Below, piece after piece: positions 1 through 64,000 of a DNA stretch of 64,000 bases. Position 1 is the first letter of the stretch, and the number at the start of each line of letters is the position of its first letter. Source of the DNA: Methanomassiliicoccales archaeon LGM-DZ1. Lineage in GTDB: Archaea > Thermoplasmatota > Thermoplasmata > Methanomassiliicoccales > Methanomethylophilaceae. Position numbers and translations under genes: made by a program. Location: contig CP115556.1 in NCBI GenBank assembly GCA_030168595.1, positions 806,001 to 870,000 on the forward strand, written 5' to 3'. A model generated the notes under the pieces. That model saw nothing but the letters and a program-made list of their open reading frames with translations, was not told the origin of the DNA and made no database searches.

Positions 1-18
1 CCTTGAGGTGGTCGGCTG

Positions 19-801
19 ATGTCCCGTGCCAGTGGCTTCCCCGACAACGGCGAACTCGTAGTCTGCACCGTGACCTCGGTGAAGAACTTCGGCGCATTCG
101 TCACGCTGGACGAATACGACGACAAAGAAGGGTTCATCCATGTGAGGGATGTGGCCACCGGCTGGGTAAAGTACATCAAAGACTACGTCAAGGAAGGGCA
201 GAAAATAGTCTGCAAGGTCCTGGGCGTGGACTCCCAGAAAGGCCATATCGACCTTTCTCTGAAGTCCGTCAACGATCACCAGAAGAGGGAACGTATCCAG
301 CAGTGGAAGAACGAGAAGAAGGCAGCGAAGCTCCTCGAGATTGTTGCCGAGAGGCTCTCGATCGACCTGCCGACGGCCTACAAGGACTTCGGCAACACAC
401 TGATGGACGAATACGGTTCCCTCTACGATGCCTTCGAAGCCGTAGTGGCCCAGCCTCAGGAATTCTCCGATTACTTCAATGGGTACTGGGTCGAGAAGTT
501 CGTAGAGGTGGCGAAAGAGAACATCACTCCGCCCGCTGTCGAGATCGACGGCGTGCTCGAGATGACCTCCAACGCCCCCAACGGTGCGATCCTCATCAAG
601 GATGCTCTCCTGGAGGGCCTCAAGGCCGCGGACGGCGCCGACGCCAAGATCACCAGCGTCGGGTCCCCCCGCTACAGGATCGTCGTCACGGCACCTGAGT
701 ACAAAGAGGCCGAGGAGATAATGAAGCGCGTCTCCAAGGCCGCTATCGACAGCCTCGTGAAGAACGGCGGTTCCGCCGTCCTCAAGCGCGAGAGCAAGTG
801 A
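19..801 (+). CDS. eif2a: Translation initiation factor aIF2 subunit alpha
   Basis: The 260-residue protein is the alpha subunit of heterotrimeric aIF2, which brings initiator Met-tRNA to the 30S subunit. An S1/OB domain fills about residues 10-85 (GELVVCTVTSVKNFGAFV, then EGFIHVRDVA). A helical middle and a C-terminal alpha-beta domain follow, the normal archaeal layout and length. A GAGGTGGT sequence seven bases before the ATG supports the start. It is followed directly by nop10 and a PAC2 gene, a gene order common in Euryarchaeota. Confidence 0.96.
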   Translation: MSRASGFPDNGELVVCTVTSVKNFGAFVTLDEYDDKEGFIHVRDVATGWVKYIKDYVKEGQKIVCKVLGVDSQKGHIDLSLKSVNDHQKRERIQQWKNEKKAAKLLEIVAERLSIDLPTAYKDFGNTLMDEYGSLYDAFEAVVAQPQEFSDYFNGYWVEKFVEVAKENITPPAVEIDGVLEMTSNAPNGAILIKDALLEGLKAADGADAKITSVGSPRYRIVVTAPEYKEAEEIMKRVSKAAIDSLVKNGGSAVLKRESK

Positions 802-803
802 AC

Positions 804-992
804 ATGGGCTCGCGGATCCGCAGGTGCCCCGCATGCGGGCGCTACACTTTATCGGATTCGTGCCCTAAATGCGGCAGGGCCACTGTCTGCCCCGTGCCGC
901 CGCGCTTCTCCCCCGATGACCGCTACGGCAGATACCGCCGCGAGACCCTGAAAGAGGAGTTCGGTGCCGATGGAAAGTATCATAAGATTTGA
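804..992 (+). CDS. nop10: H/ACA ribonucleoprotein protein Nop10
   Basis: This small zinc-ribbon protein of about 62 residues is a core part of archaeal H/ACA particles, which guide pseudouridylation of rRNA with Cbf5, Gar1 and L7Ae. It shows RRCPACGRYTL, then a second CPKCG knuckle, then the family signature PPRFSPDDRYGRYRR. A GTG at 798 overlaps the aIF2-alpha stop, but the ATG at 804 gives the usual N-terminus. The 3' end overlaps the next gene by about 20 bases, so the three genes are probably co-transcribed and translationally coupled. Confidence 0.94.
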   Translation: MGSRIRRCPACGRYTLSDSCPKCGRATVCPVPPRFSPDDRYGRYRRETLKEEFGADGKYHKI

Positions 993-1722
993 CAGCAAGC
1001 CGGTCCTCAGGGACCCGATACTCATTGAGGCCCTCCCGGGCATCGGGAATGTCGGGAAGATCGCCGGGGATTTCCTGGCCGACACCCTCAAAGCGACCGG
1101 GTTCGCGAGGATATATTCCATGAATTTCCCGGCACAGGTCGTCCCTGACGAGGACTGCGTCGTGTCGATGGCATGCAACGAGCTGTGGCATGCCAAACTC
1201 CCTGACGGAAGGGACGCCGTGTTCCTGCGCGGCGGATATCAGGCGAGCAGCCCCGAGGGACAGTTCGTTCTGGCCCAGGACGTGACGGACATCATCATGC
1301 CTTACGGGCCCTCGCTCGTCGTCACCCTCGGCGGCTACGGCACCGGCCTCATGGCCGACGTCCCCCACGTATACGGGGCCGTCACCCGCAAAGAGCTCAA
1401 ACCTGATCTGGAGAAGGCCGGCACCGTCTTCAACCCCGGACAGCCTCAGGCCGGTATCATCGGCGCCGCAGGGCTGCTCCTGGGATTCGCGCAGATGAAC
1501 GGCGTGGACGGATTCTGCCTCATGGGCGAAACCTCCGGATACTTCGAAGACCACAAGAGCGCCCTCGCGGTTGTCAAGGTCCTGCTCTCGTACTTCAGCA
1601 TCGCAGATGCCGACACGAAGGGGCTCGAGGAGAAGGCCAAGAAGATCGATGAGCTCTCGGAGCAGGTCAAGGCCGCGGGAAGCGCCGACAGCAGCAGGGA
1701 CGATCTCGGCTACATCGGGTGA
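970..1722 (+). CDS. PAC2-family proteasome assembly chaperone
   Basis: This belongs to the archaeal PAC2/PbaB-type family (PF09754), linked to proteasome assembly. The beginning ALPGIGNVGKIAGDFLADTL is characteristic, and glycine-rich LGGYGTG and GAAGLLLGFAQMNGVDGFCLMGETSGYF segments follow. The end is charged and helical (about residues 215-245). GTG at 964 and ATG at 970 are both possible starts; I chose the ATG. It overlaps nop10 and closes the aIF2-alpha operon. Confidence 0.88.
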   Translation: MESIIRFDSKPVLRDPILIEALPGIGNVGKIAGDFLADTLKATGFARIYSMNFPAQVVPDEDCVVSMACNELWHAKLPDGRDAVFLRGGYQASSPEGQFVLAQDVTDIIMPYGPSLVVTLGGYGTGLMADVPHVYGAVTRKELKPDLEKAGTVFNPGQPQAGIIGAAGLLLGFAQMNGVDGFCLMGETSGYFEDHKSALAVVKVLLSYFSIADADTKGLEEKAKKIDELSEQVKAAGSADSSRDDLGYIG

Positions 1723-1733
1723 ACTGGATTAAC

Positions 1734-1744
1734 TTTTTATATCC
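1734..1744 (+). promoter_or_regulatory. TATA box for tRNA-Tyr
   Basis: TTTTTATAT lies about 25 bases before the first base of tRNA-Tyr, the standard archaeal box A distance. It directly follows the PAC2 stop codon. Confidence 0.6.
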
Positions 1745-1765
1745 CAGCATTATCCCATGGATAGT

Positions 1766-1877
1766 CCCCACCTAGCTCAGACTGGCTAGAGCGGCTGACT
1801 GTAGAGTGTTCTCGGAGAGATCCGATACAGCCGCTGATATCAGCAGGTCCCCTGTTCAAATCAGGGGGTGGGGACCA
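1766..1877 (+). tRNA. tRNA-Tyr(GTA) with a 34-nt intron
   Basis: The acceptor CCCCACC pairs with GGTGGGG (1867-1873), followed by discriminator A and an encoded CCA. The C1-G72 pair and A73 are the archaeal tRNA-Tyr identity elements. The anticodon stem GCTGA pairs with TCAGC at 1840-1844, and the loop carries GTA at 1801-1803. The loop only closes if 1805-1838 is removed, which is a 34-nt intron at the canonical position between bases 37 and 38. The T arm CCCTG/CAGGG is perfect. Confidence 0.93.
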
Positions 1878-1950
1878 ATCTGTTATCTTGCAGCGGCATT
1901 CGCGTCAGCTGTCCGCCTGGATTTTATATGATGCGTCCTTTCTGGCATCA

Positions 1951-2511
1951 GTGGAAGCGATCGCAGTTCTCCTGCTGGCATTCGGCCTGGCCATGGATGC
2001 ATTCGCAGTATCCGTCTGCAAAGGTCTGGCCATAGGCAGGTCCTCGGTCCGCGCCGGGATCATAGTCGGCGCATGGTTCGGGTTCTTCCAGTTCCTGATG
2101 CCGGTGATCGGGTACTACATCGGCGATGCCTTCAGCGGGGCGATTGAGGATTACGACCACTGGGTCGCGTTCGCGCTGCTCGTCTTCATCGGCGCCAACA
2201 TGGTCCGCGAATCCCGTTCCGGAGAATCCGAGGATGTGGGCGCAGGGCTTGGGTTCGCAGCCATGCTGTTCTTCGCGATAGCCACCAGCATTGACGCTCT
2301 CGCTTCCGGCATATCGCTCGCGATGGTGGAGGATTCGATCTGGGCCCCTGCGATCGTCATCGGCGCAGTCACATTCGCCATGTCATTCATCGGGACCTAC
2401 GTCGGGTGCAGGGTCAGCGGCCGCCTCGGTCCGGCCGCAGAGCTCATCGGCGGGATAATCCTCATACTGATCGGGATCTCCGTCCCCCTCGAGCATCTGG
2501 GATATCTCTGA
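1951..2511 (+). CDS. mntP: Manganese efflux pump MntP
   Basis: This is a six-helix membrane exporter of Mn2+ in the MntP/YebN family. Two homologous halves are visible, each with an acidic intramembrane motif: GLAMDAFAVSVCKGLA near the start and ATSIDALASGISLAM in the second half. The GTG at 1951 gives 186 residues, the usual family length, and begins just before the first helix. Upstream in-frame sequence is not membrane-like. It stands alone, convergent with the ATPase gene at 2521. Confidence 0.9.
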   Translation: MEAIAVLLLAFGLAMDAFAVSVCKGLAIGRSSVRAGIIVGAWFGFFQFLMPVIGYYIGDAFSGAIEDYDHWVAFALLVFIGANMVRESRSGESEDVGAGLGFAAMLFFAIATSIDALASGISLAMVEDSIWAPAIVIGAVTFAMSFIGTYVGCRVSGRLGPAAELIGGIILILIGISVPLEHLGYL

Positions 2512-2520
2512 CCTGAGCCG

Positions 2521-4500
2521 TCAGCGGCAGCGCGACAGGTTCTTCAGCAGCCGCATGAAACGCAGCTTCGTCATCGGATTGATCTCGTCGAAGAACGTCC
2601 CGATGCTCTGAGAGAAGCACGCAAGACGGTCGAAATTGCCGCTGTCGATGCCGTACTTCTCCCTTTCGGCCGGGGTGAACATATCGGATATCGTCCTGAT
2701 CGCCGGATCTCCGACAGTGTCAGGCATCTTGATGACCGATATCCCGGGGGATCCCCTGGAATAAACAGAGAAGATGTCGCCCTCCTCGTCTCCGTTGACC
2801 AGGACCACCGCCCTCTCCTCGATCCTCCTGATCTCCTCCAGAGTCTCGGCCATGCCGACGTTCGACCCTCCGAGGCCGTTGACCGGGATGAAGTCGATAT
2901 GCACGCCCGACCCATGCGATTCGAGCTCTGAAGCGAATCCGTTGAGGACGAAGTACTCCGTGAAGCCGATGACGAATATGATGTTCCTGCCCTCGGGACG
3001 GAGATAGTTCCTGCCAACAGTGAGGCTCTCCAGGACCGGGCGCAGGATATCGTGGTCCTCGCGGCTCACCTGCATGAAATTGTTGTAGACGATGGCGCTG
3101 CCATTCGGCCTGGGACTGACCAGGCGGATCTCGTCCAGGTGGCGGACGTCGATGGCCATGGGGTTCTGGGTGGCGAGAACGAACGTGATGCCGGAGCTCT
3201 TGCCGAAGTTGCGGATGACCTCCGTGAGGTACCCCACGGTCGAATAGTTCAGCATGTTTCCGTATTCGTCGATGAGTATGATGTCCCCCGGAAGGTAGTT
3301 CTTCCTGCCGAACAGGAACACGAAGAAATCAAAGAGCCAGCGGAAGCCCTCGGACTGGTGGTCTATGTCCACCTGCCTGTCCTCCCGGTAAATCCCGAAC
3401 GATATCTGGGTGGAATCCATGTCCACCTTGAACGAGTACTTCCCGGTGACCGGGCCGAGGAGGCTGTTGAAATTGTCCGCTATGTCGGTCAGGAGATAGT
3501 TGACGTTCTTCTGCAGCGTCCTCCTGGAATCCTTTCCGCTCTTGTAAGCATCGGCGAGCATTGAGAGGCTGCAGCCTGCGGACCCCAGCAGGCTCAGCAT
3601 GGTCTTGCTGGGATTCCTCGGGTCGCAGACGAGGTCCGAATCGCGGAGCTTGGTGTACTCATAGCGGAACACCCTCTGGCTGATGTAGTAGCCGTAGCGG
3701 TCGCCGAAGTTGCGGGAAACGGATTCGTATGATATCCCGAACACATCGAACATCGGATCGTCCGGGTACCTCTCAAGGAATTGGAGGAGATTGATCCACG
3801 AACGCCCGTACTTCAGCGCCATCTCCGGCTCCTCCGACAAGACCGCGGCGCACATGTCGACGAAGAACCTCTGCTCCTGCCTCGGCCCCGTTTCCCGGAC
3901 CGCGTTAAGCATGTCCTCGTCGAATATCTCCAGGAAACGTATTCCCACATCGATATACTGGCAGAACTGCTCCCTGGTGATGGTCTTCGAAGTGATCCTG
4001 ATAGGATTGCCGACATCGTTGTACTCCGGCTCGACGAGCGCTGTGATGTACTCGGAGGCACGGTTCGATTCATCGGCCTTCTCGATGACGGCCAGCCACT
4101 GCCTGAACAGCTCGAAACCGCGCTTCGATTCGATGGCCTCGATGAAGCCCTCCATGGTCAGCGGCTCCGCCATCGCATCGTACTTCCCGTCGGCCACCAC
4201 CATGCGGAGCTCGGGCTCGCGCGGGTCATCGACGAAATCGGTGTAGTCCTCCGGCTGTATGATGTCGCGGTACCAGGTCTCTATGGCCTTGAGAACGTTC
4301 GACTTACCGCAGTTGTTGGCGCCTATCAGGGTGACGATCCCCCCGATCATGGTGCGGTCGAGACCGCGGTTGATATCGACGCGGACCCTGTGCTGTCTCC
4401 CGCCGATGAGGGGGCCGAGGTTGCGGAAACCGGAGATGGTCATGTACCTAGTCTCCCATTTCGCATCCTCCGTCCCGTTCCCATGCTGACCTTCGGCCAA
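2521..4500 (-). CDS. AAA/ABC-type ATPase with C-terminal TOPRIM-like domain (OLD-like)
   Basis: The 659-residue protein resembles OLD-family ATPase-nucleases. The Walker A motif GANNCGKS is at residues 60-67, a SEGFRWL segment near 383 resembles the signature region, and Walker B is IILIDEYG with D411 and E412. The last 150 residues look like TOPRIM: E515 in GFTEYFVLNGF and VNGDEEGD with D571-D575. OLD-like proteins act in phage defence and DNA processing; the substrate here is unknown. It lies 41 bases after the CARF-like gene on the same strand, so the two are probably one operon. Family certainty is good, function is inferred. Confidence 0.75.
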   Translation of the reverse strand: MAEGQHGNGTEDAKWETRYMTISGFRNLGPLIGGRQHRVRVDINRGLDRTMIGGIVTLIGANNCGKSNVLKAIETWYRDIIQPEDYTDFVDDPREPELRMVVADGKYDAMAEPLTMEGFIEAIESKRGFELFRQWLAVIEKADESNRASEYITALVEPEYNDVGNPIRITSKTITREQFCQYIDVGIRFLEIFDEDMLNAVRETGPRQEQRFFVDMCAAVLSEEPEMALKYGRSWINLLQFLERYPDDPMFDVFGISYESVSRNFGDRYGYYISQRVFRYEYTKLRDSDLVCDPRNPSKTMLSLLGSAGCSLSMLADAYKSGKDSRRTLQKNVNYLLTDIADNFNSLLGPVTGKYSFKVDMDSTQISFGIYREDRQVDIDHQSEGFRWLFDFFVFLFGRKNYLPGDIILIDEYGNMLNYSTVGYLTEVIRNFGKSSGITFVLATQNPMAIDVRHLDEIRLVSPRPNGSAIVYNNFMQVSREDHDILRPVLESLTVGRNYLRPEGRNIIFVIGFTEYFVLNGFASELESHGSGVHIDFIPVNGLGGSNVGMAETLEEIRRIEERAVVLVNGDEEGDIFSVYSRGSPGISVIKMPDTVGDPAIRTISDMFTPAEREKYGIDSGNFDRLACFSQSIGTFFDEINPMTKLRFMRLLKNLSRCR

Positions 4501-4541
4501 TCATACCACCGGTATCGCCGTTCATATGGGAAGACTTCGAT

Positions 4542-5372
4542 TTAAAACCGCATCACCGCGCAGAGGCATCGGCGCCGGCATCGGGGTTTGTTGTAGAACG
4601 TGTCGACGATGTTCCGGCCGTCCTCTGTGAGATCGTACTTGGAGTTGCGGCCCTTCTTCGATACCCAGCCCCTTGACTTCCATTCATCGATGAAATGGCG
4701 CTGATAGTACATCGCTTCCTTCTGGAACTCCGATGTCCTGCAGGAGCCGCGGTCCGCAGAGTAGTTCCAGAGGCCCTCCTCCTTGAGGGCCGCGATCACA
4801 TTGGACGCGCTCACCGGGAGCATGGCATTGCGCATATCGCGGTACACTCTGAGGGCGCGGACGAGGTTCTCATCCGGCATCTTGATGGGGAAATTCGTTA
4901 TGAGGCGCGGGTCGTAGATCTTACCGGACAGGCCTACCGGCGATCCGTCGCGGAAATAGAGGTTCTCGATGTCCTTCTCCGGGACTGTGTACTCCTTGGT
5001 GCCGACAGTGAACGCACGGGCGCCCGTCATGAAGGATGCCACCACCGCCGCGGCGGTGAACTGGGCCGGGCCCGATGAGGCGTTCACAAGCACTCTCTCG
5101 CATCCCTCGGCCTCGGCCTTGGATATGCAGTCCAGAAGGGCCCTGAGCATGGCCGGGAAGTCGTACACCGGGTCCTTCGAATGCTCCACGATGCGGGCGC
5201 CGGGGACCTCGGCCTTCAGAAGCCTGACCACCTCGGAATAGAACTTACCGTAGATGTCGCCGCTGCTGCGGCTGTAATGGAACAGATGCACCTCGTCCGC
5301 ACCGTAGAAAGCAGCGGGGCGGACCACCTTGACGGTCTCGAAAGCCACACATGCCAGGACAGCGCACCTCAA
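4542..5372 (-). CDS. CARF-like sensor with C-terminal winged helix (HFX_2341/DUF6293 type)
   Basis: About 276 residues. The N-terminal part looks like a Rossmann CARF-like domain: an opening beta strand, GADEVHLFHYS, and the loop VNASSGPAQFTAAAVVASFMTG, where CARF proteins bind cyclic nucleotides. Residues about 200-265 resemble a winged helix (MYYQRHFIDEWKSRGWVSKKG, YDLTEDGRNIVDTF). I chose TTG at 5372 because GGAGG precedes it at the right distance and the CARF strand begins there; an in-frame start at 5417 is possible. It probably senses a small molecule and controls or signals to the ATPase downstream. The ligand is not known. Confidence 0.65.
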   Translation of the reverse strand: MRCAVLACVAFETVKVVRPAAFYGADEVHLFHYSRSSGDIYGKFYSEVVRLLKAEVPGARIVEHSKDPVYDFPAMLRALLDCISKAEAEGCERVLVNASSGPAQFTAAAVVASFMTGARAFTVGTKEYTVPEKDIENLYFRDGSPVGLSGKIYDPRLITNFPIKMPDENLVRALRVYRDMRNAMLPVSASNVIAALKEEGLWNYSADRGSCRTSEFQKEAMYYQRHFIDEWKSRGWVSKKGRNSKYDLTEDGRNIVDTFYNKPRCRRRCLCAVMRF

Positions 5373-5504
5373 TGTATCCCTCCGCGGCACCGGATAACGG
5401 GCCGCCGACAGCTTCAATATGCCTGCCGCGGGTTAAAAGGGTTCCCGACGCGCAGCGCGCATCCAGCATCTGATTTATTAGCGCGCACGGCGATTCATTG
5501 CCTG

Positions 5505-6125
5505 ATGCTCAGGAATGTCGTCAGGATAGATCCGGAGAAATGCACTGGATGCGGGGCCTGCGCCGAGGCCTGCGAAGAGGGTGCGATACGCATGGTGGAC
5601 GGAAAGGCCGTGGTGGCCGACGAATCCTGCTGCGACGGCCTCGGAGCGTGCCTTCCCGCATGCCCTGCGGGCGCCATAAGCATAGAGGCCCGCGAGGCGG
5701 TGCCGTTCGGCGTCCCGATGGTGGCCGGCACCCGCGGCGGAGGCCCCCGCAGGGTCGAGGGGCTCGCGCTTTCGCAGTGGCCCGTCCAGCTGAGGCTGGT
5801 GCCGGCGGGCGCCCCGTTCTTCGACGGGAAGGAGCTCCTCGTGGCCGCAGACTGCACCGCATACGCGATGCCCGGCTTCCAGGAGAGGTTCGAGAAGGGG
5901 CGGGCCGTGGCGATCGGATGCCCCAAGCTCGACCCGCCTGACTGCTGGCGGAAGCTGGCCGACATCATCGGCGGGCATGACATCCGCCGCGTGATCGTGA
6001 CCAGGATGACCGTCCCCTGCTGCGGCGACATCGTCCGCGCCGTGAAGGATGCCGTCAGTGCCAGCGGGAAGGATGTGGATATCGAGGTCGTCACCATCGG
6101 CCCCGACGGAAAGGTGAGCATATGA
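5505..6125 (+). CDS. 4Fe-4S dicluster ferredoxin-like protein
   Basis: A 206-residue cytoplasmic iron-sulfur protein. The N-terminal 60 residues hold two cluster sites, CTGCGACAEAC and CCDGLGACLPACPAGAI. The rest is a domain with VPCCGDIVRAVKDAV near the end, seen in a family of methanogen and anaerobe ferredoxin-like proteins. A TATA-like TGATTTATTA lies about 25-30 bases upstream. Its stop overlaps the next start (ATGA), so it is coupled to the acetyltransferase. The electron partner cannot be read from sequence. Confidence 0.8.
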   Translation: MLRNVVRIDPEKCTGCGACAEACEEGAIRMVDGKAVVADESCCDGLGACLPACPAGAISIEAREAVPFGVPMVAGTRGGGPRRVEGLALSQWPVQLRLVPAGAPFFDGKELLVAADCTAYAMPGFQERFEKGRAVAIGCPKLDPPDCWRKLADIIGGHDIRRVIVTRMTVPCCGDIVRAVKDAVSASGKDVDIEVVTIGPDGKVSI

Positions 6126-6697
6126 AGGGAGAGACGATATTGGACAGAATGAGGAAGGGCCAGCCGATCGGACGCAGCGATCCGGAGATCGCGGTGCTCG
6201 ACGAGGCCCTGGACGAAGGGGACAGGCTCCGCACAGAATACAATTCATCAGGCCTGACCCGCAGCGAGAGGAAGGCGCTGCTAGAGAAGATCCTGCATGC
6301 GCCCGTGAAGGGGGAGACCAAGGTCGTGCCGCCGTTCCATTTCGACTTCGGGTTCAACATCCGCCTCGGGAAGGACGACATAATCAACTACGACGTGGTC
6401 ATGCTGGATGATGCCGAGATCGACATCGGGGACAACGTCCTGATAGGGCCGGGCGCGAAGCTCGTGACCGCATCGCATCCGCTGGACGCCGAGACCAGGA
6501 GGGAGAACCCGTTCATGTCGTACGCCCAGCCCATCAGGATCTGCGACAACGTATGGATCGGTGCGGGCGCGATAATCCTCCCGAGGATAACCGTCGGGGA
6601 AGGCGCCGTGGTCGGGGCCGGAGCGGTGGTCACCAAGGATGTGGAGCCCGGCACAGTGGTGGCAGGAAGCCCTGCGAGGGTGATCAGGAAGCTTTGA
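6122..6697 (+). CDS. Sugar O-acetyltransferase, left-handed beta-helix type
   Basis: This 191-residue acyltransferase of the maltose/galactoside acetyltransferase family moves acetyl from acetyl-CoA to a sugar. The N-terminal helical cap is followed by hexapeptide repeats (DAEIDIGDNVLIGPGAKL, then RICDNVWIGAGAIILPRITVGEGAVVGAGAVV). The ending is the typical GTVVAGSPARVIRKL. The active-site histidine would be in ASHPLD. It overlaps the ferredoxin gene by four bases. The true acceptor is unknown. Confidence 0.88.
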   Translation: MKGETILDRMRKGQPIGRSDPEIAVLDEALDEGDRLRTEYNSSGLTRSERKALLEKILHAPVKGETKVVPPFHFDFGFNIRLGKDDIINYDVVMLDDAEIDIGDNVLIGPGAKLVTASHPLDAETRRENPFMSYAQPIRICDNVWIGAGAIILPRITVGEGAVVGAGAVVTKDVEPGTVVAGSPARVIRKL

Positions 6698-6750
6698 CGG
6701 CGGCCTGAGGCCGCCGAAGGGCGTTCGGCGTTTCCGGAGAGCCCGAGACC

Positions 6751-7269
6751 ATGAACGGAAGCGCCGCCGAGGAAGCGATCTGCCTGGCGTTCAGAAGGCT
6801 TCTGGCGGAGATTCCCTACGATAAGGTCACAGTCTCGGCGATAGCCGAGGCCAGCGGCCTCTCCCGCCAGACTTTCTACTATCATTTCGGGAGCGTGTTC
6901 GGGATCGTCCGCCGGCTCTGCATCGGGCAGGGCAGCCAAGATTGGAGGGAGGATATCGCCGGGGCGTTCAGGGCCGCCTCCGAATAGAGGGACGTAGTGT
7001 CCGCCGTCGCCCGCTCGTCGGCCTCTTGGGAGCTTGTCCGCGCCTTCAGGGAGATCGGCATGAGGGCCGGGCGCGCGGCCGCCTACGAGGCCGGCCCCGG
7101 ATACAGGAACCCGATGCTAGCGATTATCTGCGGGCGGGTCTTCGAGGGGACGATATCGTATTGGATCCTCCGGGGGATGGATGAGGATGCGGACACCGTC
7201 GCCGGCGAATGCATATGGGCGATAGAGGTCCTGGCAGGGAACTTCGCGGACCGCAGGCGCGGAGATTAA
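6751..7269 (+). CDS. TetR-family regulator with an in-frame TAG (codon 79)
   Basis: Residues 1-78 form a TetR DNA-binding domain: VSAIAEASGLSRQTFYYHFGS is the classic helix-turn-helix. TAG stands at 6985-6987, and the same frame then runs open for 93 codons with coherent helical sequence (WELVRAFREIGMRAGRAAAY, GTISYWILRGM) ending in TAA. The 172-residue total is normal for TetR; the first half alone would lack the ligand/dimer domain. TAG is not used as a stop by any other gene I read here. I infer readthrough, possibly as pyrrolysine; a plain nonsense mutation is the alternative. Confidence 0.7.
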
Positions 7270-7296
7270 TAAACAGGGAAGACCATCGGAAAGAGC

Positions 7297-8721
7297 ATGG
7301 CATACGCTCTGGCAGGCCACACCTGGGATTTCATCTACACGGTGTTCGCTGCCATCGACATCCTGGTCATCGGGGCCCTGCTGGCCGCCCGCCGCTCGAC
7401 CTTCAGGAGGCAGGCCGTCTGGTTCATCATAATGCTGATCAACCCGGTCGTGATGTTCGGAGCGTACATAATGGTCGGGAAACCCGTTTTCAGGCGCCGT
7501 TTCAGAGTGTACCGCAACGAGGGGATCGACCTCATCGACAGGGCCATCATGGACAGGACCTCGATGGCCGAGCCCCTGTCGGCCGCCCGCGCCCTCGCCC
7601 GCTCCGGGGCCCTGGGGTTCTCCGCGGACAGCTCCGCCGCCTATATCCCCGGCGGGACCCAGTACTTCGGTTCACTCTTCGGAGACCTCAGGCGGGCGCA
7701 GAGCCTCATCGCCATCGAGTGCTATGTCATCCGCAGGGACCGCACCGGAAAGGAGTTCCTGGATATCCTGGAGGAACGCGCCCGCGCCGGTGTGAAGGTC
7801 TACATCTCCTTCGACGACTACGGCTACGACGGAGGGGACATGCTGTTCGTGAGCCGCCTGAAGAAATCGGGATGCAGGATATCGTTCTTCCATAACATGA
7901 ACCGCATGATGTTCAGCCCCAAGAAGAACTGCCGCGACCATCGGAAGACCGTGGTCATCGACGGACGCATAGCCTACCAGGGCGGGTACAACATCGGAAA
8001 CGAGTACCTGGGGGACGGCCCCCTCGGAGAATGGAGGGACACTGCCGTCAGGATCGTCGGACCGCAGGCCGGGAAGATGCTGGGGCTCTTCGCCGACCTG
8101 TGGATGTACTCGGAGAAGGAGGATCTGAGGGGCCTGCCGGATTTCGCGGCCGCCGCCCCTGCGGAGAACCCTGTCGCGATGCAGATCATCCCCGGGGACC
8201 CGGTGATACCCGAAGAGAACCCGGTGGGCATCGAGTTCCTGACCCTCATCGGATGTGCCAGGAGCAGCATTTACATCGAGACCCCGTACTTCGTCCCTCC
8301 GAGGGAGATCCTCAGGGAACTGATGCTCAGGGCGAGGTCCGGTGTCGATGTGCGCATCATCATCCCGGAGATCGGCGATCACCCGTGCGTCTACTGGGCC
8401 AACAGGCATTATGCGGACATGGCCATCAAGGCCGGATGCAGGGTGTACGAATACCGCGGAGGGTTCCTCCACTCCAAGACGATCGTCGCCGACAGATTCT
8501 ACTGCTCGGTGGGCACCGCGAACTTCGACGAGAGGAGCGTCAAGATCAACCTCGAATGCAACGTCCTCATGTACTCGTCCGAGATGGGCATGAGGATGGC
8601 CGACGAATTCATGAGGGACCTGTCCAAGAGCACCGAGTACACCCATGAGATGTACATGTCGAGGACCCGCGGCCAGAAGATCAGGACCTTCCTCTCGCTG
8701 CTCAACTACGATCAGCTCTGA
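7297..8721 (+). CDS. cls: Cardiolipin synthase-like phospholipase D family protein
   Basis: A 474-residue membrane enzyme of the PLD superfamily. Two N-terminal transmembrane segments (about residues 12-30 and 42-60) precede two HKD catalytic motifs: HRKTVVID at about residue 215 and HSKTIVAD at about residue 392. This is the layout of bacterial cardiolipin synthases, which join two phospholipids through a shared glycerol. In an archaeon the product would be an ether-lipid cardiolipin analogue. It follows the TetR gene by 27 bases, so it may be that regulator's target. Confidence 0.88.
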   Translation: MAYALAGHTWDFIYTVFAAIDILVIGALLAARRSTFRRQAVWFIIMLINPVVMFGAYIMVGKPVFRRRFRVYRNEGIDLIDRAIMDRTSMAEPLSAARALARSGALGFSADSSAAYIPGGTQYFGSLFGDLRRAQSLIAIECYVIRRDRTGKEFLDILEERARAGVKVYISFDDYGYDGGDMLFVSRLKKSGCRISFFHNMNRMMFSPKKNCRDHRKTVVIDGRIAYQGGYNIGNEYLGDGPLGEWRDTAVRIVGPQAGKMLGLFADLWMYSEKEDLRGLPDFAAAAPAENPVAMQIIPGDPVIPEENPVGIEFLTLIGCARSSIYIETPYFVPPREILRELMLRARSGVDVRIIIPEIGDHPCVYWANRHYADMAIKAGCRVYEYRGGFLHSKTIVADRFYCSVGTANFDERSVKINLECNVLMYSSEMGMRMADEFMRDLSKSTEYTHEMYMSRTRGQKIRTFLSLLNYDQL

Positions 8722-8778
8722 GGCCGGAGCACATCCCGGCCGGGGCATGCAATGTTTTTATCCCCGTCAGAGCGATTC

Positions 8779-9444
8779 ATGACCATGGCAGCGAAGGCCG
8801 ATGTCAAGGCAGTGAAGAAGAAGCTCTGGGAGGCCCAGGCCCGCGTCCTGGTGGAGAACCTGAGGGAGAGGCAGTTCGGAGCGGTCTATGCGGATACCGC
8901 TGAGGAAGCGGTCGAGAAGGCGCTGGCCATGATGCCCCCCAAATCATCCGTATCGTGGGGAGGGTCGATGACCATCGATGAGATCGGGCTCCTGGACAGG
9001 GTCAGGTCCGGGCCCTACAAGATCATCGATAGGGCGGAGGCGTCCACTCCCGAGGAGAAGGAGGAGCTCGTCCGCAGGGCGTTCTCCGTGGACTACTACC
9101 TCACAAGCTTCAACGGCATATCGATGGACGGGACCGTCTTCAACATCGACGGCACCGGCAACAGGGTCGCGGCCATAACCTACGGCCCGAGGAACGTCAT
9201 CGCCGTTGTCGGGATGAACAAGGTATGCAGGGACAGGGAAGGCGCCCTCATACGCGCCCAGGACACGGCCGCGGCGGCCAATGCCGCCAGGTTCGGCCTC
9301 GAGGACACCCTCTACACCGACAGGGACGTCACCGACGACACCCTGGTGACCGACTCGATCTGCAATTTCACCGAGCAGATGAGCTTCTGCCCCAAGAAAG
9401 GCAGAATCCAGGTCATCCTGGTCGGAGAGGAACTCGGTTTTTGA
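8779..9444 (+). CDS. LUD-domain protein (LutC/YkgG family)
   Basis: About 221 residues of the LUD fold, named after lactate utilisation proteins. Visible hallmarks are VSWGGSMTIDEIGLLDRV, the YYLTSFNGIS segment and GNRVAAITYGPRNVIAVVGMNKV. The first good ATG after the TATA-like GTTTTTATC is at 8779, about 25 bases downstream, consistent with a leaderless message. No LutA or LutB neighbour is present, so a role in lactate oxidation is not supported. The last 32 bases overlap the convergent PHP gene. Confidence 0.85.
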   Translation: MTMAAKADVKAVKKKLWEAQARVLVENLRERQFGAVYADTAEEAVEKALAMMPPKSSVSWGGSMTIDEIGLLDRVRSGPYKIIDRAEASTPEEKEELVRRAFSVDYYLTSFNGISMDGTVFNIDGTGNRVAAITYGPRNVIAVVGMNKVCRDREGALIRAQDTAAAANAARFGLEDTLYTDRDVTDDTLVTDSICNFTEQMSFCPKKGRIQVILVGEELGF

Positions 9445-10369
9445 AGCGGCCGAACTGGTCCTTCAGGACCTTCGCTCCCTTCTTCACCGAGCGGTGCAGG
9501 GAGCGCACTCCCGACTTGGTCTGGACATACGCCGCCGACGGGGCATGGCTCAGGAACCGGGCGAAGGACTCCGAGCCCATCATGACCTTCCTGGCGGCGG
9601 TCTTCTCCTCGCCGATCACCAAGCTCCTTCCGTCCTTTATGCCGTCGAGGAACTCCTCGCGGTCGGATGCCCTCACCGCTGTGACGACATTGCCGATTTC
9701 GTTCAGCATGTGCCCGTCGGTGCCGCCGGTGAACCCTATCCCGTAACGGGCCGCAGATTCCAAGGCGGCGAGGTTGCTCTCGCGGCTCATCCCGCTGCAT
9801 ATGACCTCGTAGGCATCGAGGCGGCGTGCGATGTCCTCACCGAGATAGCCTTTGCGGATGCATACCTCCACGCCCTTGTTGGTGCCGAAGTACCCCATTG
9901 GGTGCGCGGCGGAGACGACGCAGTGCCAGTCCTCCTCCTCGACAGTGTTCAGGAGGTCCTCCGTGGTGAACTTCCTGAGGGCCAGCCACGGGCACGCCTG
10001 CAGATTGGGGCGGATGTGGCGCTTCCAGAAATCCTGGAGGTCCCCGGCCTCGTAGAAATATACCAGCACATGGGGCCCGTCGGTGGTGCTGACCTCCATC
10101 CCCGGGACCACGAACACGTCCTCCCTGTCGGCGGCGCGCATGGCGCTGGAGATCAGATTGTGGTCGGTGACCGCGAACCCGGTGCCCCTCTTCCTCGCCA
10201 GGGCGACAGCATCCCCTATCTTGGTGAAGGAATCCGAGCAGTTGGTGTGGAAGTGCATGTCGGCGAACATGTACCCTTCTTCCTTCAGCTCGCGGTACAT
10301 GGGGGGCGAGAAGAGCACGCGCCCCCTCGCAGCGGCCGACAGGGTCAGCGCAGGCAGAGCCTTCTCCAT
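9413..10369 (-). CDS. PHP-domain metal-dependent phosphoesterase
   Basis: A 318-residue PHP-family protein. Metal-binding motifs are DMHFHTNCSD (about residue 38), the TDHN motif, and VPGMEVSTTDGPHVLVY. A late GGTDGHMLNEIG segment carries the last metal ligands. Related proteins hydrolyse phosphate esters such as nucleoside 3',5'-bisphosphate or histidinol phosphate; the substrate here is not known. Its start overlaps the 3' end of the deaminase gene by 25 bases, so the two are one transcription unit. Its own 3' end overlaps the LUD gene tail to tail. Confidence 0.83.
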   Translation of the reverse strand: MEKALPALTLSAAARGRVLFSPPMYRELKEEGYMFADMHFHTNCSDSFTKIGDAVALARKRGTGFAVTDHNLISSAMRAADREDVFVVPGMEVSTTDGPHVLVYFYEAGDLQDFWKRHIRPNLQACPWLALRKFTTEDLLNTVEEEDWHCVVSAAHPMGYFGTNKGVEVCIRKGYLGEDIARRLDAYEVICSGMSRESNLAALESAARYGIGFTGGTDGHMLNEIGNVVTAVRASDREEFLDGIKDGRSLVIGEEKTAARKVMMGSESFARFLSHAPSAAYVQTKSGVRSLHRSVKKGAKVLKDQFGRFKNRVPLRPG

Positions 10370-11634
10370 GCTTCCTCAGACTCCCCGACCAGGGCAGGAA
10401 CGTCCATGGTGGTGACCACCCTGTCGCGCACCACGATGTCGCCCTGGCACATGACGGTCTTCACATTGGCCTGGCTGAGGGAGTAGGCAAGGTTCGCGAT
10501 GATGTTCTCAGGCACCAGCGGCCTGAGGTTGGGCGCCTTGCCGTCCAGCACCACCAGGTCCGCGTACTTCCCCGGCTCTATGCTCCCTATCCTGTCGGAC
10601 ATGCCGACGGCCTTGGCGCCGTTGACTGTGACGATGTCGAGCAGCTCCTGGGCAGGGGTCACGGTCGGGTCCCACCTGCTGGCCTTCTGCAGGAGGCCCA
10701 GGGTCTTCATCTCCCCGATCATGTCGAGCGCGTTGTTGGTGGTGTTCCCGTCGGTGCCGAGCGATACATTGACCCCGTACTTGTCGAACTCGGGTATCGG
10801 GGCGACGCCTCCGGTGGCGAGCTTCATGTTGGAGCAGGGGCAGGACGATATGGACATGCCTGCCTCCCCCATGAGGCGGACCTCGTTCATAGTGAGCCAG
10901 GCGCTGTGGGCCGCGACGCCCCTGGGACCGAGGACGCCGATGCTGGAGAGCCATTCCGCAGGCCTCTTCCCGGTCTGCCTCTTGTGGGCGTTGACCTCGC
11001 CGCGGGTCTCGGAGAGATGGAAGTTCATGGGAGCCCCGGTCCTGTCGGAGAGCTCCTTCGCCTGCACACAGGTCTCCTCGTTGCATACATACACTCCCTG
11101 GAGGCCGACCCCCGGGATCACCTTGCGCTCGCCGGAGAACCGCTGGATGAAGCGGTCGCAGTTCTTCACCGGGTTGCCGTTCTGGGTCGTCTTGTCCTCA
11201 TCGAGGCAGCACCAGCACAGCACTCCGCGGATGCCGGCCTCCTGCGATGCTTTGGCTATGACGTCCTCGGAATAGTAGAGGTCCATGTACGTCGTCGTCC
11301 CGGACAGCATCATCTCGGCGGCGCCGATCTTGGTTCCGAGGGCCAGGTCGGCATCGGTCCTGTCGGCATCGATCTTGAACACCTTGGCCAGGAAATCGTC
11401 GAACGACAGGTCGTCTACGACGCCTTTCATGACGGACATGGCGATGTGCGTATGGGTGTTCACCAGGCCCGGGATGATGATATCGCCCGAGCAGTCGATC
11501 TCCTCATCGCCCGTCCCGTTGTACTTCCCGCCGGCCTGGACGATCTTCTCGCCCTCCACTGCGACATCGCCGCGGACGACCTCCCTGGCCGCGTTCTGAG
11601 TGACGATCCAGGCATCCCTGAAGACTGTGAGCAT
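10345..11634 (-). CDS. dadD: 5'-deoxyadenosine / MTA / SAH deaminase
   Basis: A 429-residue amidohydrolase of the TRZ/ATZ group. Metal and catalytic motifs are NTHTHIAMSVMKG (about residue 57), NFHLSETRGEV, GVAAHSAWLT and SLGTDGNTTNNALDM. Methanogen DadD deaminates 5'-deoxyadenosine, methylthioadenosine and S-adenosylhomocysteine, clearing the radical SAM by-product. The start ATG at 11634 begins the usual N-terminal strand. It heads an operon with the PHP gene. MtnA and a class II aldolase at 38428-40043 could process the resulting pentose. Confidence 0.88.
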   Translation of the reverse strand: MLTVFRDAWIVTQNAAREVVRGDVAVEGEKIVQAGGKYNGTGDEEIDCSGDIIIPGLVNTHTHIAMSVMKGVVDDLSFDDFLAKVFKIDADRTDADLALGTKIGAAEMMLSGTTTYMDLYYSEDVIAKASQEAGIRGVLCWCCLDEDKTTQNGNPVKNCDRFIQRFSGERKVIPGVGLQGVYVCNEETCVQAKELSDRTGAPMNFHLSETRGEVNAHKRQTGKRPAEWLSSIGVLGPRGVAAHSAWLTMNEVRLMGEAGMSISSCPCSNMKLATGGVAPIPEFDKYGVNVSLGTDGNTTNNALDMIGEMKTLGLLQKASRWDPTVTPAQELLDIVTVNGAKAVGMSDRIGSIEPGKYADLVVLDGKAPNLRPLVPENIIANLAYSLSQANVKTVMCQGDIVVRDRVVTTMDVPALVGESEEAWRRLCLR

Positions 11635-11745
11635 GCCCGTTAATCGCACGGCTGGTTTATAACGTGTGCGCTGACCTCTGGCACATCTTATCGGAACAGG
11701 CATTCGATACTCGGAAATAGGGCCGTGCGTTAACATCCGCTGACA

Positions 11746-12606
11746 ATGTTCCGCATCACTTTCCTGGGGACCGGAGGCGGCAGGCACACGACGATGTACC
11801 AGACGCGCTGCACAGGCGGCATGCTCATAGAGCACGGGGACCCGGCCAAGAGGCTGCATGTCGACCCGGGGCCAGGCGCGCTGACCCAGATGGCCCGCAT
11901 TCATTACGACCTCGGCACCACCGACTCGGTCATCATCTCCCACGCCCACCCGGACCACTATTCCGACGGACCGAGCGTGATAGAGGGGATGACACACGGC
12001 GGATGGGTGAAGCGCGGGCACATCTACGGGAGCCCGTCGGTGATCTCCGGAGCGGCCGGACTTGGGCCGACCCTCTCGAAATACCATCTGGGCCTCGCGG
12101 AAGGATATTCGTCCTTCGTCCCCGGCGATACCCTCGATGTGGACGGCATGAAGGTCGACATCTGCAGGGCGAGGCACAGCGACCCCACGAACGTCGGGTT
12201 CAGGTTCCATACTGAGAACGGCATCGTATCATACCTGAGCGATACCGAGTACGACGAGGAGATCGGCAGGCAGTACATGGGCTCCAGGGTGCTCATACTC
12301 CCGGTGACCACCCCGCATGATAACAAGATCCCCTGGCATATGTGCACAGACACAGCGGCTGAGATCTGCGCCCTCGTCAGACCGGAGCTTGCGGTGTTCA
12401 TCCACCTGGGCATCGTCATGATAGAGGAGGATCCGGAGAAGGAAGCCGCGATCTGCCAGGAGAGGTCCGGCGTCCGCACGGTGGCCGGCAGGGACCTGAT
12501 GACCCTCGACGTGGGCGAGAACATATCCTTGGGCGAGAGGCGGGCATACGACGGACGGGAGCCCTTCATACCTTCCTGGGCTCCGACCAGGCAGCGCCTC
12601 GTCTGA
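11746..12606 (+). CDS. MBL-fold metallohydrolase (RNase Z-like)
   Basis: A 286-residue metallo-beta-lactamase-fold protein. The opening FLGTGGGRHTTMYQTR and the SHAHPDHYSD metal motif (about residues 65-74) are clear, with YLSDTEYDE and a late HLGI supplying further ligands. The shape resembles RNase Z and PhnP phosphodiesterases, but no exosite arm is evident. It stands between the divergent dadD gene and the CCA enzyme, which hints at, but does not prove, a tRNA-processing role. Confidence 0.82.
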   Translation: MFRITFLGTGGGRHTTMYQTRCTGGMLIEHGDPAKRLHVDPGPGALTQMARIHYDLGTTDSVIISHAHPDHYSDGPSVIEGMTHGGWVKRGHIYGSPSVISGAAGLGPTLSKYHLGLAEGYSSFVPGDTLDVDGMKVDICRARHSDPTNVGFRFHTENGIVSYLSDTEYDEEIGRQYMGSRVLILPVTTPHDNKIPWHMCTDTAAEICALVRPELAVFIHLGIVMIEEDPEKEAAICQERSGVRTVAGRDLMTLDVGENISLGERRAYDGREPFIPSWAPTRQRLV

Positions 12607-12658
12607 ACGGCCCGGCGTTCAGGGATAATATTAAACCAAGCCGATTGATGCACAGCGC

Positions 12659-13987
12659 ATGAGCGTCGAGCAGGACGTGCTTAGGAAGATAAGGCCGACC
12701 GAGGAGGACCGTGCCCGCATCAAGAAGGCGGCGGACGACCTTCATGACGCCGTGCAGGCGTACATCGATAAAGAGGGCATCGATGCGGAGATCAGGTTCG
12801 CCGGCTCGTACTCCAAGGACACCTATCTCGCGGACCCCGATATCGACCTGTTCGTCATGTTCCCGCCGTCGCTGCCCAGGGAGGACCTCGTCCGCATAGG
12901 CCTCAAGATGGGCGAGGACGTGCTTCACGGCGAAAGGATGTTCGCCGAGCACCCCTACACCACCGGGAAGTACGAGGGGGTGGACGTGGACCTCGTCCCC
13001 TGCTACCACCTTGACGGGCTGGACCGCATACAGTCGGCCGTCGACCGCACCCCGTTCCATACCCAGTTCATCCTCGACAACATGAGCCTGGGCCAGAGGG
13101 ACGAGGTCAGGCTCCTCAAGAAGTTCATGAAGGGAATCGGGGCCTACGGGGCCGAGCCCAACACCCGCGGGTTCTCCGGCTACCTGTGCGAGCTGCTGAT
13201 CATCAAATACGGGTCCTTCGACGGCGTGCTGCAGGCCGCGGCCTCCGATTGGAAGGAAGGGACCTCCATCGAGATCAAAGAGCGCGGACCCCCTATGATC
13301 GGTCCCCTGATCGTCTACGACCCCGTGGACAAGAAGCGCAACGTCGCCTCCGCCGTCCATCTCGACACCCTCGCCCTGTTCATCACGGCGGCCAAGGACT
13401 ACCTGGCGAAGCCGTCCGAGAGGTTCTTCTTCCCTGTCGAGAGGAAGCCCCTGAGCGCCGATATGCTCGACGAGATCGCTTCCGTGCACGGTTCCAGGAT
13501 ACTCACCGTCACGTTCCGCAGGCCCGATGTCATCGAGGAGAACCTCTGGTCCCAGCTCTGGAAGACCCAGTACGCCCTGGCCAAGAAGCTCGATGATTTC
13601 GACTTCAACGTCCTGAGGGCCGTCCACGGCCTGGAGAACGACACGATGACGATCGCGTTCGAGCTCGACCGCGACGTGCTCTCGAAGACCTACAAGCACA
13701 TCGGCCCGCCGGTCTGGGTCAAGGCCGCCGACGGTTTCCTCCAGAAATGGAAGAACAGCGAGTACGGAGCGCCGTTCATCGAGGACGGGTCGTGGTGCGT
13801 GATCGCGGAGAGGATGTACTTCTCGGCGGTCGAGATGCTTCAGGAGGAGGCGTCCCTCGCAGGCATCGGCAGGGAGATGGACCCGGAGACCATGAAGATC
13901 AGGGGCCATGCGGAGTCCATCGAGGAAGGCGACAGGGCCCTCCTGACCGAGCTCATGGACCCCATGCTCCCCTGGAAGGCCGAGTGA
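12659..13987 (+). CDS. cca: CCA tRNA nucleotidyltransferase, archaeal class I
   Basis: This 442-residue enzyme adds or repairs the CCA end of tRNAs. The nucleotidyltransferase signature FAGSYSKDTYLADPDIDLFV is at about residue 47, and VDVDLVPCYHL supplies the third carboxylate. The middle (NTRGFSGYLCELLIIKYG) and the long tail match archaeal class I enzymes. A TATA-like AATATTAAAC lies about 25 bases before the ATG. Two of the tRNA genes in this window lack an encoded CCA and need this enzyme. Confidence 0.95.
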   Translation: MSVEQDVLRKIRPTEEDRARIKKAADDLHDAVQAYIDKEGIDAEIRFAGSYSKDTYLADPDIDLFVMFPPSLPREDLVRIGLKMGEDVLHGERMFAEHPYTTGKYEGVDVDLVPCYHLDGLDRIQSAVDRTPFHTQFILDNMSLGQRDEVRLLKKFMKGIGAYGAEPNTRGFSGYLCELLIIKYGSFDGVLQAAASDWKEGTSIEIKERGPPMIGPLIVYDPVDKKRNVASAVHLDTLALFITAAKDYLAKPSERFFFPVERKPLSADMLDEIASVHGSRILTVTFRRPDVIEENLWSQLWKTQYALAKKLDDFDFNVLRAVHGLENDTMTIAFELDRDVLSKTYKHIGPPVWVKAADGFLQKWKNSEYGAPFIEDGSWCVIAERMYFSAVEMLQEEASLAGIGREMDPETMKIRGHAESIEEGDRALLTELMDPMLPWKAE

Positions 13988-14065
13988 CCGGCCTTCCGAG
14001 ATATTCCTGCAGGCCCGGCAGATCATTCGGGCCGTGCAAAGGAACAAACAGAAAATTATCAGATA

Positions 14066-14100
14066 AAAATTAAAAAAAAGCCGGGGGACAGGGCCCCCGT
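14066..14100 (-). terminator. Hairpin plus U-tract terminator
   Basis: Read on the minus strand, a GGGGG/CCCCC stem (14083-14098) is followed by eight T then AATTTTT. It lies directly after the stop of the small membrane protein gene at 14114. The CCA gene converges from the other side. Confidence 0.6.
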
Positions 14101-14113
14101 CCAGTAAAGCGCC

Positions 14114-14485
14114 TCAGTCGAACGGGGCGTTGATGAAGACGATGCAGACACCGAGGGCCAGGATCAGGAATATCAGATAATCTACTGCCAGGCTCTTCCC
14201 GTCCATGAGGTCGACCCTTATCCCGAGCGCGCGGTAGAACTTCTTCATGACGGCCACGAACGCGAAGACGATGACCGTGCAGACCGCTGTCGCCACAGTA
14301 TCGTCGAGCGCCTTGCAGATGAAGGATGCGATCACTCCGATGATGACGGCGAAAACGATGGTGATCAAGAGGACCTTGGAAGAGTATATCGACTTCAGGA
14401 TGAACTCCTTCTCGTCGAAGTCGCTGGGGGTGAAGCTGTACTCCTCCTCCTGCTGTTCCTTGACTAGATGCCTCTTCTTTGCCAT
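14114..14485 (-). CDS. Small membrane protein with three transmembrane segments
   Basis: I do not recognise this 123-residue protein. A charged N-terminus (MAKKRHLVKEQQEEEYSF) precedes hydrophobic segments at about residues 40-60, 65-82 and 100-120. The ATG at 14485 is preceded by GGAGG five bases away; an upstream ATG at 14497 lies inside that site, so I chose the inner one. A palindromic TATA-like box (TATAAATTTATA, 14511-14522) sits just upstream. It is divergent from radA and could share that promoter region. Confidence 0.65.
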   Translation of the reverse strand: MAKKRHLVKEQQEEEYSFTPSDFDEKEFILKSIYSSKVLLITIVFAVIIGVIASFICKALDDTVATAVCTVIVFAFVAVMKKFYRALGIRVDLMDGKSLAVDYLIFLILALGVCIVFINAPFD

Positions 14486-14536
14486 TGCGCCCTCCATCCT
14501 TCCTTTGCTTATAAATTTATAGCAGTCGTCCCGGAA

Positions 14537-14727
14537 CCTCAGAATCGGTCAGAATCGGCCGTTCCCGATTCTGAGGATTATTCTTTTTATTACTATTTTA
14601 AAGTAATTTTAACCTGTCTGATGCTTCCGATTTATAAATGATTTTAATTACTTATTATATGATATTCTTTTAATAATAAAGTGACCCAGCTATCAGTTTC
14701 GGTCAGAATCGGATATCCCCCGATTCC
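14537..14727. promoter_or_regulatory. Repeated operator-like motif upstream of radA
   Basis: TCAGAATCGG occurs at 14539-14548, 14549-14558 and 14703-14712. Two copies have matching inverted arms: CCTCAGAATCGG at 14537 pairs with CCGATTCTGAGG at 14565-14576, and GAATCGG at 14706 pairs with CCGATTC at 14720-14726. The space between is very AT-rich. The TATA-like CTTAAATACC for radA follows at 14729. The arrangement suggests a regulator-binding region for radA, the small membrane gene, or both. Confidence 0.5.
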
Positions 14728-14770
14728 GCTTAAATACCAAATCCGTGTAATGAGAATCGAAGTGATTCGA

Positions 14771-15712
14771 ATGGCTGAGAAGACCCTTGAGGACATTCCC
14801 GGAGTAGGCCCCGCGATCGCAGACAAGCTTCGCGAGTCTGGATACAATGACGTCATGACCGTGGCGGTCGCGGCGCCCAAGGACCTCGCAGAAGCATGCG
14901 AGATCGGCGACAAGAAGGCGATGGACATCATCGAGGGCGCGAAGCTGGTCGCGGACATCGGCGGCTTCGAGACCGGTGACGTCATCCAGCAGAGAAGGTC
15001 TGCGGTGACCAAGCTGACCACCGGGTCGAAGGCGTTCGACGACCTGCTCGGAGGAGGCCTCGAGAGCCAGGCCATCACCGAGTTCTACGGAGAGTTCGGA
15101 AGCTGCAAGACGCAGGTGTGCTTCCAGCTTGCCGTCAACGCCACGCTGCCTGAGGACAGGGGAGGACTGGACAGCGATGTAATCATCATCGACTCCGAGA
15201 ACACTTTCAGGCCCGAGAGGATCGTCCAGATGTGCAATTTCCTGGGAGTGGACCCTGAGGAGACCCTGAAGAGGATCCATGTCGCCCGCGCGTTCAACTC
15301 CCAGCACCAGGTGCTGCTCGTCGACAAGGCAATGGAGCTCGCCAAGGAGGTCAAGGTAAGGCTGCTGATCGTCGACTCCCTCACCTCGCACTTCAGGTCC
15401 GAGTACCTCGGAAGAGGGGCCCTCGCGGAGAGGCAGCAGATCCTCAACCGCCACATGCACGACCTGCTGAACTTCGCCACCGTGAACAACGCCGTCATCG
15501 CCGTGACCAACCAGGTCGCGTCCAAGCCCGATGCGTTCTTCGGCGACCCAACCAGGCCCATCGGCGGCAATGTCGTCGGCCATACCGCGACATTCCGTGT
15601 CTACCTGAGGAAGGGAAAGGCCGGCAAGAGGATAGCCAGGCTCGTCGACTCGCCCAACATGCCTGAGGGCGAGGCCGTCTTCATGGTCACCGAAAACGGT
15701 ATTACCGACTGA
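14771..15712 (+). CDS. radA: DNA repair and recombination protein RadA
   Basis: This 313-residue RecA/Rad51-family recombinase forms filaments on single-stranded DNA for strand exchange. The N-terminal helix-hairpin-helix domain ([19 protein letters not shown]) leads to the ATPase core. Walker A reads GEFGSCKTQ at residues 107-115, and Walker B is [15 protein letters not shown]. The sequence ARAFNSQHQ and the C-terminal L2/ATP-cap region ([13 protein letters not shown]) are normal. Odd point: residue 112 is Cys (TGC at 15104) where RadA usually has Gly. The ATG at 14771 gives the standard N-terminus. Confidence 0.95.
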
Positions 15713-15727
15713 CCCAGTTGGCCATCC

Positions 15728-16726
15728 GTGAAAAGGAGATTCCTCTTCGAGCTCCTCGGAGAGCTGGGCGACATGCCCCGCGACGAGGTGCTTCAGACCA
15801 TCCGCACCGAGACTGACGGAGACTGCCTGACGGTCTCCGCCGGCCCCGGCTATGTTGTTTCGGAGTTCCCGGAGGAGAGATTCTCCGACATATGCTCCAG
15901 GCTCGCACTGGCTCATTCGGCCGGAAGATACCTGTGCTCGGTCGATCCGGGCGATTTCGGCCCCCTTGGGAACGCAGATATGCCCGAGGGGACGTTCGCC
16001 GTCCGCCACATACGCTTCAAGGGCTTCATGCCGGACGTCGATTCGCAGAAGATGGTCCGCGAGGCCGGCGCAGTGCTGTCCAGGAAGAACGATGTGAACC
16101 TGAAGCACCCCGACATCACCGTCGGGATGCTGATGACCGACCGGCTCCACCTGTTCATACGCGACAGGGTCTTCGACGCCGACCTGCTGAGAGAGCGCAA
16201 GGTCAGCGAGAGGCCCTTCTTCTCGCCGATATCCCTGCATCCGAAATATGCCAGGGCATTGATCAATCTGACCGGGGTCAGAAGGGGGGGAACTGTCCTC
16301 GACCCGTTCTGCGGAACAGGCGGCATCGTCATCGAGGCCGCTGAAATGGGCATGAAGGCCATCGCCTCCGACTTCGACCCGGAGATGGTGGCCGGCACCA
16401 GGGAGAACCTCGAATACTATCATCTCCCGCTCCATGACTTCGAGACCATCGATATCGGCGACATACCGGAAAGGTTCAGCGACATCGATGCGATCGCCTG
16501 CGATCCCCCGTACGGGAGGTCCACGAAGACCGGCGGGGAGAACGTGGACCACATTTACGCGAGGGCCCTCGAGGCCTTCCCGAAGGTGCTGTCCCAGGAA
16601 GGCAGGGCGGGCGTGGTCCTGCCCCACGTGTACGATAACCCGTACATGAGGCTGCAGAAAGTTTACGAGCAGTATGTCCACGGTTCGCTGTCCAGGTTCT
16701 ACCACATCTACGTGCGCCAGTTATAA
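15728..16726 (+). CDS. trmG10: tRNA (guanine(10)-N2)-dimethyltransferase
   Basis: A 332-residue enzyme that methylates G10 in tRNA. The N-terminal THUMP-like region is followed by a Rossmann methyltransferase domain: TVLDPFCGTGGIVIEAAEMG is the SAM site and CDPPYGRST is the amino-methylation motif IV. The GTG at 15728 follows the radA stop by 15 bases. It ends in TAA. The close spacing to radA and ubiA suggests one transcription unit. Confidence 0.9.
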   Translation: MKRRFLFELLGELGDMPRDEVLQTIRTETDGDCLTVSAGPGYVVSEFPEERFSDICSRLALAHSAGRYLCSVDPGDFGPLGNADMPEGTFAVRHIRFKGFMPDVDSQKMVREAGAVLSRKNDVNLKHPDITVGMLMTDRLHLFIRDRVFDADLLRERKVSERPFFSPISLHPKYARALINLTGVRRGGTVLDPFCGTGGIVIEAAEMGMKAIASDFDPEMVAGTRENLEYYHLPLHDFETIDIGDIPERFSDIDAIACDPPYGRSTKTGGENVDHIYARALEAFPKVLSQEGRAGVVLPHVYDNPYMRLQKVYEQYVHGSLSRFYHIYVRQL

Positions 16727-16750
16727 TAGGGGGGCTGATATTCAACGAAC

Positions 16751-17563
16751 GTGAACAAGTATCTCCGCCTGTTCAGGTTCGGGAACGGCCTGATGGGTGC
16801 GCTCGGCACCCTGATCGCGTGCTTCATCGCGATGGGCTCCGATATCGCGGACAATGCGTTCGATGTGGCAGTCGCCTGCATACTGGTGATAATCTTCGTC
16901 GCCGGCGGGAACTCCCTGAACGACAGCATCGACTGGGAGATAGACAAAACCGCCCATCCCGACCGCCCCATACCCAAGGGCGAGATAACCCCGCGGACTG
17001 CGCACATCTGCGGGATCGGAGGGCTGGCCCTCTCTGTGGCCATATCATTCGCCCTGAACCTCGGGACCGTTATCACCGTGGCGGTATGCGCGGTCCTGAT
17101 GTACTCATACGAGACTCTTCTCAAGCAGAGAGGGTTCGTGGGCAACCTCTGCATCGCGGTCCTCACCGGCCTGATCTTCATCTTCGGAGGCGCCGTCGCA
17201 GACGACTATTCCAACGTCTGGATCCTTGCGATCCTCGCGTTCATCGTCTCCGTCGGCAGGGAGATCGCCAAGGACATCGAGGATGAGGATTCGGACGCCG
17301 GAAGCAGGAGGACCCTGCCGATGATTATCGGGAACAGGAAAGCGGCCGCCGTGGCCGCGGCGTTCTTCATCATCGGCCCTGTTCTCAGCTTCGTCCCCTT
17401 CGCCTGCGACACGTTCGGCATCGGGTACCTTTTCGTCATCGTCCCCGATGCAATATTTATCTACTGCGCGTACAGTGTGTTCAGAGACGCACACAAGACT
17501 GAGAAGCTGGCGAAAATCGCCATGTTCGCCGCGCTTATCGCCTTCATAGTGGGAGTGCTGTGA
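16751..17563 (+). CDS. DGGGP synthase (UbiA-family geranylgeranyltransferase)
   Basis: This membrane prenyltransferase adds the second geranylgeranyl chain to GGGP, making digeranylgeranylglyceryl phosphate for archaeal lipids. It has about eight transmembrane segments. The first Asp-rich motif is NSLNDSIDWEIDKTAHPDRP (residues about 54-73), and the second is AKDIEDEDSDAGSRRTLP. The GTG at 16751 starts right before the first helix. The gene for the preceding enzyme, GGGP synthase, overlaps its stop codon, so both lipid steps are coupled. Confidence 0.93.
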   Translation: MNKYLRLFRFGNGLMGALGTLIACFIAMGSDIADNAFDVAVACILVIIFVAGGNSLNDSIDWEIDKTAHPDRPIPKGEITPRTAHICGIGGLALSVAISFALNLGTVITVAVCAVLMYSYETLLKQRGFVGNLCIAVLTGLIFIFGGAVADDYSNVWILAILAFIVSVGREIAKDIEDEDSDAGSRRTLPMIIGNRKAAAVAAAFFIIGPVLSFVPFACDTFGIGYLFVIVPDAIFIYCAYSVFRDAHKTEKLAKIAMFAALIAFIVGVL

Positions 17564-18309
17564 TGACCGGTCTCAAAGATTACCTATTCCGCAAGATGGC
17601 CGAGGGGACCATCCATATGACCCTTCTCGACCCCGATCCTGTTAAGATGACCCCTGCACACGCCGCGGAGATCGCCAAGAACCTGAAAGAGGCCGGGACG
17701 GACGCGTTCATGCTGGGCGGGTCCACCGGGGTCACCAGCGAGAACCTCGGAGCAACTGCAAAGGCCGTCAGGGAGGCGACCGGGCTCCCCACCATCTACT
17801 TCCCGTCCGACCCCAAAGCTATCTCGCCGGAGGTCGACGGGATGTTCTTCATGAGCATCCTCAACAGCAGCGACCCGATGTTCATATCCCACGGGCATGC
17901 CATGGTGGCACCCTATGTGGCGAAGATGCACATCGAGTCCATACCCATGGCATATATCATCATCGAACCTGGCATGAAAGTGGCCGAGGTCACCAAGGCC
18001 GAATGCGTCCCCCGCGGAGACATCGGGAAAGCTGTCGGCTATGCCCTGGCCGCCCAGTACCTGGGGCACCAGCTCATCTACCTCGAGGCAGGGAGCGGGG
18101 CCGACAGGCCGGTGCCGCCCGAGATGATCAGGGCGGTCAAAGAGGCCGTCAGCGTCCCTCTTATCATAGGCGGAGGGATCAGGACCCCGGAGGCCGCGGC
18201 TGCGGCCAGGGAAGCAGGCGCAGACGCCATCGTGACGGGAACTTTCGTCGAGCAGTGCAACGACGAGGGCCTCCTCACATCCGTGGTGCATGCTGCGAAG
18301 GGCATCTGA
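17563..18309 (+). CDS. Geranylgeranylglyceryl phosphate synthase
   Basis: A 248-residue TIM-barrel enzyme that joins sn-glycerol-1-phosphate to geranylgeranyl diphosphate, the first committed step of archaeal membrane lipid synthesis. Family motifs include HMTLLDPDP near the start, FMLGGSTGVT, YIIIEPGMKV, YLEAGSGADRPV and the phosphate-binding IIGGGIRTPE. The ATG at 17563 overlaps the UbiA stop; a GTG three bases earlier is also in frame. Confidence 0.95.
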   Translation: MTGLKDYLFRKMAEGTIHMTLLDPDPVKMTPAHAAEIAKNLKEAGTDAFMLGGSTGVTSENLGATAKAVREATGLPTIYFPSDPKAISPEVDGMFFMSILNSSDPMFISHGHAMVAPYVAKMHIESIPMAYIIIEPGMKVAEVTKAECVPRGDIGKAVGYALAAQYLGHQLIYLEAGSGADRPVPPEMIRAVKEAVSVPLIIGGGIRTPEAAAAAREAGADAIVTGTFVEQCNDEGLLTSVVHAAKGI

Positions 18310-18310
18310 T

Positions 18311-18679
18311 ATGGCAGACTATAACGGAAACGCGCCGTCATACAACACTCCTCTCTCTCCCACCGGATATATCTGGACCACTCCAGAGGAGCAGCAGGCG
18401 GGCATCGACAGCAAGCTCAAGGTGGCCGCGCGCAGGTACCTCTGCCCCAAGTGCGGGAAGGAGTTCAGCCTTTTCCAGTCCAGGGCCGTGGCCTGCAAGT
18501 ACTGCCCCAAGGCATCCACCAGATGCCCCAACGTCAGGTGCCCCTACTGCGATTCGGAATTCCCCATCAGCGGCTTCGTGGTGCCCGGAGGAGAGAACTC
18601 CCGCAGGGACCAGCGGATCATGAATGATTACACCGATGAGGTCTTCAACCGCTGGGCAGAGACCTATAACAGGCGCTGA
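18311..18679 (+). CDS. Zinc-ribbon protein of unknown function
   Basis: A 122-residue protein. The first 45 residues are polar and probably flexible. Three Cys-rich knuckles follow: CPKCGKEF, CKYCPKASTRCPNVRC and PYCDSEF, enough for two zinc sites. I cannot assign a function. It begins right after the GGGP synthase stop and ends before a symmetric hairpin at 18723. Confidence 0.7.
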   Translation: MADYNGNAPSYNTPLSPTGYIWTTPEEQQAGIDSKLKVAARRYLCPKCGKEFSLFQSRAVACKYCPKASTRCPNVRCPYCDSEFPISGFVVPGGENSRRDQRIMNDYTDEVFNRWAETYNRR

Positions 18680-18722
18680 TGCCGACGGCATTGTACCGAG
18701 CGGCAGTTCATAACAGAAGAAT

Positions 18723-18740
18723 GGGGGATTTCTGTCCCCC
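18723..18740. terminator. Bidirectional terminator-like hairpin
   Basis: GGGGGA (18723-18728) pairs with TCCCCC (18735-18740) around a six-base loop. It sits between the converging zinc-ribbon gene and the PPC gene, so it can end both transcripts. Confidence 0.5.
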
Positions 18741-18766
18741 GATTATTTGAAAGCCAGTTCAGCGGT

Positions 18767-19228
18767 TCAGTCGGCGATGTCCCGGTCCCCGCCGTTCTCC
18801 CTTATGACGAGGGTCCTGACCCCGCAGACCGGATCGTATTCCCTCACAAGCCCGCCGCCCAGAAGCTCCTGGATGACGACCTCCATGGTGAGGGAAACGG
18901 TCACGCATTCGCGGAAGCATCCGGTGACGGAGATACCGTTGTGACCGACGGAGCCGTGCATATGGATGACCGGTTCCCCGGTGATGTCCTGCGGCACAAG
19001 GGTGCCGACCCCGTGGAACTCATCATCGGCATCTGTCTGGTAGACCCTCGGTTCCATGTGGCCGCCGACATCATGGATTCCCACGACGAACTAGGAACCG
19101 GCCTTGACTGCGCCTTCCATCTGGAAATATGCGCACTCGATGCCGTGCTCCTTCGCGAAGGCCTCGACGGTCTGCTTGACCAGCTCGCCGTCCTCCAGCC
19201 TCAGCACGAAGGTGCGTCCCAATTTCAT
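18767..19228 (-). CDS. PPC/DUF296-domain DNA-binding protein with an in-frame TAG (codon 46)
   Basis: Read from the ATG at 19228, the frame gives a complete 153-residue PPC domain interrupted only by TAG at 19093-19091. Before it: MKLGRTFVLRLEDGELV, then CAYFQMEGAVKAGS. After it: FVVGIHDVGGH, GVGTLVPQ, then EPVIHMHGSVGH and TMEVVIQELLGG, the normal PPC order with its His motif. Neither half makes a domain alone. The TAG falls at a variable position before the conserved FVVG strand. I infer amber readthrough, possibly pyrrolysine. It lies 20 bases after the YRSDR protein gene on the same strand. Confidence 0.8.
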
Positions 19229-19248
19229 CTCGCGGTACTTAATATCCC

Positions 19249-20361
19249 TCACCTGTACATGCTGTAGCGGTCGAGCAGCCTGTTGATGCTGACCGATTCG
19301 TCTTTGGTAAGATTACCGGCTTCCACGAAGGTCTGAACATAGTCCTTCGCATCGCGGGTGGAGATACGGGATGCCTTGGCGATGACGGTCGCCAGGAACG
19401 ATGATGCCATGGTCGGGTCCATAGACGACTGGGAAAGGACCTCGTTCATGTCGTATTTGAAAGGCGCCAGGCGGTGTGTGTTGAGCATCGGCTGCCTGGA
19501 GGAGGTCCTCCCTCCCCTGGATCCGGATCCGCTTCCCCTGCGGTTCTGCCTGTTGGGCGAGCGGGACGGAGCTTTCTGGGCGGACCCTTTGTAGGAGCGG
19601 GTGTAGTTGGCATCGTTCCTCTTGGGGATCTTGATGCCCCTTACCCCTGCCGGCGCATCGTCGGTATCGTCGTGGGAATCGGAAACGAGCCCCTCGCGGG
19701 CATCGCCGGAATCCTCGCCCTCGAAACGCCTGCGCTGAGCGGGCGCATCGCCCTGCTGAGGCCTGAAACCGCGCTGGGACTGTTCGGAGGAGCCTCCCGT
19801 GGAAGGCGCCCTGTCGGAGCGGTATCCCGAAGACTGGCCCTGAGACGGCCTGTCGGAACGGTATCCCCCCTGGGGGCGGTCGGAATGATAGCCTCCTGAG
19901 GAACCCCTGTCGGAGCGGTAGCCGCCGGATGACTGTCCCTGGGACCCGCGGTCCGAGCGGTAGCCGCCCGAGGAAGGCGCCCTGTCGGAACGGTATCCTC
20001 CGGAGGAGCCCCTGTCGGAGCGGTAGCCGCCGGATGATTGGCCCTGAGACGGCCTGTCGGAGCGGTATCCCCCCTGGGGGCGGTCGGAATGATAGCCTCC
20101 TGAGGAACCCCTGTCGGAGCGGTATCCTCCTGACGATTGGCTCCTGTCGGAGCGGTATCCCGAAGACTGGCCCTGAGACGGCCTGTCGGAGCGGTATCCT
20201 CCCTGGGACCCGCGGTCCGAGCGGTATCCCTGGCGGTCCCCGCCCTGGTAGCTGCGATGTGAATCCGGGCTGCGTCCGGAAGGCTGAGCACTGCTCCCGC
20301 TGTAGGGCGGCTTGGCGTCCTTCCTCACGGGCCTGCTCGGGCTGTCTTCGTTATTCTCCAA
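19249..20361 (-). CDS. Low-complexity protein with about 13 YRSDR repeats
   Basis: A 370-residue protein. Residues about 35-190 repeat G-G-Y-R-S-D-R (twice with H for R) separated by Gly/Ser/Gln linkers, 13 copies by my count. A basic Ser/Arg stretch with a GSGSRGGRTSSRQ run follows, then a folded-looking tail of about 85 residues (APFKYDMNEVLSQ to LLDRYSMYR). The repeat resembles RGG/YG-rich RNA-binding disordered proteins of eukaryotes. I do not know a named family. The repeat is visible in DNA as near-identical blocks, so its length may vary between strains. The PPC gene follows. Confidence 0.7.
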   Translation of the reverse strand: MENNEDSPSRPVRKDAKPPYSGSSAQPSGRSPDSHRSYQGGDRQGYRSDRGSQGGYRSDRPSQGQSSGYRSDRSQSSGGYRSDRGSSGGYHSDRPQGGYRSDRPSQGQSSGGYRSDRGSSGGYRSDRAPSSGGYRSDRGSQGQSSGGYRSDRGSSGGYHSDRPQGGYRSDRPSQGQSSGYRSDRAPSTGGSSEQSQRGFRPQQGDAPAQRRRFEGEDSGDAREGLVSDSHDDTDDAPAGVRGIKIPKRNDANYTRSYKGSAQKAPSRSPNRQNRRGSGSGSRGGRTSSRQPMLNTHRLAPFKYDMNEVLSQSSMDPTMASSFLATVIAKASRISTRDAKDYVQTFVEAGNLTKDESVSINRLLDRYSMYR

Positions 20362-20481
20362 TTTTATAACTCCGGGGTTTCTGAAGCAACCTAGTATAAA
20401 GAATCTTTCTATAAAACTTAGTAGAAAGCACCTCTCGTCACCAAGTTGTATTTTAATACCGTGCCCGGATACATTCGCCCG

Positions 20482-21678
20482 ATGGCAGAAGATGATGGGG
20501 AACGGCCCGCCGAAACGGCCGCAGGCCGCGAGATTTCGCTATTCATGAAGGCCCGCTCGGGATGCATCATACTCCTGGCGATCTCCGTTGTATGCGCTGC
20601 AATATCGGCGGCCATCGGAGAATACAAGGCGCTGTATCTCTCGGTCCCCTCGGGCGCTATCGCTGCGGTCTCACTCCGCCGGAGCGGCGGATTCTACATG
20701 CCCATGGCCATAGACGCCATACTTGCCGCGGTCCTTGTCATGCAGATGGGCGCCCGCTGGACGTTCAAGTATAACGGCGGGATGTGGTGGCTGGACCCCG
20801 TATCGGACTTCGTCATGGGCATGTTCCTGTGCCTGATAGGCATTATCCTGGTGTACATCCTCGTCAGGCGCATGCCGGGCCTGGACCGCGAGAACGGGAT
20901 CATCAGCGCCACCGCGTTCAGTTTCGGGTTCTCGATGTCGACGCTCATAATCCTCTGCTCCTTCGTCACCTCATCCTTCGTCGAGGGCCACTTCTCCGGG
21001 AGCCAGGGATTCGCCTCCGCCGGGGAGATGACCTCCGCGATCATCGGGGCGGGGGCCATGAGCATACTGTTCTACCTGAACAGGAACAGCCTCCTGTTCC
21101 AGAACACCGTCGAAGCGTTCCTCCGCGGCAATGCGGACGCCATCGGCATCGATGAGCTTGAGAAAGACAACATCCTCCGCAGGATATCCGGAGGGGAGAC
21201 CTCGGTTACCGAGTTCAAATCCACTATCAGGACGAACCTGCACACCGGAGAGAAGGACCCCAGGATGGAGAAGGCCGTCCTGAAGACCATAGTCGCTTTC
21301 CTCAACTCCCGCGGCGGCACGCTGCTCATCGGGGTCTCGGACGACGGTACGATCATAGGCGTGGACGAGAAGTCCTTCGAAAGCAGGGACAAGATGATGC
21401 TGCATCTGAACAACCTCATAAAGAGCCAGATCGGCAGCCAATACCTTCCGTACATCTCGTACAAGGCCGTCGATTTCGACAGCGGGACGGTCATCAGGGT
21501 CGACTGCCGGCCGAGCGACTCGCCCTGCTTCCTCATCGAAGGCAAGACGGAGACGTTCTACGTCAGGTCGGGCCCCAGCAGCATCGATCTGCACGGGAAC
21601 GACCTGCTCTCCTATGCCAACCACAACTTCGATAAGCAGCTTAGGAAGATGTACAAGCCGAAGGTGCGATATCGATGA
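20482..21678 (+). CDS. Membrane protein with C-terminal AlbA_2 (Schlafen-like) domain
   Basis: About 398 residues. Roughly six hydrophobic segments lie between residues 20 and 205. The C-terminal half is an AlbA_2 domain: ISGGETSVTEFKST, AFLNSRGGTLLIGVSDDG, ending with YVRSGPSSIDL. AlbA_2 domains are usually soluble and bind nucleic acid or ATP, so the membrane fusion is unusual. ATG 20482 is about 25 bases after the TATA-like TATTTTAATA. It overlaps larE by four bases. No role is known. Confidence 0.72.
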   Translation: MAEDDGERPAETAAGREISLFMKARSGCIILLAISVVCAAISAAIGEYKALYLSVPSGAIAAVSLRRSGGFYMPMAIDAILAAVLVMQMGARWTFKYNGGMWWLDPVSDFVMGMFLCLIGIILVYILVRRMPGLDRENGIISATAFSFGFSMSTLIILCSFVTSSFVEGHFSGSQGFASAGEMTSAIIGAGAMSILFYLNRNSLLFQNTVEAFLRGNADAIGIDELEKDNILRRISGGETSVTEFKSTIRTNLHTGEKDPRMEKAVLKTIVAFLNSRGGTLLIGVSDDGTIIGVDEKSFESRDKMMLHLNNLIKSQIGSQYLPYISYKAVDFDSGTVIRVDCRPSDSPCFLIEGKTETFYVRSGPSSIDLHGNDLLSYANHNFDKQLRKMYKPKVRYR

Positions 21679-22472
21679 GCATTCCAGGAGCATCGGCCGA
21701 TCCGGACGCAGCGGTCCCGGAGAGCCTCCGCAGGTTCCTCGCAGAGCACCCGCGGCCGGCGATCGCGTTCTCAGGGGGCGCCGACTCCTCATACCTGCTC
21801 TACGCTGCGGCATCCTGCGGGGCGGACGCGAAAGCGTACTTCGTGAAATCGGCGTTCGTGCCGGAGTTCGAGAAGGGCGACGCAGTGAGGACGGCAAAGG
21901 AGCTCGGCGTTCCCCTGGAGATCATCAGCGCCGATGTCCTGGCCGATCCCGCCCTGAGGGCTAATCCGGCCGACCGCTGCTACATCTGCAAGAAGAAGGT
22001 TTTCGGTGCCGTACGGGAAAGGGCCGATAGGGACGGCAGAGCGTTCCTGATGGATGCCACGAACGCATCCGACGACCCGAACGGAAGGCCCGGGATGAGG
22101 GCCCTGCCGGAGCTGGGGATACTCTCCCCCCTGAGGGAATGCGGCCTGACCAAGCCGGAGATCAGGAGGCTCTCGCACGAAGCGGGGCTTTGGACCTGGA
22201 ACCTGCCCTCCTACTCCTGCCTGGCCACCAGGGTTCCGGAGGGCATGCTCCTGACGGAGGATATCCTTGCCAAGACCGAACGCGCGGAGAACGGGGCGCG
22301 CGCCCTGGGATTCTCCGACATAAGGATAAGGGCCCGCCCGGACGGGACGGCGCTGGCGGAGATCACCGAGGAGCAGCAGGACCTCCTGGAGCGCGTGCGC
22401 CCAGAATTCGAGTCGCTCATCCTGAGACATTATAGCGGGATAGAGTACGGTATCAGGAGGCCGCATCTTTGA
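21675..22472 (+). CDS. larE: Sulfur transferase LarE (nickel-pincer cofactor synthesis)
   Basis: A 265-residue PP-loop enzyme that thiolates the pyridinium dicarboxylate precursor of the nickel-pincer nucleotide. The PP-loop SGGADSSYLLYA is at about residues 33-44. CYICKKKVF is the family Cys segment, MDATNASDD is conserved, and SYSCLATRVPEG carries the Cys that is sacrificial in known LarE. It overlaps both the AlbA_2 gene and larB, so it is part of a tight operon. Confidence 0.9.
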   Translation: MSIPGASADPDAAVPESLRRFLAEHPRPAIAFSGGADSSYLLYAAASCGADAKAYFVKSAFVPEFEKGDAVRTAKELGVPLEIISADVLADPALRANPADRCYICKKKVFGAVRERADRDGRAFLMDATNASDDPNGRPGMRALPELGILSPLRECGLTKPEIRRLSHEAGLWTWNLPSYSCLATRVPEGMLLTEDILAKTERAENGARALGFSDIRIRARPDGTALAEITEEQQDLLERVRPEFESLILRHYSGIEYGIRRPHL

Positions 22473-22477
22473 GGAGC

Positions 22478-23230
22478 ATGGAGACCCGCGAGATTCTGGA
22501 GAAGGTCAGGGACGGGGAGATCTCGCCCGAAGATGCGGAGGTCATGCTGAAATCAGCCCCGTTCGTGGAACTGGGATATGCCAAAGCGGACACCCACCGG
22601 AAGGTCCGCCAGGGGGCCGCCGAGGTCATCTACGGCGCCGGGAAGACACCGGAGCAGGCCATAGGCATCGCGCACGCCCTCGCCGATGCAGGGGCCGGGT
22701 GCATAATCATCACCCGCTGCCCGGAGGAGACCGCGGCCCTGGCCGGCAGGGAGTTCCCCGTGACGGCGTTCGACCGCGTATCCTGCATATGCACCGTCGG
22801 GAACCCTCCCGAACCGTCCCCGAACAGCTCGGTCTGCGTGGTCACCGCAGGGACCAGCGACATCCCGGTCGCAGAGGAGGCCGCCGTCACTGCGGCCGCC
22901 CTCGGCAGCAGGGTGACGAGGATATATGATGCAGGGGTCTCCGGCCTCCAGCGCATACTCTCGAGGACCGATGACCTCATGCGCGCCCGCGCAGTGGTGG
23001 TGGTCGCCGGGATGGAGGGAGCGCTGGCATCCGTGGTCGGCGGGCTGGTCGACGTCCCGGTGATAGCCGTCCCCACGTCCGTGGGGTACGGGGCATCGTT
23101 CGGGGGTGTGACCGCGCTTTTATCCATGATGAACTCGTGCGCTTCCGATGTGAGCGTCGTGAACATCGACAACGGTTTCGGCGCCGGATACATAGCCGCA
23201 ATGATAGACAGAAGGAGTTCGCCGCAATGA
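22478..23230 (+). CDS. larB: LarB, pyridinium-3,5-biscarboxylate mononucleotide synthase
   Basis: About 250 residues. LarB carboxylates nicotinate adenine dinucleotide and hydrolyses it, the first step of nickel-pincer cofactor synthesis. The C-terminal half resembles the AIR carboxylase PurE: VVTAGTSDIPVAEEA, VVVAGMEGALASVVGG, VPTSVGYGASFGG. The start is ATG 22478; a TTG at 22469 overlapping the larE stop is an alternative. The stop overlaps larC (ATGA). Confidence 0.9.
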   Translation: METREILEKVRDGEISPEDAEVMLKSAPFVELGYAKADTHRKVRQGAAEVIYGAGKTPEQAIGIAHALADAGAGCIIITRCPEETAALAGREFPVTAFDRVSCICTVGNPPEPSPNSSVCVVTAGTSDIPVAEEAAVTAAALGSRVTRIYDAGVSGLQRILSRTDDLMRARAVVVVAGMEGALASVVGGLVDVPVIAVPTSVGYGASFGGVTALLSMMNSCASDVSVVNIDNGFGAGYIAAMIDRRSSPQ

Positions 23231-24423
23231 GGACGCTTTTCTTGGAATGCAACGCCGGGGCATCCGGCGATATGATACTTGGTGCACTGACCGACCTCCT
23301 GAAGGACCCCGCCGAGCTCGGCGCTATGATGGAGTCCTCCGGCATACCCGGGGTCAGATGCGAGATCGAGACCTCGGACAGGTCGTCCATAACCGGGACC
23401 AGCGTCCGCATCCTCGTCGACGGTGTCGAGGAGGGCACCCCCGGGGAGAAGAAGCACCACGAGCACCACTCGCTGGGGGATGTCATGGGCACCATCGCCG
23501 GCCTGAAGGTTTCCGACCGGGTGAAGAAGGACGCCTCCGAGATATACTCGATCATCGCCGAGGCGGAGTCCCAGGTCCACGGGAAGCCCGTCTCGGAGGT
23601 CCACTTCCACGAGGTTGGGGCGCTAGATGCCATAGCCGACATCGTTGGGGTCTGCCTGCTCGTGGAGAAGCTCGCCCCTGAGCAGATCATATCCTCGCCC
23701 CTAAGGACGGGGTACGGGACCGTGGAATGCGCCCACGGCGTGCTCCCTGTCCCCGCTCCCGCCACCGCCAACATCCTGAAGGGCATGCCCGTCTACGCCG
23801 GCGACGAGGAGGGCGAGTTCACCACTCCCACGGGCGCTGCCATCATCAAGCACTTCGCGACGAGGTACGCGCAGATGCCGGTCATGGAGTACGAGGACTG
23901 CGGCATAGGCTTCGGGAAGAAGAGCTCCAAGACCGCCAACATGCTCCGTGCCTACATCGGGGAGGCGGAGGAGGCCATGCCCACGGTCACGGAGATCCGC
24001 ACCGACATCGACGACATGACCCCGGAGGACCTGGGCGGCATCATCGACCTGCTGATGGCCTCCGGAGCGCTCGATGCCTCCATATGCCCCGTGATCATGA
24101 AGAAGAGCCGCCCCGGGTACATCCTCAGCTGCATATGCAGGGACGAGGACACCGACGACATGGCCATGATCATCCTCGCCCACACCTCGTCCGTCGGGCT
24201 CAGGTTCCACAGGTGCCAGAGGTACGAGATGAAGCCGTCCTTCATCAAGTACCGGACGGATTTCGGCGATGTGAGGATCAAGATCTCCGAGGGGTACGGC
24301 CTCAGGAAGTGGAAGCCGGAGCACGACGACATGACCAAGGCCGCCATAACCAACGGGGTCACCGTCGACGAGGTCCGCAAGAACATCCACTTCGACCCTG
24401 ACGAAGAGCTCGGGGACGACTGA
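23227..24423 (+). CDS. larC: LarC, nickel insertion protein for the pincer cofactor
   Basis: A 398-residue CTP-dependent cyclometallase that inserts nickel into the pincer nucleotide. The start TLFLECNAGASGDMILGAL and the segment VHFHEVGALDAIADIVG are family hallmarks. A His-rich stretch (KKHHEHHSLGD, residues about 77-87) may bind nickel. Here larC is one continuous frame, unlike the frameshift-encoded LarC1/LarC2 of lactobacilli. No larA is in the window, so the enzyme using the cofactor lies elsewhere. Confidence 0.93.
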   Translation: MRTLFLECNAGASGDMILGALTDLLKDPAELGAMMESSGIPGVRCEIETSDRSSITGTSVRILVDGVEEGTPGEKKHHEHHSLGDVMGTIAGLKVSDRVKKDASEIYSIIAEAESQVHGKPVSEVHFHEVGALDAIADIVGVCLLVEKLAPEQIISSPLRTGYGTVECAHGVLPVPAPATANILKGMPVYAGDEEGEFTTPTGAAIIKHFATRYAQMPVMEYEDCGIGFGKKSSKTANMLRAYIGEAEEAMPTVTEIRTDIDDMTPEDLGGIIDLLMASGALDASICPVIMKKSRPGYILSCICRDEDTDDMAMIILAHTSSVGLRFHRCQRYEMKPSFIKYRTDFGDVRIKISEGYGLRKWKPEHDDMTKAAITNGVTVDEVRKNIHFDPDEELGDD

Positions 24424-24566
24424 TGCCGACAGTGAGCGCCGACCTCGACGACGGCACCTTCGACCTGCTGGCGGACTATGCCCTCAGGAACGGCATCACC
24501 GTCCCTGAGGCGATGGCCGAGGCCGTCCGCAGGATGCTTGTGGAGGACATGCTCGGCGGCGCATGA
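24423..24566 (+). CDS. Small ribbon-helix-helix-like protein (47 aa)
   Basis: A 47-residue reading frame starts on the larC stop codon (TGATG). It reads VSADLDDGTFDLLADYALRNG then TVPEAMAEAVRRML, matching the strand-helix-helix pattern of CopG/Arc repressors. Its overlap with larC suggests it is translated with the operon and may regulate it. It is short, so support rests on the fold-like pattern and the overlap. Confidence 0.55.
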   Translation: MPTVSADLDDGTFDLLADYALRNGITVPEAMAEAVRRMLVEDMLGGA

Positions 24567-24634
24567 GAGGCCGCCGGGCATTAATTTCTTTATGTCAGTT
24601 ATTTTTATATATCAAACGTCACGTCACTTATCTC

Positions 24635-25275
24635 ATGAAGAAGATCGTGATCGCGGCAGTGATCGCGGCCGCCGTGATCGTCGTGGCCGCCGCCGCGGCC
24701 TATGTGATACTGTCGGACGGTGAGGACAGCGACATCGAAACCTCTTCCGACGTCCAGATACCGGAAGGCGCGTCCACCGCCGTCGTCTACTTCACCTGGA
24801 GCAACCACGCGGGGACCATCGCCGCCAGCATCGGGAACATCACCGGGGATTCGCCGATCGGCCTCGTCCCGGAGACAGCTTACCCAGATACCTACGATGA
24901 CATCGTGCAGAGGGCCGAGTCCGAGATAGGGCAGAGGCCTGCGATAGAGGCTTCGTCCCTCTCTTCCGCGCTCGATGCCATGCACAGCGCCGACTACATC
25001 TTCCTGGGATACCCCATATGGTACCAGAAGACCGCCCCATGGTCATCCTCACCCTGATCGATGAGTACAATGCGCTCTACGGGGACATGTCCGGCAAGAC
25101 CATCATACCGTTCTGCACCTCGGCCAGCAGCTCCCCGGACACCAGCTACGAGTCCATCCGCAGTGAGAGCGGCGCGACCGTGGCGAACGGATTCTGGTGC
25201 ACCAGCAGCCATGCCGACGGCGGGATCGATGATGATGTCGCATCCTGGCTCTCCGACATGGGGATCTCGGCCTGA
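24635..25275 (+). pseudogene. Membrane-anchored flavodoxin with a one-base frameshift
   Basis: An N-terminal anchor (KKIVIAAVIAAAVIVVAAAAA) leads to a flavodoxin-like domain: AVVYFTWSNHAGTIA binds FMN phosphate, and YIFLGYPIWYQKTAP is the second loop. At about 25033-25036 the frame breaks. The next frame continues exactly where expected: MVILTLIDEYNALYGDMSGKT, then IIPFCTSASSS to GISA. One base is missing in GCCCCATGG. It is either a recent pseudogene or a sequencing error in the C run. A TATA-like box lies at 24600-24612. Confidence 0.8.
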
Positions 25276-25343
25276 GGCCGGCTGAAAAGAGGGGACACCC
25301 TCCGGGGCGGACCCTCGGCCTCATATTCTGGCACTTATCGGAT

Positions 25344-25429
25344 TGGTGCGGGGTAAGGGATTCGAACCCCTGAACCGCTGGGGAAAGGATCTTAAGTCCT
25401 CCGCCTTTGGCCGACTCGGCTAACCCCGC
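25344..25429 (-). tRNA. tRNA-Leu(TAA)
   Basis: On the minus strand the acceptor GCGGGGT pairs with ACCCCGC, followed by A and an encoded CCA. The loop CTTAAGA gives anticodon TAA. The long variable arm and GGTTCGAATCC T-loop fit tRNA-Leu. Confidence 0.94.
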
Positions 25430-25533
25430 CCGGATACCTGATTGGGTTCCCGCTATAAATCCATGGACCTCACGGCCGGACAGAAGACCCAGTCATGCAC
25501 CTTTATTAATATCAGGCACGCAGATTCCCGCAC

Positions 25534-26196
25534 ATGCAGGGCATCCCTTCCGACGAGGACATAGCGGGATCCGTCCGCCGCGTGCTGGCATCTGTTCAGA
25601 GAGCAGAGAGCCAGCATGCCCTCGGGGAACTGGTGAGGAAGGACCTTTCCAAAAACGGGGAGGAGGTGCGCCTCACCGATGCCAGGGTGCGCCGCGTCGC
25701 CGCGGCGTCCGGGGCCGCCAGGATCGAGATCGAGTACCGCGGGTCGCAGAACAGGGAGCTTCCCGACATTTGCCCCGTGTGCGGGAACGCGATGTCCCCC
25801 GTCACCAACTCCACCCTGGACGGCGGGACGGCGGAGTTCAAGCGCGTCTGCACCGTCTGCCCGTTCTCTGTCGGCATGCACCCGCACTCGCCCGGCAGGT
25901 ACGTGTTCGCACGCGCGCCTGAGCATGAGGTCTCCGATGACGCGCGCAGGGTCCGCCTGCTGAAGACGGCCGCCTCGCACCTCAGGAAGGCGAAGAAGCT
26001 GATCGGCGAAGCGCTCGAAGGCACGGATTTCCCGGACAGGAAGGCGTTCGCCTCCGATGCCATCGATGAGATCGTATCGTCGAAGGAGAGGGCCGGGAGC
26101 ATCCCGAACCTCATCGCGGATGTTCGGGGGGACGGCGCCGGCCTCCCGCTGTGGGCCGAACCCCTGAGCACCCCGAAGTACCCTCCCCACAAATGA
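25534..26196 (+). CDS. Conserved archaeal protein with a zinc-binding CPVCG/CTVC site
   Basis: A 220-residue protein I cannot name. The N-terminal third is helical. CPVCGNAMSP and KRVCTVCPF (residues about 83-112) make a four-Cys zinc knuckle. The rest is helical and basic (LLKTAASHLRKAKKLIGEAL). A TATA-like CTTTATTAATA lies about 25 bases before the ATG. It precedes the ACT-domain gene on the same strand. Confidence 0.65.
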   Translation: MQGIPSDEDIAGSVRRVLASVQRAESQHALGELVRKDLSKNGEEVRLTDARVRRVAAASGAARIEIEYRGSQNRELPDICPVCGNAMSPVTNSTLDGGTAEFKRVCTVCPFSVGMHPHSPGRYVFARAPEHEVSDDARRVRLLKTAASHLRKAKKLIGEALEGTDFPDRKAFASDAIDEIVSSKERAGSIPNLIADVRGDGAGLPLWAEPLSTPKYPPHK

Positions 26197-26248
26197 ATTA
26201 TAACGGCTGGACGATAGTTCGCGCGTTTGAGAGAGGAGTCTGACATCC

Positions 26249-27157
26249 TTGAAGAGTTGGGAGTTCACTAAGATCGAGGGCAACAGGATCAAGATCGACC
26301 GCTGGGTCTCGGACATCATGGGCCTGGTGGACGGAGGGTACATCTACAGCACCCTTTTCCAGTACCCCGAGGCCGGACCGAAGAAGTACGAGCTCCTCCT
26401 GTCCATGTACCCTCAGGAGAACCTCCGCAACCTGGCCCACATCACCATCTACACCGATGATGTGCCCGGAGCGACCGTCCAGGCGGCCAGGTTCCTCACC
26501 GACAGGAAGATACGCGTCCTGAACTCGGTATCCCTGAACGGGATCTCCGACACCACCATCGTCTGGGACATTCTGGCCGAGCTCAACTTCGCGGGAGAGG
26601 GCGACCTCCTCACCGAGGGGTACCAGAAGCTCAGAGAGGCAGGCGACGCGTCGGTGGACAAGATCAAGTTCATCAGCGTGAAACCGACCAGCATCGGGAG
26701 GATCTTCAGGGAGCGCAGCAGCACCGGAGGGCTCAAGACCGAGCTCAGGAAGGGCGCCCCCGTCACCTATGAGGCCGGGTTCTTCGACCTGGGCAAGGAG
26801 TACGGCGACATCCTGGGGGACCTCAGCGGCCGCAACGTCATGATCACCGTCGACCCGGGCATGTGGATCGTCTCCGTCGTCATCTTCAAGGACGACACCG
26901 ACCTCGTCAAGATAGACATGGACGTCCCGGACTGCATGGGCTCCATCGATACCGCCCTCAAGATGCTGGCCGATGCCGGCGTCAACCTCATCTCGGTCTT
27001 CACCAAGGTGGTCATATCGTACCAGACCATGGACATCGAGGTCGTCGCAGACATCAAAGGGAGCAGCATGAAGGCCGACGAGCTGGAGAAGAAACTCCCG
27101 GAATACCTGTCCGAGCTCAACGGCGTCTACGAGCTGAAGAAGATCGAGCGCCTCTGA
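26249..27157 (+). CDS. Protein with two ACT-like domains
   Basis: A 302-residue protein. Residues about 63-115 (HITIYTDDVPGATVQAARFL, then KIRVLNSVSLNG) and about 215-275 (VDVPDCMGSIDTALKMLADAG with a LISVF strand) look like ACT regulatory domains that bind amino acids or similar ligands. No catalytic domain is visible. TTG at 26249 is preceded by GAGAGGAG at the right distance. The next gene follows within two bases, so the ACT protein and the radical-SAM-like protein are coupled. Confidence 0.65.
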   Translation: MKSWEFTKIEGNRIKIDRWVSDIMGLVDGGYIYSTLFQYPEAGPKKYELLLSMYPQENLRNLAHITIYTDDVPGATVQAARFLTDRKIRVLNSVSLNGISDTTIVWDILAELNFAGEGDLLTEGYQKLREAGDASVDKIKFISVKPTSIGRIFRERSSTGGLKTELRKGAPVTYEAGFFDLGKEYGDILGDLSGRNVMITVDPGMWIVSVVIFKDDTDLVKIDMDVPDCMGSIDTALKMLADAGVNLISVFTKVVISYQTMDIEVVADIKGSSMKADELEKKLPEYLSELNGVYELKKIERL

Positions 27158-27159
27158 AG

Positions 27160-27855
27160 ATGCCCGTCGGAAGATTCATCAGGACCACCCTCGCCGATTG
27201 GCAGGGGAAGGACTGCTGCCGCCTGGAGTTCAGGGGCTACGACGTCAGGTGCCCTTTCCTCGGGGGATCGGAGCTCTATGAAGCGGGTGGCCCGTCCGTG
27301 GACACGTCCGAGATCCTGGATTACATCGATTCCAGGAAGGGCAACCTGGAGGGCATCGTCCTCGGCGGGGGCGAACCGCTCGCCGACCCCGGCCTGTACA
27401 GGTTCCTGAAGGACCTCAGGAAGACCAAGGTCCCCATCCTACTGGAGACATGGGGTATGAGGCCCGGGGAGCTCGATGACCTGGCGGGGGCGATGATGTT
27501 CGACGAGGTCAGGCTCTTCATGCCCGCCGCGCCTACGTCCCCCAAGTTCTCGGACGCGACCTCCGGGACCGCCGATCCGTCCAAGCTGCAACGTTCCGCC
27601 GAGGTCCTGGAGAGGCTCGACGTCCCGCACGGCATATGGACCTGGGCGGTCCCCGGGATATCGGGCCCGGAGGGGATCGCGGCCATCGCCAGGATCGCCG
27701 GTCAGGGCACATCGCTGACCGTGTCGCAGTTCGAGCCGTCGAAGGCGGCCTCCCCGAAGTTCAGGGAGGTGCGCCCCTATACGCGCGCAGAGGCTTCGGC
27801 GCTGGTCGCCGAGGCCAAGAAATATGCCAGGCACGTGAAGCTGTCCGGGTTCTGA
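27160..27855 (+). CDS. Radical-SAM-like protein that has lost its cluster cysteines
   Basis: A 231-residue protein resembling small activase-type radical SAM enzymes. The region FRGYDVRCPFLGGSEL sits where CxxxCxxC should be, but positions 27, 31 and 34 are Tyr, Cys and Leu, so only one Cys is left. The GGGEPLADPGL motif, which contacts SAM in active enzymes, is intact, as are later strands (ILLETWG). It probably cannot hold a 4Fe-4S cluster. It may be a regulatory or binding relative working with the ACT protein. The ATG follows the previous stop by two bases. Confidence 0.65.
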   Translation: MPVGRFIRTTLADWQGKDCCRLEFRGYDVRCPFLGGSELYEAGGPSVDTSEILDYIDSRKGNLEGIVLGGGEPLADPGLYRFLKDLRKTKVPILLETWGMRPGELDDLAGAMMFDEVRLFMPAAPTSPKFSDATSGTADPSKLQRSAEVLERLDVPHGIWTWAVPGISGPEGIAAIARIAGQGTSLTVSQFEPSKAASPKFREVRPYTRAEASALVAEAKKYARHVKLSGF

Positions 27856-27875
27856 CACAGTCAAAATAAGTTTTA

Positions 27876-27907
27876 CCGCCTATGCCTGGGAACTGAGGCA
27901 TAGGCGG
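27876..27907. terminator. Perfect 11-bp hairpin between convergent genes
   Basis: CCGCCTATGCC (27876-27886) pairs with GGCATAGGCGG (27897-27907) around a ten-base loop. It lies midway between two converging genes and probably terminates both. Confidence 0.5.
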
Positions 27908-27934
27908 ATCGCTGTCTGTACGCCTGCTCCGCTT

Positions 27935-29314
27935 TCACGCCAGGAAGTTCTCGGCGCATGCCTTGGCGGCGGGCTTCAGCGAACGGCTGCTCTGGTTGAC
28001 GAACACCGTCTGCCCCGGGCCTGCGGCCTTCTTGACCTTGGAGATCGTCTTGTCATCTGCGGAGATGACCCCGATCGAGAGCCCCGAATCCATCTCCGAC
28101 AGCATGCCGACGGCATCGTCGATGCCGGAGGCCGGGATGATGCAGAGGGCGGGAATGGCCTGGTCCTCGTAGATTGCGTCGGACGAGGGATCTATGCCGG
28201 TGAAGATCATGGGTGTCCAGTACCTCCCGTTCTCGAGGTACTCTCCGGACACCTTCTTTCCTCCGAACAGGAGGTTCGCCTCGTTCTCGGCCTTGAAGTC
28301 CAGGTACCTCTTCTCCTGCTCGGGGGACAGCAGCGGGCCCATCTTGGTCCTCTTCTCGGCAGGGTCCCCGACGCAGTAGTCCTTGGCGATCTCCACCAGG
28401 GCGCGGACGAACTCGCTCTCCTCCTCGGCCAGGACGATGACCTTCGATGTCGAGTAGAGGCGCTGGCCTGCGTACGCGAACGCAGAATCGGCGACATCCT
28501 GCGCCGCCTTCCTGATGTTGGACGGGTGGGCGACGACTATGGTGTTGGTCCCCTTGACCTCGTTGATGAACTTTATCGACTCGTCGGCAGGCGCGAACAT
28601 GAGCTCGTCTACGGCGCGGCCGCATCCCGAGGCGACGATCCCGTCGATCCCGTCTTCGGATATCAGGCGGGCGATGTGCGCATCGCTCTTGTCCGTGACG
28701 ATGTTGAGCACCCCGGCGGGCAGTCCGGCCTGCTCGAAGAACCTGTACACTGTGTAGACGGGGAGGGGGCAGGACCCGCTGGGCGCGATGACCGCAGTGT
28801 TCCCTGCAGCGATGGCCGCCGCGGCGTAGCCGACGGCAGAGGCCAGCGGAGAGCTCGCGAGGGCAACGACCGCCCATACGCCTACGGGCTTCCCTTTGAC
28901 GGAACCTGCGTCGGCGGCCGCCTTGTCCAGGACCTCGATGAGCCTGTCCGCCTCCTGCATGGCGTCCTCCCTGACCATCCCGGTGCTGAACATGACCTCG
29001 GCCGCCAGGCGGTACCTCGCGGTCCTGGCGAAAGAGGCCGCCTTGCCGATGACGGCGGCCCTCTCGGCCGGAGACGTCCCAGACCAGGATGAAAAAGCCT
29101 CGCGGGCCTTCGCGACGGCCAGAGCATCGGTGCCCTCCTCAGGCTCCTGGATGGTCCCGAAGATCACCGTGCTGTCGATGGGGCTGCACAGGGGCCTGTC
29201 CGTGCCGGAGGCTATCTTCAGCCCTCCGATGATCTGCGGGAAATCATGCTTCTCACGTCCGAGCACCATGTCGATGGCCGCTTCGAAGGTCTTGTCGTCA
29301 TAATCTGCAGGCAT
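27935..29314 (-). CDS. Aldehyde dehydrogenase-family protein lacking the catalytic Cys
   Basis: A 459-residue NAD(P)-dependent aldehyde dehydrogenase fold. Present are the nucleotide-binding region (GNTAVIAPSGSCPLPVY), the general-base Glu segment FINEVKGTNTIVV, and the C-terminal EDQAIPALCI segment. The active-site loop reads YAGQRLYSTSK: the Cys that normally follows GQ+ is Leu286 (CTC at 28459-28457). A normal oxidation mechanism is therefore unlikely. It may be a binding, structural or differently acting enzyme. The start is ATG 29314, with GTG 29323 possible. Confidence 0.78.
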   Translation of the reverse strand: MPADYDDKTFEAAIDMVLGREKHDFPQIIGGLKIASGTDRPLCSPIDSTVIFGTIQEPEEGTDALAVAKAREAFSSWSGTSPAERAAVIGKAASFARTARYRLAAEVMFSTGMVREDAMQEADRLIEVLDKAAADAGSVKGKPVGVWAVVALASSPLASAVGYAAAAIAAGNTAVIAPSGSCPLPVYTVYRFFEQAGLPAGVLNIVTDKSDAHIARLISEDGIDGIVASGCGRAVDELMFAPADESIKFINEVKGTNTIVVAHPSNIRKAAQDVADSAFAYAGQRLYSTSKVIVLAEEESEFVRALVEIAKDYCVGDPAEKRTKMGPLLSPEQEKRYLDFKAENEANLLFGGKKVSGEYLENGRYWTPMIFTGIDPSSDAIYEDQAIPALCIIPASGIDDAVGMLSEMDSGLSIGVISADDKTISKVKKAAGPGQTVFVNQSSRSLKPAAKACAENFLA

Positions 29315-29404
29315 AACATCCACGTATCCCCTGATATGAAGATAATCCTTTCACCGCCCAGCCTGCCTTATTCTTAAATACAGAGACCATATTGGCGACT
29401 CAAC

Positions 29405-29480
29405 GGACTCATGGTCTAGGGGTTATGACGTCGCCTTCACACGGCGGAGGTCGCCGGTTCAAATCCGGCTGGGTCCACCA
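29405..29480 (+). tRNA. tRNA-Val(CAC)
   Basis: The acceptor GGACTCA pairs with TGGGTCC, followed by A and an encoded CCA. The loop TTCACAC gives anticodon CAC, and GGTTCAAATCC is the T-loop. A TATA-like CTTAAATAC lies about 25 bases upstream. Confidence 0.93.
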
Positions 29481-29597
29481 TCGTTCTATTCGGCCGGTGC
29501 CTGCCGACCGCGTTATCCGCTCCGTTTCAATTGAATCCGTGCGGTTTCCGTGCATGCGCCTTTCTGATTATTGACAGTTCATCACATCACGGAATCA

Positions 29598-29661
29598 GTT
29601 GGATTATAGAGCCAACTATTATATGGATGACATGCAATCCATATTGGACTATAGTTCCAAC
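29598..29661. promoter_or_regulatory. Promoter with two copies of a 19-bp dyad operator
   Basis: TTGGATTATAGAGCCAAC (29599-29616) and TTGGACTATAGTTCCAAC (29644-29661) share TTGGA-N-TATAG-NN-CCAAC, a dyad motif, 45 bases apart. The TATA-like CTATTATATGG lies between them and the second copy covers the likely transcription start. This is a textbook repressor layout for the zinc-ribbon gene that starts at 29670. Confidence 0.6.
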
Positions 29662-29669
29662 GTGAGAAA

Positions 29670-30485
29670 ATGAGCCTGAAATGCACCCGCTGCGGATACA
29701 CATGGTCGCCCCGTCACGGGACGCCGATGAGATGCCCCTCATGCAAATCCACCAGATGGAACAAGCCGGAGATCAGGGACAAGTGCCTCCGCTGCGGGGC
29801 GGAATGGGTGCAGAGGAGCGACGACCCTCCCAAATACTGCCCCGCCTGCCATTCATCCATGTGGAACAAGGAGAGGAAGGTCTTCACCTGTTCCAAGTGC
29901 GGGCGCACGAGGATCCTCCGCTCCAACAGCCGCGGGGGCCTGTGCCCGATATGCGACAGGTATGCGCAGATGCATCCGAGGCCGATCTTCGGCCGCAGCG
30001 GCCCCGTCGCGGACGGGAGCGCGAGGTTCGGCATCGGCAGGTCCGTCCGCATATGGAGCAGCGGCGACGGGCTGATCATCAACTACATCGATAACGGGAG
30101 GAACTATGCCTATGCCTACCGCGACGGGAAGCTCATCGGCACGGTGAAACTTGACATCTGGTGCAGGAAAGAGATGGTCGACCTGAGCAGGCTGGCATCC
30201 GGACGGCCGGAGCCCCGCGAAGAGCATGCGCTCTCCCTGCTGGCGGAATCGCTGGAGGCCCGGAGCAGGAGCGATGCGGCCGTCCCTTGGACCGACGGGC
30301 CGGACGGCCTCCGGGAAAGGGTCCTCGCCCTGAGCGGCGAGGGCATGGAACCGCTGCCGATTGCGCTCAAGCTGGGCATCACGTTCTCCGAGGTCATGGA
30401 CCTGCTGAACAGCCCCCCTGAGAAGCCCGAGCCCGGGGACGCCGGCGGGAACGGGACTGGGCCTGCGTACAACGCGAGGGTCTGA
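29670..30485 (+). CDS. Protein with three N-terminal zinc ribbons
   Basis: A 271-residue protein. CTRCGYTW/CPSCKS, CLRCGAEW/CPACHS and CSKCGRTR/CPICDR form three successive zinc ribbons in the first 100 residues. A short beta-rich domain (GDGLIINYIDNGRNYAYAYRDG) follows, then a helical tail containing LPIALKLGITFSEVMDLLNS, which looks like a helix-turn-helix. I infer a DNA- or RNA-binding regulator, possibly acting on the paired operators before its own gene. Confidence 0.6.
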   Translation: MSLKCTRCGYTWSPRHGTPMRCPSCKSTRWNKPEIRDKCLRCGAEWVQRSDDPPKYCPACHSSMWNKERKVFTCSKCGRTRILRSNSRGGLCPICDRYAQMHPRPIFGRSGPVADGSARFGIGRSVRIWSSGDGLIINYIDNGRNYAYAYRDGKLIGTVKLDIWCRKEMVDLSRLASGRPEPREEHALSLLAESLEARSRSDAAVPWTDGPDGLRERVLALSGEGMEPLPIALKLGITFSEVMDLLNSPPEKPEPGDAGGNGTGPAYNARV

Positions 30486-30520
30486 AAGATTATTATCGGC
30501 CGGGACCGATTCCCGGAACG

Positions 30521-31225
30521 ATGCTTATCGAATATTGGTCGGACTACACGTGCCCGTTCTGCTGCATTGCCGAAGCACGCCTGAAGAAAGCGCTGTCCCA
30601 GATGAACCTCGGAGGCCGCGTGAAGCTCGTCTTCAAGGCGTTCGAGCTCTACCAGGAGGCCCCGCAGTGGGCCGAGAGGAACATCGTCGAGGCCATGCAG
30701 CACACCTACGGTATATCCGAGGCGGATGCCCGGGCCAAGGTGGACAGGATCGAGAGCATGGCCCGCGGGGAGGGGCTGGAGTTCAACTACGGGACCGCCC
30801 ACACCTGCAACACCTTCGATGCCCTCAGGGTGGCGAAATACGCCCAGACCCAGTCGGAGGAGATGCTGGAAAGGTACTCGCATCTGATGTTCGAGGACTT
30901 CTTCGCCAAGAACCTGAGGATCTCCGACCACGAGGTGATCCTGGATGCGGCCGAGAAGGCCGGCATGAAGAGGTCTGATGTCAAGGGGATCCTGGACGGG
31001 GACAGGTTCGCCAAAGAAGTCCGCCGCGACGAGCAGGAAGGTTACATGCTGGGGGTCCGCGCCGTGCCGTTCTTCGCGGTCGCCAGGAAGTACAGCATCC
31101 CCGGATGCATCGAGACCGAGCAGTTCAAGCAGGTGATCGCCCGGGCCATCGCCGAGGAAGAGGCGGAATCCCTGGATCCTGACAAAATGAAGGGAATGTC
31201 CTGCGGGCCAGACGGGTGCCGTTGA
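30521..31225 (+). CDS. DsbA-family (FrnE-like) thioredoxin-fold oxidoreductase
   Basis: A 234-residue cytoplasmic DsbA-like protein. The redox site CPFC (YTCPFCCIAEARLKKAL) is at residues about 11-15. The inserted helical domain has the typical NTFDALRVAKYA, and the cis-Pro loop is RAVPFF. The tail ends in MSCGPDGCR, an extra Cys pair as in FrnE proteins. No signal peptide is seen. A TATA-like GATTATTATC precedes the ATG by about 25 bases. Confidence 0.85.
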   Translation: MLIEYWSDYTCPFCCIAEARLKKALSQMNLGGRVKLVFKAFELYQEAPQWAERNIVEAMQHTYGISEADARAKVDRIESMARGEGLEFNYGTAHTCNTFDALRVAKYAQTQSEEMLERYSHLMFEDFFAKNLRISDHEVILDAAEKAGMKRSDVKGILDGDRFAKEVRRDEQEGYMLGVRAVPFFAVARKYSIPGCIETEQFKQVIARAIAEEEAESLDPDKMKGMSCGPDGCR

Positions 31226-31282
31226 GGCATTCCGGAAATAAGTAGAAAAAATGTAATGCGATACGCTGGCCCGGTGAGAACC

Positions 31283-32458
31283 ATGATGAAGAACAAGTCG
31301 ATCTGCGGAGGCAGGATGCTCTCCGCGATTGCGGCGATTGCCGTCGCCGCTGCCTTGCTTGTGCCTCTTTCCGCTGATTATTCAGAGAGTTCCAGCGAGA
31401 CTGAAATACAAACGTGGGACGACTATGGAAGCTTCAAATATACTGTGAAGGGCAGTTCCACTTATGCATATGTCTCAGCAAGTGTCAACATTGGACTGTA
31501 TTCGGAAATAACTATTCCTTCTGAGGTATACCACGGATCCACAAAATACACTGTAAATGCCGTCGATGACAATGGGTTCGAAGGCTGCACAAACATCACG
31601 AAGATAACATTTCCAACCACTCTGCAAACAATCGGGACTGAAGCATTCGGCGGATGCACATCCCTGACGGAGATCGAGATTCCTGCAACAGTCGAGAATA
31701 TCGGGAATCGCGCGTTCTACGGGTGCACGTCTCTGAAGAGCCTCGCCATGCCGGCGTGCAGCATGGGATACACGATAATCGACGGATGCGAGAATCTTGA
31801 AAACCTCACCTTGCTGTATTCTTCTCTGCAGTCAAGCGCGGACATCAGTGCCATTGCATTCTACAGTTCATGCAGCATGAATATCGCAGTGGAGAACTAC
31901 GCGTATCCAAAACTTGCAGGATACAACGACGGAAGCAAAGAATGATATGGCCTCACAACTGCGACTGTCGATGAGAGCGAGAGCCCTCATGCATCCCATG
32001 TTTCAGGATTCACCGACATCAGCACGATGAACGATGTGACTCTCACCGTCGATGCAGACAGCGATCTGATCTATGATTATTCTGCTGCCGGCGGACATAA
32101 GATAACCTCTATCAAGACGCTCTCTGAATCTACAGATGGTTGGATAACATATGATGGGACTGCGATCATAATCGACCCAAGCAAGGTCACTGATAAATCA
32201 TCTGCAACTATTACAGTTTCCAATGATGATGACCTTCTGGATACAACTTCTCAGGGCAATGTGTTCGGCCTGTTCGCGAAAACAACCGGATCTGATTCTG
32301 GAAGTTCCGATTCCGGAGACAGCGGAGACTCTGGCTCTTCCGATTCGGGAAGTTCCGATGACAATGGAGACAACACCGGCCTGATCATCGGCGGCGCTGC
32401 GGCGGCCGTTATCGTGATCGCTGCCATAGGCCTGCTGTACTTCAGGATGCACCGCTGA
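31283..32458 (+). pseudogene. BspA-like leucine-rich-repeat surface protein interrupted by TGA
   Basis: A signal peptide (about residues 10-35) leads to BspA-type repeats such as GFEGCTNITKITFP, AFGGCTSLTEIEIP and AFYGCTSLKSLAMP. TGA at 31943-31945 stops the frame. The same frame then continues from 31946 through a beta domain, a Ser/Asp-rich linker of about 35 residues and a C-terminal membrane anchor (GLIIGGAAAAVIVIAAIGLLYF). The complete form would be a cell-surface adhesin of about 390 residues. Base composition is clearly more AT-rich than its neighbours, suggesting transfer. The stop may be a recent mutation (for example TGG to TGA). Confidence 0.75.
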
Positions 32459-32485
32459 ACGGCCGAACCCTCTGAAAACTTCTTA

Positions 32486-32513
32486 CCGCTTCCTCCCGGG
32501 ATCGGGGAAGCGG
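32486..32513. terminator. Hairpin between convergent genes
   Basis: CCGCTTCC (32486-32493) pairs with GGAAGCGG (32506-32513). It is followed by a pyrimidine-rich run and lies between the BspA-like gene and the converging radical SAM gene. Confidence 0.45.
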
Positions 32514-32584
32514 ACTTCTTTCCCATCGATCGCATGGATGATGCCGCGCCTGCTGTTCCGAGAACGTCTCGGACTTCGATCCGA

Positions 32585-33613
32585 TCATTGGGCCGGGGAG
32601 ATGAGCGCGCTGAGGCTGCGGACCGACCCGTCCGCCGCCCTGACCATGCCGTAGCCCGATTCCAGGAGCCTCTTCCTTGCGCCCTGCAGGCTCTTCGACG
32701 GGTCCGCCTTCTCGATATAGTCCGCCGTCCCCTTCGGGCTCCCGGCAAACTCCGCGAAGACCTTCCCGAACCCACCGTAGAAGCCCCCGTAATAGCCGAT
32801 CGGCCCGTACTCCCGATCGGCGAACGTCGAGAGCAGGAGGGCTGACGATATCTGGTCGGCGCGGCGGGCGGACACCGCTCCGATGCCCTGTTTGGAGAAC
32901 CTCGTTCCCCCGACAGGCACCATCGCCGACGAGGAACCGTGGCGGAACCCGTACTGCATCCCGCCGAGGTAGTTGGAGGCGATCTCCCGGTCGGAGACGC
33001 CGGCGTAGACGGGCTCCGTCCCCGTATAGACCTCGATCCCCGCCCCGATGAAGCCACTGACGGTCTCCAGGCGGTCGCGGGGCTCCAGCCAGGTGATTGC
33101 TCCTTCCCCCAGGCGGAGGGCATGGTAGGCGCGGGAGGCCCCGGCCCTGCGCAGCTCCGCGCATTCCTCCGGGGCCCTGTCTCCGGTGTTCACCGCGATG
33201 ACGACATCGGAGGGAGCGGCCGCCCTGGCCGTACGGACCGCATCGAGCAGGACATCGATCTCCGTATCGTTGATTGTCATTAGCGATATGCAGGAGACAT
33301 CCCCGGCCGCGGTCGTTTCCCGTACATAGCGCCGGAGGACGTCCTCGGGCATGACGTAGTCGTCCGCGTCGGTGGTGCTGAAGGCGAACGCACAGAACGC
33401 GCAGTCTGCATGGCACGGTCCGGTGGCGATGCCTATCTGCGCCCCGATCTCCCCTATGCCCTCTTGGGCCGAAAGTGCCAGCGAGTGCGCGTGGGATATG
33501 ATCGCCGACGCCTCGGGGGAATCCTCGGGGCATCCGAGGAGGCGGACCAGCTCATCCTCCGCCAGTTCCCTCTGTTCCGCGGCCGACAGCAGCATCCCGA
33601 TCTCCGGGTCCAT
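32585..33613 (-). CDS. Biotin synthase-like radical SAM protein
   Basis: A 342-residue radical SAM enzyme. The cluster motif is CHADCAFC (residues about 67-74), followed by a TIM-barrel typical of the BioB/HydE/PylB/HmdB group: CISLMTINDTEIDVLLDAVRT, VIAVNTGDRAPEECAELRRAG, then FIGAGIEVYTGTEPVYAG. It is not close enough to any one member for me to name the product. A methanogen could use such enzymes for biotin, 3-methylornithine (pyrrolysine) or Fe-guanylylpyridinol cofactors. It is a lone gene facing the BspA-like gene. Confidence 0.7.
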   Translation of the reverse strand: MDPEIGMLLSAAEQRELAEDELVRLLGCPEDSPEASAIISHAHSLALSAQEGIGEIGAQIGIATGPCHADCAFCAFAFSTTDADDYVMPEDVLRRYVRETTAAGDVSCISLMTINDTEIDVLLDAVRTARAAAPSDVVIAVNTGDRAPEECAELRRAGASRAYHALRLGEGAITWLEPRDRLETVSGFIGAGIEVYTGTEPVYAGVSDREIASNYLGGMQYGFRHGSSSAMVPVGGTRFSKQGIGAVSARRADQISSALLLSTFADREYGPIGYYGGFYGGFGKVFAEFAGSPKGTADYIEKADPSKSLQGARKRLLESGYGMVRAADGSVRSLSALISPAQ

Positions 33614-33672
33614 GGAGGCCCCGACTCCGTTCAGGAAGATAACCGATGCGATGCGCAGAAGAATAGACTGAG

Positions 33673-33745
33673 TGGACCTGGCCGGGATCGAACCGGCGAG
33701 CTCCGCCTTGTAAGGGCGGCGTCATAACCGCTAGACCACAGGTCC
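33673..33745 (-). tRNA. tRNA-Val(TAC)
   Basis: The acceptor GGACCTG pairs with CAGGTCC with discriminator A. The loop CTTACAA gives anticodon TAC. CCA is not encoded (the next bases read CT). Confidence 0.93.
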
Positions 33746-33888
33746 GCAGACAGTCCCGGAAAAGGCTGCGTTACAGTCTCAGCAGGGCCGAAAGCTGGCT
33801 TCTGATTGGCGAGGAAATATAAAATCCCTGGCGGGCACGTTTCGAACCTTAGACTAAAATAGATGAAGGTGCATGTGGAAACCCCGAG

Positions 33889-33961
33889 CGGGTGTAGTCC
33901 AGTTGGTTAAGACGGCGGCTTCCCAAGCCACTAACTCGGGTTCGAATCCCGGCACCCGCAC
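33889..33961 (+). tRNA. tRNA-Gly(CCC)
   Basis: The acceptor GCGGGTG pairs with CACCCGC, with discriminator A at 33961. The loop TTCCCAA gives anticodon CCC. The T arm is TCGGG-TTCGAAT-CCCGG. One pair of the anticodon stem is mismatched (C28-A42). CCA is not encoded. The IS110 region begins right after it. Confidence 0.88.
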
Positions 33962-34287
33962 TCATGCTGTTATTCCATTATTCCATTCAGGCAGCGCCCG
34001 CCAACCACATTATCAGCCCCGTTTTGGTTAAACTTTGCGTAGCTTCCGCTGTGCGACCGCCTTCTGCAGGTGCTGTGCCTCAGCTCTCGTGCGGGCGGGA
34101 TCTCCGCCGGGCCGCCATCTTATTCACGCCCATCCGCCCCTCCGGGACGGAGGACCTCACCGCGTATCCGGCTGTCCCTCGGCTTTGCGCCATCTTTTGC
34201 TTCGGCCTGCCGCTGATGCGGCGGCCAAATGGTGCTCGGCGATTAAGGCCCCGGGATGCCCGCGCTCGGCGCCCGCATATCAGGGGT
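33962..34287. other. Noncoding flank between tRNA-Gly and the IS110 transposase
   Basis: This 326-base stretch has no convincing gene. It contains a short hairpin, CCTCCG-GGA-CGGAGG, near 34138-34152. It probably includes the downstream end of the IS110 element. I could not find the exact boundary or a target duplication, which IS110 elements normally do not make. Confidence 0.4.
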
Positions 34288-35409
34288 TCAGTCCGCCGCC
34301 GGATCCCCCTCCGCTTCCTCCGCCATCTCGGCGGAGCGTTCCAGGAGCTCCCTGTCGGTGCTGAAGGGCCTGCGGTTCCTCAGCACCGACCAGACCACGG
34401 TCACCAGCTTGCGCGCGGCCGCCACCTGCGCCTCCCGGTGGGAGACCCCCCTCGCCCTCAGCCTGCTGTAGAGGGCCGAGACCACCGAGTCCTCGGCGGT
34501 GCGGACGTGGACGATCGCCGACTGGCACAGCAGCCTGCGCATCTCCCTGTCGCCGCGGTGCGTGGTCGCGCACCTGTGCGAGGCCTCCGCCGATTCGCGC
34601 ACCCTCGGCACCAGGCCGAAGTACGCCGCCAGCTGGGCCGACGACCCGAAGCGCTTCACGTCGATGATCATAGAGACCGCGTACGCGGCCGAGACCGCGC
34701 CGAACCCCGGGATGCTCATCACCAGATCGAAGTCGGTGATGTGCCCGAACGTCGCCCGGATCAGCCTGGCCTCCTCGTCGGTGCGGGCCTTTATCGACCT
34801 CGCCTCCGACACGAGGAGCCTCAGGCAGGTGTCCCTCGAGTCCCACATCTCCTTCATCGCCTTCTTCGAGAAGATGTCGGAGTAATCCTTGCTCAGCCTG
34901 ATCCCGTGGAGGAGCATGTGCATCCTGGCCCGGCGCTTGAGGTCCGCCAGGTGCCTCTTCTCCGCGAGGACCGCGCGGCATATCTCGCGCCGTTCCATCC
35001 AGACCGGGGACGGCATCTTGCAGACGGCGAACTCGCGCTCGCCGTTCAGCCTCCGCCGCATGTACCCCGCGAGCTCGGCCGCATCGTTGGCGTCGGTCTT
35101 CTTCACGGACTTGGTGATCCGGTAGAGGTCCTGGGCCTGCGCCACGACCGTGTCGATCCCGAGGTTGGTCAGGACCCAGTAGGTCTCGTGCGTCTTCGTG
35201 GAGTTCTCGATGAGGACATGCGCCTCATGCCCGCGGAGCGCCTCCGCGATCCGCGCTATGTCCTCGGGCTCCGACGGCTGCGTGCCGTGGTCCCTGTTGA
35301 AGCGCCTCAGGAACTCCTCCTCGTCTTCGCTCGGCTTCCCCGGGCCCGCATGGACCGCGCAGCATACCGCGGTCTTCTTGTGCAGGTCCATCCCGATCGC
35401 TATCCTCAA
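34288..35409 (-). CDS. IS110-family transposase
   Basis: About 373 residues. The N-terminal RuvC-like DEDD nuclease begins IGMDLHKKTAVCCAVH and continues with VLIENSTKTHETYWVL and KKTDANDAAELA. The C-terminal Transposase_20 domain has LVMSIPGFGAVSAAYA and FGLVPRV. The frame is intact, so the element may be active. TTG at 35409 begins just before the first nuclease strand; an ATG at 35514 in the same frame would add 35 residues of uncertain value. Confidence 0.9.
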   Translation of the reverse strand: MRIAIGMDLHKKTAVCCAVHAGPGKPSEDEEEFLRRFNRDHGTQPSEPEDIARIAEALRGHEAHVLIENSTKTHETYWVLTNLGIDTVVAQAQDLYRITKSVKKTDANDAAELAGYMRRRLNGEREFAVCKMPSPVWMERREICRAVLAEKRHLADLKRRARMHMLLHGIRLSKDYSDIFSKKAMKEMWDSRDTCLRLLVSEARSIKARTDEEARLIRATFGHITDFDLVMSIPGFGAVSAAYAVSMIIDVKRFGSSAQLAAYFGLVPRVRESAEASHRCATTHRGDREMRRLLCQSAIVHVRTAEDSVVSALYSRLRARGVSHREAQVAAARKLVTVVWSVLRNRRPFSTDRELLERSAEMAEEAEGDPAAD

Positions 35410-35740
35410 GCTTTCCTTGCCTCCCTGCCGCAACCTTCCCCGGAGGCCTGCCGAGGCGCCAATCTTTATCTCAGGTCGGCGATATTCCTCTCGGCCTGCG
35501 GTTTTTTGTTGCAACTATGAATCAGCAGGTCGCTTTTTGAATGGGGCGGTCTTTTCGTTCGGCTGTCCATTCTGCTGCGGTTGCATGCGCATCGCCGCGA
35601 CCCCTGCCCGATCCTTCGGTACACATATTGTCCCAGACCTCCGGTTCCTGCACAGATGTCCTGTTCCGTCGCAGTATGAGCCTCCCGATCATGGCGATAG
35701 CAGGGGCGGTCCAGCCGTCCGTCCAGGGCTCGCTAATCTA
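34288..35740 (-). mobile_element. IS110-family insertion element
   Basis: One transposase gene with noncoding sequence on both sides lies between tRNA-Gly and rtcA. IS110 elements carry a structured bridge RNA in a noncoding end. Upstream of the gene (35515-35740) there are complementary segments, CCCCTGC at 35601-35607 and GCAGGGG at 35700-35706, that could close such a structure. No terminal inverted repeats were seen, as expected for this family. The outer limits given are approximate. Confidence 0.6.
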
Positions 35741-35768
35741 AAATAACGGCATCTCCTAGGCAGTGAAC

Positions 35769-36803
35769 ATGGTTTTGGAGATCGACAGTTCCAGGGGCGA
35801 GGGCGGAGGGCAGATGGTCCGCACGTCCGTGGCGCTGGCGACGCTCACCGGGAAGACCACCCGCCTCACCCGGATCAGGGAGAACCGCCCCACCAACGGG
35901 CTCTCGAAGCAGCACATCACCGCCGTCGACGCGGTGGCCAGGATGACCGGCTCGACGGTCACCGGCAACACCCTCGGATCGTCCGAGCTTCTAATCGAGC
36001 CTGGCCATGAGCAGAACACAAACCTGGTGCTCGACATCGGCTCCGCCGGGGCCGTCAGCCTGGTCATGCAGGCCACCATGCTGGCCGCCAGGAACTACAC
36101 GGTGCCGTTCAGGATCGACATAACCGGAGGGACGAACGTCATGTGGGCCCCTCCCATCGACTCCTATTCGATGGTCCTCTTCCCCCTTATGAAGAAGATG
36201 GGCATCGATGCGAAGGTGGACATCCTGGAGAGAGGGTTCTATCCCATCGGCGGGGGCCGCGTGGTCCTCGAGGTGCAGCCCATATGGAAGATCAAGCCCC
36301 TGGTCCTGGACAAACTGGGCAGGCTCGAGAGAGTGCGCGGGCTATGCTTCATGCAGCACCTCTCCGACCGCGTGGGCCAGGAGATGATGGAGTCCTGCCG
36401 GCGCGCTTTCGAAGGGAAATACGACATCGAGATTGATTACCAGCGCTCCGAGGGGATGTCCAGGGGCGCCGGCATGGTGCTGACGGCCGAATACGAGAAC
36501 GGGATCCTGTCGTCGAACGTCCTCTCGTCCAAGGGCCACAGCGCCCAGCAGTCCGGCCTGGACGCGGCCTCGGACCTCCTGCAGGAGATGTCCTCCGGGT
36601 CCACGGTGGACATCCATACCGCCGACCAGCTCCTCCCCTACCTGGCCATGGCCGAGGGGAGGTCGGAGTTCATAGTGTCCAGGATCAGCAAGCACCTGCT
36701 GTCCCAGATGGACACTCTGGAGTCCTTCCTGGACGTCAGGTTCGGTGTCGAGCGCAAGGATGACGGGTACCACTTCACCGTCACTCCGGGGGAGCACGCA
36801 TGA
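35769..36803 (+). CDS. rtcA: RNA 3'-terminal phosphate cyclase
   Basis: A 344-residue ATP-dependent enzyme that converts RNA 3'-phosphates to 2',3'-cyclic phosphates. The family start SSRGEGGGQMVRTSVALATLTG is followed by GGGRVVLEV and HTADQLLPYLAMA, which carries the adenylylated His. A TATA-like TCTAAAATAA lies about 25 bases before ATG 35769. The stop overlaps the next start. The IS110 element ends just upstream but leaves this promoter intact. Confidence 0.95.
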   Translation: MVLEIDSSRGEGGGQMVRTSVALATLTGKTTRLTRIRENRPTNGLSKQHITAVDAVARMTGSTVTGNTLGSSELLIEPGHEQNTNLVLDIGSAGAVSLVMQATMLAARNYTVPFRIDITGGTNVMWAPPIDSYSMVLFPLMKKMGIDAKVDILERGFYPIGGGRVVLEVQPIWKIKPLVLDKLGRLERVRGLCFMQHLSDRVGQEMMESCRRAFEGKYDIEIDYQRSEGMSRGAGMVLTAEYENGILSSNVLSSKGHSAQQSGLDAASDLLQEMSSGSTVDIHTADQLLPYLAMAEGRSEFIVSRISKHLLSQMDTLESFLDVRFGVERKDDGYHFTVTPGEHA

Positions 36804-37447
36804 AGCTCCTCAAGCCTTTCGTGCAGGTCAACTGCGCCATGTCCGCGGACGGGAAACTGGCCGGGACGGACCGGAAGCAGGTGAGGATCTCCTCCGAGGA
36901 GGACCTGGCACGCGTGAAGGCCATGCGCAGGAGGGCGGACGCCATCCTGGTCGGGGTGGGGACCGTCCTCGCGGACGACCCGAAGCTGACCGTGAAGGGC
37001 GCATCCTATGACGAGAACCCCGTCAGGGTCGTCCTGGACGCGCACGGCCGCACCCCGGACAGTGCCAGGGTGCTGAACGGCGATGCCCCCACGGTGATCG
37101 CCGTGGACTCAGACTGCACCAGGAACTGGGGCGGGCGCGCTACGGTCATGAAGTGCGGCAGCGACGGGAGGATCGACCTGCGGGGCATGCTGCACCTGCT
37201 CGCCGAGCACTTCGGTGTCGAGAGCGTCATGGTCGAAGGCGGCGGGGAGGTCATCGCCTCGTTCTTCCGCGAGAAGCTGGTGGACCGCTACACCGTGTTC
37301 GTCGGCGGGCTGATCATCGGCGGCAGGGACTCCCCCACCCCTGCGGACGGGGACGGCTGGGTCGCTCCGGGCGGCATCGGGCTCGAGATCCAGTCGGCCG
37401 AGGTCCTCGGGAACGGGGCCCTGCTGACGTTCATTCCCAGGTACTGA
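36800..37447 (+). CDS. Archaeal riboflavin-pathway reductase (2,5-diamino-6-ribosylamino-pyrimidinone 5'-phosphate reductase)
   Basis: A 215-residue RibD_C/RIB7-type reductase that reduces the ribosyl side chain in archaeal riboflavin and F420 precursor synthesis. Motifs are NCAMSADGKLAGTD near the start, RRRADAILVGVGTVLADDP, then VMVEGGGEVIASF. The length is typical. It overlaps rtcA by four bases (ATGA), so it is co-translated with that gene despite an unrelated pathway. Confidence 0.9.
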   Translation: MKLLKPFVQVNCAMSADGKLAGTDRKQVRISSEEDLARVKAMRRRADAILVGVGTVLADDPKLTVKGASYDENPVRVVLDAHGRTPDSARVLNGDAPTVIAVDSDCTRNWGGRATVMKCGSDGRIDLRGMLHLLAEHFGVESVMVEGGGEVIASFFREKLVDRYTVFVGGLIIGGRDSPTPADGDGWVAPGGIGLEIQSAEVLGNGALLTFIPRY

Positions 37448-37505
37448 CCTGCGGGCCGGTGCGGGATGCGCCGGATTATTAAATCCCCGGCGCTTATGCG
37501 GGGAT

Positions 37506-38369
37506 ATGGTCAAATGCCCTGCCTGCGGCGCCGAAGTAACAGACCCATCGCTCGGTTTCTGCACCGCCTGCGGCGCCTATCTCAGCGCACAGGGGAAAGC
37601 GCCCGCCCCTGAGCCGGCGGTCCCGTCGGACCCGGTCGAGGAGGGCGCATGGATGGCCTCGGCGGGCCGGATAGCCGAAGCGACGGCGGCCTGGAAGAAG
37701 AGGCTGTACGCCGAGCCGCGCGTCAGCGACGCCGTCTACGAGCGCATGCTGTCCTCCCTGACCGAGGGCATGCTCAACTACCCGGTCTCCGCCCAGAGCT
37801 TCCATGCGGCGGGCTTCGCCGACATCGATATGATGATCCGCGACCGCGAGCTCATACCGGACCTCATGAAGAGGCTGTCCTCCAGCCTCGGCGTCTGCAA
37901 GATCCAGAACGGAGTGCTGGGGCTTGCCCACCCGTACATGTTCCTGCTGATCGAGGCGTTCTCCGCCTACACCGATATCCGCGAGCTGCGGGACCTCTGC
38001 TCCGAGGCGGCGGTGGCGCTCGGGAACATGATCGAAACCGCCCAGGGCCTCCCCAACGCGATGCCCGGGAAGAAGCCCGAGCCCCTCCGCTGCCTGAACG
38101 CGTACCTGTCGTTCACGGAATCGCTGAGGAACGAGGCCGCGAAGGTATCCTCATCGCTCCCCTCGGAGCGCCTGGACGCGCTGGCAGATGAATGGTCCGG
38201 CCCGGCGGCCCCTCCCTACATCATCCACGTCCGCGCGGCGTTCCTCCTGACCCTCCGTTCCCTGACGGCCGGACGCTTCGGGACCTCGCACCTGCTGAAG
38301 AGGCGCGACGGCCTGCTCCGGACGTTCGGGGAGGAATACTCGGAAGGGACGAAGAAGAAAAGCGCGTGA
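37506..38369 (+). CDS. Zinc-ribbon protein with a helical domain, unknown function
   Basis: A 287-residue protein. An N-terminal ribbon (CPACGAEVTD and CTACGAYLS, residues 3-28) and a Pro/Ala-rich linker precede about 240 residues of predicted helices (for example DMMIRDRELIPDLMKRLSSSL). I do not recognise the helical part. TATA-like TTATTAAAT lies about 25 bases before the ATG. It precedes mtnA on the same strand. Confidence 0.65.
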   Translation: MVKCPACGAEVTDPSLGFCTACGAYLSAQGKAPAPEPAVPSDPVEEGAWMASAGRIAEATAAWKKRLYAEPRVSDAVYERMLSSLTEGMLNYPVSAQSFHAAGFADIDMMIRDRELIPDLMKRLSSSLGVCKIQNGVLGLAHPYMFLLIEAFSAYTDIRELRDLCSEAAVALGNMIETAQGLPNAMPGKKPEPLRCLNAYLSFTESLRNEAAKVSSSLPSERLDALADEWSGPAAPPYIIHVRAAFLLTLRSLTAGRFGTSHLLKRRDGLLRTFGEEYSEGTKKKSA

Positions 38370-38427
38370 CCGTCCGCGATCGGACGCCCGCAATCTTATT
38401 ACCCCTGTCAGCCAATCGTTCCGCGTT

Positions 38428-39432
38428 ATGAAAGCGAGAACAGATGACGGCAGGACGGCCGATATCCGGGCCGTCTGGTTCGAGAACGGGAAGGTCAGGA
38501 TGATCGACCAGAGGCAGCTCCCGCTGAAGCTGGCATTCGCGGATTTCTCCGACTACCGCGGAGTAGCGGAGGCCATCAGGAACATGACGACCAGGGGGGC
38601 GCCCTGCATCGGCGCCTCGGCGGCCTATGCAATGTGCCTCGCGAAGCTCCAGGGAGCGGACATGGAGAAGGCGGCCGCGGACATCAAGGCCGCCCGGCCC
38701 ACCGCCTACGACCTGTTCTACGCCGTCGATTGGATGGCGGAGCGCCTGAAGGAGGGCGAGGACCCGGTCGAGGCCTCCGATGCCTATGCGGACGCCATCG
38801 TCGGCAAATGCCGCGCCATCGGGAAGAACGGCGGGAAGCTCATCAAAGACGGCATGAAGCTGATGACCCACTGCAACGCAGGGGCCCTGGCCACCGTCGA
38901 CTACGGCACCGCGCTCGCGCCCATGAGGGACGCCCACGCCCGCGGGACCGACTTCTTCGTCTACGTATCCGAGACCCGCCCCCGCCTGCAGGGCATGCAG
39001 CTCACCGCCTGGGAGCTCGGGCAGGAGGGCATAGACCATGCCATCATACCCGACGGGGCATCCGCCTATTACATGAGCCAGGGAGTGGACATGATAATCG
39101 TCGGGGCCGACCGCATCGCGGCGAACGGCGACTTCGCCAACAAGATCGGGACCTTCGACAAGGCCATCGCCGCCAAGCACTTCGGCATACCGTTCTACGT
39201 GGCCGCCCCGGTATCCACCTTCGATTTCAGCACCGAGTCCGGGAAGGGCATCGTCATCGAGCAGAGGTCCGAGAAGGAGGTGACCCAGATCGCCGGCGTG
39301 CAGATAGCCCCGCCCGGGTCCAGGGCCCTCAACCCCGCCTTCGACGTCACCCCTGCGGAACTGGTGACGGGCGGATTCATCACCGAGAAGGGCATCTTCT
39401 CCCCGTCGGAGATCTCGGAGATGAAAGGATGA
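38428..39432 (+). CDS. mtnA: MtnA-family aldose-1-phosphate isomerase
   Basis: A 334-residue isomerase that turns 5-methylthioribose- or 5-deoxyribose-1-phosphate into the ribulose form. Signatures are TRGAPCIGASAAYAM with the catalytic Cys, THCNAGALATVDYGT, ETRPRLQGMQLTAWEL and VGADRIAANGDFANKIGT with the catalytic Asp. TATA-like CTTATTA is about 27 bases upstream, consistent with a leaderless message. It overlaps the aldolase gene, an arrangement of the DHAP shunt for 5'-deoxyadenosine and MTA salvage. Confidence 0.93.
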   Translation: MKARTDDGRTADIRAVWFENGKVRMIDQRQLPLKLAFADFSDYRGVAEAIRNMTTRGAPCIGASAAYAMCLAKLQGADMEKAAADIKAARPTAYDLFYAVDWMAERLKEGEDPVEASDAYADAIVGKCRAIGKNGGKLIKDGMKLMTHCNAGALATVDYGTALAPMRDAHARGTDFFVYVSETRPRLQGMQLTAWELGQEGIDHAIIPDGASAYYMSQGVDMIIVGADRIAANGDFANKIGTFDKAIAAKHFGIPFYVAAPVSTFDFSTESGKGIVIEQRSEKEVTQIAGVQIAPPGSRALNPAFDVTPAELVTGGFITEKGIFSPSEISEMKG

Positions 39433-40043
39433 TGCCGGAATCATATGCCAGGAAGAGGCTGACCGAGTGCTGCCACCTGCTCTACGACCGCGGCCTGACC
39501 GTGTCGGCCGGCGGCAACATGAGCGTCCGCCTGAACGATGATGAAGTGCTCATCACCCCCTCCGGCGTCAACAAGGGGCTGATCTCCGAGGACGACCTCA
39601 TCGTCATAGACATGGACGGAAACACCGTCCGCGGGGAAGGGAAGCCGTCCATCGAGAGGTTCTTCCACGTCGGCATCTACAAGGCCAACCCCGAGACGAA
39701 CGCCGTCCTCCACTGCCATCCGCTCTATGTGCTGGCACTTGCCGTGAGGAACGAGGAGATCAGGACCTGCATGACCCCCGAGGGCGTCCTCCTGCTGGGA
39801 CATGTCCCCATGGTCCGCTACGAGACCCCGGGATCGAAGGAGCTGGTCGACGCGGTCATGGAATACGCCGGGGAGCCGGCCATGACCATGTCCAAGCACG
39901 GGGCCATCACCCAGGGCAGGACGCTGGAGGAGGCCTTCAACCGCATGGAGGAGCTGGAGTTCCAGGCCCACCTGCAGCTGCTCTCCGGCGACGCCCCCGA
40001 GCTGCCCAAGGAAGAGGTGGCGAAACTGCTGGAGATGAGATGA
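39429..40043 (+). CDS. Class II aldolase (fuculose-phosphate aldolase family)
   Basis: A 204-residue zinc-dependent aldolase. SAGGNMSVRL near the start, VLHCHPLYVLALAV with two zinc His, and MSKHGAITQG with the third are all clear. Coupling to mtnA by a four-base overlap makes it the likely cleaver of 5-deoxyribulose-1-phosphate (or methylthioribulose-1-phosphate) to DHAP and an aldehyde. This role is inferred from context. Confidence 0.87.
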   Translation: MMPESYARKRLTECCHLLYDRGLTVSAGGNMSVRLNDDEVLITPSGVNKGLISEDDLIVIDMDGNTVRGEGKPSIERFFHVGIYKANPETNAVLHCHPLYVLALAVRNEEIRTCMTPEGVLLLGHVPMVRYETPGSKELVDAVMEYAGEPAMTMSKHGAITQGRTLEEAFNRMEELEFQAHLQLLSGDAPELPKEEVAKLLEMR

Positions 40044-41150
40044 ATGGCGGTCCTGGTGACGAAGTGGTTCGGGGTCTTCCTGGCCGATGAGAAATCGAAC
40101 AGGGTCATCGCCTACAGGCTCATGCCCAAGGACGCGGAGGCCTGCGCCGAGAAGCTCGCCGAGGTGCAGAGGGGAGGCATCCTCCCCGAAGAGAGGGAAC
40201 TGGCCCAGGGGAGGCAGAGGCTCTCCGTGGGCGACCGCCGGCAGGCCGAGCTCGGGAGGCCGATGCTCTACGACTCATCGTACATCGTGCCCGAGGACTA
40301 CGGTTTCGGCGGGGACTTCATGCACGAGGTCATGCTCGACCTCGGACGCCTGAGGACCTCCGAGCCAATGGCCCGGGACAAGAACCTCGTGCAGGCCATC
40401 CGCTCGCTGGACGACCTCATCGAGGTCTCCAACCTCATGAGCGAGCGGCTCCACGAATGGTACGGGATGCACTTCCCGGAGCTCGCGGACATCGCCAAGG
40501 ACGACCGCTACGCCGAGCTCATCTCCCGCTTCGGCGACCGCGAAGGGGTCGTGGAGGAGCTGGGGCTGGACATCGAGTCCATGGGCGCGGACTTCGAGCC
40601 CGACGACATGAGGGCCGTCCAGGGCCTGGCCTCCGGGCTGGCGGAGATCTACCGCGAGCGGAAGGAGACCGAGGACTACATCAACGCGGTGGTGGCCGAC
40701 GTCTGCCCCAACATGTGCGCGGTCATCGGCGGGCCGCTCTCGGCCCGGCTCATATCGCTGGCCGGCGGGCTGGAGAGGCTCGCCTCCCTGCCCTCGTCCA
40801 CCGTGCAGCTCCTGGGCGCGGAGAAGGCCATGTTCAGGCACCTCCGCTCCGGGAAGCTCCCGCCGAAGCACGGCGTGATCTTCCAGTACCCGGACCTGAG
40901 GAAGGCGCCGTATTGGCAGAGGGGCAACATAGCCAGGGCCCTCGCGGGCAAGGTGCTCATCGCCGCCAAGATCGATGAATACGGCGGGGAGTTCGCCGGC
41001 GACCGGCTGAACAGCGAGCTGAAGAAGAGGATCGCCGAGATCAAGAAGAAATACCCAGACCCGCCCAAGAAGAAGCCCAGGCAGGACGGCGGCCGCCCGA
41101 ACCATAAAGGGAAGGGGCACTCCAAGGGCAAGGGAAAGAGGAGGCCGTGA
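40044..41150 (+). CDS. nop5: C/D box RNP core protein Nop5 (Nop56/58-like)
   Basis: A 368-residue scaffold of archaeal C/D guide RNPs that direct 2'-O-methylation. The NOSIC/coiled-coil region (residues about 130-220) leads to the Nop domain: DVCPNMCAVIGGPLSARLISLAGG, LASLPSSTVQLLGAEKAMFRHL and GVIFQYP. The tail is Lys-rich as usual. The ATG follows the aldolase stop directly. The fibrillarin gene, normally the next gene in archaea, is absent here. Confidence 0.95.
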   Translation: MAVLVTKWFGVFLADEKSNRVIAYRLMPKDAEACAEKLAEVQRGGILPEERELAQGRQRLSVGDRRQAELGRPMLYDSSYIVPEDYGFGGDFMHEVMLDLGRLRTSEPMARDKNLVQAIRSLDDLIEVSNLMSERLHEWYGMHFPELADIAKDDRYAELISRFGDREGVVEELGLDIESMGADFEPDDMRAVQGLASGLAEIYRERKETEDYINAVVADVCPNMCAVIGGPLSARLISLAGGLERLASLPSSTVQLLGAEKAMFRHLRSGKLPPKHGVIFQYPDLRKAPYWQRGNIARALAGKVLIAAKIDEYGGEFAGDRLNSELKKRIAEIKKKYPDPPKKKPRQDGGRPNHKGKGHSKGKGKRRP

Positions 41151-41206
41151 GGCCCTCTTCCCCCTCAAACCCTCTTTCTGAAAAACCGCCTTCTGATGCG
41201 CCGGCA

Positions 41207-42547
41207 TCACAGGCACATCGTCATGTAGATGGGGATGTAAACGACGTTCCCATCAACCCTGAGGTCCTTCGTATGGATGACGTAGGCCTCTTTCACCCAC
41301 TTCCGGTACTTCTCCATGAACCTGTCGAGAGAGACATGCTTTCCCGACACCGAGGACTTCACCTCTATGGGGATAAGCCTCCCGGCATAGGCTAGGATGA
41401 AATCGATCTCCTGAACGCGCGATGTGCCTTCGGCATAGAAACGCCCGTAGACCAGATCGTGTCCCGATGCCTTCAGTTCCTGCGCCGCCTGGTTCTCGAA
41501 GAACATCCCCTCGTTGATCGACAGCTTCCCTTTCAGCATGGCCGAGCAGATCTCATCCGCATCTCCGATGTTCGCTCTGAAAGCAGCGGTGAACAGCAGC
41601 CCGGTGTCTGCCATGTACAGCTTGAAAACGTCCTCGTCGAGGTTCAGTCCGAGGGCGGGGCTTGGATCGGTACTGCGATAGCAGATATTGACCGTCTTGG
41701 ACCCGGCCAGCCAAGCGATGCTGGTGCGGAAATCCCTGATGCGGCTCCCCCGACGGACCGCTGAGGGCATGAAGCGCTTCTCATGCTTCGAAAGCATGGA
41801 AGGAACGTTTTGAAGGGTCATGGAAGCCAGCAGAGAACCGGATTCCTCTGTTTTCGCCGCATCCTTCACGTAGAGATCGAGGATCCCCCTCTTCACCTTC
41901 TCGACGCGGCTGAAGCTGTTGTATTCCAGCAGCGCATCGACTGCCTGCGGCATGCCCCCGACCAGCATGTACTCAGCATATTCGCCCATGATCTTCCTGT
42001 GGGCCGCCTGACCGAGGGGCTGCTTCTTCCTGAAGCATTCGCGGATGAGCCCGGCAGTGACGGTATCGCCTTTGGCCCACAGATATTCCTCGAAATCCAT
42101 CGGGAACATCTCAACGGCCATCTCCTCCGAAGGTATCAGAATCTGTCTCACGTTCCTTTTGACCGATATCAGGGACCCGGTCTCGATGTAATCGTAGCGT
42201 CCGTCGGCCACCAGATGCTTGATCGCCTGCCTGGCCTGCGGGCAGAACTGCACCTCGTCCATGATTATCAGGCTGTCCCTGACGTACAGCTCAGTGCCGT
42301 AGGCCGACTGGAGACGGAGGAACAGACCGTCCAGATCGTTCATGCAGTCTCTGAACAGCTTCATGGATTCCCTGTCCTTCGAGAAATCGATCAGGATGTA
42401 CGACCTGTAGTTGGCGGCGGCGAATTCCCTGACAGCAGTGGTTTTCCCGACCCTTCTCGCGCCTTCGATCAGCAGCGCATAATCGCGGCTGAAGTCCCGC
42501 TTCCATTCGGCAAGCCTTTCCCAGATCTTCCGCTTGAACACCCTCAT
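41207..42547 (-). CDS. AAA_14/DUF4143 ATPase
   Basis: A 446-residue protein of a family common and multi-copy in gut archaea and bacteria. Walker A is EGARRVGKTTAV (about residue 30), Walker B is LIIMDEVQFCPQARQAI, and the DUF4143 tail carries a nuclease-like EIDFI...IPIEVKSS pattern. The family is often linked with mobile or variable loci, and the role is unknown. It is inserted between nop5 and ychF on the opposite strand, with 33-bp tandem repeats just upstream of its start. Confidence 0.88.
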   Translation of the reverse strand: MRVFKRKIWERLAEWKRDFSRDYALLIEGARRVGKTTAVREFAAANYRSYILIDFSKDRESMKLFRDCMNDLDGLFLRLQSAYGTELYVRDSLIIMDEVQFCPQARQAIKHLVADGRYDYIETGSLISVKRNVRQILIPSEEMAVEMFPMDFEEYLWAKGDTVTAGLIRECFRKKQPLGQAAHRKIMGEYAEYMLVGGMPQAVDALLEYNSFSRVEKVKRGILDLYVKDAAKTEESGSLLASMTLQNVPSMLSKHEKRFMPSAVRRGSRIRDFRTSIAWLAGSKTVNICYRSTDPSPALGLNLDEDVFKLYMADTGLLFTAAFRANIGDADEICSAMLKGKLSINEGMFFENQAAQELKASGHDLVYGRFYAEGTSRVQEIDFILAYAGRLIPIEVKSSVSGKHVSLDRFMEKYRKWVKEAYVIHTKDLRVDGNVVYIPIYMTMCL

Positions 42548-42607
42548 TTTATCTCCGCCGCCTGAATCCCAAAAACAATGTGCATCCAGATATTTTTACC
42601 TATACAA

Positions 42608-42718
42608 TTTTTGCACTTCCCGAAACGAGGTTTACGCACGTTTTTGCAGTTTCCAAAACATGGTTTTCCCACGTTTTTGCGCTTCCCGAAACGGGGTTTA
42701 CGCACGTTTTTGCGCTTC
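42608..42718. repeat. 33-bp tandem repeats, three full units and a partial
   Basis: Units start at 42608, 42641, 42674 and 42707. Each begins TTTTTGCRSTT and ends in CACG. Units 1 and 3 are nearly identical, and unit 2 has about nine changes. Each of units 1 and 3 can fold a small CCCG-TTT-CGGG-like hairpin on the minus strand. The array lies in the gap between the DUF4143 ATPase and ychF. Confidence 0.85.
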
Positions 42719-42845
42719 GCGTCCCGAATGAATCTAAGGATCCGTGACCAGCGGCCTCCGTCCGCCAGGCCGTATGCGGGCGGTTCCGTGCTCCCCTCCG
42801 AAGCCAACCTATAAACAACGCGTCCGCTTAATGCCCGGCGATTAC

Positions 42846-44033
42846 ATGCAAATAGGCATCGTCGGAAAACCGAACGTGGGGAAATCGACGATGTTCGGCG
42901 CCGCCACCATGGCCCCCGTCGAAATCGCCAACTATCCTTTCACAACCATCGAGCCCAACAAGGGCGTCGGATACGTGAGGTATCCCTGCCCCTGCAAGGA
43001 GCTCGGCATCACCTGCAACCCCCACAACTCTCTCTGCATCAACGGCACCAGGATGATCCCCGTCGACCTCCTGGACGTCGCCGGGCTGGTCCCGGACGCC
43101 TGGCAGGGAAAGGGCCTGGGCAACAAGTTCCTGGACGACCTCCGCCAGGCCGACGCGCTCATCAACGTGGTGGACGCCTCCGGCTCCACCAACATCGAGG
43201 GCATCCCCGGAAAGCCCGGGGAGTTCGACCCCACCGAGGACGTCACTTTCCTGAGGCATGAGATCGACTGCTGGATGAGGGAGATCATCAAGGACGGCCT
43301 GGGCAAGATCGCCAGGCAGGCCAAGATGAACGGCAGCAAGCCGGAGGAGGTCCTGGCGGACCGCCTCGCCGGGCTCAAGGTCACCGAGGGGCAGATCAAG
43401 GCCGCCCTCGAGAAGGCCCCCCTTCCGTCCGACCCCACCCTCTGGGACGATGAATCCCTCCTGAAGGTCTGCTCCGAGATCAGGAAGGCGTCCAAGCCCA
43501 TGATCATCGCGATGAACAAGGCGGACATCGCGCCGAAGGAGAACCTGGACAAGCTCTCGGGCCTCGGAGAAGAGTCCGTCCCGACCATGGCCGAGACCGA
43601 GCTGGCGCTCAAGAAGGCCGAGAAGGCCGGCATCATCGAGTACACCCCCGGAGACCCGACGTTCAGGATCAAGGAGGGCGCGAAGCTGAACGATGCCCAG
43701 CGCAAGGCCCTCGAGTACATGAAGGAGAACATGGAGAAGTACGGCGGCACCGGCATCCAGAAATGCCTGGAGGACGCCGTCTACAAGACCCTCGACTACA
43801 TACCCGTCTTCCCCGTGCAGGACGAGAGCAAGCTGTGCGACCAGTTCGGCCGCGTGCTCCCCGACTGCCATCTCGTCCCCCGCGGGTCCACCGCCAAGGA
43901 CCTCGCGTACAGGATCCACACCGACCTGGGCGACAAGTTCATCCGCGCGGTGAACTGCCGCACCCACCGCACGGTCGGCGCCGACTACGTGCTGGAGCCC
44001 GGGGACATCATCCGCATAGTGGCCAACAAGTGA
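42846..44033 (+). CDS. ychF: YchF/Obg-family GTPase with TGS domain
   Basis: About 395 residues. GIVGKPNVGKSTMF is the P-loop, DVAGLVPDAWQGKGLGNKFLDDLRQAD holds G3, and MIIAMNKADIA is G4. A C-terminal TGS domain (RGSTAKDLAYRIHTDLG) follows. This is the archaeal Obg-like group thought to bind ribosomes and ATP or GTP. ATG 42846 gives the family start; ATG 42831, nearer the TATA-like CTATAAACA at 42809, is an alternative. polB follows after nine bases. Confidence 0.92.
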   Translation: MQIGIVGKPNVGKSTMFGAATMAPVEIANYPFTTIEPNKGVGYVRYPCPCKELGITCNPHNSLCINGTRMIPVDLLDVAGLVPDAWQGKGLGNKFLDDLRQADALINVVDASGSTNIEGIPGKPGEFDPTEDVTFLRHEIDCWMREIIKDGLGKIARQAKMNGSKPEEVLADRLAGLKVTEGQIKAALEKAPLPSDPTLWDDESLLKVCSEIRKASKPMIIAMNKADIAPKENLDKLSGLGEESVPTMAETELALKKAEKAGIIEYTPGDPTFRIKEGAKLNDAQRKALEYMKENMEKYGGTGIQKCLEDAVYKTLDYIPVFPVQDESKLCDQFGRVLPDCHLVPRGSTAKDLAYRIHTDLGDKFIRAVNCRTHRTVGADYVLEPGDIIRIVANK

Positions 44034-44042
44034 GAACCGCAG

Positions 44043-46460
44043 ATGGGGACATACGACGTCAGGCTGATAAGCGCCTCCTACTCCTCCGATGAGAACGGGG
44101 AGCCGTACATAGAGCTCTTCGGCAAGACCCGCGACCGGCGTTCCGCGACCCTCCTGGTGTACGGGTTCGAGCCGTACTTCTACGTGGAGGACCCGGTAGA
44201 GTACATCGAGAAGGGCCTGAAGGAGGACCAGGACGTCAGCTCCGTGTCCCATACCGTCCTGGAGGTCGGCGGGAAGCCGCACGACTGCCTCAAGGTAGTA
44301 TTCAAGAGCCCCTGGGCCGTCCCCGGGCACCGCAGCCGCCTGTCCCCCAGGTTCAAGGTGCTGGCCGGCGACATCCAGTACCACGACCGCTACATCTACG
44401 ACACCGACATGGGCGCGTGCATACGCGCGACCGGTACGGAGACGGAGGGGACGAAGTACTCCACCGACATAGTCCTCCGGATGGAGAGCTTCGAGAACCT
44501 CGAGCCGTTCGACCCGGGGCTGAAGTACCTCTCCTTCGACATCGAGAACAGCATCTCCGACCAGCACATCTACTGCATCTGCACCGAGGTCTTCGAGAAC
44601 GGGAAGTTCTCGGTCCCGGAACCGATATGGGGGGCCGAGAAGGACATCATCGCAGGGTTCGCCCGCCTCATACAGGAGGAGGACCCGGACGTCATCACCG
44701 GGTACAACATCGACAACTACGACATCCGCAAGATCATGGAGCGCGCCGAGGCCCTGAAGATGAAGGACGCCCTCCCCTGGGGGAGGGACGGAGGCCAGCC
44801 CAAGCTCTTCTCCGAGCGCTTCTGGAGGGTAAAGGGCAGGCTCATCGTCGATGCCTGGTGGGCGGCCAAGAGGGAGCTCCGGCCGAAGCAGGAGACGCTC
44901 AACGCCGTCTCCCTGCAGGTCCTCGGGGAGCAGAAGCTCGATGTGGACCCGGGCCACATGGACGAGGAGTGGAACAAGAACCGGGAGAAGGTCCTCAGCT
45001 ACTGCGTGCAGGACGCCAATCTGGCACTGCGCATACTGCTGAAGGTCGAGACCGTCCGCAAGGCCCTGGACCTCGCGGCCGTCTCCAAGCTGCCGGCGGA
45101 GGACGTCCTGGTCTCCGGGACCTCCACCCTGGCGGATTCCCTACTCATCCGCGCCGCCGACAGGCACGGCGTCGGCGTGCCGATGAACGGCAGGCGCCGG
45201 GCGCAGCGCGAGGACAGGATCGAGGGCGGCTACGTGCACACCATGAAGCCGGGGCTCTACCACTGGGTCGTCGTCCTCGACTTCAAATCGATGTACCCGT
45301 CGCTGATCATCGCCAACAACATCTGCTTCACCACCCTCAGCGACGACGGCGAGATCGCCGCCCCCTCGGGGGCCCGCTACATGTCCCCCCAGCGCAAGCG
45401 CGGGCTGCTGCCGGCCATCCTCTCGGGGCTGATGGAGCAGAGGGACTCCATCAAGAAGCGCATGAAGGCGACCTCCGACCCAGAGGAGCATGACTACCTG
45501 AACGGCCTGCAGGCCGCGGTGAAAGTGGTCATGAACACCTTCTACGGCGTCTTCGCCAGCGATTTCTACCGCTTCACCGACAAGAGCATCGGCTCGTCCA
45601 TCACCAGCTTCGCCAGGTTCTACATCACCGGGATCATCAAGCAGCTCGAGGCCGACGGATACCCGGTGATCTATGGGGACACCGACTCGGTCTTCGTGCT
45701 CTCGCCCTACCATGACGTCGAAGGGGCCGTGAAGTTCGGGAAGGAGCAGGCGGACAGGTTCTCCAAGGACGGCAAGACGCTCGAGTTCGAGAAGCTGATG
45801 GAGCCCATGTTCTCCCACGGGATGAAGAAGAGGTACGTCGGCCGCATCATCTGGCCCGAGAAGCAGGACGAGCTCCTGGTCCGCGGGTACGAGATCAGGA
45901 GGTCGGACTCCTTCGACATGCAGAGCAGGGTCCTGACGAAGCTCTTCGAGATGATACTCGACGAGGACACCGACGGAGCGCTGAAGATGGTCAAGGATTC
46001 CATCCGCGACCTGATGGCCGGGAAGGTCCCGGCCGGAGACCTGGTCATCTCCCGCACCTGCAAAGGGCTCGATGCCTATGAGAACCCCGAGAGGATGGCC
46101 AACGTGCAGGCCGCCAGGAAACTGGTCGCCAAGGGCTACAATTTCATCCCGGGGATGAAGGTGTCCTGGATCGTCACCGATGCCTCCAAGACGCCCCAGG
46201 AGGTCGAGCCCTACGTGAGCGGGGCGCCGTTCGACGCCGTCCCCGACTACCGCTACTACGCCGAGCGCATAGCGCAGATGGCCTCCAGGATCACCGAGAT
46301 CTACGGCTGGAAGGAGGAGGACCTGCTGGCAGGGTCCCAGCAGACCACGCTGCTGGAAGGCGGGTCTTCGCCGGAGAAGCCGAAGAAAGTGTCCAAAGGC
46401 AGCGCCAAAGAGAAGGCCGGCGGCGGGAAGACGGCATCGCTCGACAGTTTCTTCAGCTGA
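44043..46460 (+). CDS. polB: Family B DNA polymerase
   Basis: An 805-residue replicative/repair polymerase. The 3'-5' exonuclease motif I is LSFDIEN at about residue 162, and Exo II is DVITGYNIDNYD. The polymerase motifs are DFKSMYPSLI (about 414), KVVMNTFYGVFAS (about 492) and YGDTDSVFV (about 543). The tail ends in TASLDSFFS, a PIP-box-like PCNA-binding motif. It lies directly behind ychF. Confidence 0.96.
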   Translation: MGTYDVRLISASYSSDENGEPYIELFGKTRDRRSATLLVYGFEPYFYVEDPVEYIEKGLKEDQDVSSVSHTVLEVGGKPHDCLKVVFKSPWAVPGHRSRLSPRFKVLAGDIQYHDRYIYDTDMGACIRATGTETEGTKYSTDIVLRMESFENLEPFDPGLKYLSFDIENSISDQHIYCICTEVFENGKFSVPEPIWGAEKDIIAGFARLIQEEDPDVITGYNIDNYDIRKIMERAEALKMKDALPWGRDGGQPKLFSERFWRVKGRLIVDAWWAAKRELRPKQETLNAVSLQVLGEQKLDVDPGHMDEEWNKNREKVLSYCVQDANLALRILLKVETVRKALDLAAVSKLPAEDVLVSGTSTLADSLLIRAADRHGVGVPMNGRRRAQREDRIEGGYVHTMKPGLYHWVVVLDFKSMYPSLIIANNICFTTLSDDGEIAAPSGARYMSPQRKRGLLPAILSGLMEQRDSIKKRMKATSDPEEHDYLNGLQAAVKVVMNTFYGVFASDFYRFTDKSIGSSITSFARFYITGIIKQLEADGYPVIYGDTDSVFVLSPYHDVEGAVKFGKEQADRFSKDGKTLEFEKLMEPMFSHGMKKRYVGRIIWPEKQDELLVRGYEIRRSDSFDMQSRVLTKLFEMILDEDTDGALKMVKDSIRDLMAGKVPAGDLVISRTCKGLDAYENPERMANVQAARKLVAKGYNFIPGMKVSWIVTDASKTPQEVEPYVSGAPFDAVPDYRYYAERIAQMASRITEIYGWKEEDLLAGSQQTTLLEGGSSPEKPKKVSKGSAKEKAGGGKTASLDSFFS

Positions 46461-46464
46461 CGGC

Positions 46465-46602
46465 ATCAATAATCTTTTGACAGCAGGAAGTCCTTCAGCA
46501 GAACGCATCTGATGCCGATGAGCACCTTGGCAACGGAACTGCCGATGAACGGCATGATGCGTTCGGCATAAAGAGGGCGCGGAATCTTGTTCGCTATTTC
46601 CT
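46465..46602 (-). pseudogene. Decayed 3' fragment of the SKDY-end gene family (copy 1)
   Basis: The frame reads YAERIMPFIGSSVAKVLIGI then RCVLLKDFLLSKDY and TGA. It aligns without gaps to the last 33 residues of the protein at 51133 (ending MLGEFLASKDY). No start or upstream domain is left. Confidence 0.55.
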
Positions 46603-46654
46603 GATATCAGGAAATACATGCTGAAAACTTACTGTGTTTCCTGAATTCGGGAAA
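46595..46654. promoter_or_regulatory. Two related palindromes
   Basis: A perfect 22-bp palindrome centred on 46605/46606 (core TTTCCTGATATCAGGAAA) is followed 40 bp later by a related, nearly perfect one at 46637-46654 (TTTCCTGAATTCGGGAAA). They look like paired operator sites, but no intact gene starts next to them. Confidence 0.55.
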
Positions 46655-46715
46655 TCATTGAACCAGAACCCTGCGGCTTTGCGACAACGCCGGCAGCCAG
46701 GCGGTTCCGGATTCA

Positions 46716-46766
46716 TCAATAATCCTTGGATGCCGGGAACTCCCCGAACGTCGTGAACGTGATTCT
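46716..46766 (-). pseudogene. Decayed 3' fragment of the SKDY-end gene family (copy 2)
   Basis: Sixteen codons, RITFTTFGEFPASKDY, match the C-terminus of the protein at 51133, and the DNA matches it at about 40 of 50 positions by hand count. An in-frame TGA cuts it upstream. Confidence 0.55.
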
Positions 46767-46844
46767 TCATGCATCTTTCCCAGAACAACAGTCCCGCAGG
46801 CATGATTCACTCCGGAAGACGGCATCGCGGCAGCCATTTCATGA

Positions 46845-47708
46845 TCAAGATTGCCGCAGCTGCGGAATATGCCAGACAAGCATTCCGAGCGTCAGCCTGC
46901 GACACTGCTTCACTTTACCTCCGGAAACGTGCGAATCCACCACATCCCCAGCGATACGCTCCAGTTCGGGAGTTACCGTGCGGTAATTCGCCATATAGCG
47001 CAATAACGAACCTAACGCCTCTTCGCGGGTCTGGACTGTCTCGGTACGGCTTGAATAGAACTTCATCTTGGGAGAACGGCCTCTCATTCTGAGGAACTCG
47101 TAAGGGTAGTGGGTATCGTATCCGCAGAAAGAACAGTCGAGCCCCAGCCTCGACCACACTTCCAAGGGCATCCACGGAACCGGATCGGCAGACGATACGT
47201 AGACGCACCATCCGCCCGAGAAGCACTCCATACGCAGGATTGACGCCGGGTCATTGAGCGCGGGGCATAGCGATGAGAAAACGACATCGTACGGCTCCGA
47301 CGGCTTCATGTCTTCCCATGAAACTGTTTCCCCCGAAACATTTGAAATGCGCAATCTGGCACATTCAGCCTTCAAACGCTCTATCATCCCAGGGCTGGCA
47401 TCAGTGCAGTGCACCGAGCGGACCGAAGGAGAGAAAAGGATATCGTACAGGCCCGGACCGCACCCGATGTCAAGCACCTCGGATTCGGGACCGAGGATAC
47501 CGTCTGATATCAGGTCTTTCGCGATTTCATCTCTGATCGAGGCATACTCGATGCCCTTGTAGTTCTTCGAGGAACGTTCCCAATTCTCATTGATTCTCTT
47601 CTCGTCGAGCCCCTCGACGAAGAACGGATGGCGCAGCCTGTCGTGCTCCCAGTCGGCAAGGAGATCTTGCTCAGATGCCCATGTTTTGTTTTCGAGATAC
47701 GCCGTCAA
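46845..47708 (-). CDS. Class I SAM-dependent methyltransferase
   Basis: A 287-residue Rossmann methyltransferase. SAM motif I is EVLDIGCGPGLYDILF (about residue 78), followed by HCTDASPGMIERLKA and YDVVFSSLCPALND. It overlaps the ABC ATPase gene by four bases, so the two are translated together. This suggests that it modifies the transported ligand or the transport system. Base composition is more AT-rich than the flanks. Confidence 0.82.
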   Translation of the reverse strand: MTAYLENKTWASEQDLLADWEHDRLRHPFFVEGLDEKRINENWERSSKNYKGIEYASIRDEIAKDLISDGILGPESEVLDIGCGPGLYDILFSPSVRSVHCTDASPGMIERLKAECARLRISNVSGETVSWEDMKPSEPYDVVFSSLCPALNDPASILRMECFSGGWCVYVSSADPVPWMPLEVWSRLGLDCSFCGYDTHYPYEFLRMRGRSPKMKFYSSRTETVQTREEALGSLLRYMANYRTVTPELERIAGDVVDSHVSGGKVKQCRRLTLGMLVWHIPQLRQS

Positions 47709-48466
47709 AGGACGATCACCCTGGGGCGACCGTAATTGCGGTCGATGATGACATCGACGCCGTAGACCTCCTTTACGATCTTGGGAGTTATCACATCTTC
47801 AGTCTTCCCGGCTGCGACTATGACCCCTCCGTCCAAAATCACCGCCTTATCGCAATATCTCATGGCAAGATCCAGGTCATGGATAATGGCGATGGCTCCG
47901 ATTCCCCTGCTCCCGACAAGGTCCTTAACAGTGTTCATGACCTCCAGCTGGTACTTCACATCAAGATTGCTGGTAGGCTCATCGAGAAGAAGAATATCGG
48001 CCTCCTGCGCAATAGCACGCGCCATTAGGACTCTCTGGGTCTGTCCGCTGCTGAGGCTGCTGAAATCTTCTGCAGCTAGGTCCTTGACGTTCATTTCCTC
48101 CATGGCGGCCCAGGCTATGTCCCTGTCTTTCTGCCCGTACTCCCACTTGATATGAGGGCGGCGGCCCATGAGAACAACTTCGTAGACAGTAGGCGCAGTC
48201 ATGGAGTCGACCTTGTTCTGAGGGACATAGCCCATGCGCCTGGCCATCTCCAGCCTGGGCAGGGACCGGACATCCTCTCCGTCCAGAAGGACATGCCCCT
48301 GCTGCGGCTCCAGTATGCAGTTGATGCAGCGCATCATGGTTGTCTTCCCAGAACCATTGGGGCCCAATATCCCCAATATTTCAGAAGGATCGAGTTCCAG
48401 ATCTACGCCTTTCAGCACCGGCTTGCTACCGTAACTGAATTCCACGCTGTCCATCCGCAGACGCAT
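47705..48466 (-). CDS. ABC transporter ATPase of the iron/corrinoid (FecE/BtuD) type
   Basis: A 253-residue nucleotide-binding subunit. Walker A is LGPNGSGKTTMMRCI, the signature is LSSGQTQRVLMARAI, and Walker B is ILLLDEPTSNLD. The length and the ending match siderophore/B12/haem importers. The permease and binding protein are encoded divergently at 48540-51088, so the intergenic 48467-48539 region controls the whole system. Confidence 0.92.
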   Translation of the reverse strand: MRLRMDSVEFSYGSKPVLKGVDLELDPSEILGILGPNGSGKTTMMRCINCILEPQQGHVLLDGEDVRSLPRLEMARRMGYVPQNKVDSMTAPTVYEVVLMGRRPHIKWEYGQKDRDIAWAAMEEMNVKDLAAEDFSSLSSGQTQRVLMARAIAQEADILLLDEPTSNLDVKYQLEVMNTVKDLVGSRGIGAIAIIHDLDLAMRYCDKAVILDGGVIVAAGKTEDVITPKIVKEVYGVDVIIDRNYGRPRVIVL

Positions 48467-48539
48467 ACCTGGTTATGCTTTTTTTCTTATTTCATATTTC
48501 ATCAGTGTTACTTTTATATGTATTAATAATACAGTGATT

Positions 48540-49961
48540 ATGAATTCAAAACTTATCGCAGTCACTGCCGTCGCCGTGATAATCGTCGCATCGGCGGCAG
48601 CGGCCATCATCGTATTGAATGACGATGATGATGAGAAAAAGGATTACAAGATCGATACCAAGCTCGAAGTCTACGGAAATGCGGACGGAGATGATGATGT
48701 CGACTCTGATGATGCCGACCTCATCCAGCAATGGATCGATGCGGTAAACTCCGATGACAATGACAAGCAGACAGAACTGAAACAGATGATTAACCTCGAT
48801 TTCGCAGATGCAGACAATAACGGGACCATCGATTCCAAGGATGTCGAGCAGACAAAAGCGATCGCAAACGGAGAGGCCACCCACCTGTGGTTTCAGGATG
48901 GCATCCAGAAAGATCGTGATATGGACATCGGAGACAGCATCCAGAAGGTCGGATGCGAATACTTCACAGGCGTCGAGACCATGCTCATCCTCGGCCTGGC
49001 GGACAAGATTGCCGCAGTCGATTTCGCTCCGTGGCAGTACCTGGATTTCTATTTCACCGATGACCAGAAGAAGAATATCTCGAACCTCAACAACATGAAC
49101 GAGCCCGACTATGATGCCGTGAACAAGCTAAACCTCGATGTGCTGCTAATCTTCTCATCGACAGCCAACTATGAAGCGAAGCAGGACAAATTGGTTGGAA
49201 CGGATGTCCTCTACCTGGGACTGTACAACCCGGACATCATCAACACGCAGAGCTCCTCATTCATACAGGGCATCCTGAAGGCAGGGTACATCTTCGGAGC
49301 TGTCGACAAGGCCAGAGCCTACACGCAATGGATCCTGGAATACAGGGACAAAATGCTGAGCATAGAGGAATCCATCCCCGAAGCTGACAAGCCTGTAGTG
49401 CTCATGTCCAACTACACGCAGAGCTATTTCTGCACCGGCGCTGGAGACCAGGTCCCGGCATACACTCAGAACGACCCCCTGGGACAGGCAGTCATTCTGG
49501 CCGGAGGGATCAACATACACGAGAAACTGGGAACGGACTACGGTTCGAAATACTCTGTCAAAATCAACCTGGACAGCCTGTTCACAGAAGCAGGAACCGT
49601 AGATTACATCTGCCTTCATAATGTGAAGTACACATACGGCGGAATGACAATGGCCAGCACTCCTGCCCACGGCTATCTCCAGGATGACGATACCGAGTTC
49701 AGGAACGCCATCGACATTGCGCTGGGACAGTCGTTTGTCACCACTGAGACCGTTGCGATGATGGCCGGCGATTTCAGGAACGGATGCACGGGAGGTGTGC
49801 TGCTCGCAGCCTATCTCGGGAATCTGATCAACCCCGAACAGTATTCCAGCATCGACCCCGTTGATATGCACAACGAATATGTCAAATTCCTCGGAATAGA
49901 GGGATATGACGTCGGAGAACACGGAGTGTTCTTCGAATACGGGAAGAACCCAACCTCCTGA
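48540..49961 (+). CDS. Siderophore/corrinoid-type substrate-binding protein with dockerin-like repeats
   Basis: A 473-residue membrane-anchored binding protein. The N-terminal anchor (about residues 2-27) is followed by two dockerin/EF-hand-like calcium loops, NADGDDDVDSDD (about 46) and DADNNGTIDSKD (about 92), and then the TroA/PF01497 fold (VETMLILGLADKIAAVDFAPW). Calcium loops placed before the binding domain are unusual outside archaea and may help wall or complex attachment. TATA-like CTTTTATATG lies about 25 bases before the ATG. The permease follows. Confidence 0.88.
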   Translation: MNSKLIAVTAVAVIIVASAAAAIIVLNDDDDEKKDYKIDTKLEVYGNADGDDDVDSDDADLIQQWIDAVNSDDNDKQTELKQMINLDFADADNNGTIDSKDVEQTKAIANGEATHLWFQDGIQKDRDMDIGDSIQKVGCEYFTGVETMLILGLADKIAAVDFAPWQYLDFYFTDDQKKNISNLNNMNEPDYDAVNKLNLDVLLIFSSTANYEAKQDKLVGTDVLYLGLYNPDIINTQSSSFIQGILKAGYIFGAVDKARAYTQWILEYRDKMLSIEESIPEADKPVVLMSNYTQSYFCTGAGDQVPAYTQNDPLGQAVILAGGINIHEKLGTDYGSKYSVKINLDSLFTEAGTVDYICLHNVKYTYGGMTMASTPAHGYLQDDDTEFRNAIDIALGQSFVTTETVAMMAGDFRNGCTGGVLLAAYLGNLINPEQYSSIDPVDMHNEYVKFLGIEGYDVGEHGVFFEYGKNPTS

Positions 49962-49993
49962 TCGGAGAACGCTGCACCGCGGAGTGTTGATCG

Positions 49994-51088
49994 ATGCTGT
50001 CAGAGAAGCTGTTCGGAAAGCCCGAGACCGATGCGGAAAGAGAGAGCATCAGGCTCGGGCGCAGAAAACGGCTGCTTTACATACTCATTGTGACAGCAGC
50101 CATGCTGCTGCTGTCTGCATACTCCGTGACAGTGTCATCTTCCGGCATAACAGCATCTGAGGTCTACCAGGTATTCATCAACAAGATATGGCCGGGCGAC
50201 GATCCGTTCGATATCGAATGGAGGCGGCAGGAGATAATCTGGAGGGTGTATTATCCCCGCGTCCTGATTGCCATGTGCGTAGGCGGCACTCTTGCAATCG
50301 GCGGAGCCATCGTGCAGACCATTCTCAAGAACCCCCTTGCCACACCTTACACCCTCGGCATCTCATCCAGCGCCGCTTTCGGTGCCGGCATAGCCATTAT
50401 TTTGGGACTGAACATCGCCAATGATGGCATCTATGGGATAATGGTCAATGCATTCATATTCTCCCTGATCCCGGCAGGCGTCATTCTGGCCGTCAGTTTC
50501 CTAAAGAATGTGAACGCGACCACCCTGATACTCATCGGCATCTGCATCTCCTACACTTTCAGCGCCGCCAATACGCTGATGCAATACTTCGGCGATGCCG
50601 ATGCTGTCAAACAGGCCATGTTCTGGACCGTGGGCGACCTAGACAACGTCGTCATCGGTCAGGTCAAATACGTCTTTGCGGACCTCCTGTTCGCCGTGAT
50701 CGCCTCGATGCTGCTTGTGAATAACATCAATGTGATGAGGATGGGCGACGACACCGCTACCTCGCTTGGAATCAATGTGACCAGAGTGAGGCTCGAATCG
50801 ATCATACTGGCCTGCCTGATCACGGCAATAGATGTCAGCATCGTGGGTGCAATAGGTTTCGTTTGCCTGCTCGCGCCCCAGATATCCCGCATCTTTGTCG
50901 GGAACGATATGAAATACCTGATTCCGGCCTCGATGGTGACCGGATCCCTTATCCTCGTATTGGCCGACTATATAGCGAAAACGGTGATCAGACCGATAAT
51001 GCTCCCTGTGGGCGCCATCACCGCAGTGGTGGGAGCACCCGTCCTGATCTATCTGCTGATCCGCAACAGAAGCAGAACGATTGGCTAA
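49994..51088 (+). CDS. FecCD-family ABC transporter permease
   Basis: A 364-residue permease with about ten transmembrane helices. LIAMCVGGTLAIGGAIVQTI (near residue 95), NPLATPYTLGISSSAAFGAG and FVCLLAPQISRIFVGND are FecCD hallmarks. It ends in TAA. Together with the binding protein and the divergent ATPase it makes a complete importer for iron-siderophore, cobamide or similar metal complexes. Sequence alone does not choose among them. Confidence 0.92.
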   Translation: MLSEKLFGKPETDAERESIRLGRRKRLLYILIVTAAMLLLSAYSVTVSSSGITASEVYQVFINKIWPGDDPFDIEWRRQEIIWRVYYPRVLIAMCVGGTLAIGGAIVQTILKNPLATPYTLGISSSAAFGAGIAIILGLNIANDGIYGIMVNAFIFSLIPAGVILAVSFLKNVNATTLILIGICISYTFSAANTLMQYFGDADAVKQAMFWTVGDLDNVVIGQVKYVFADLLFAVIASMLLVNNINVMRMGDDTATSLGINVTRVRLESIILACLITAIDVSIVGAIGFVCLLAPQISRIFVGNDMKYLIPASMVTGSLILVLADYIAKTVIRPIMLPVGAITAVVGAPVLIYLLIRNRSRTIG

Positions 51089-51132
51089 TTCTTACCAATC
51101 GGGAGCGCAGCGACCTCTGAGTTCACAGATTA

Positions 51133-51564
51133 TCAGTAATCCTTCGATGCCAGGAATTCCCCTAACATCCTGAACCTGAACCCGCACATATCAGCCGTAA
51201 GGGAGATCGGCTCCAGGGACACGATGTGCTTCGGGAAGAAGTCCGGAGCGTACCTGAATGCGGCCAGTTCCCTTTTCGCGTTGCCGTCATCGAGCTTCTG
51301 CACCGTGCGGACGTATATCCTCAGGCCGTTCCTGATGCCCATGAGGGAAACGCGGACGCTGCCGGCATAGGCGTCGAAGACCGTGTACCCCCGGCGGGCC
51401 AGTTCCGCAGCGATGAAGCGCTCGGCATCCTCGGGACTTAATGCTTCATTATCCGGAAACGAAGCGGGCAAATACCTGCTCTTACCTGAAATGGGCTTCC
51501 CTGACTCTATGTCGAATGCTTGAATTTTCAAGTACCATGTGTATTCAGAATCGGAACTCATCAT
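51133..51564 (-). CDS. Unknown protein of the SKDY-end family (intact copy)
   Basis: About 143 residues, not recognised. It has an N-terminal strand region (YTWYLKIQAFDIESGKPISG), a middle with a helix FIAAELARRGYTVFDAYAG, and the end MCGFRFRMLGEFLASKDY. Two decayed copies of its 3' end lie at 46465 and 46716 in the same orientation. I chose the paired ATGs at 51564/51561 because the sequence upstream is AT-rich and unlike protein. Confidence 0.6.
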   Translation of the reverse strand: MMSSDSEYTWYLKIQAFDIESGKPISGKSRYLPASFPDNEALSPEDAERFIAAELARRGYTVFDAYAGSVRVSLMGIRNGLRIYVRTVQKLDDGNAKRELAAFRYAPDFFPKHIVSLEPISLTADMCGFRFRMLGEFLASKDY

Positions 51565-51681
51565 TCGCCTCCGCACAGTTGTCTGAGGCCTCGAAAGATT
51601 TGGTGAAGCAATAATCTGAAGCAATTTGCAATTTAAAAGAAATTCAGACATCTGGCACATGCAATCGCATTGATGATTTTT

Positions 51682-51806
51682 AAGATTCTTCGGTTGTTTG
51701 TGGAGTTTTCCTTCGGTTGTTTGACGGAAGATTCTTCGGTTGCCTCCCCGATTTGTAGGAAGATTCTTCGGTTGTTTGTGGAGTTTTCCTTCGGTTGTTT
51801 GACGGA
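51682..51806. repeat. Identical 47-bp direct repeats
   Basis: The same 47 bases occur at 51682-51728 and 51760-51806, separated by 31 bases that start with another partial copy. Inside, TTCGGTTG recurs, five times in all. The repeats lie in the long gap before rpl15e, at the right edge of the transporter island. Confidence 0.85.
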
Positions 51807-51953
51807 TGGCCCTTCATCCGTCTGCCGGATCCCCCGCGACCGCCGCCCCGCGCGCGGGTGTCTTTTAAATAAGGGGTAAGCATCGGACATGGCACGGGAT
51901 TCCGTTCCCGTCGGAAATGTACCGTCTAACGGCGAATCCGGAAGGTGATTATC

Positions 51954-52577
51954 ATGGCAGAAGAATCTACCGAGAAAAAGGCCCCCCAGGGCAAGAGCAT
52001 GTACAAGTACATCGCCGAGGCCTGGGCCGACAGCAGGAACACCTATGTGAAAGCCCTCAACCAGGAGAGGCGCATCAAGTGGAGGAGCGAAGAGAACTTC
52101 CTCCGCATCGAGAAGCCCACCAGGCTCGACAGGGCCCACGCGCTCGGCTACAAGGCCAAGCAGGGATACGTCCTCGTCAGGGCCAAGGTGAGGAAGGGTG
52201 CCTACCGCAAGAGGCACATCAACACCGGAAGGAGGGCGAAGAGGAAGGGAGAGGAACAGCTCATCGTCAGCAAATCCCTCCAGTCCATCGCCGAGGAGAG
52301 GACCCAGAAGCGCTATCAGAACCTCGAGGTCCTGAACTCCTACTGGGTCGGAGCGGACGGACAGAACGAGTGGTACGAGATCATCCTCGTCGACCCCGCA
52401 TGCCCTGTCATCCAGCATGACCCCAAGATCAACTGGATCTGCAACAACAAGCACAAGAACCGCGTCTACCGCGGACTGACCGCGGCCGGAAGGAAGGGAC
52501 GCGGCCTCCAGAACAAGGGTCACGGCGCCGAGAAGGTCAGGCCTTCCGGCGGTGCCAACGGCAACAGGAACAACTGA
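51954..52577 (+). CDS. rpl15e: 50S ribosomal protein L15e
   Basis: A 207-residue ribosomal protein with the family start MYKYIAEAWADSRNTYVKAL and the conserved core LGYKAKQGYVLVRAKVRKG, RRAKRKGEEQ, EWYEIILVDP and NKHKNRVYRGLTAAGRKGRG. ATG 51954 follows GGAAGGTGATT. A TATA-like TTTAAATAAG lies about 85 bases upstream, so this message probably has a leader, unlike many neighbours. Confidence 0.96.
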   Translation: MAEESTEKKAPQGKSMYKYIAEAWADSRNTYVKALNQERRIKWRSEENFLRIEKPTRLDRAHALGYKAKQGYVLVRAKVRKGAYRKRHINTGRRAKRKGEEQLIVSKSLQSIAEERTQKRYQNLEVLNSYWVGADGQNEWYEIILVDPACPVIQHDPKINWICNNKHKNRVYRGLTAAGRKGRGLQNKGHGAEKVRPSGGANGNRNN

Positions 52578-52601
52578 GTTCCCTGCCCCGCCAAACTTCT
52601 T

Positions 52602-52640
52602 CCCCGTCCCCTTTACGGGGCGGGTTTTTCTTTCGTTCGA
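52602..52640 (+). terminator. Terminator after rpl15e
   Basis: CCCCGT pairs with ACGGGG, followed by CGGGTTTTTCTTTCG. It starts about 25 bases after the L15e stop. Confidence 0.55.
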
Positions 52641-52738
52641 TTTGATGGCTGCAGGTGGCTTGCAGGCTTCGGCGCCTGTCCGATCCGCGTCCGGCAACAG
52701 TTTTAACGCCGCTCCATGTTCTCATAGCGGGATAATCA

Positions 52739-53467
52739 ATGGACCGCATCGCCGCCGCACTTGAACTGACCGTCAGACCTGTCGCGATATACCGCTCCGC
52801 GGAGATCCCCGCGGATGCCGATGTGCCGCAGGGCCACTGCTCCATTCCCCCTCTCCTGCTGAAATGTGCCAGGACCGGGAAGAAGTGTGCCGCCGACAAG
52901 GCACACATCTATTGCCACGGGGCGGTCAGCGGGTTCGGCTTTGGCGGCATCCCCGACAGGGAATCTACGGCCTGCGCCATGTCCACCGGCGTTCCCGGGT
53001 CAAAGCATCCCGCCAAGCTGCATTTCAGGAACCCTGACATCGCGAAGGCCCGCCTCTCCGGGATCCCGGACATCGGCGACGGGAACGACGCCATAGTCTT
53101 CCAGGACCTCGGAGAGGCCGAGGCCGAGAAGAGGCCCGTGGAGGTGGTCGTCTTCATCGCCGACCCGACGAGGATCTCGGCTCTGGCACAGCTCGCTTCC
53201 TTCGGCTACGAGGGCGAGGGGCAGGCAGTGATCATGCCTTACGGGCACGCCTGCCAGCAGATCTACGCCATCCCCGCCGGAGAAGGGATGAAGGAGCACC
53301 CCCGCGCCGTGGTCGGCTTCACCGACCTTTATGCGAGGCGCTACATCGACCGCGATAAGATGACCTTCGCCGTGCCATACAGCCTCTATCGGAGGATGGA
53401 GGCCGATGTGCCCTCGTCCTTCATGGGGGCCGAGGGCTGGAAGGACACCCTCGGCAGATGCCTCTGA
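52739..53467 (+). CDS. DUF169 family protein
   Basis: A 242-residue protein of a family common in methanogens and anaerobes. The LTVRPVAIYRSAEIP opening, a Cys-bearing middle (CARTGKKCAADKAHIYCHGAVSGFGFGG), then VVVFIADPTRI and the late FTDLYARRY fit DUF169. The function is unknown; the four or five conserved Cys suggest metal or cluster binding. It ends only seven bases from the converging rubredoxin protein. Confidence 0.8.
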   Translation: MDRIAAALELTVRPVAIYRSAEIPADADVPQGHCSIPPLLLKCARTGKKCAADKAHIYCHGAVSGFGFGGIPDRESTACAMSTGVPGSKHPAKLHFRNPDIAKARLSGIPDIGDGNDAIVFQDLGEAEAEKRPVEVVVFIADPTRISALAQLASFGYEGEGQAVIMPYGHACQQIYAIPAGEGMKEHPRAVVGFTDLYARRYIDRDKMTFAVPYSLYRRMEADVPSSFMGAEGWKDTLGRCL

Positions 53468-53474
53468 CCGGCGG

Positions 53475-55067
53475 TCAGGCGTGCCTGATCCCGGTTGCCG
53501 CGGCGATATCGCTGTCCGTGGTGCAGAGGTCGTCGAGACCCAGATCATGGATGTCGTCATGGCCGGTGACCCTGGCGAAGACCCTGAGCTCCTCGGAGAG
53601 CGCTTTGAGGTAATTCCCCACGCGGACCGCTCCCTTGGAGAGGTCCAGCCTCGATTCGAGCTCCGGGTCCTGGGTGGCGATGCCCATGGGGCAGCGGCCG
53701 GAACCGCAGGCCCTGTACCTCTGGCACCCGAGGGCGATGAGCGGTCCCGATGCGAGCGCGACGGCGTCCGCCCCCATGGCGATGGCCTTGGCGCAGTCCC
53801 CTCCGGTCCTGAGGCCGCCCGTGATGACGAGCTCCTGGGTCATCCCGTGGGCGTCCATGTACCTCCTGGCGCGGGCGAGGGCGTAGACCGTGGGCACCGA
53901 GGACGCGTCCCGGAGGAACTTGGGCGAGGACCCGGTGGCCCCGCCCCTGCCGTCGATCGTGATGAAATCGCACCCGGAATGAGATATGAACTCCAGGTCG
54001 TCCTCGATTCTCTCGGCGGCGATCTTGACCCCTATCGGTTTGCCCCCGGTCCTCTCCCTGAGCGTCGACACCATGTCCCTGAGGTCCTCGGGGGAGTTTA
54101 TCTCGGGGAACCTCGACGGGCTCTGGATGTCCTGCCCCGGAGGCTTCCCGCGCATCTCTGCTATCGCAGGCGTGACCTTGGCGCCCGGAAGATGCCCGCC
54201 CATGCCGGGCTTGGTGCCTTGGCCGATCTTGATCTCCACTGCGGAGCATCTCCCGAACGTCGCGTCGCTGACGCTGTACTTGTTAGGGACGTACTCGAAG
54301 ATGTAATGGTCGGAGGCCTCCATCTCCGCGGGGAGGGCCCCGCCCTCTCCCGAGCACATCGCGGACCCGGCGGCGGAAGCTCCCATGGCGAGAGCGGTCT
54401 TCGCCGTCGCGGAGAGCGCCCCGAAGCTCATGTGGGATATGAAAATCGGATTGTCCAGGACCATGGGCCTGGCGGCCGAGGTTCCGATGACCGTGCTTAT
54501 GTTCACCGGGGCGCCGTCGTCCAGGGGAGGATGGGCGAGCTGCCCTCCCAGGATCAGGATGTCGTCGAACTTCGGCACCGGCAGGAGGGTGTCCATGGCC
54601 TGCCCGGGACTCTTCCCGGTCGCGGCCATCTCGTGGATCTCGTCCAGGACCCCGCCGTCATGCTTGATCAGGCTCGGATCGAACTCCGAGTCCCGGCCGC
54701 CGCCGTGATGCTCGGGGCCGGGCTGCCCGGACTGACCGGAGGGCGGGCAGTCCTCCAGGAGGATGAAGTTCTCCTTCCTCTCGCCGCACATGATGCAGAC
54801 CCAGTCATCGGGGAGGCTGTCGAAGGGAACGCCCTCGAACGCCTCATCGTAGATCCATCCGCAGGTCGGGCACTGGTAGCGCCTGGGCGCCCTCGGGCCG
54901 CCGGAGGCCGCCGGAACGTTTTTCGGCCCGTCGGCGATCCTCTTGAAGGCGCTTTTCGGCGATCCGCAGACGGGGCAGACCCAGTCATCGGGGAGGCTGT
55001 CGAAAGGGACCTTCTGATCAGCATCGTCGTAGATCCACCCGCACAGGGTGCACTGGTATCTCGCCAT
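53475..55067 (-). CDS. Glutamate synthase-like FMN protein with two N-terminal rubredoxin domains
   Basis: A 530-residue fusion. Two rubredoxin domains (CTLCGWIY/CPVCGSPK at residues 6-44, CPTCGWIY/CIMCGERK at about 66-98) precede a GltS FMN/3Fe-4S domain: MSFGALSATAKTALAMGA, EIKIGQGTKPGMGGHLPG, then CQRYRACGSGRCPMGIATQ with the cluster Cys. There is no glutaminase domain. The rubredoxins probably feed electrons to the flavin centre. Whether it makes glutamate is not shown. Confidence 0.9.
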   Translation of the reverse strand: MARYQCTLCGWIYDDADQKVPFDSLPDDWVCPVCGSPKSAFKRIADGPKNVPAASGGPRAPRRYQCPTCGWIYDEAFEGVPFDSLPDDWVCIMCGERKENFILLEDCPPSGQSGQPGPEHHGGGRDSEFDPSLIKHDGGVLDEIHEMAATGKSPGQAMDTLLPVPKFDDILILGGQLAHPPLDDGAPVNISTVIGTSAARPMVLDNPIFISHMSFGALSATAKTALAMGASAAGSAMCSGEGGALPAEMEASDHYIFEYVPNKYSVSDATFGRCSAVEIKIGQGTKPGMGGHLPGAKVTPAIAEMRGKPPGQDIQSPSRFPEINSPEDLRDMVSTLRERTGGKPIGVKIAAERIEDDLEFISHSGCDFITIDGRGGATGSSPKFLRDASSVPTVYALARARRYMDAHGMTQELVITGGLRTGGDCAKAIAMGADAVALASGPLIALGCQRYRACGSGRCPMGIATQDPELESRLDLSKGAVRVGNYLKALSEELRVFARVTGHDDIHDLGLDDLCTTDSDIAAATGIRHA

Positions 55068-55114
55068 GAGGCCTGATTGGCGCGGCGGTTAATAATGTGA
55101 ACGACCGGGGAATG

Positions 55115-55990
55115 TCATTCCGCGGAACGGCCCCAGGAGGGGGATTCCTCCGCCTCTTTCCTGATCGCCGCCACTCTCTCCGCCACCTCGGCATCGGTCA
55201 TCCCGACGGTCGGGAAGAACGCCGGCCGGTCGCGGGAGGCGGGGTCGAACCCGGCGGCCTCCTCCAGCCCGTACCCGAACACGTACCCCAGGTTGCGCTC
55301 GACGCGGAATCCGGGATCGATGACCTTCAGGCGGGGGTCGTACTGCCTGAGCACGCCGAGCCCGTAGTCCCCGACCACGTAGACCCTGCATCCCCTCTTC
55401 ATCATCAGCCAGGCGCTCAGGAGGCCGCGGTCGTCATCGACATAGGCGACCACCCTCCCCTGGGTGCCCAGGGGCAGGCCGGCATGGGCGTAGATGTACT
55501 CCTGGAAGTAGTACGTCTTCTTCGGCCTGACCTCCACCCAGAAGGTGATGTCGGGTTCGCTGAGGTTCACCTTCGGGTGCTTGTCCAGGTTGGCGTCCCA
55601 GATGGCGTCGCCGACCTGCCTGGCTATGTCCATGGAGGTGTACTTCTGGCCCCCTTCCCTGCGGGCGCGGACAGCGAAGGTCTTCCCGTCGGCCATGCGC
55701 GTCTTGGAGTATTCCGCGAGCGCGGCGCATATCTCCTCCGGGTCGGTGCTGTCCAGTTCCTCGGCGACGCTCAGCGAGGAGACCCCGAAGACCTTCCTCA
55801 CGGACCTTATGGCCGCCTGGATGTCCCCGGCGGTGATGTAGAAGCGTGCCTGGCCCTTCTCCACCAGGGATTCGACCCCGTCGGCCTCCAGCATCTGCAT
55901 GAGATTGTCTTTCATGCGGTTCTCCCAGCGGTTGCGGACCGCCGAGCCTTTGAGGCCGATTTCCGAATACCTGATCAGCAGCACTGCCAT
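55115..55990 (-). CDS. ThiI-like THUMP protein with a lost PP-loop
   Basis: A 291-residue protein. The start LIRYSEIGLKG, the THUMP domain (residues about 50-165, with EVRPKKTYYFQEYIYAHAGLPLGTQGRV) and WLMMKRGC match tRNA 4-thiouridine synthase ThiI. Where ThiI has SGGIDSPVA, this protein reads VDDDRGLLSA, so the ATP pyrophosphatase motif is gone. It is also about 100 residues short. It may bind tRNA without thiolating it. Confidence 0.75.
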   Translation of the reverse strand: MAVLLIRYSEIGLKGSAVRNRWENRMKDNLMQMLEADGVESLVEKGQARFYITAGDIQAAIRSVRKVFGVSSLSVAEELDSTDPEEICAALAEYSKTRMADGKTFAVRARREGGQKYTSMDIARQVGDAIWDANLDKHPKVNLSEPDITFWVEVRPKKTYYFQEYIYAHAGLPLGTQGRVVAYVDDDRGLLSAWLMMKRGCRVYVVGDYGLGVLRQYDPRLKVIDPGFRVERNLGYVFGYGLEEAAGFDPASRDRPAFFPTVGMTDAEVAERVAAIRKEAEESPSWGRSAE

Positions 55991-56148
55991 CGCATTCCCA
56001 ATCGGGCGGAGGTCTTTCTACTTATCGACCCCGGCCGAGATGATGCGCCGTGCGGACGTTGGATCCGACACCCGACCGTTATTGCAACATGCATCGGATG
56101 CCGACGTCCGTAGAACATTGCTTATCGTTCCTCGCGCATAGCCCCGGC

Positions 56149-56478
56149 ATGACCTCGACCGTAAAGGTAAACATGCGCGTCTGCGACAAGAAATGCAGGA
56201 TCACCGCCACCCACAAGGAGAACGGGGACCTCATCGAGATCGTCTCGGACTGCAGCAAGCTGCAGAAGATGGGGGAGGACCTGAAAGAGGTGTCCTCGGA
56301 CGATATCATGGACGTATACCACAGCAGGATCATGTCCCCCGAGGTGCGCGGGAACGTCTGCTTCGAGTGCCTCGCCGTGCCGGCGGTATTCAACGCCGCC
56401 TGGCTCGAGGAGGGCATGATCTCCAAGAACCTGGCCCGGAAATCCGGAAGCAACTCTGTTGAATTCGACGAGCTCTGA
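56149..56478 (+). CDS. Small Cys-containing protein of unknown function
   Basis: A 109-residue protein. Cys pairs at VCDKKC (residues about 9-14) and CFEC (about 70) with a single CS between could bind metal. The body alternates strands and helices (GDLIEIVSDCSKLQKMGEDL). I do not recognise the family with certainty. ATG 56149 follows a weak TATA-like sequence; longer in-frame starts upstream are not protein-like. Confidence 0.6.
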   Translation: MTSTVKVNMRVCDKKCRITATHKENGDLIEIVSDCSKLQKMGEDLKEVSSDDIMDVYHSRIMSPEVRGNVCFECLAVPAVFNAAWLEEGMISKNLARKSGSNSVEFDEL

Positions 56479-56565
56479 AACGTTTTCCCCCGCCGGGGGG
56501 CATCGGGCCCGCTCCCGGCGGAGTTCGCGTCAGTTTATTATCTGTCCCCTTCATGGAGAGGCCCG

Positions 56566-57393
56566 ATGGAACCCTTCCTGCTCCTGGTGCTCATGGTCAT
56601 CGCGGTCGGCGCGGGCATAGTGGGCGCCCTGTTCGGCCTCGGAGGCGGCATCGTCTTCGTCCCGGTGCTGACGATCCTCTTCGGGCTCGATGCCACCGAG
56701 GCGACCGCCGCCTCCCTCGTCGGGATTGTGGCGACCTCCACAGGCTCGGCCACCAGCTACATCAGGAAAGGGATGTCGAACGTCCGCCTCGGGATGATGA
56801 TGGAGATCACGACGACCCTGGGAGCGGTATCGGGTGCGATAATCGCCGCCTACCTGGACAACACCGTCCTCATCGTGCTGTTCGCCGCCGTGATGCTGTA
56901 CTCCGGCATCAAGATGGGCCTGTCCCCCGAGAGGCATTATGCCAGCACCGACGAGAAGGACTCCCGGTTCACCTTCTCCTACGTCGAGGCGGGCGCGGAG
57001 CCCTCTGAGCAGAAGTACACCGTCCAGCACGTGCGCGGCGGGATGGCCCTGTGCACGGTGGCCGGAGCGGTATCGTCGATGACCGGCATCGGAGGGGGGT
57101 CGATAAAGGTCCCCCTCATGAACATCTACATGCACCTGCCCATTAAGGTCGCCACCGCCACCAGCAACTACATGATCGGGATAACTGCATTCTCCGGGGC
57201 GGTTATCTACTTCCTGATGGGGGAGATTATCCTAGACGTCGCCGCCGCGGTCGCCATCGGAGCATATATCGGGGCCAGGCTGGGCACCCGCATCAGCTCC
57301 AGGATCAACGCCAAGGCGCTCAAGAGGTACATGACCGTGGTCTACTTCTTCATAGCCGCCGTGATGCTGTGCCAGGCAGGAGGGATCATATGA
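56566..57393 (+). CDS. TauE/SafE-family anion exporter
   Basis: A 275-residue membrane protein with about eight helices. Both halves show the repeat motif: GALFGLGGGIVFVPVLTILFG and SSMTGIGGGSIKVPLMNIYM. The family exports sulfite or sulfoacetate-type anions. GGAGAG precedes the ATG. Its end overlaps the DUF1634 gene, its usual partner. Confidence 0.9.
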   Translation: MEPFLLLVLMVIAVGAGIVGALFGLGGGIVFVPVLTILFGLDATEATAASLVGIVATSTGSATSYIRKGMSNVRLGMMMEITTTLGAVSGAIIAAYLDNTVLIVLFAAVMLYSGIKMGLSPERHYASTDEKDSRFTFSYVEAGAEPSEQKYTVQHVRGGMALCTVAGAVSSMTGIGGGSIKVPLMNIYMHLPIKVATATSNYMIGITAFSGAVIYFLMGEIILDVAAAVAIGAYIGARLGTRISSRINAKALKRYMTVVYFFIAAVMLCQAGGII

Positions 57394-57659
57394 GCCTGAA
57401 CTCCGACACCTCCAACGTCCTCCACTGGGGGACCCTCATAGGGCTGTCCATCATGTGCGTGGGATTGCTGCTGAGCGTCCTGGACGTCACGGACCTCCTG
57501 CTGGCGGCCGGGATACTGGTCCTCATCTTCACTCCGGTCGCCGGGATAGCGGCGGCCACTTACAACCTGAGGAAGGAGCACGATACGTTCTGGACGAGGA
57601 TCGCCTACGCCCTGTGCTGCGTGATCGTGATAGGCATGCTGGCGACCGTGTTCCTCTGA
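57390..57659 (+). CDS. DUF1634 membrane protein
   Basis: An 89-residue protein with three hydrophobic segments (WGTLIGLSIMCVGLLLSVL, LLLAAGILVLIFTPVAGIAA, IAYALCCVIVIGMLATVF). DUF1634 proteins are commonly encoded next to TauE transporters and are probably accessory subunits. The ATG overlaps the TauE stop by four bases. Confidence 0.85.
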   Translation: MSLNSDTSNVLHWGTLIGLSIMCVGLLLSVLDVTDLLLAAGILVLIFTPVAGIAAATYNLRKEHDTFWTRIAYALCCVIVIGMLATVFL

Positions 57660-57698
57660 ACCGCCCGCCGGGGAAACCGAAGGCTGTCCGGGGCCCGG

Positions 57699-59153
57699 TC
57701 AGGAGAGCGAGGTCCCGATCTCCTTGATCCTGGCTATGATTGAGTCGATCGTAGCGTGGTCCAGGTTGGGGTTGAGGAGCGTGAACTTCAGCATCACGCG
57801 GCCGTCCATGACGGTCTGCCCGATGACTGTGCCCTCGTCCATCAGGCGGCGCCTGATCCCCTTGTTGACCCCGTCGCCCCTGTCCAGGGCGAACACGACC
57901 GAGGAGATCTCCGGTTCCACGGGGGCGATGAAGTCTGGGTCGCCGGAGATCCTGCGGTAGAAGTAGGCGGCGTTCTCCACGGCGGTGTCGATGAGCCTCC
58001 CGTAGCCTTCCTCTCCGCGGGTCTGGAAGGCCATGAAGACCTTCAGGGCGTCGAAGCGGCGGGTGGTCTGCATGGACTTGCCGACCAGGTTGATGTATCC
58101 CTCCTCCTCGTCCTCCTCGCGGTTGAGGTAATCGGCGTGGAGCTCGAAGCATTTCAGCCTCTCCCCGTCCTTCATCAGCAGGGCCGAGCAGGAGATCGGG
58201 AGCAGGAACATCTTGTGGAAGTCCACCGTGACCGAGTCGCAAAGGGAGACCGCGGAGATCCTCTCCCTGTACTTCCTGCTCATGATGAGCCCGGAGCCGT
58301 AGGCGGCGTCGGCGTGGAGGTGCATGCCGTAGCGGTCGCAGAGCGCCCTCATGCCGCGGGCGTCGTCGATGGACCCGAAGTCGGTCGTCCCGAGGGTGGC
58401 GACGGCGCAGAACGGGAAGAGCCCCGCCCTGACGTCCTCCTCGAGCATCTCCGCGAACGCGCCGAGGTCCATCCTGCACTTGGAGTCCACTGGGACCTTC
58501 CTGACCGCCTCATACCCCATCCCGAGGATGTGGCAGGCCTTCTCCATGGTGAAGTGGGAGACATCGGACGCATACAGGCGCAGCTTCCCGAACTCGGGGG
58601 GCAGGCCTTTCTTCTTGACGTCCCAGCCGAACTTCTCCATGCAGTACCAGTCGCGGGCGGCCAGTATGGCCGAGATGTTGGACTGGGAGCCGCCGGAGGT
58701 GAAGCACCCGTCGGCGGTCTCGGGCGGGAAGCCGTAGAGCCCCTCCAGGCCCCTGATCATGCTGACCTCGAGCTCGGTGGCGGCGGGCCCCTGGTCCCAG
58801 CTGTCCATGCTGTCGTTGAAGCAGGCGATGATGAGCTCCGAGCAGATCGACTCTGTCAGCGCGGGCGAGTGCAGGTGGGGCATGTACTTGACGGACCAGG
58901 TGCGCAGCATGTTCGGCAGGATGACCTTCTCGGTCTCCTCCAGGACCTTATCGAAACCCTTCCCCTGAACGGGCAGGAACCCCAGGTCCCTGACCTCCTT
59001 CCTCAGCTCATAGGGGCCGATCCCGGAGAAGGCGCTCCCGTCGGAGTACGATGAGAGGACAGCCCTCAGGGTCTCCTCTATCATCTCTGTGAATCTTTTC
59101 TTCACATCCTCCGAATCGGAGAGGAGCACCGGGATGCTGTCAGACGCGGGCAT
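57699..59153 (-). CDS. ddc: PLP group II decarboxylase, probably L-2,4-diaminobutyrate decarboxylase
   Basis: A 484-residue decarboxylase. The GGSQSNISAILAARDW substrate/cofactor region, HLHADAAYGSG with the PLP Asp, and VDFHKMFLLP with the Schiff-base Lys are clear. Group II members act on Glu, aromatic amino acids or diaminobutyrate. The overlapping upstream gene encodes a diaminobutyrate aminotransferase-like protein, so 1,3-diaminopropane is the expected product. Glutamate decarboxylase is the main alternative. Confidence 0.85.
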   Translation of the reverse strand: MPASDSIPVLLSDSEDVKKRFTEMIEETLRAVLSSYSDGSAFSGIGPYELRKEVRDLGFLPVQGKGFDKVLEETEKVILPNMLRTWSVKYMPHLHSPALTESICSELIIACFNDSMDSWDQGPAATELEVSMIRGLEGLYGFPPETADGCFTSGGSQSNISAILAARDWYCMEKFGWDVKKKGLPPEFGKLRLYASDVSHFTMEKACHILGMGYEAVRKVPVDSKCRMDLGAFAEMLEEDVRAGLFPFCAVATLGTTDFGSIDDARGMRALCDRYGMHLHADAAYGSGLIMSRKYRERISAVSLCDSVTVDFHKMFLLPISCSALLMKDGERLKCFELHADYLNREEDEEEGYINLVGKSMQTTRRFDALKVFMAFQTRGEEGYGRLIDTAVENAAYFYRRISGDPDFIAPVEPEISSVVFALDRGDGVNKGIRRRLMDEGTVIGQTVMDGRVMLKFTLLNPNLDHATIDSIIARIKEIGTSLS

Positions 59154-60483
59154 CGGCGTCCACCTGCCTGATGACCTTCTCGAGGACGGCCATTGCCTTC
59201 TCGATGTCGGAATCGGGTATGTTGAGCGCGCAGAGGCACCTCATGACGGCGCCGTTCCTCCCGCCCCTCTCCATGATGAGACCGTTCTCGAAGCACAGCC
59301 TCTGCACGCGGGCGGCGATGTCCCCGCTGGGCTCGGGAACGCCCATCAGGTCCTTCGGCCCGCGGGGGTCGATGAGCTCGATGCCGTACATCAGGCCGCG
59401 GCCGCGGACGTCGCCGATGATGGAGACCTCCTTCTGGAGCTTCCTGAGGCGGCCCATCATGTACTCTCCCTTGCGGGTCACCTCGGCCAGGAAAGCGGGG
59501 TCGCTGATCCTCCTGATCACGACGGTCCCCGCCGCCATCGCCAGCTGGTTTCCGCGGAAGGTCCCGGTGTGCGCCCCGGGGCCCCATTTGTCGAGGTCCT
59601 TGTCGTAGACGACCACGGACAGGGGCTGCGATCCCCCTACGGCCTTGGAGATGAGGATGACGTCGGGGACGATGCCGGAGTGCTCGAAGGCGAATACGTT
59701 CCCGGAGCGCCCCATCCCGCACTGGATCTCGTCGCAGATGAGGGGGATCCCGAGCTCCTTGGTGACCCTGCGGACGGCCTGCAGGAACTCGTCGGGAGCG
59801 GGGATCACGCCTCCTTCTCCCTGGATGGCCTCGAGGATCACGGCGGCGGGCCTGGTGACCCCGCTGTTGGTGTCCTTGAGGAACCTCTCGAAGTAATTGA
59901 TGCAGGCCCTGGTCCCCGCCTCGCCGCCGATGCCCATCGGGCAGCGGTAGGAGTACGGATAGGGCATGAACTGGACCCCGGGCATGAGGTTCTGCACGTG
60001 CTCCTTGGGGTGGAGCTCCCCGGTGAGGGCGAGGGCGCCGTGCCCCATGCCGTGGAACCCGCCGGAGAAGGCGATGACGGTGCCCCTGCCGGTGGCGGTC
60101 TTGCAGAGCTTGATCGCGGCATCCACGGCGTCAGTGCCCGAAGGGGAGCAGAACTGCACTTTGGCCCTGGAAGCGAGCTCTTTGGGGATGATGGAGAGGA
60201 GGGCATCGACGAACCTGTCCTTGACAGGGGTCGCAAGGTCCAGGGTATGGAGCGCGGCTCCCGACTGGATCAGGTCGACCATCGTCCGGTTCACCTCGTC
60301 GTCGTTGTGCCCGAGCGCAAGGGTCCCGGCCCCGTTGAGGAAATCGATGTACTTCCTGCCGTCCGCATCCTCTATCCATGATCCTTTCGCGGACTTGATC
60401 GCGATAGGGAATTTGCGGGGATAGCTCCTGGCGGAGGATTCGTACTCGTTCTGATGCTCAACGAAGTACCGGTTGTTCTGCAT
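59140..60483 (-). CDS. dat: Class III aminotransferase, probably diaminobutyrate-2-oxoglutarate transaminase
   Basis: A 447-residue fold-type I PLP enzyme. GRKYIDFLNGAGTLALGHNDDEV near the start, SPSGTDAVDAAIKLCK, the GGFHGMGHGALALTG loop, ICDEIQCGMGRSGNVFAFEHSG and the PLP Lys in ISKAVGG match EctB/Dat enzymes. It would make L-2,4-diaminobutyrate from aspartate semialdehyde. It overlaps the decarboxylase gene by 14 bases. ATG 60483 lies about 25 bases after TTTTATATGA. Confidence 0.86.
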   Translation of the reverse strand: MQNNRYFVEHQNEYESSARSYPRKFPIAIKSAKGSWIEDADGRKYIDFLNGAGTLALGHNDDEVNRTMVDLIQSGAALHTLDLATPVKDRFVDALLSIIPKELASRAKVQFCSPSGTDAVDAAIKLCKTATGRGTVIAFSGGFHGMGHGALALTGELHPKEHVQNLMPGVQFMPYPYSYRCPMGIGGEAGTRACINYFERFLKDTNSGVTRPAAVILEAIQGEGGVIPAPDEFLQAVRRVTKELGIPLICDEIQCGMGRSGNVFAFEHSGIVPDVILISKAVGGSQPLSVVVYDKDLDKWGPGAHTGTFRGNQLAMAAGTVVIRRISDPAFLAEVTRKGEYMMGRLRKLQKEVSIIGDVRGRGLMYGIELIDPRGPKDLMGVPEPSGDIAARVQRLCFENGLIMERGGRNGAVMRCLCALNIPDSDIEKAMAVLEKVIRQVDADARV

Positions 60484-60884
60484 AAGTGCTCGAAAAAACC
60501 CATCATATAAAAAACATATAACTAAAAATTCTGAATAAAACGGATATTTGTCTAAAATTATTTTATAATATTCATTGCCCATCTAACAAAATAGACTACA
60601 AACAATTGAAATATCCGTAACGGAAAATTCCGGGCCGGAAGCACCCCAGATCATGGGAGATGCGCATATAGGTGCATTCGCGAACTCGCAGGAGAGATGA
60701 AACCAGGCCCGAAAAACAGTAACAGTAACCCAATTAGTCTGACATGCTTCTTTGCGATGAGTTCCGATGTTGCGGCCCCGAACGCCCAGCGTCTGTGTCG
60801 CACTGGGTCCGGGGAGGCTCTTATAATATTAAAATTGGCCCCAGCAGGCGGCCTTACGGATGCATCATCCATCCTGGCGGGCGT
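60484..60884. other. AT-rich intergenic region without a recognised gene
   Basis: The left part (60484-60620) is AT-rich promoter sequence for dat. The right part includes a minus-strand TATA-like TTTTAATATTATAAG at 60820-60833 and a GC-richer block (60630-60815) that could be a noncoding RNA. I found no tRNA, rRNA or other known RNA pattern and no convincing protein. Confidence 0.4.
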
Positions 60885-62201
60885 TCAGAGAGGCGGGTCC
60901 TTCCTGATGCCCGCCTTCCAGTCCCTGATCGCCTTCAGCCTGCGGGCGTAATACTTCTCGTCGCCCTTGGTGCCGGGAACGTAGTACCTCCTGTCCCTGA
61001 GCGAGTCCGGAAGACACTGCATCTTCGTGATCTTCTCCTCCGAGGCCTCGGCATGCTGGTACCCCTTCCCGTAGCCGAGGCCCTCCATGAGCTTGGTGGG
61101 CGCATTGCGTATCTGCATGGGCACAGGCTCCCCGGGGGAATGGTGGACGTCCCAGAGAGCGTGCCCTATGGCCATGGGCACCGCATTGGTCCTCGGGGCC
61201 ATCGACATGTAGATAGCCGTCTCCGCGAGGATGAGCGCGCTCTCCCTCTCGCCGAGCTCCGAGCAGGCCTCGTAGCAGGCCGCTGCCATCTCCATGGCGG
61301 TGCTGTCGGCCAGACCGACGGTCTCCGGGGCGGCCTCCATCAGCCTCCTGGCTATGTACTTGGGGTCCTCCCCTCCCGCGAGCATCCTCGCCAGCCAGTA
61401 GACCGCCGCGTCCGGGTCGGTGTTCCGCATCCCCTCGTGGAAGGCCGAGATGATGTTGTAGTGCTCCTCGCCGTTCCGGTCGTAGCGGACCGCACGGTCC
61501 CCGAGGCTCCCACTGATCGCCTCCTTGGTAACGATATCCCCGCCGGACAGCTCGACCGCGGTCTCGAAGGCGTTCAGCGCCGCGCGGGCATCGCCGTCGG
61601 CGAAGGCGGCGATCCTTCTCAGGCCGGCGTCGGAGCATTCAATGCTCCTGCCCGGGAAGCCCTCGGCGGCCGCCTTCTTCAGAAGGGCGGTTATGTCCCC
61701 CTCGGACAGCTTCGAGAGGACGAAGACCTTGCAGCGGGACAGCAGGGCCGAGTTCAGCTCGAACGAGGGGTTCTCGGTGGTGGCGCCGATGAGGGTTATG
61801 CTCCCCTTCTCCATGTACGGCAGGAACTCGTCCTGCTGGGTCCTGCTGAAGCGGTGAATCTCGTCCACGAAGAGCACGGTCCTTCCGCCGCGAGAGGCCC
61901 TCGCCTCGGCGTCCGACATGATCCTCCTGATCTCCGGGACACCGTCTTTGACGGCCGATATCGATACGAACTCTGCCCCCGTGGAACGCGCGATTATCCC
62001 TGCCAAAGTGGTCTTCCCGGTGCCGGGAGGGCCCCAGAGGATCATCGAGGGCACCCTGTCCGCCTCGATGGCGTGCCTCAGGAACTTCCCCTTCCCGAGG
62101 AGGGCCTCCTGCCCCACATACCCGTCCAGGGTCTTCGGGCGCATCCTGCTGGCCAGGGGCTCGGGGTCCTCGGTCCCTGTATCCAATGATGTCTGGGTCA
62201 T
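60885..62201 (-). CDS. rarA: RarA/MgsA-family AAA ATPase, paralogue 2
   Basis: A 438-residue replication-associated recombination protein. SRMRPKTLDGYVGQEALLGKG starts the AAA module, with Walker A LWGPPGTGKTTLAG, Walker B VLFVDEIHRF, sensor IGATTENPSFELNSALLSRC, and the MgsA C-terminal part (YWLARMLAGGEDPKYIARRLME). Its start overlaps the stop of an upstream paralogue with the same architecture. RarA acts at stalled forks with clamp and single-strand binding proteins. Confidence 0.92.
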   Translation of the reverse strand: MTQTSLDTGTEDPEPLASRMRPKTLDGYVGQEALLGKGKFLRHAIEADRVPSMILWGPPGTGKTTLAGIIARSTGAEFVSISAVKDGVPEIRRIMSDAEARASRGGRTVLFVDEIHRFSRTQQDEFLPYMEKGSITLIGATTENPSFELNSALLSRCKVFVLSKLSEGDITALLKKAAAEGFPGRSIECSDAGLRRIAAFADGDARAALNAFETAVELSGGDIVTKEAISGSLGDRAVRYDRNGEEHYNIISAFHEGMRNTDPDAAVYWLARMLAGGEDPKYIARRLMEAAPETVGLADSTAMEMAAACYEACSELGERESALILAETAIYMSMAPRTNAVPMAIGHALWDVHHSPGEPVPMQIRNAPTKLMEGLGYGKGYQHAEASEEKITKMQCLPDSLRDRRYYVPGTKGDEKYYARRLKAIRDWKAGIRKDPPL

Positions 62202-63583
62202 TCGGGAGGCTCCCCGCGGCGGCCGGCCTTCCAGTCCCGGATCCCCTGCAGGCGCTTGGAGATGTACGCCTCGTTGCCGCGGTTCCCCGGCTCATAGTAG
62301 ATCCTGTCCTTCAGGCCGTCCGGAAGGCACTGCATCTTCGTGACCTTGGCCTCGGTCCCCTCGGGGTACTGGTATCCCTTCCCGTATCCCAGCTGCTCCA
62401 TGAGCTTCGTCTCGGCGTTCCTGAGCTGCATGGGGACGGGCTCGTTCGGCTTCCCGCGGACGTCCGCCATCGCGCTCTCTATAGCCTTCGCGACGGAATC
62501 CGACCTGGGGGCGAGGGAGAGGTATATCGCCGTCTGCGCGAGCGCGAAGCGGCATTCGGGCATGCCCATGTTCTTGCAGGCGAAGAAGCAGGACACCGCC
62601 TGCAGCATGGCATTGGGGTCGGCCATGCCGACGTCGTCCCCCGAGAACTCGATCATCCTCCTGGCGATGTAGCAGGGGTCCTCCCCGCCGTCCAGCATCC
62701 TCGCCAGCCAGTAGACCGCGGCGTCCGGGTCCGAGTTCCTCATGGACTTGTGGAACGCGGATATGAGGTTGTAGTGCTCCTCGCCCGTCTTGTCGTAGAG
62801 GAGGGAGCGCCTGCTGACGCAGTCGGCGACGGCTTCCTCGGACACCATGATGGCCCCGTTCTCCTTCGGGGAGTCCGAGGCGGCCGCCTCGAGGGTGTTG
62901 AGGGCGGTGCGGGCATCGCCGTTGGCGAACCTCGCGATGACATGCGCCAGGTCGTCCGATATCACCGCCTTCGTCCCCGGGAACCCCTTCTCGGCGGCGC
63001 GGAGGACCAGCCCCGCGACGTCGTCCTCGGACAGCGCCTTCAGGACGAACACCTTGCAACGGGACAGCAGCGCCGAGTTCACGTGGAACGACGGGTTCTC
63101 GGTGGTGGCGCCGATGAGGATGATGCTGCCTTTCTCCACATAAGGCAGGAACGCGTCCTGCTGGGCCTTGTTGAAACGGTGGATCTCGTCCACGAACAGC
63201 ACGGTCCTCCTCCCGGACGCACGCCTCTTCTCGGCGGCGTCCATGATCGCGCGGACCTCCTTCGCGCTGCCGGTGACCGCCGAGAAGGGGATGAACTCGG
63301 CCGAGGTGCGGACGGCGATTATGTGCGCCAAGGTCGTCTTCCCGACGCCCGGCGGGCCCCAGAGAATCATGGACTGCATGCGGTCCTGCTCGATCATCAT
63401 CCTCAGCACCTTGCCTTCGCCGAGCAGGTGCTCCTGGCCGACGAAACCGTCCAGGCTGTCCGGGCGCATCCGCCCTGCCAGCGGCTCCCCCGGCCCGCGG
63501 ACGGGCTTCCGGGCCGATTTCGGCTCGTCTCCGAAAAGCGTTGTCTGCGCCGTGACCTTCCCCTCCTTCTTCATGGACAGCAT
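62198..63583 (-). CDS. rarA: RarA/MgsA-family AAA ATPase, paralogue 1
   Basis: About 461 residues with the same domains as its neighbour: GRMRPDSLDGFVGQEHLLGEG, Walker A LWGPPGVGKTTLAH, Walker B VLFVDEIHRFNKAQQ, IGATTENPSFHVNSALLSRC, and YWLARMLDGGEDPCYIARRMIE. It alone has a 25-residue N-terminal extension with QTTLFGD, which resembles an archaeal PCNA-binding motif. The start may be ATG 63583 or ATG 63574. It is the promoter-proximal gene of the pair. Confidence 0.92.
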   Translation of the reverse strand: MLSMKKEGKVTAQTTLFGDEPKSARKPVRGPGEPLAGRMRPDSLDGFVGQEHLLGEGKVLRMMIEQDRMQSMILWGPPGVGKTTLAHIIAVRTSAEFIPFSAVTGSAKEVRAIMDAAEKRRASGRRTVLFVDEIHRFNKAQQDAFLPYVEKGSIILIGATTENPSFHVNSALLSRCKVFVLKALSEDDVAGLVLRAAEKGFPGTKAVISDDLAHVIARFANGDARTALNTLEAAASDSPKENGAIMVSEEAVADCVSRRSLLYDKTGEEHYNLISAFHKSMRNSDPDAAVYWLARMLDGGEDPCYIARRMIEFSGDDVGMADPNAMLQAVSCFFACKNMGMPECRFALAQTAIYLSLAPRSDSVAKAIESAMADVRGKPNEPVPMQLRNAETKLMEQLGYGKGYQYPEGTEAKVTKMQCLPDGLKDRIYYEPGNRGNEAYISKRLQGIRDWKAGRRGEPPE

Positions 63584-63618
63584 AAGGATTAACTAGATAA
63601 ACGCTAGACGGAGGGCAG

Positions 63619-64000
63619 ATGCACGGAACCGATGTCCTGACCTCTGAGCCCCGCACCGCGCTCAGGGCGATGGCGGTGCCGATAGTGATCTCGCTTCTGG
63701 TGGCCCAGATCAACGCGTTCGCGGACACCTTCTGGTGCTCCGGGCTGGGAGGGGAGGCGCTGGCCGCCCTGGGGCTGGGGATTCCCATGTACGCCGTCGT
63801 CGCCGGGATCGGGAATGGGATGGGGATCGGCATCTCCGCCGCCGGGGCCAACAGGATAGGCGCGGGGAAGAGGGACGAGGCCGCCGAGATCGTCAGGCAG
63901 GCCATCCCCGCGATGCTCATCGTCTCCCTCGCTGCCGCTCTGCTCTTCCTTCTGGCCGGGAGGCCCGTGGTGGATTGGATGGGAAGCGGCGGAAGCGTCA
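63619..64000 (+). CDS. MATE-family efflux transporter (5' part)
   Basis: The first 127 residues of a multidrug/toxin exporter run to the window edge without a stop. TALRAMAVPIVISLLVAQIN, the NAFADTFWCSGLGGEALAAL signature and GIGNGMGIGISAAGANRIGAG are typical of MATE proteins. GGAGGG precedes the ATG. It is divergent from the RarA pair with a 35-base gap. Confidence 0.9.
   Translation, partial: MHGTDVLTSEPRTALRAMAVPIVISLLVAQINAFADTFWCSGLGGEALAALGLGIPMYAVVAGIGNGMGIGISAAGANRIGAGKRDEAAEIVRQAIPAMLIVSLAAALLFLLAGRPVVDWMGSGGSV

Follow-up and report, generated by a model that had tools for sequence, protein, structure and literature searches.

The window, a stretch of 64,000 nucleotides from the genome of Methanomassiliicoccales archaeon LGM-DZ1, a methane producer of the gut type, carries on its minus strand a gene of the PPC/DUF296 family (PF03479; positions 18767-19228) with a single internal TAG (19091-19093). 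Counting from the ATG at 19228, this TAG, read as 19093-19091, is codon 46, and the frame is otherwise open on both sides of it, through to the TGA at 18767-18769. The codon stands in the protein context GAVKAGS-TAG-FVVG, where a reading made from the letters alone (the sequence-only reading) had placed it; the frame and the profile match confirm that placement. The PF03479 match crosses the TAG, covers profile positions 1-115 of 117 and scores 60.3 bits, above the curated cut-off of 25, which makes the gene a member of the family; the piece downstream of the TAG scores 32.6 bits by itself. According to a whole-genome profile search, this is the sole PPC gene of the single-contig genome of 1,768,094 bases, with one internal stop, and among the PPC matches in 111 genomes (its own and those of relatives) the window gene alone has an internal stop.

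By sequence, the same domain is found in the archaeal PPC/DUF296 entries 2dt4 (PH0802) and 2h6l of the PDB. Neither of the two chains has a stop or a special residue within its matched sequence, whereas the window gene has the TAG. An AlphaFold model of the protein, built from an input of only two sequences (the window protein and that of its closest relative), reached a pLDDT of 33, too low for use. In plant AHL proteins, DNA binding is attributed to the AT-hook, and no AT-hook was seen in the sequence of the PPC protein. "DNA-binding" is a family label that receives no support from the present analyses and is therefore dropped; the product should better be called a PPC-domain protein of unknown function.

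Alignment of the PPC homologues shows which residues replace the TAG. Among 32 aligned relatives, the column contains R in 14, T in 6, K in 4, S in 2 and V in 2, with C, E, I and A once each. What replaces the TAG thus varies among polar, basic and small residues. The column is flanked by a nearly invariant G-S before and a hydrophobic residue after, and the homologues align across the region without a break. The position thus appears to be tolerant, with Arg and Lys common. Such a column suggests that pyrrolysine could be accommodated here without loss of the fold, and it argues against a catalytic role.

The closest relative found was Ca. Methanomethylophilus sp. 1R26 (NZ_LOPS01000035.1; Methanomassiliicoccales, Methanomethylophilaceae). 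In this relative, the identical codon of the PPC gene is TAG, and the reading frame is conserved; all other aligned relatives have a sense codon at this position. Between the window gene and that of 1R26, dS is 0.46 and dN 0.042 before the TAG (dN/dS 0.09), and dS is 0.45 and dN 0.074 after it (dN/dS 0.17). The excess of synonymous over nonsynonymous differences after the TAG is significant (Fisher p = 8e-8), third positions account for 29 of the 43 downstream nucleotide differences, and the alignment contains no indels or further stops after the TAG. Nonsynonymous change is nominally higher downstream (0.074 vs 0.042), partly in the C-terminal tail, but the difference between the two halves is not significant (p = 0.35); many of the downstream amino-acid differences fall within the last ten residues, outside the PPC domain. 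Purifying selection thus persists downstream of the TAG. Relaxed selection in this part, named beforehand as an outcome that would speak against read-through, was not observed.

The genome encodes the machinery for pyrrolysine. PylS was identified at G000:C1:1703933 (268 bits in a profile search) and is present in 1R26 as well. PylD was also found, as was PylB, which lies about 0.73 Mb away on the circular map, an arrangement like the one described for Ca. Methanomethylophilus alvus. Directly upstream of pylS, a tRNA-Pyl-like gene with the anticodon loop CTCTAAA (CUA anticodon) was located at L063:6724; it was missed by ARAGORN and recovered through the anticodon-loop motif. The mtmB gene of the genome carries its classic single TAG.

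Stop-codon usage was determined in a 483-kb sample of the genome (G+C 60%, 367 gene calls). TAG ends 9 of the 367 gene calls, with TAA at 41 and TGA at 317, and at least 4 of the 9 TAG-ended calls, mtmB among them, continue beyond the TAG in an open, coding-like frame. Of the sampled genes, at most about 1-2.5% end in TAG. A further in-frame TAG (L075:5930) was identified in tiaS (L075:5726-7066; G000:C1 near 1115729-1116199), as codon 69 of the read-through protein, within the first domain of TiaS. This gene is single-copy, and its product, the tRNA(Ile2) agmatidine synthetase, is needed for AUA decoding in archaea. It was present in all 58 high-quality genomes searched, with no other stop among the matches listed. 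The tiaS TAG is common to 1R26, and another genus member (G012) has AAG (Lys) there. Any genome that depends on TiaS would have to read this TAG; tiaS is the strongest internal control. Judging from the gene sequence, the decoding of one codon, AUA, appears to depend on the supply of pyrrolysine.

Additional candidates were observed in the window and elsewhere. A gene for a TetR-type regulator (window 6751-7269, plus strand) contains an in-frame TAG at 6985-6987 that is also found in 1R26 (98% identity), where the TetR match is split into two frames near residue 32-36. A match to a family-2 glycosyltransferase at L074:17635-18369 spans a TAG and may resemble the GT2 protein in the M. alvus list (PMC4153887). 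A TAG flanked on either side by coding-like sequence was also seen at L065:15478-17187, L077:9035-10513, L082:10403-11977 and L064:12235-13380.

The PPC gene therefore combines what is expected of a gene that specifies pyrrolysine by TAG: a genome with PylS, PylD, PylB and a tRNA-Pyl-like gene, homology and frame that continue across the TAG, and a relative, 1R26, in which both the TAG and the selection are found. On this basis, we consider it very probable that a full-length PPC protein is made by decoding UAG as pyrrolysine, the TAG having been acquired at a tolerant site before the split from 1R26. The claim that the protein would make no sense unless the TAG is read through is thus supported by the domain match, the TAG in 1R26 and the downstream selection. 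Given the Pyl machinery, the rarity of TAG terminators and the tiaS TAG common to 1R26, the codon is most likely read through as pyrrolysine; we infer both the identity of the residue and efficient read-through from sequence. In the proposed course of events, a sense codon at the tolerant position would have changed to TAG before this lineage and 1R26 parted. With pyrrolysyl-tRNA(CUA) made by the genome's own Pyl system, the ribosome would decode UAG and continue to the TGA, giving a single full-length protein. Pyrrolysine would then stand in for the variable Arg/Lys/Thr/Ser residue, where it is probably tolerated and not catalytic and would presumably serve no dedicated function. No special mRNA signal seems to be needed: TAG, nearly unused as a terminator, would behave as a rare sense codon, and in a genome with such low use of TAG stops a read-through signal is not expected. 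The RNA after the TAG folds no differently from shuffled sequences (z = 0.0 and +0.2 in the window, +1.5 and +1.0 in 1R26), and so no PYLIS-like element is claimed.

Several other explanations of the TAG were weighed against read-through as pyrrolysine. A sequencing or assembly error can be dismissed with near certainty, as the independently sequenced 1R26 has the TAG too, amid many synonymous differences, and nothing was found in favour of an error. That the TAG recently broke the gene and left a pseudogene would agree with the sense codon in all other aligned relatives and with a PF03479 score somewhat below those of other genus members; the retention of the TAG in 1R26 at dS 0.45, the downstream dN/dS of 0.17 and the intact frame largely refute it, and we regard it as highly improbable. 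About equally improbable is that translation stops at the TAG and restarts at the GTG at 19084 (19082-19084, minus strand), giving the protein in two pieces. In prokaryotes, coupled restart close to a stop does occur, and this GTG lies three codons past the TAG and is present in 1R26 as well. However, no Shine-Dalgarno-like motif was found within 25 nt upstream of it, and in TAG-free homologues, which make one uninterrupted protein, it aligns with an ordinary Val or similar residue. The split would also cut the conserved GS-x-[FLM]V stretch, leaving upstream a 45-residue piece that corresponds to no known domain and downstream only the second half of the PPC domain. The restart, which the sequence-only reading had named as a possible refutation, is thus unsupported.

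Two further possibilities take read-through for granted, and each is given a small chance. UAG could be read by another tRNA or a near-cognate, or read-through could be kept partial on purpose, with a role for the truncated form too. The evidence for read-through in general would fit either version, but with a dedicated tRNA-Pyl (CUA) and PylS present no other decoder is needed, and the RNA fold after the TAG is not unusual. It is likewise unlikely that pyrrolysine at the PPC site is purposeful, whether full-length synthesis, by depending on the supply of pyrrolysyl-tRNA, senses methylamine or pyrrolysine status or the long side chain alters binding by the PPC protein. If such a purpose were real, the conserved TAG of tiaS would extend the dependence on pyrrolysine to AUA decoding.

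Read-through as pyrrolysine at the PPC gene can be compared with known systems. The methylamine methyltransferases MtmB, MtbB and MttB share with it the codon and the decoding machinery. In these enzymes, pyrrolysine has a catalytic role and is conserved throughout the family. The PPC gene lacks such family-wide conservation: its column is variable among the aligned relatives, and only two close genomes have the TAG. Some archaea reportedly (2025) read every TAG as pyrrolysine. The present genome is similar in that TAG is rare as a terminator and occurs in housekeeping genes. A possible difference is that some gene calls of the 483-kb sample still end in TAG. A literature search on a code of this kind found no direct report in the collection searched.

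Within the same archaeal order, 16 predicted pyrrolysine proteins besides the methylamine methyltransferases are listed for Ca. M. alvus (Borrel 2014, PMC4153887, Table 7). TAG makes up 1.6% of its stops (PMC4153887), a low usage to which that seen here is similar, and the in-frame amber codon in such genomes was proposed to be a stable mutation (PMC4153887). For ISO4-H5, the genome report counts in-frame amber codons in 46 genes, those for adenylate kinase and cas3 among them (PMC5011839). These genomes and the present one have in common in-frame TAG codons in conserved genes, a Pyl system and TAG-free homologues elsewhere. Neither the PPC protein nor TiaS is named in the M. alvus table or in the accessible part of the ISO4-H5 report (PMC5011839), and a literature search combining PPC or TiaS with pyrrolysine found no direct report in the collection searched. 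That the PPC gene lies outside methylamine metabolism, as noted at the outset, stands; it is less surprising than was supposed, given that pyrrolysine outside methylamine metabolism had already been predicted in this order. The mechanism is known in this archaeal group, to which PPC and TiaS are additions, and the novelty is modest. Beyond the predictions for M. alvus and ISO4-H5, as presented in the text available for the latter, the window case adds tests of sharing with a relative and of dN/dS. It thereby provides a well-supported pyrrolysine protein without a methylamine link, backed by conservation and a selection test in addition to homology. Taken with the TAG of tiaS, a universal gene, this case suggests that a supply of pyrrolysine has become necessary for ordinary housekeeping in this lineage, and also that gene callers treating TAG as a stop truncate such genes.

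The identity between the window genome and 1R26 was observed to be a mosaic: about 86% over a 3.9-kb stretch (window 18453-22315), 93% at pylS, and 98% in the surroundings of tiaS and of the TetR gene. This pattern suggests recombination. The PPC alleles, which lie in the 86% stretch, appear to be older than the tiaS and TetR regions, and both alleles carry the TAG. The TAG-bearing genomes are two in number, and their PPC regions may in part share recent history. The upstream neighbour (window 19249-20361, minus strand) codes for a protein of low complexity with many GYRSDR-type repeats; its repeat stretch is poorly alignable to 1R26 (60-80% identity, with gaps), and its C-terminal part is conserved.

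The start of the PPC gene may also differ from the ATG at 19228. The family's conserved start position is occupied by ATT in the window (19243) and by ATC in 1R26 (region 19241-19253, minus strand). Sequence comparison revealed a Shine-Dalgarno-like motif, GGTGA (19249-19253, minus strand), which overlaps the stop of the upstream gene and is conserved in many genus members. It lies 5 nt upstream of the ATT and 20 nt upstream of the ATG, and translation may start at this AUU/AUC codon instead of the ATG. Another upstream start, the GTG at 19252, is possible in the window; in 1R26, a TGA separates the upstream GTG from the gene.
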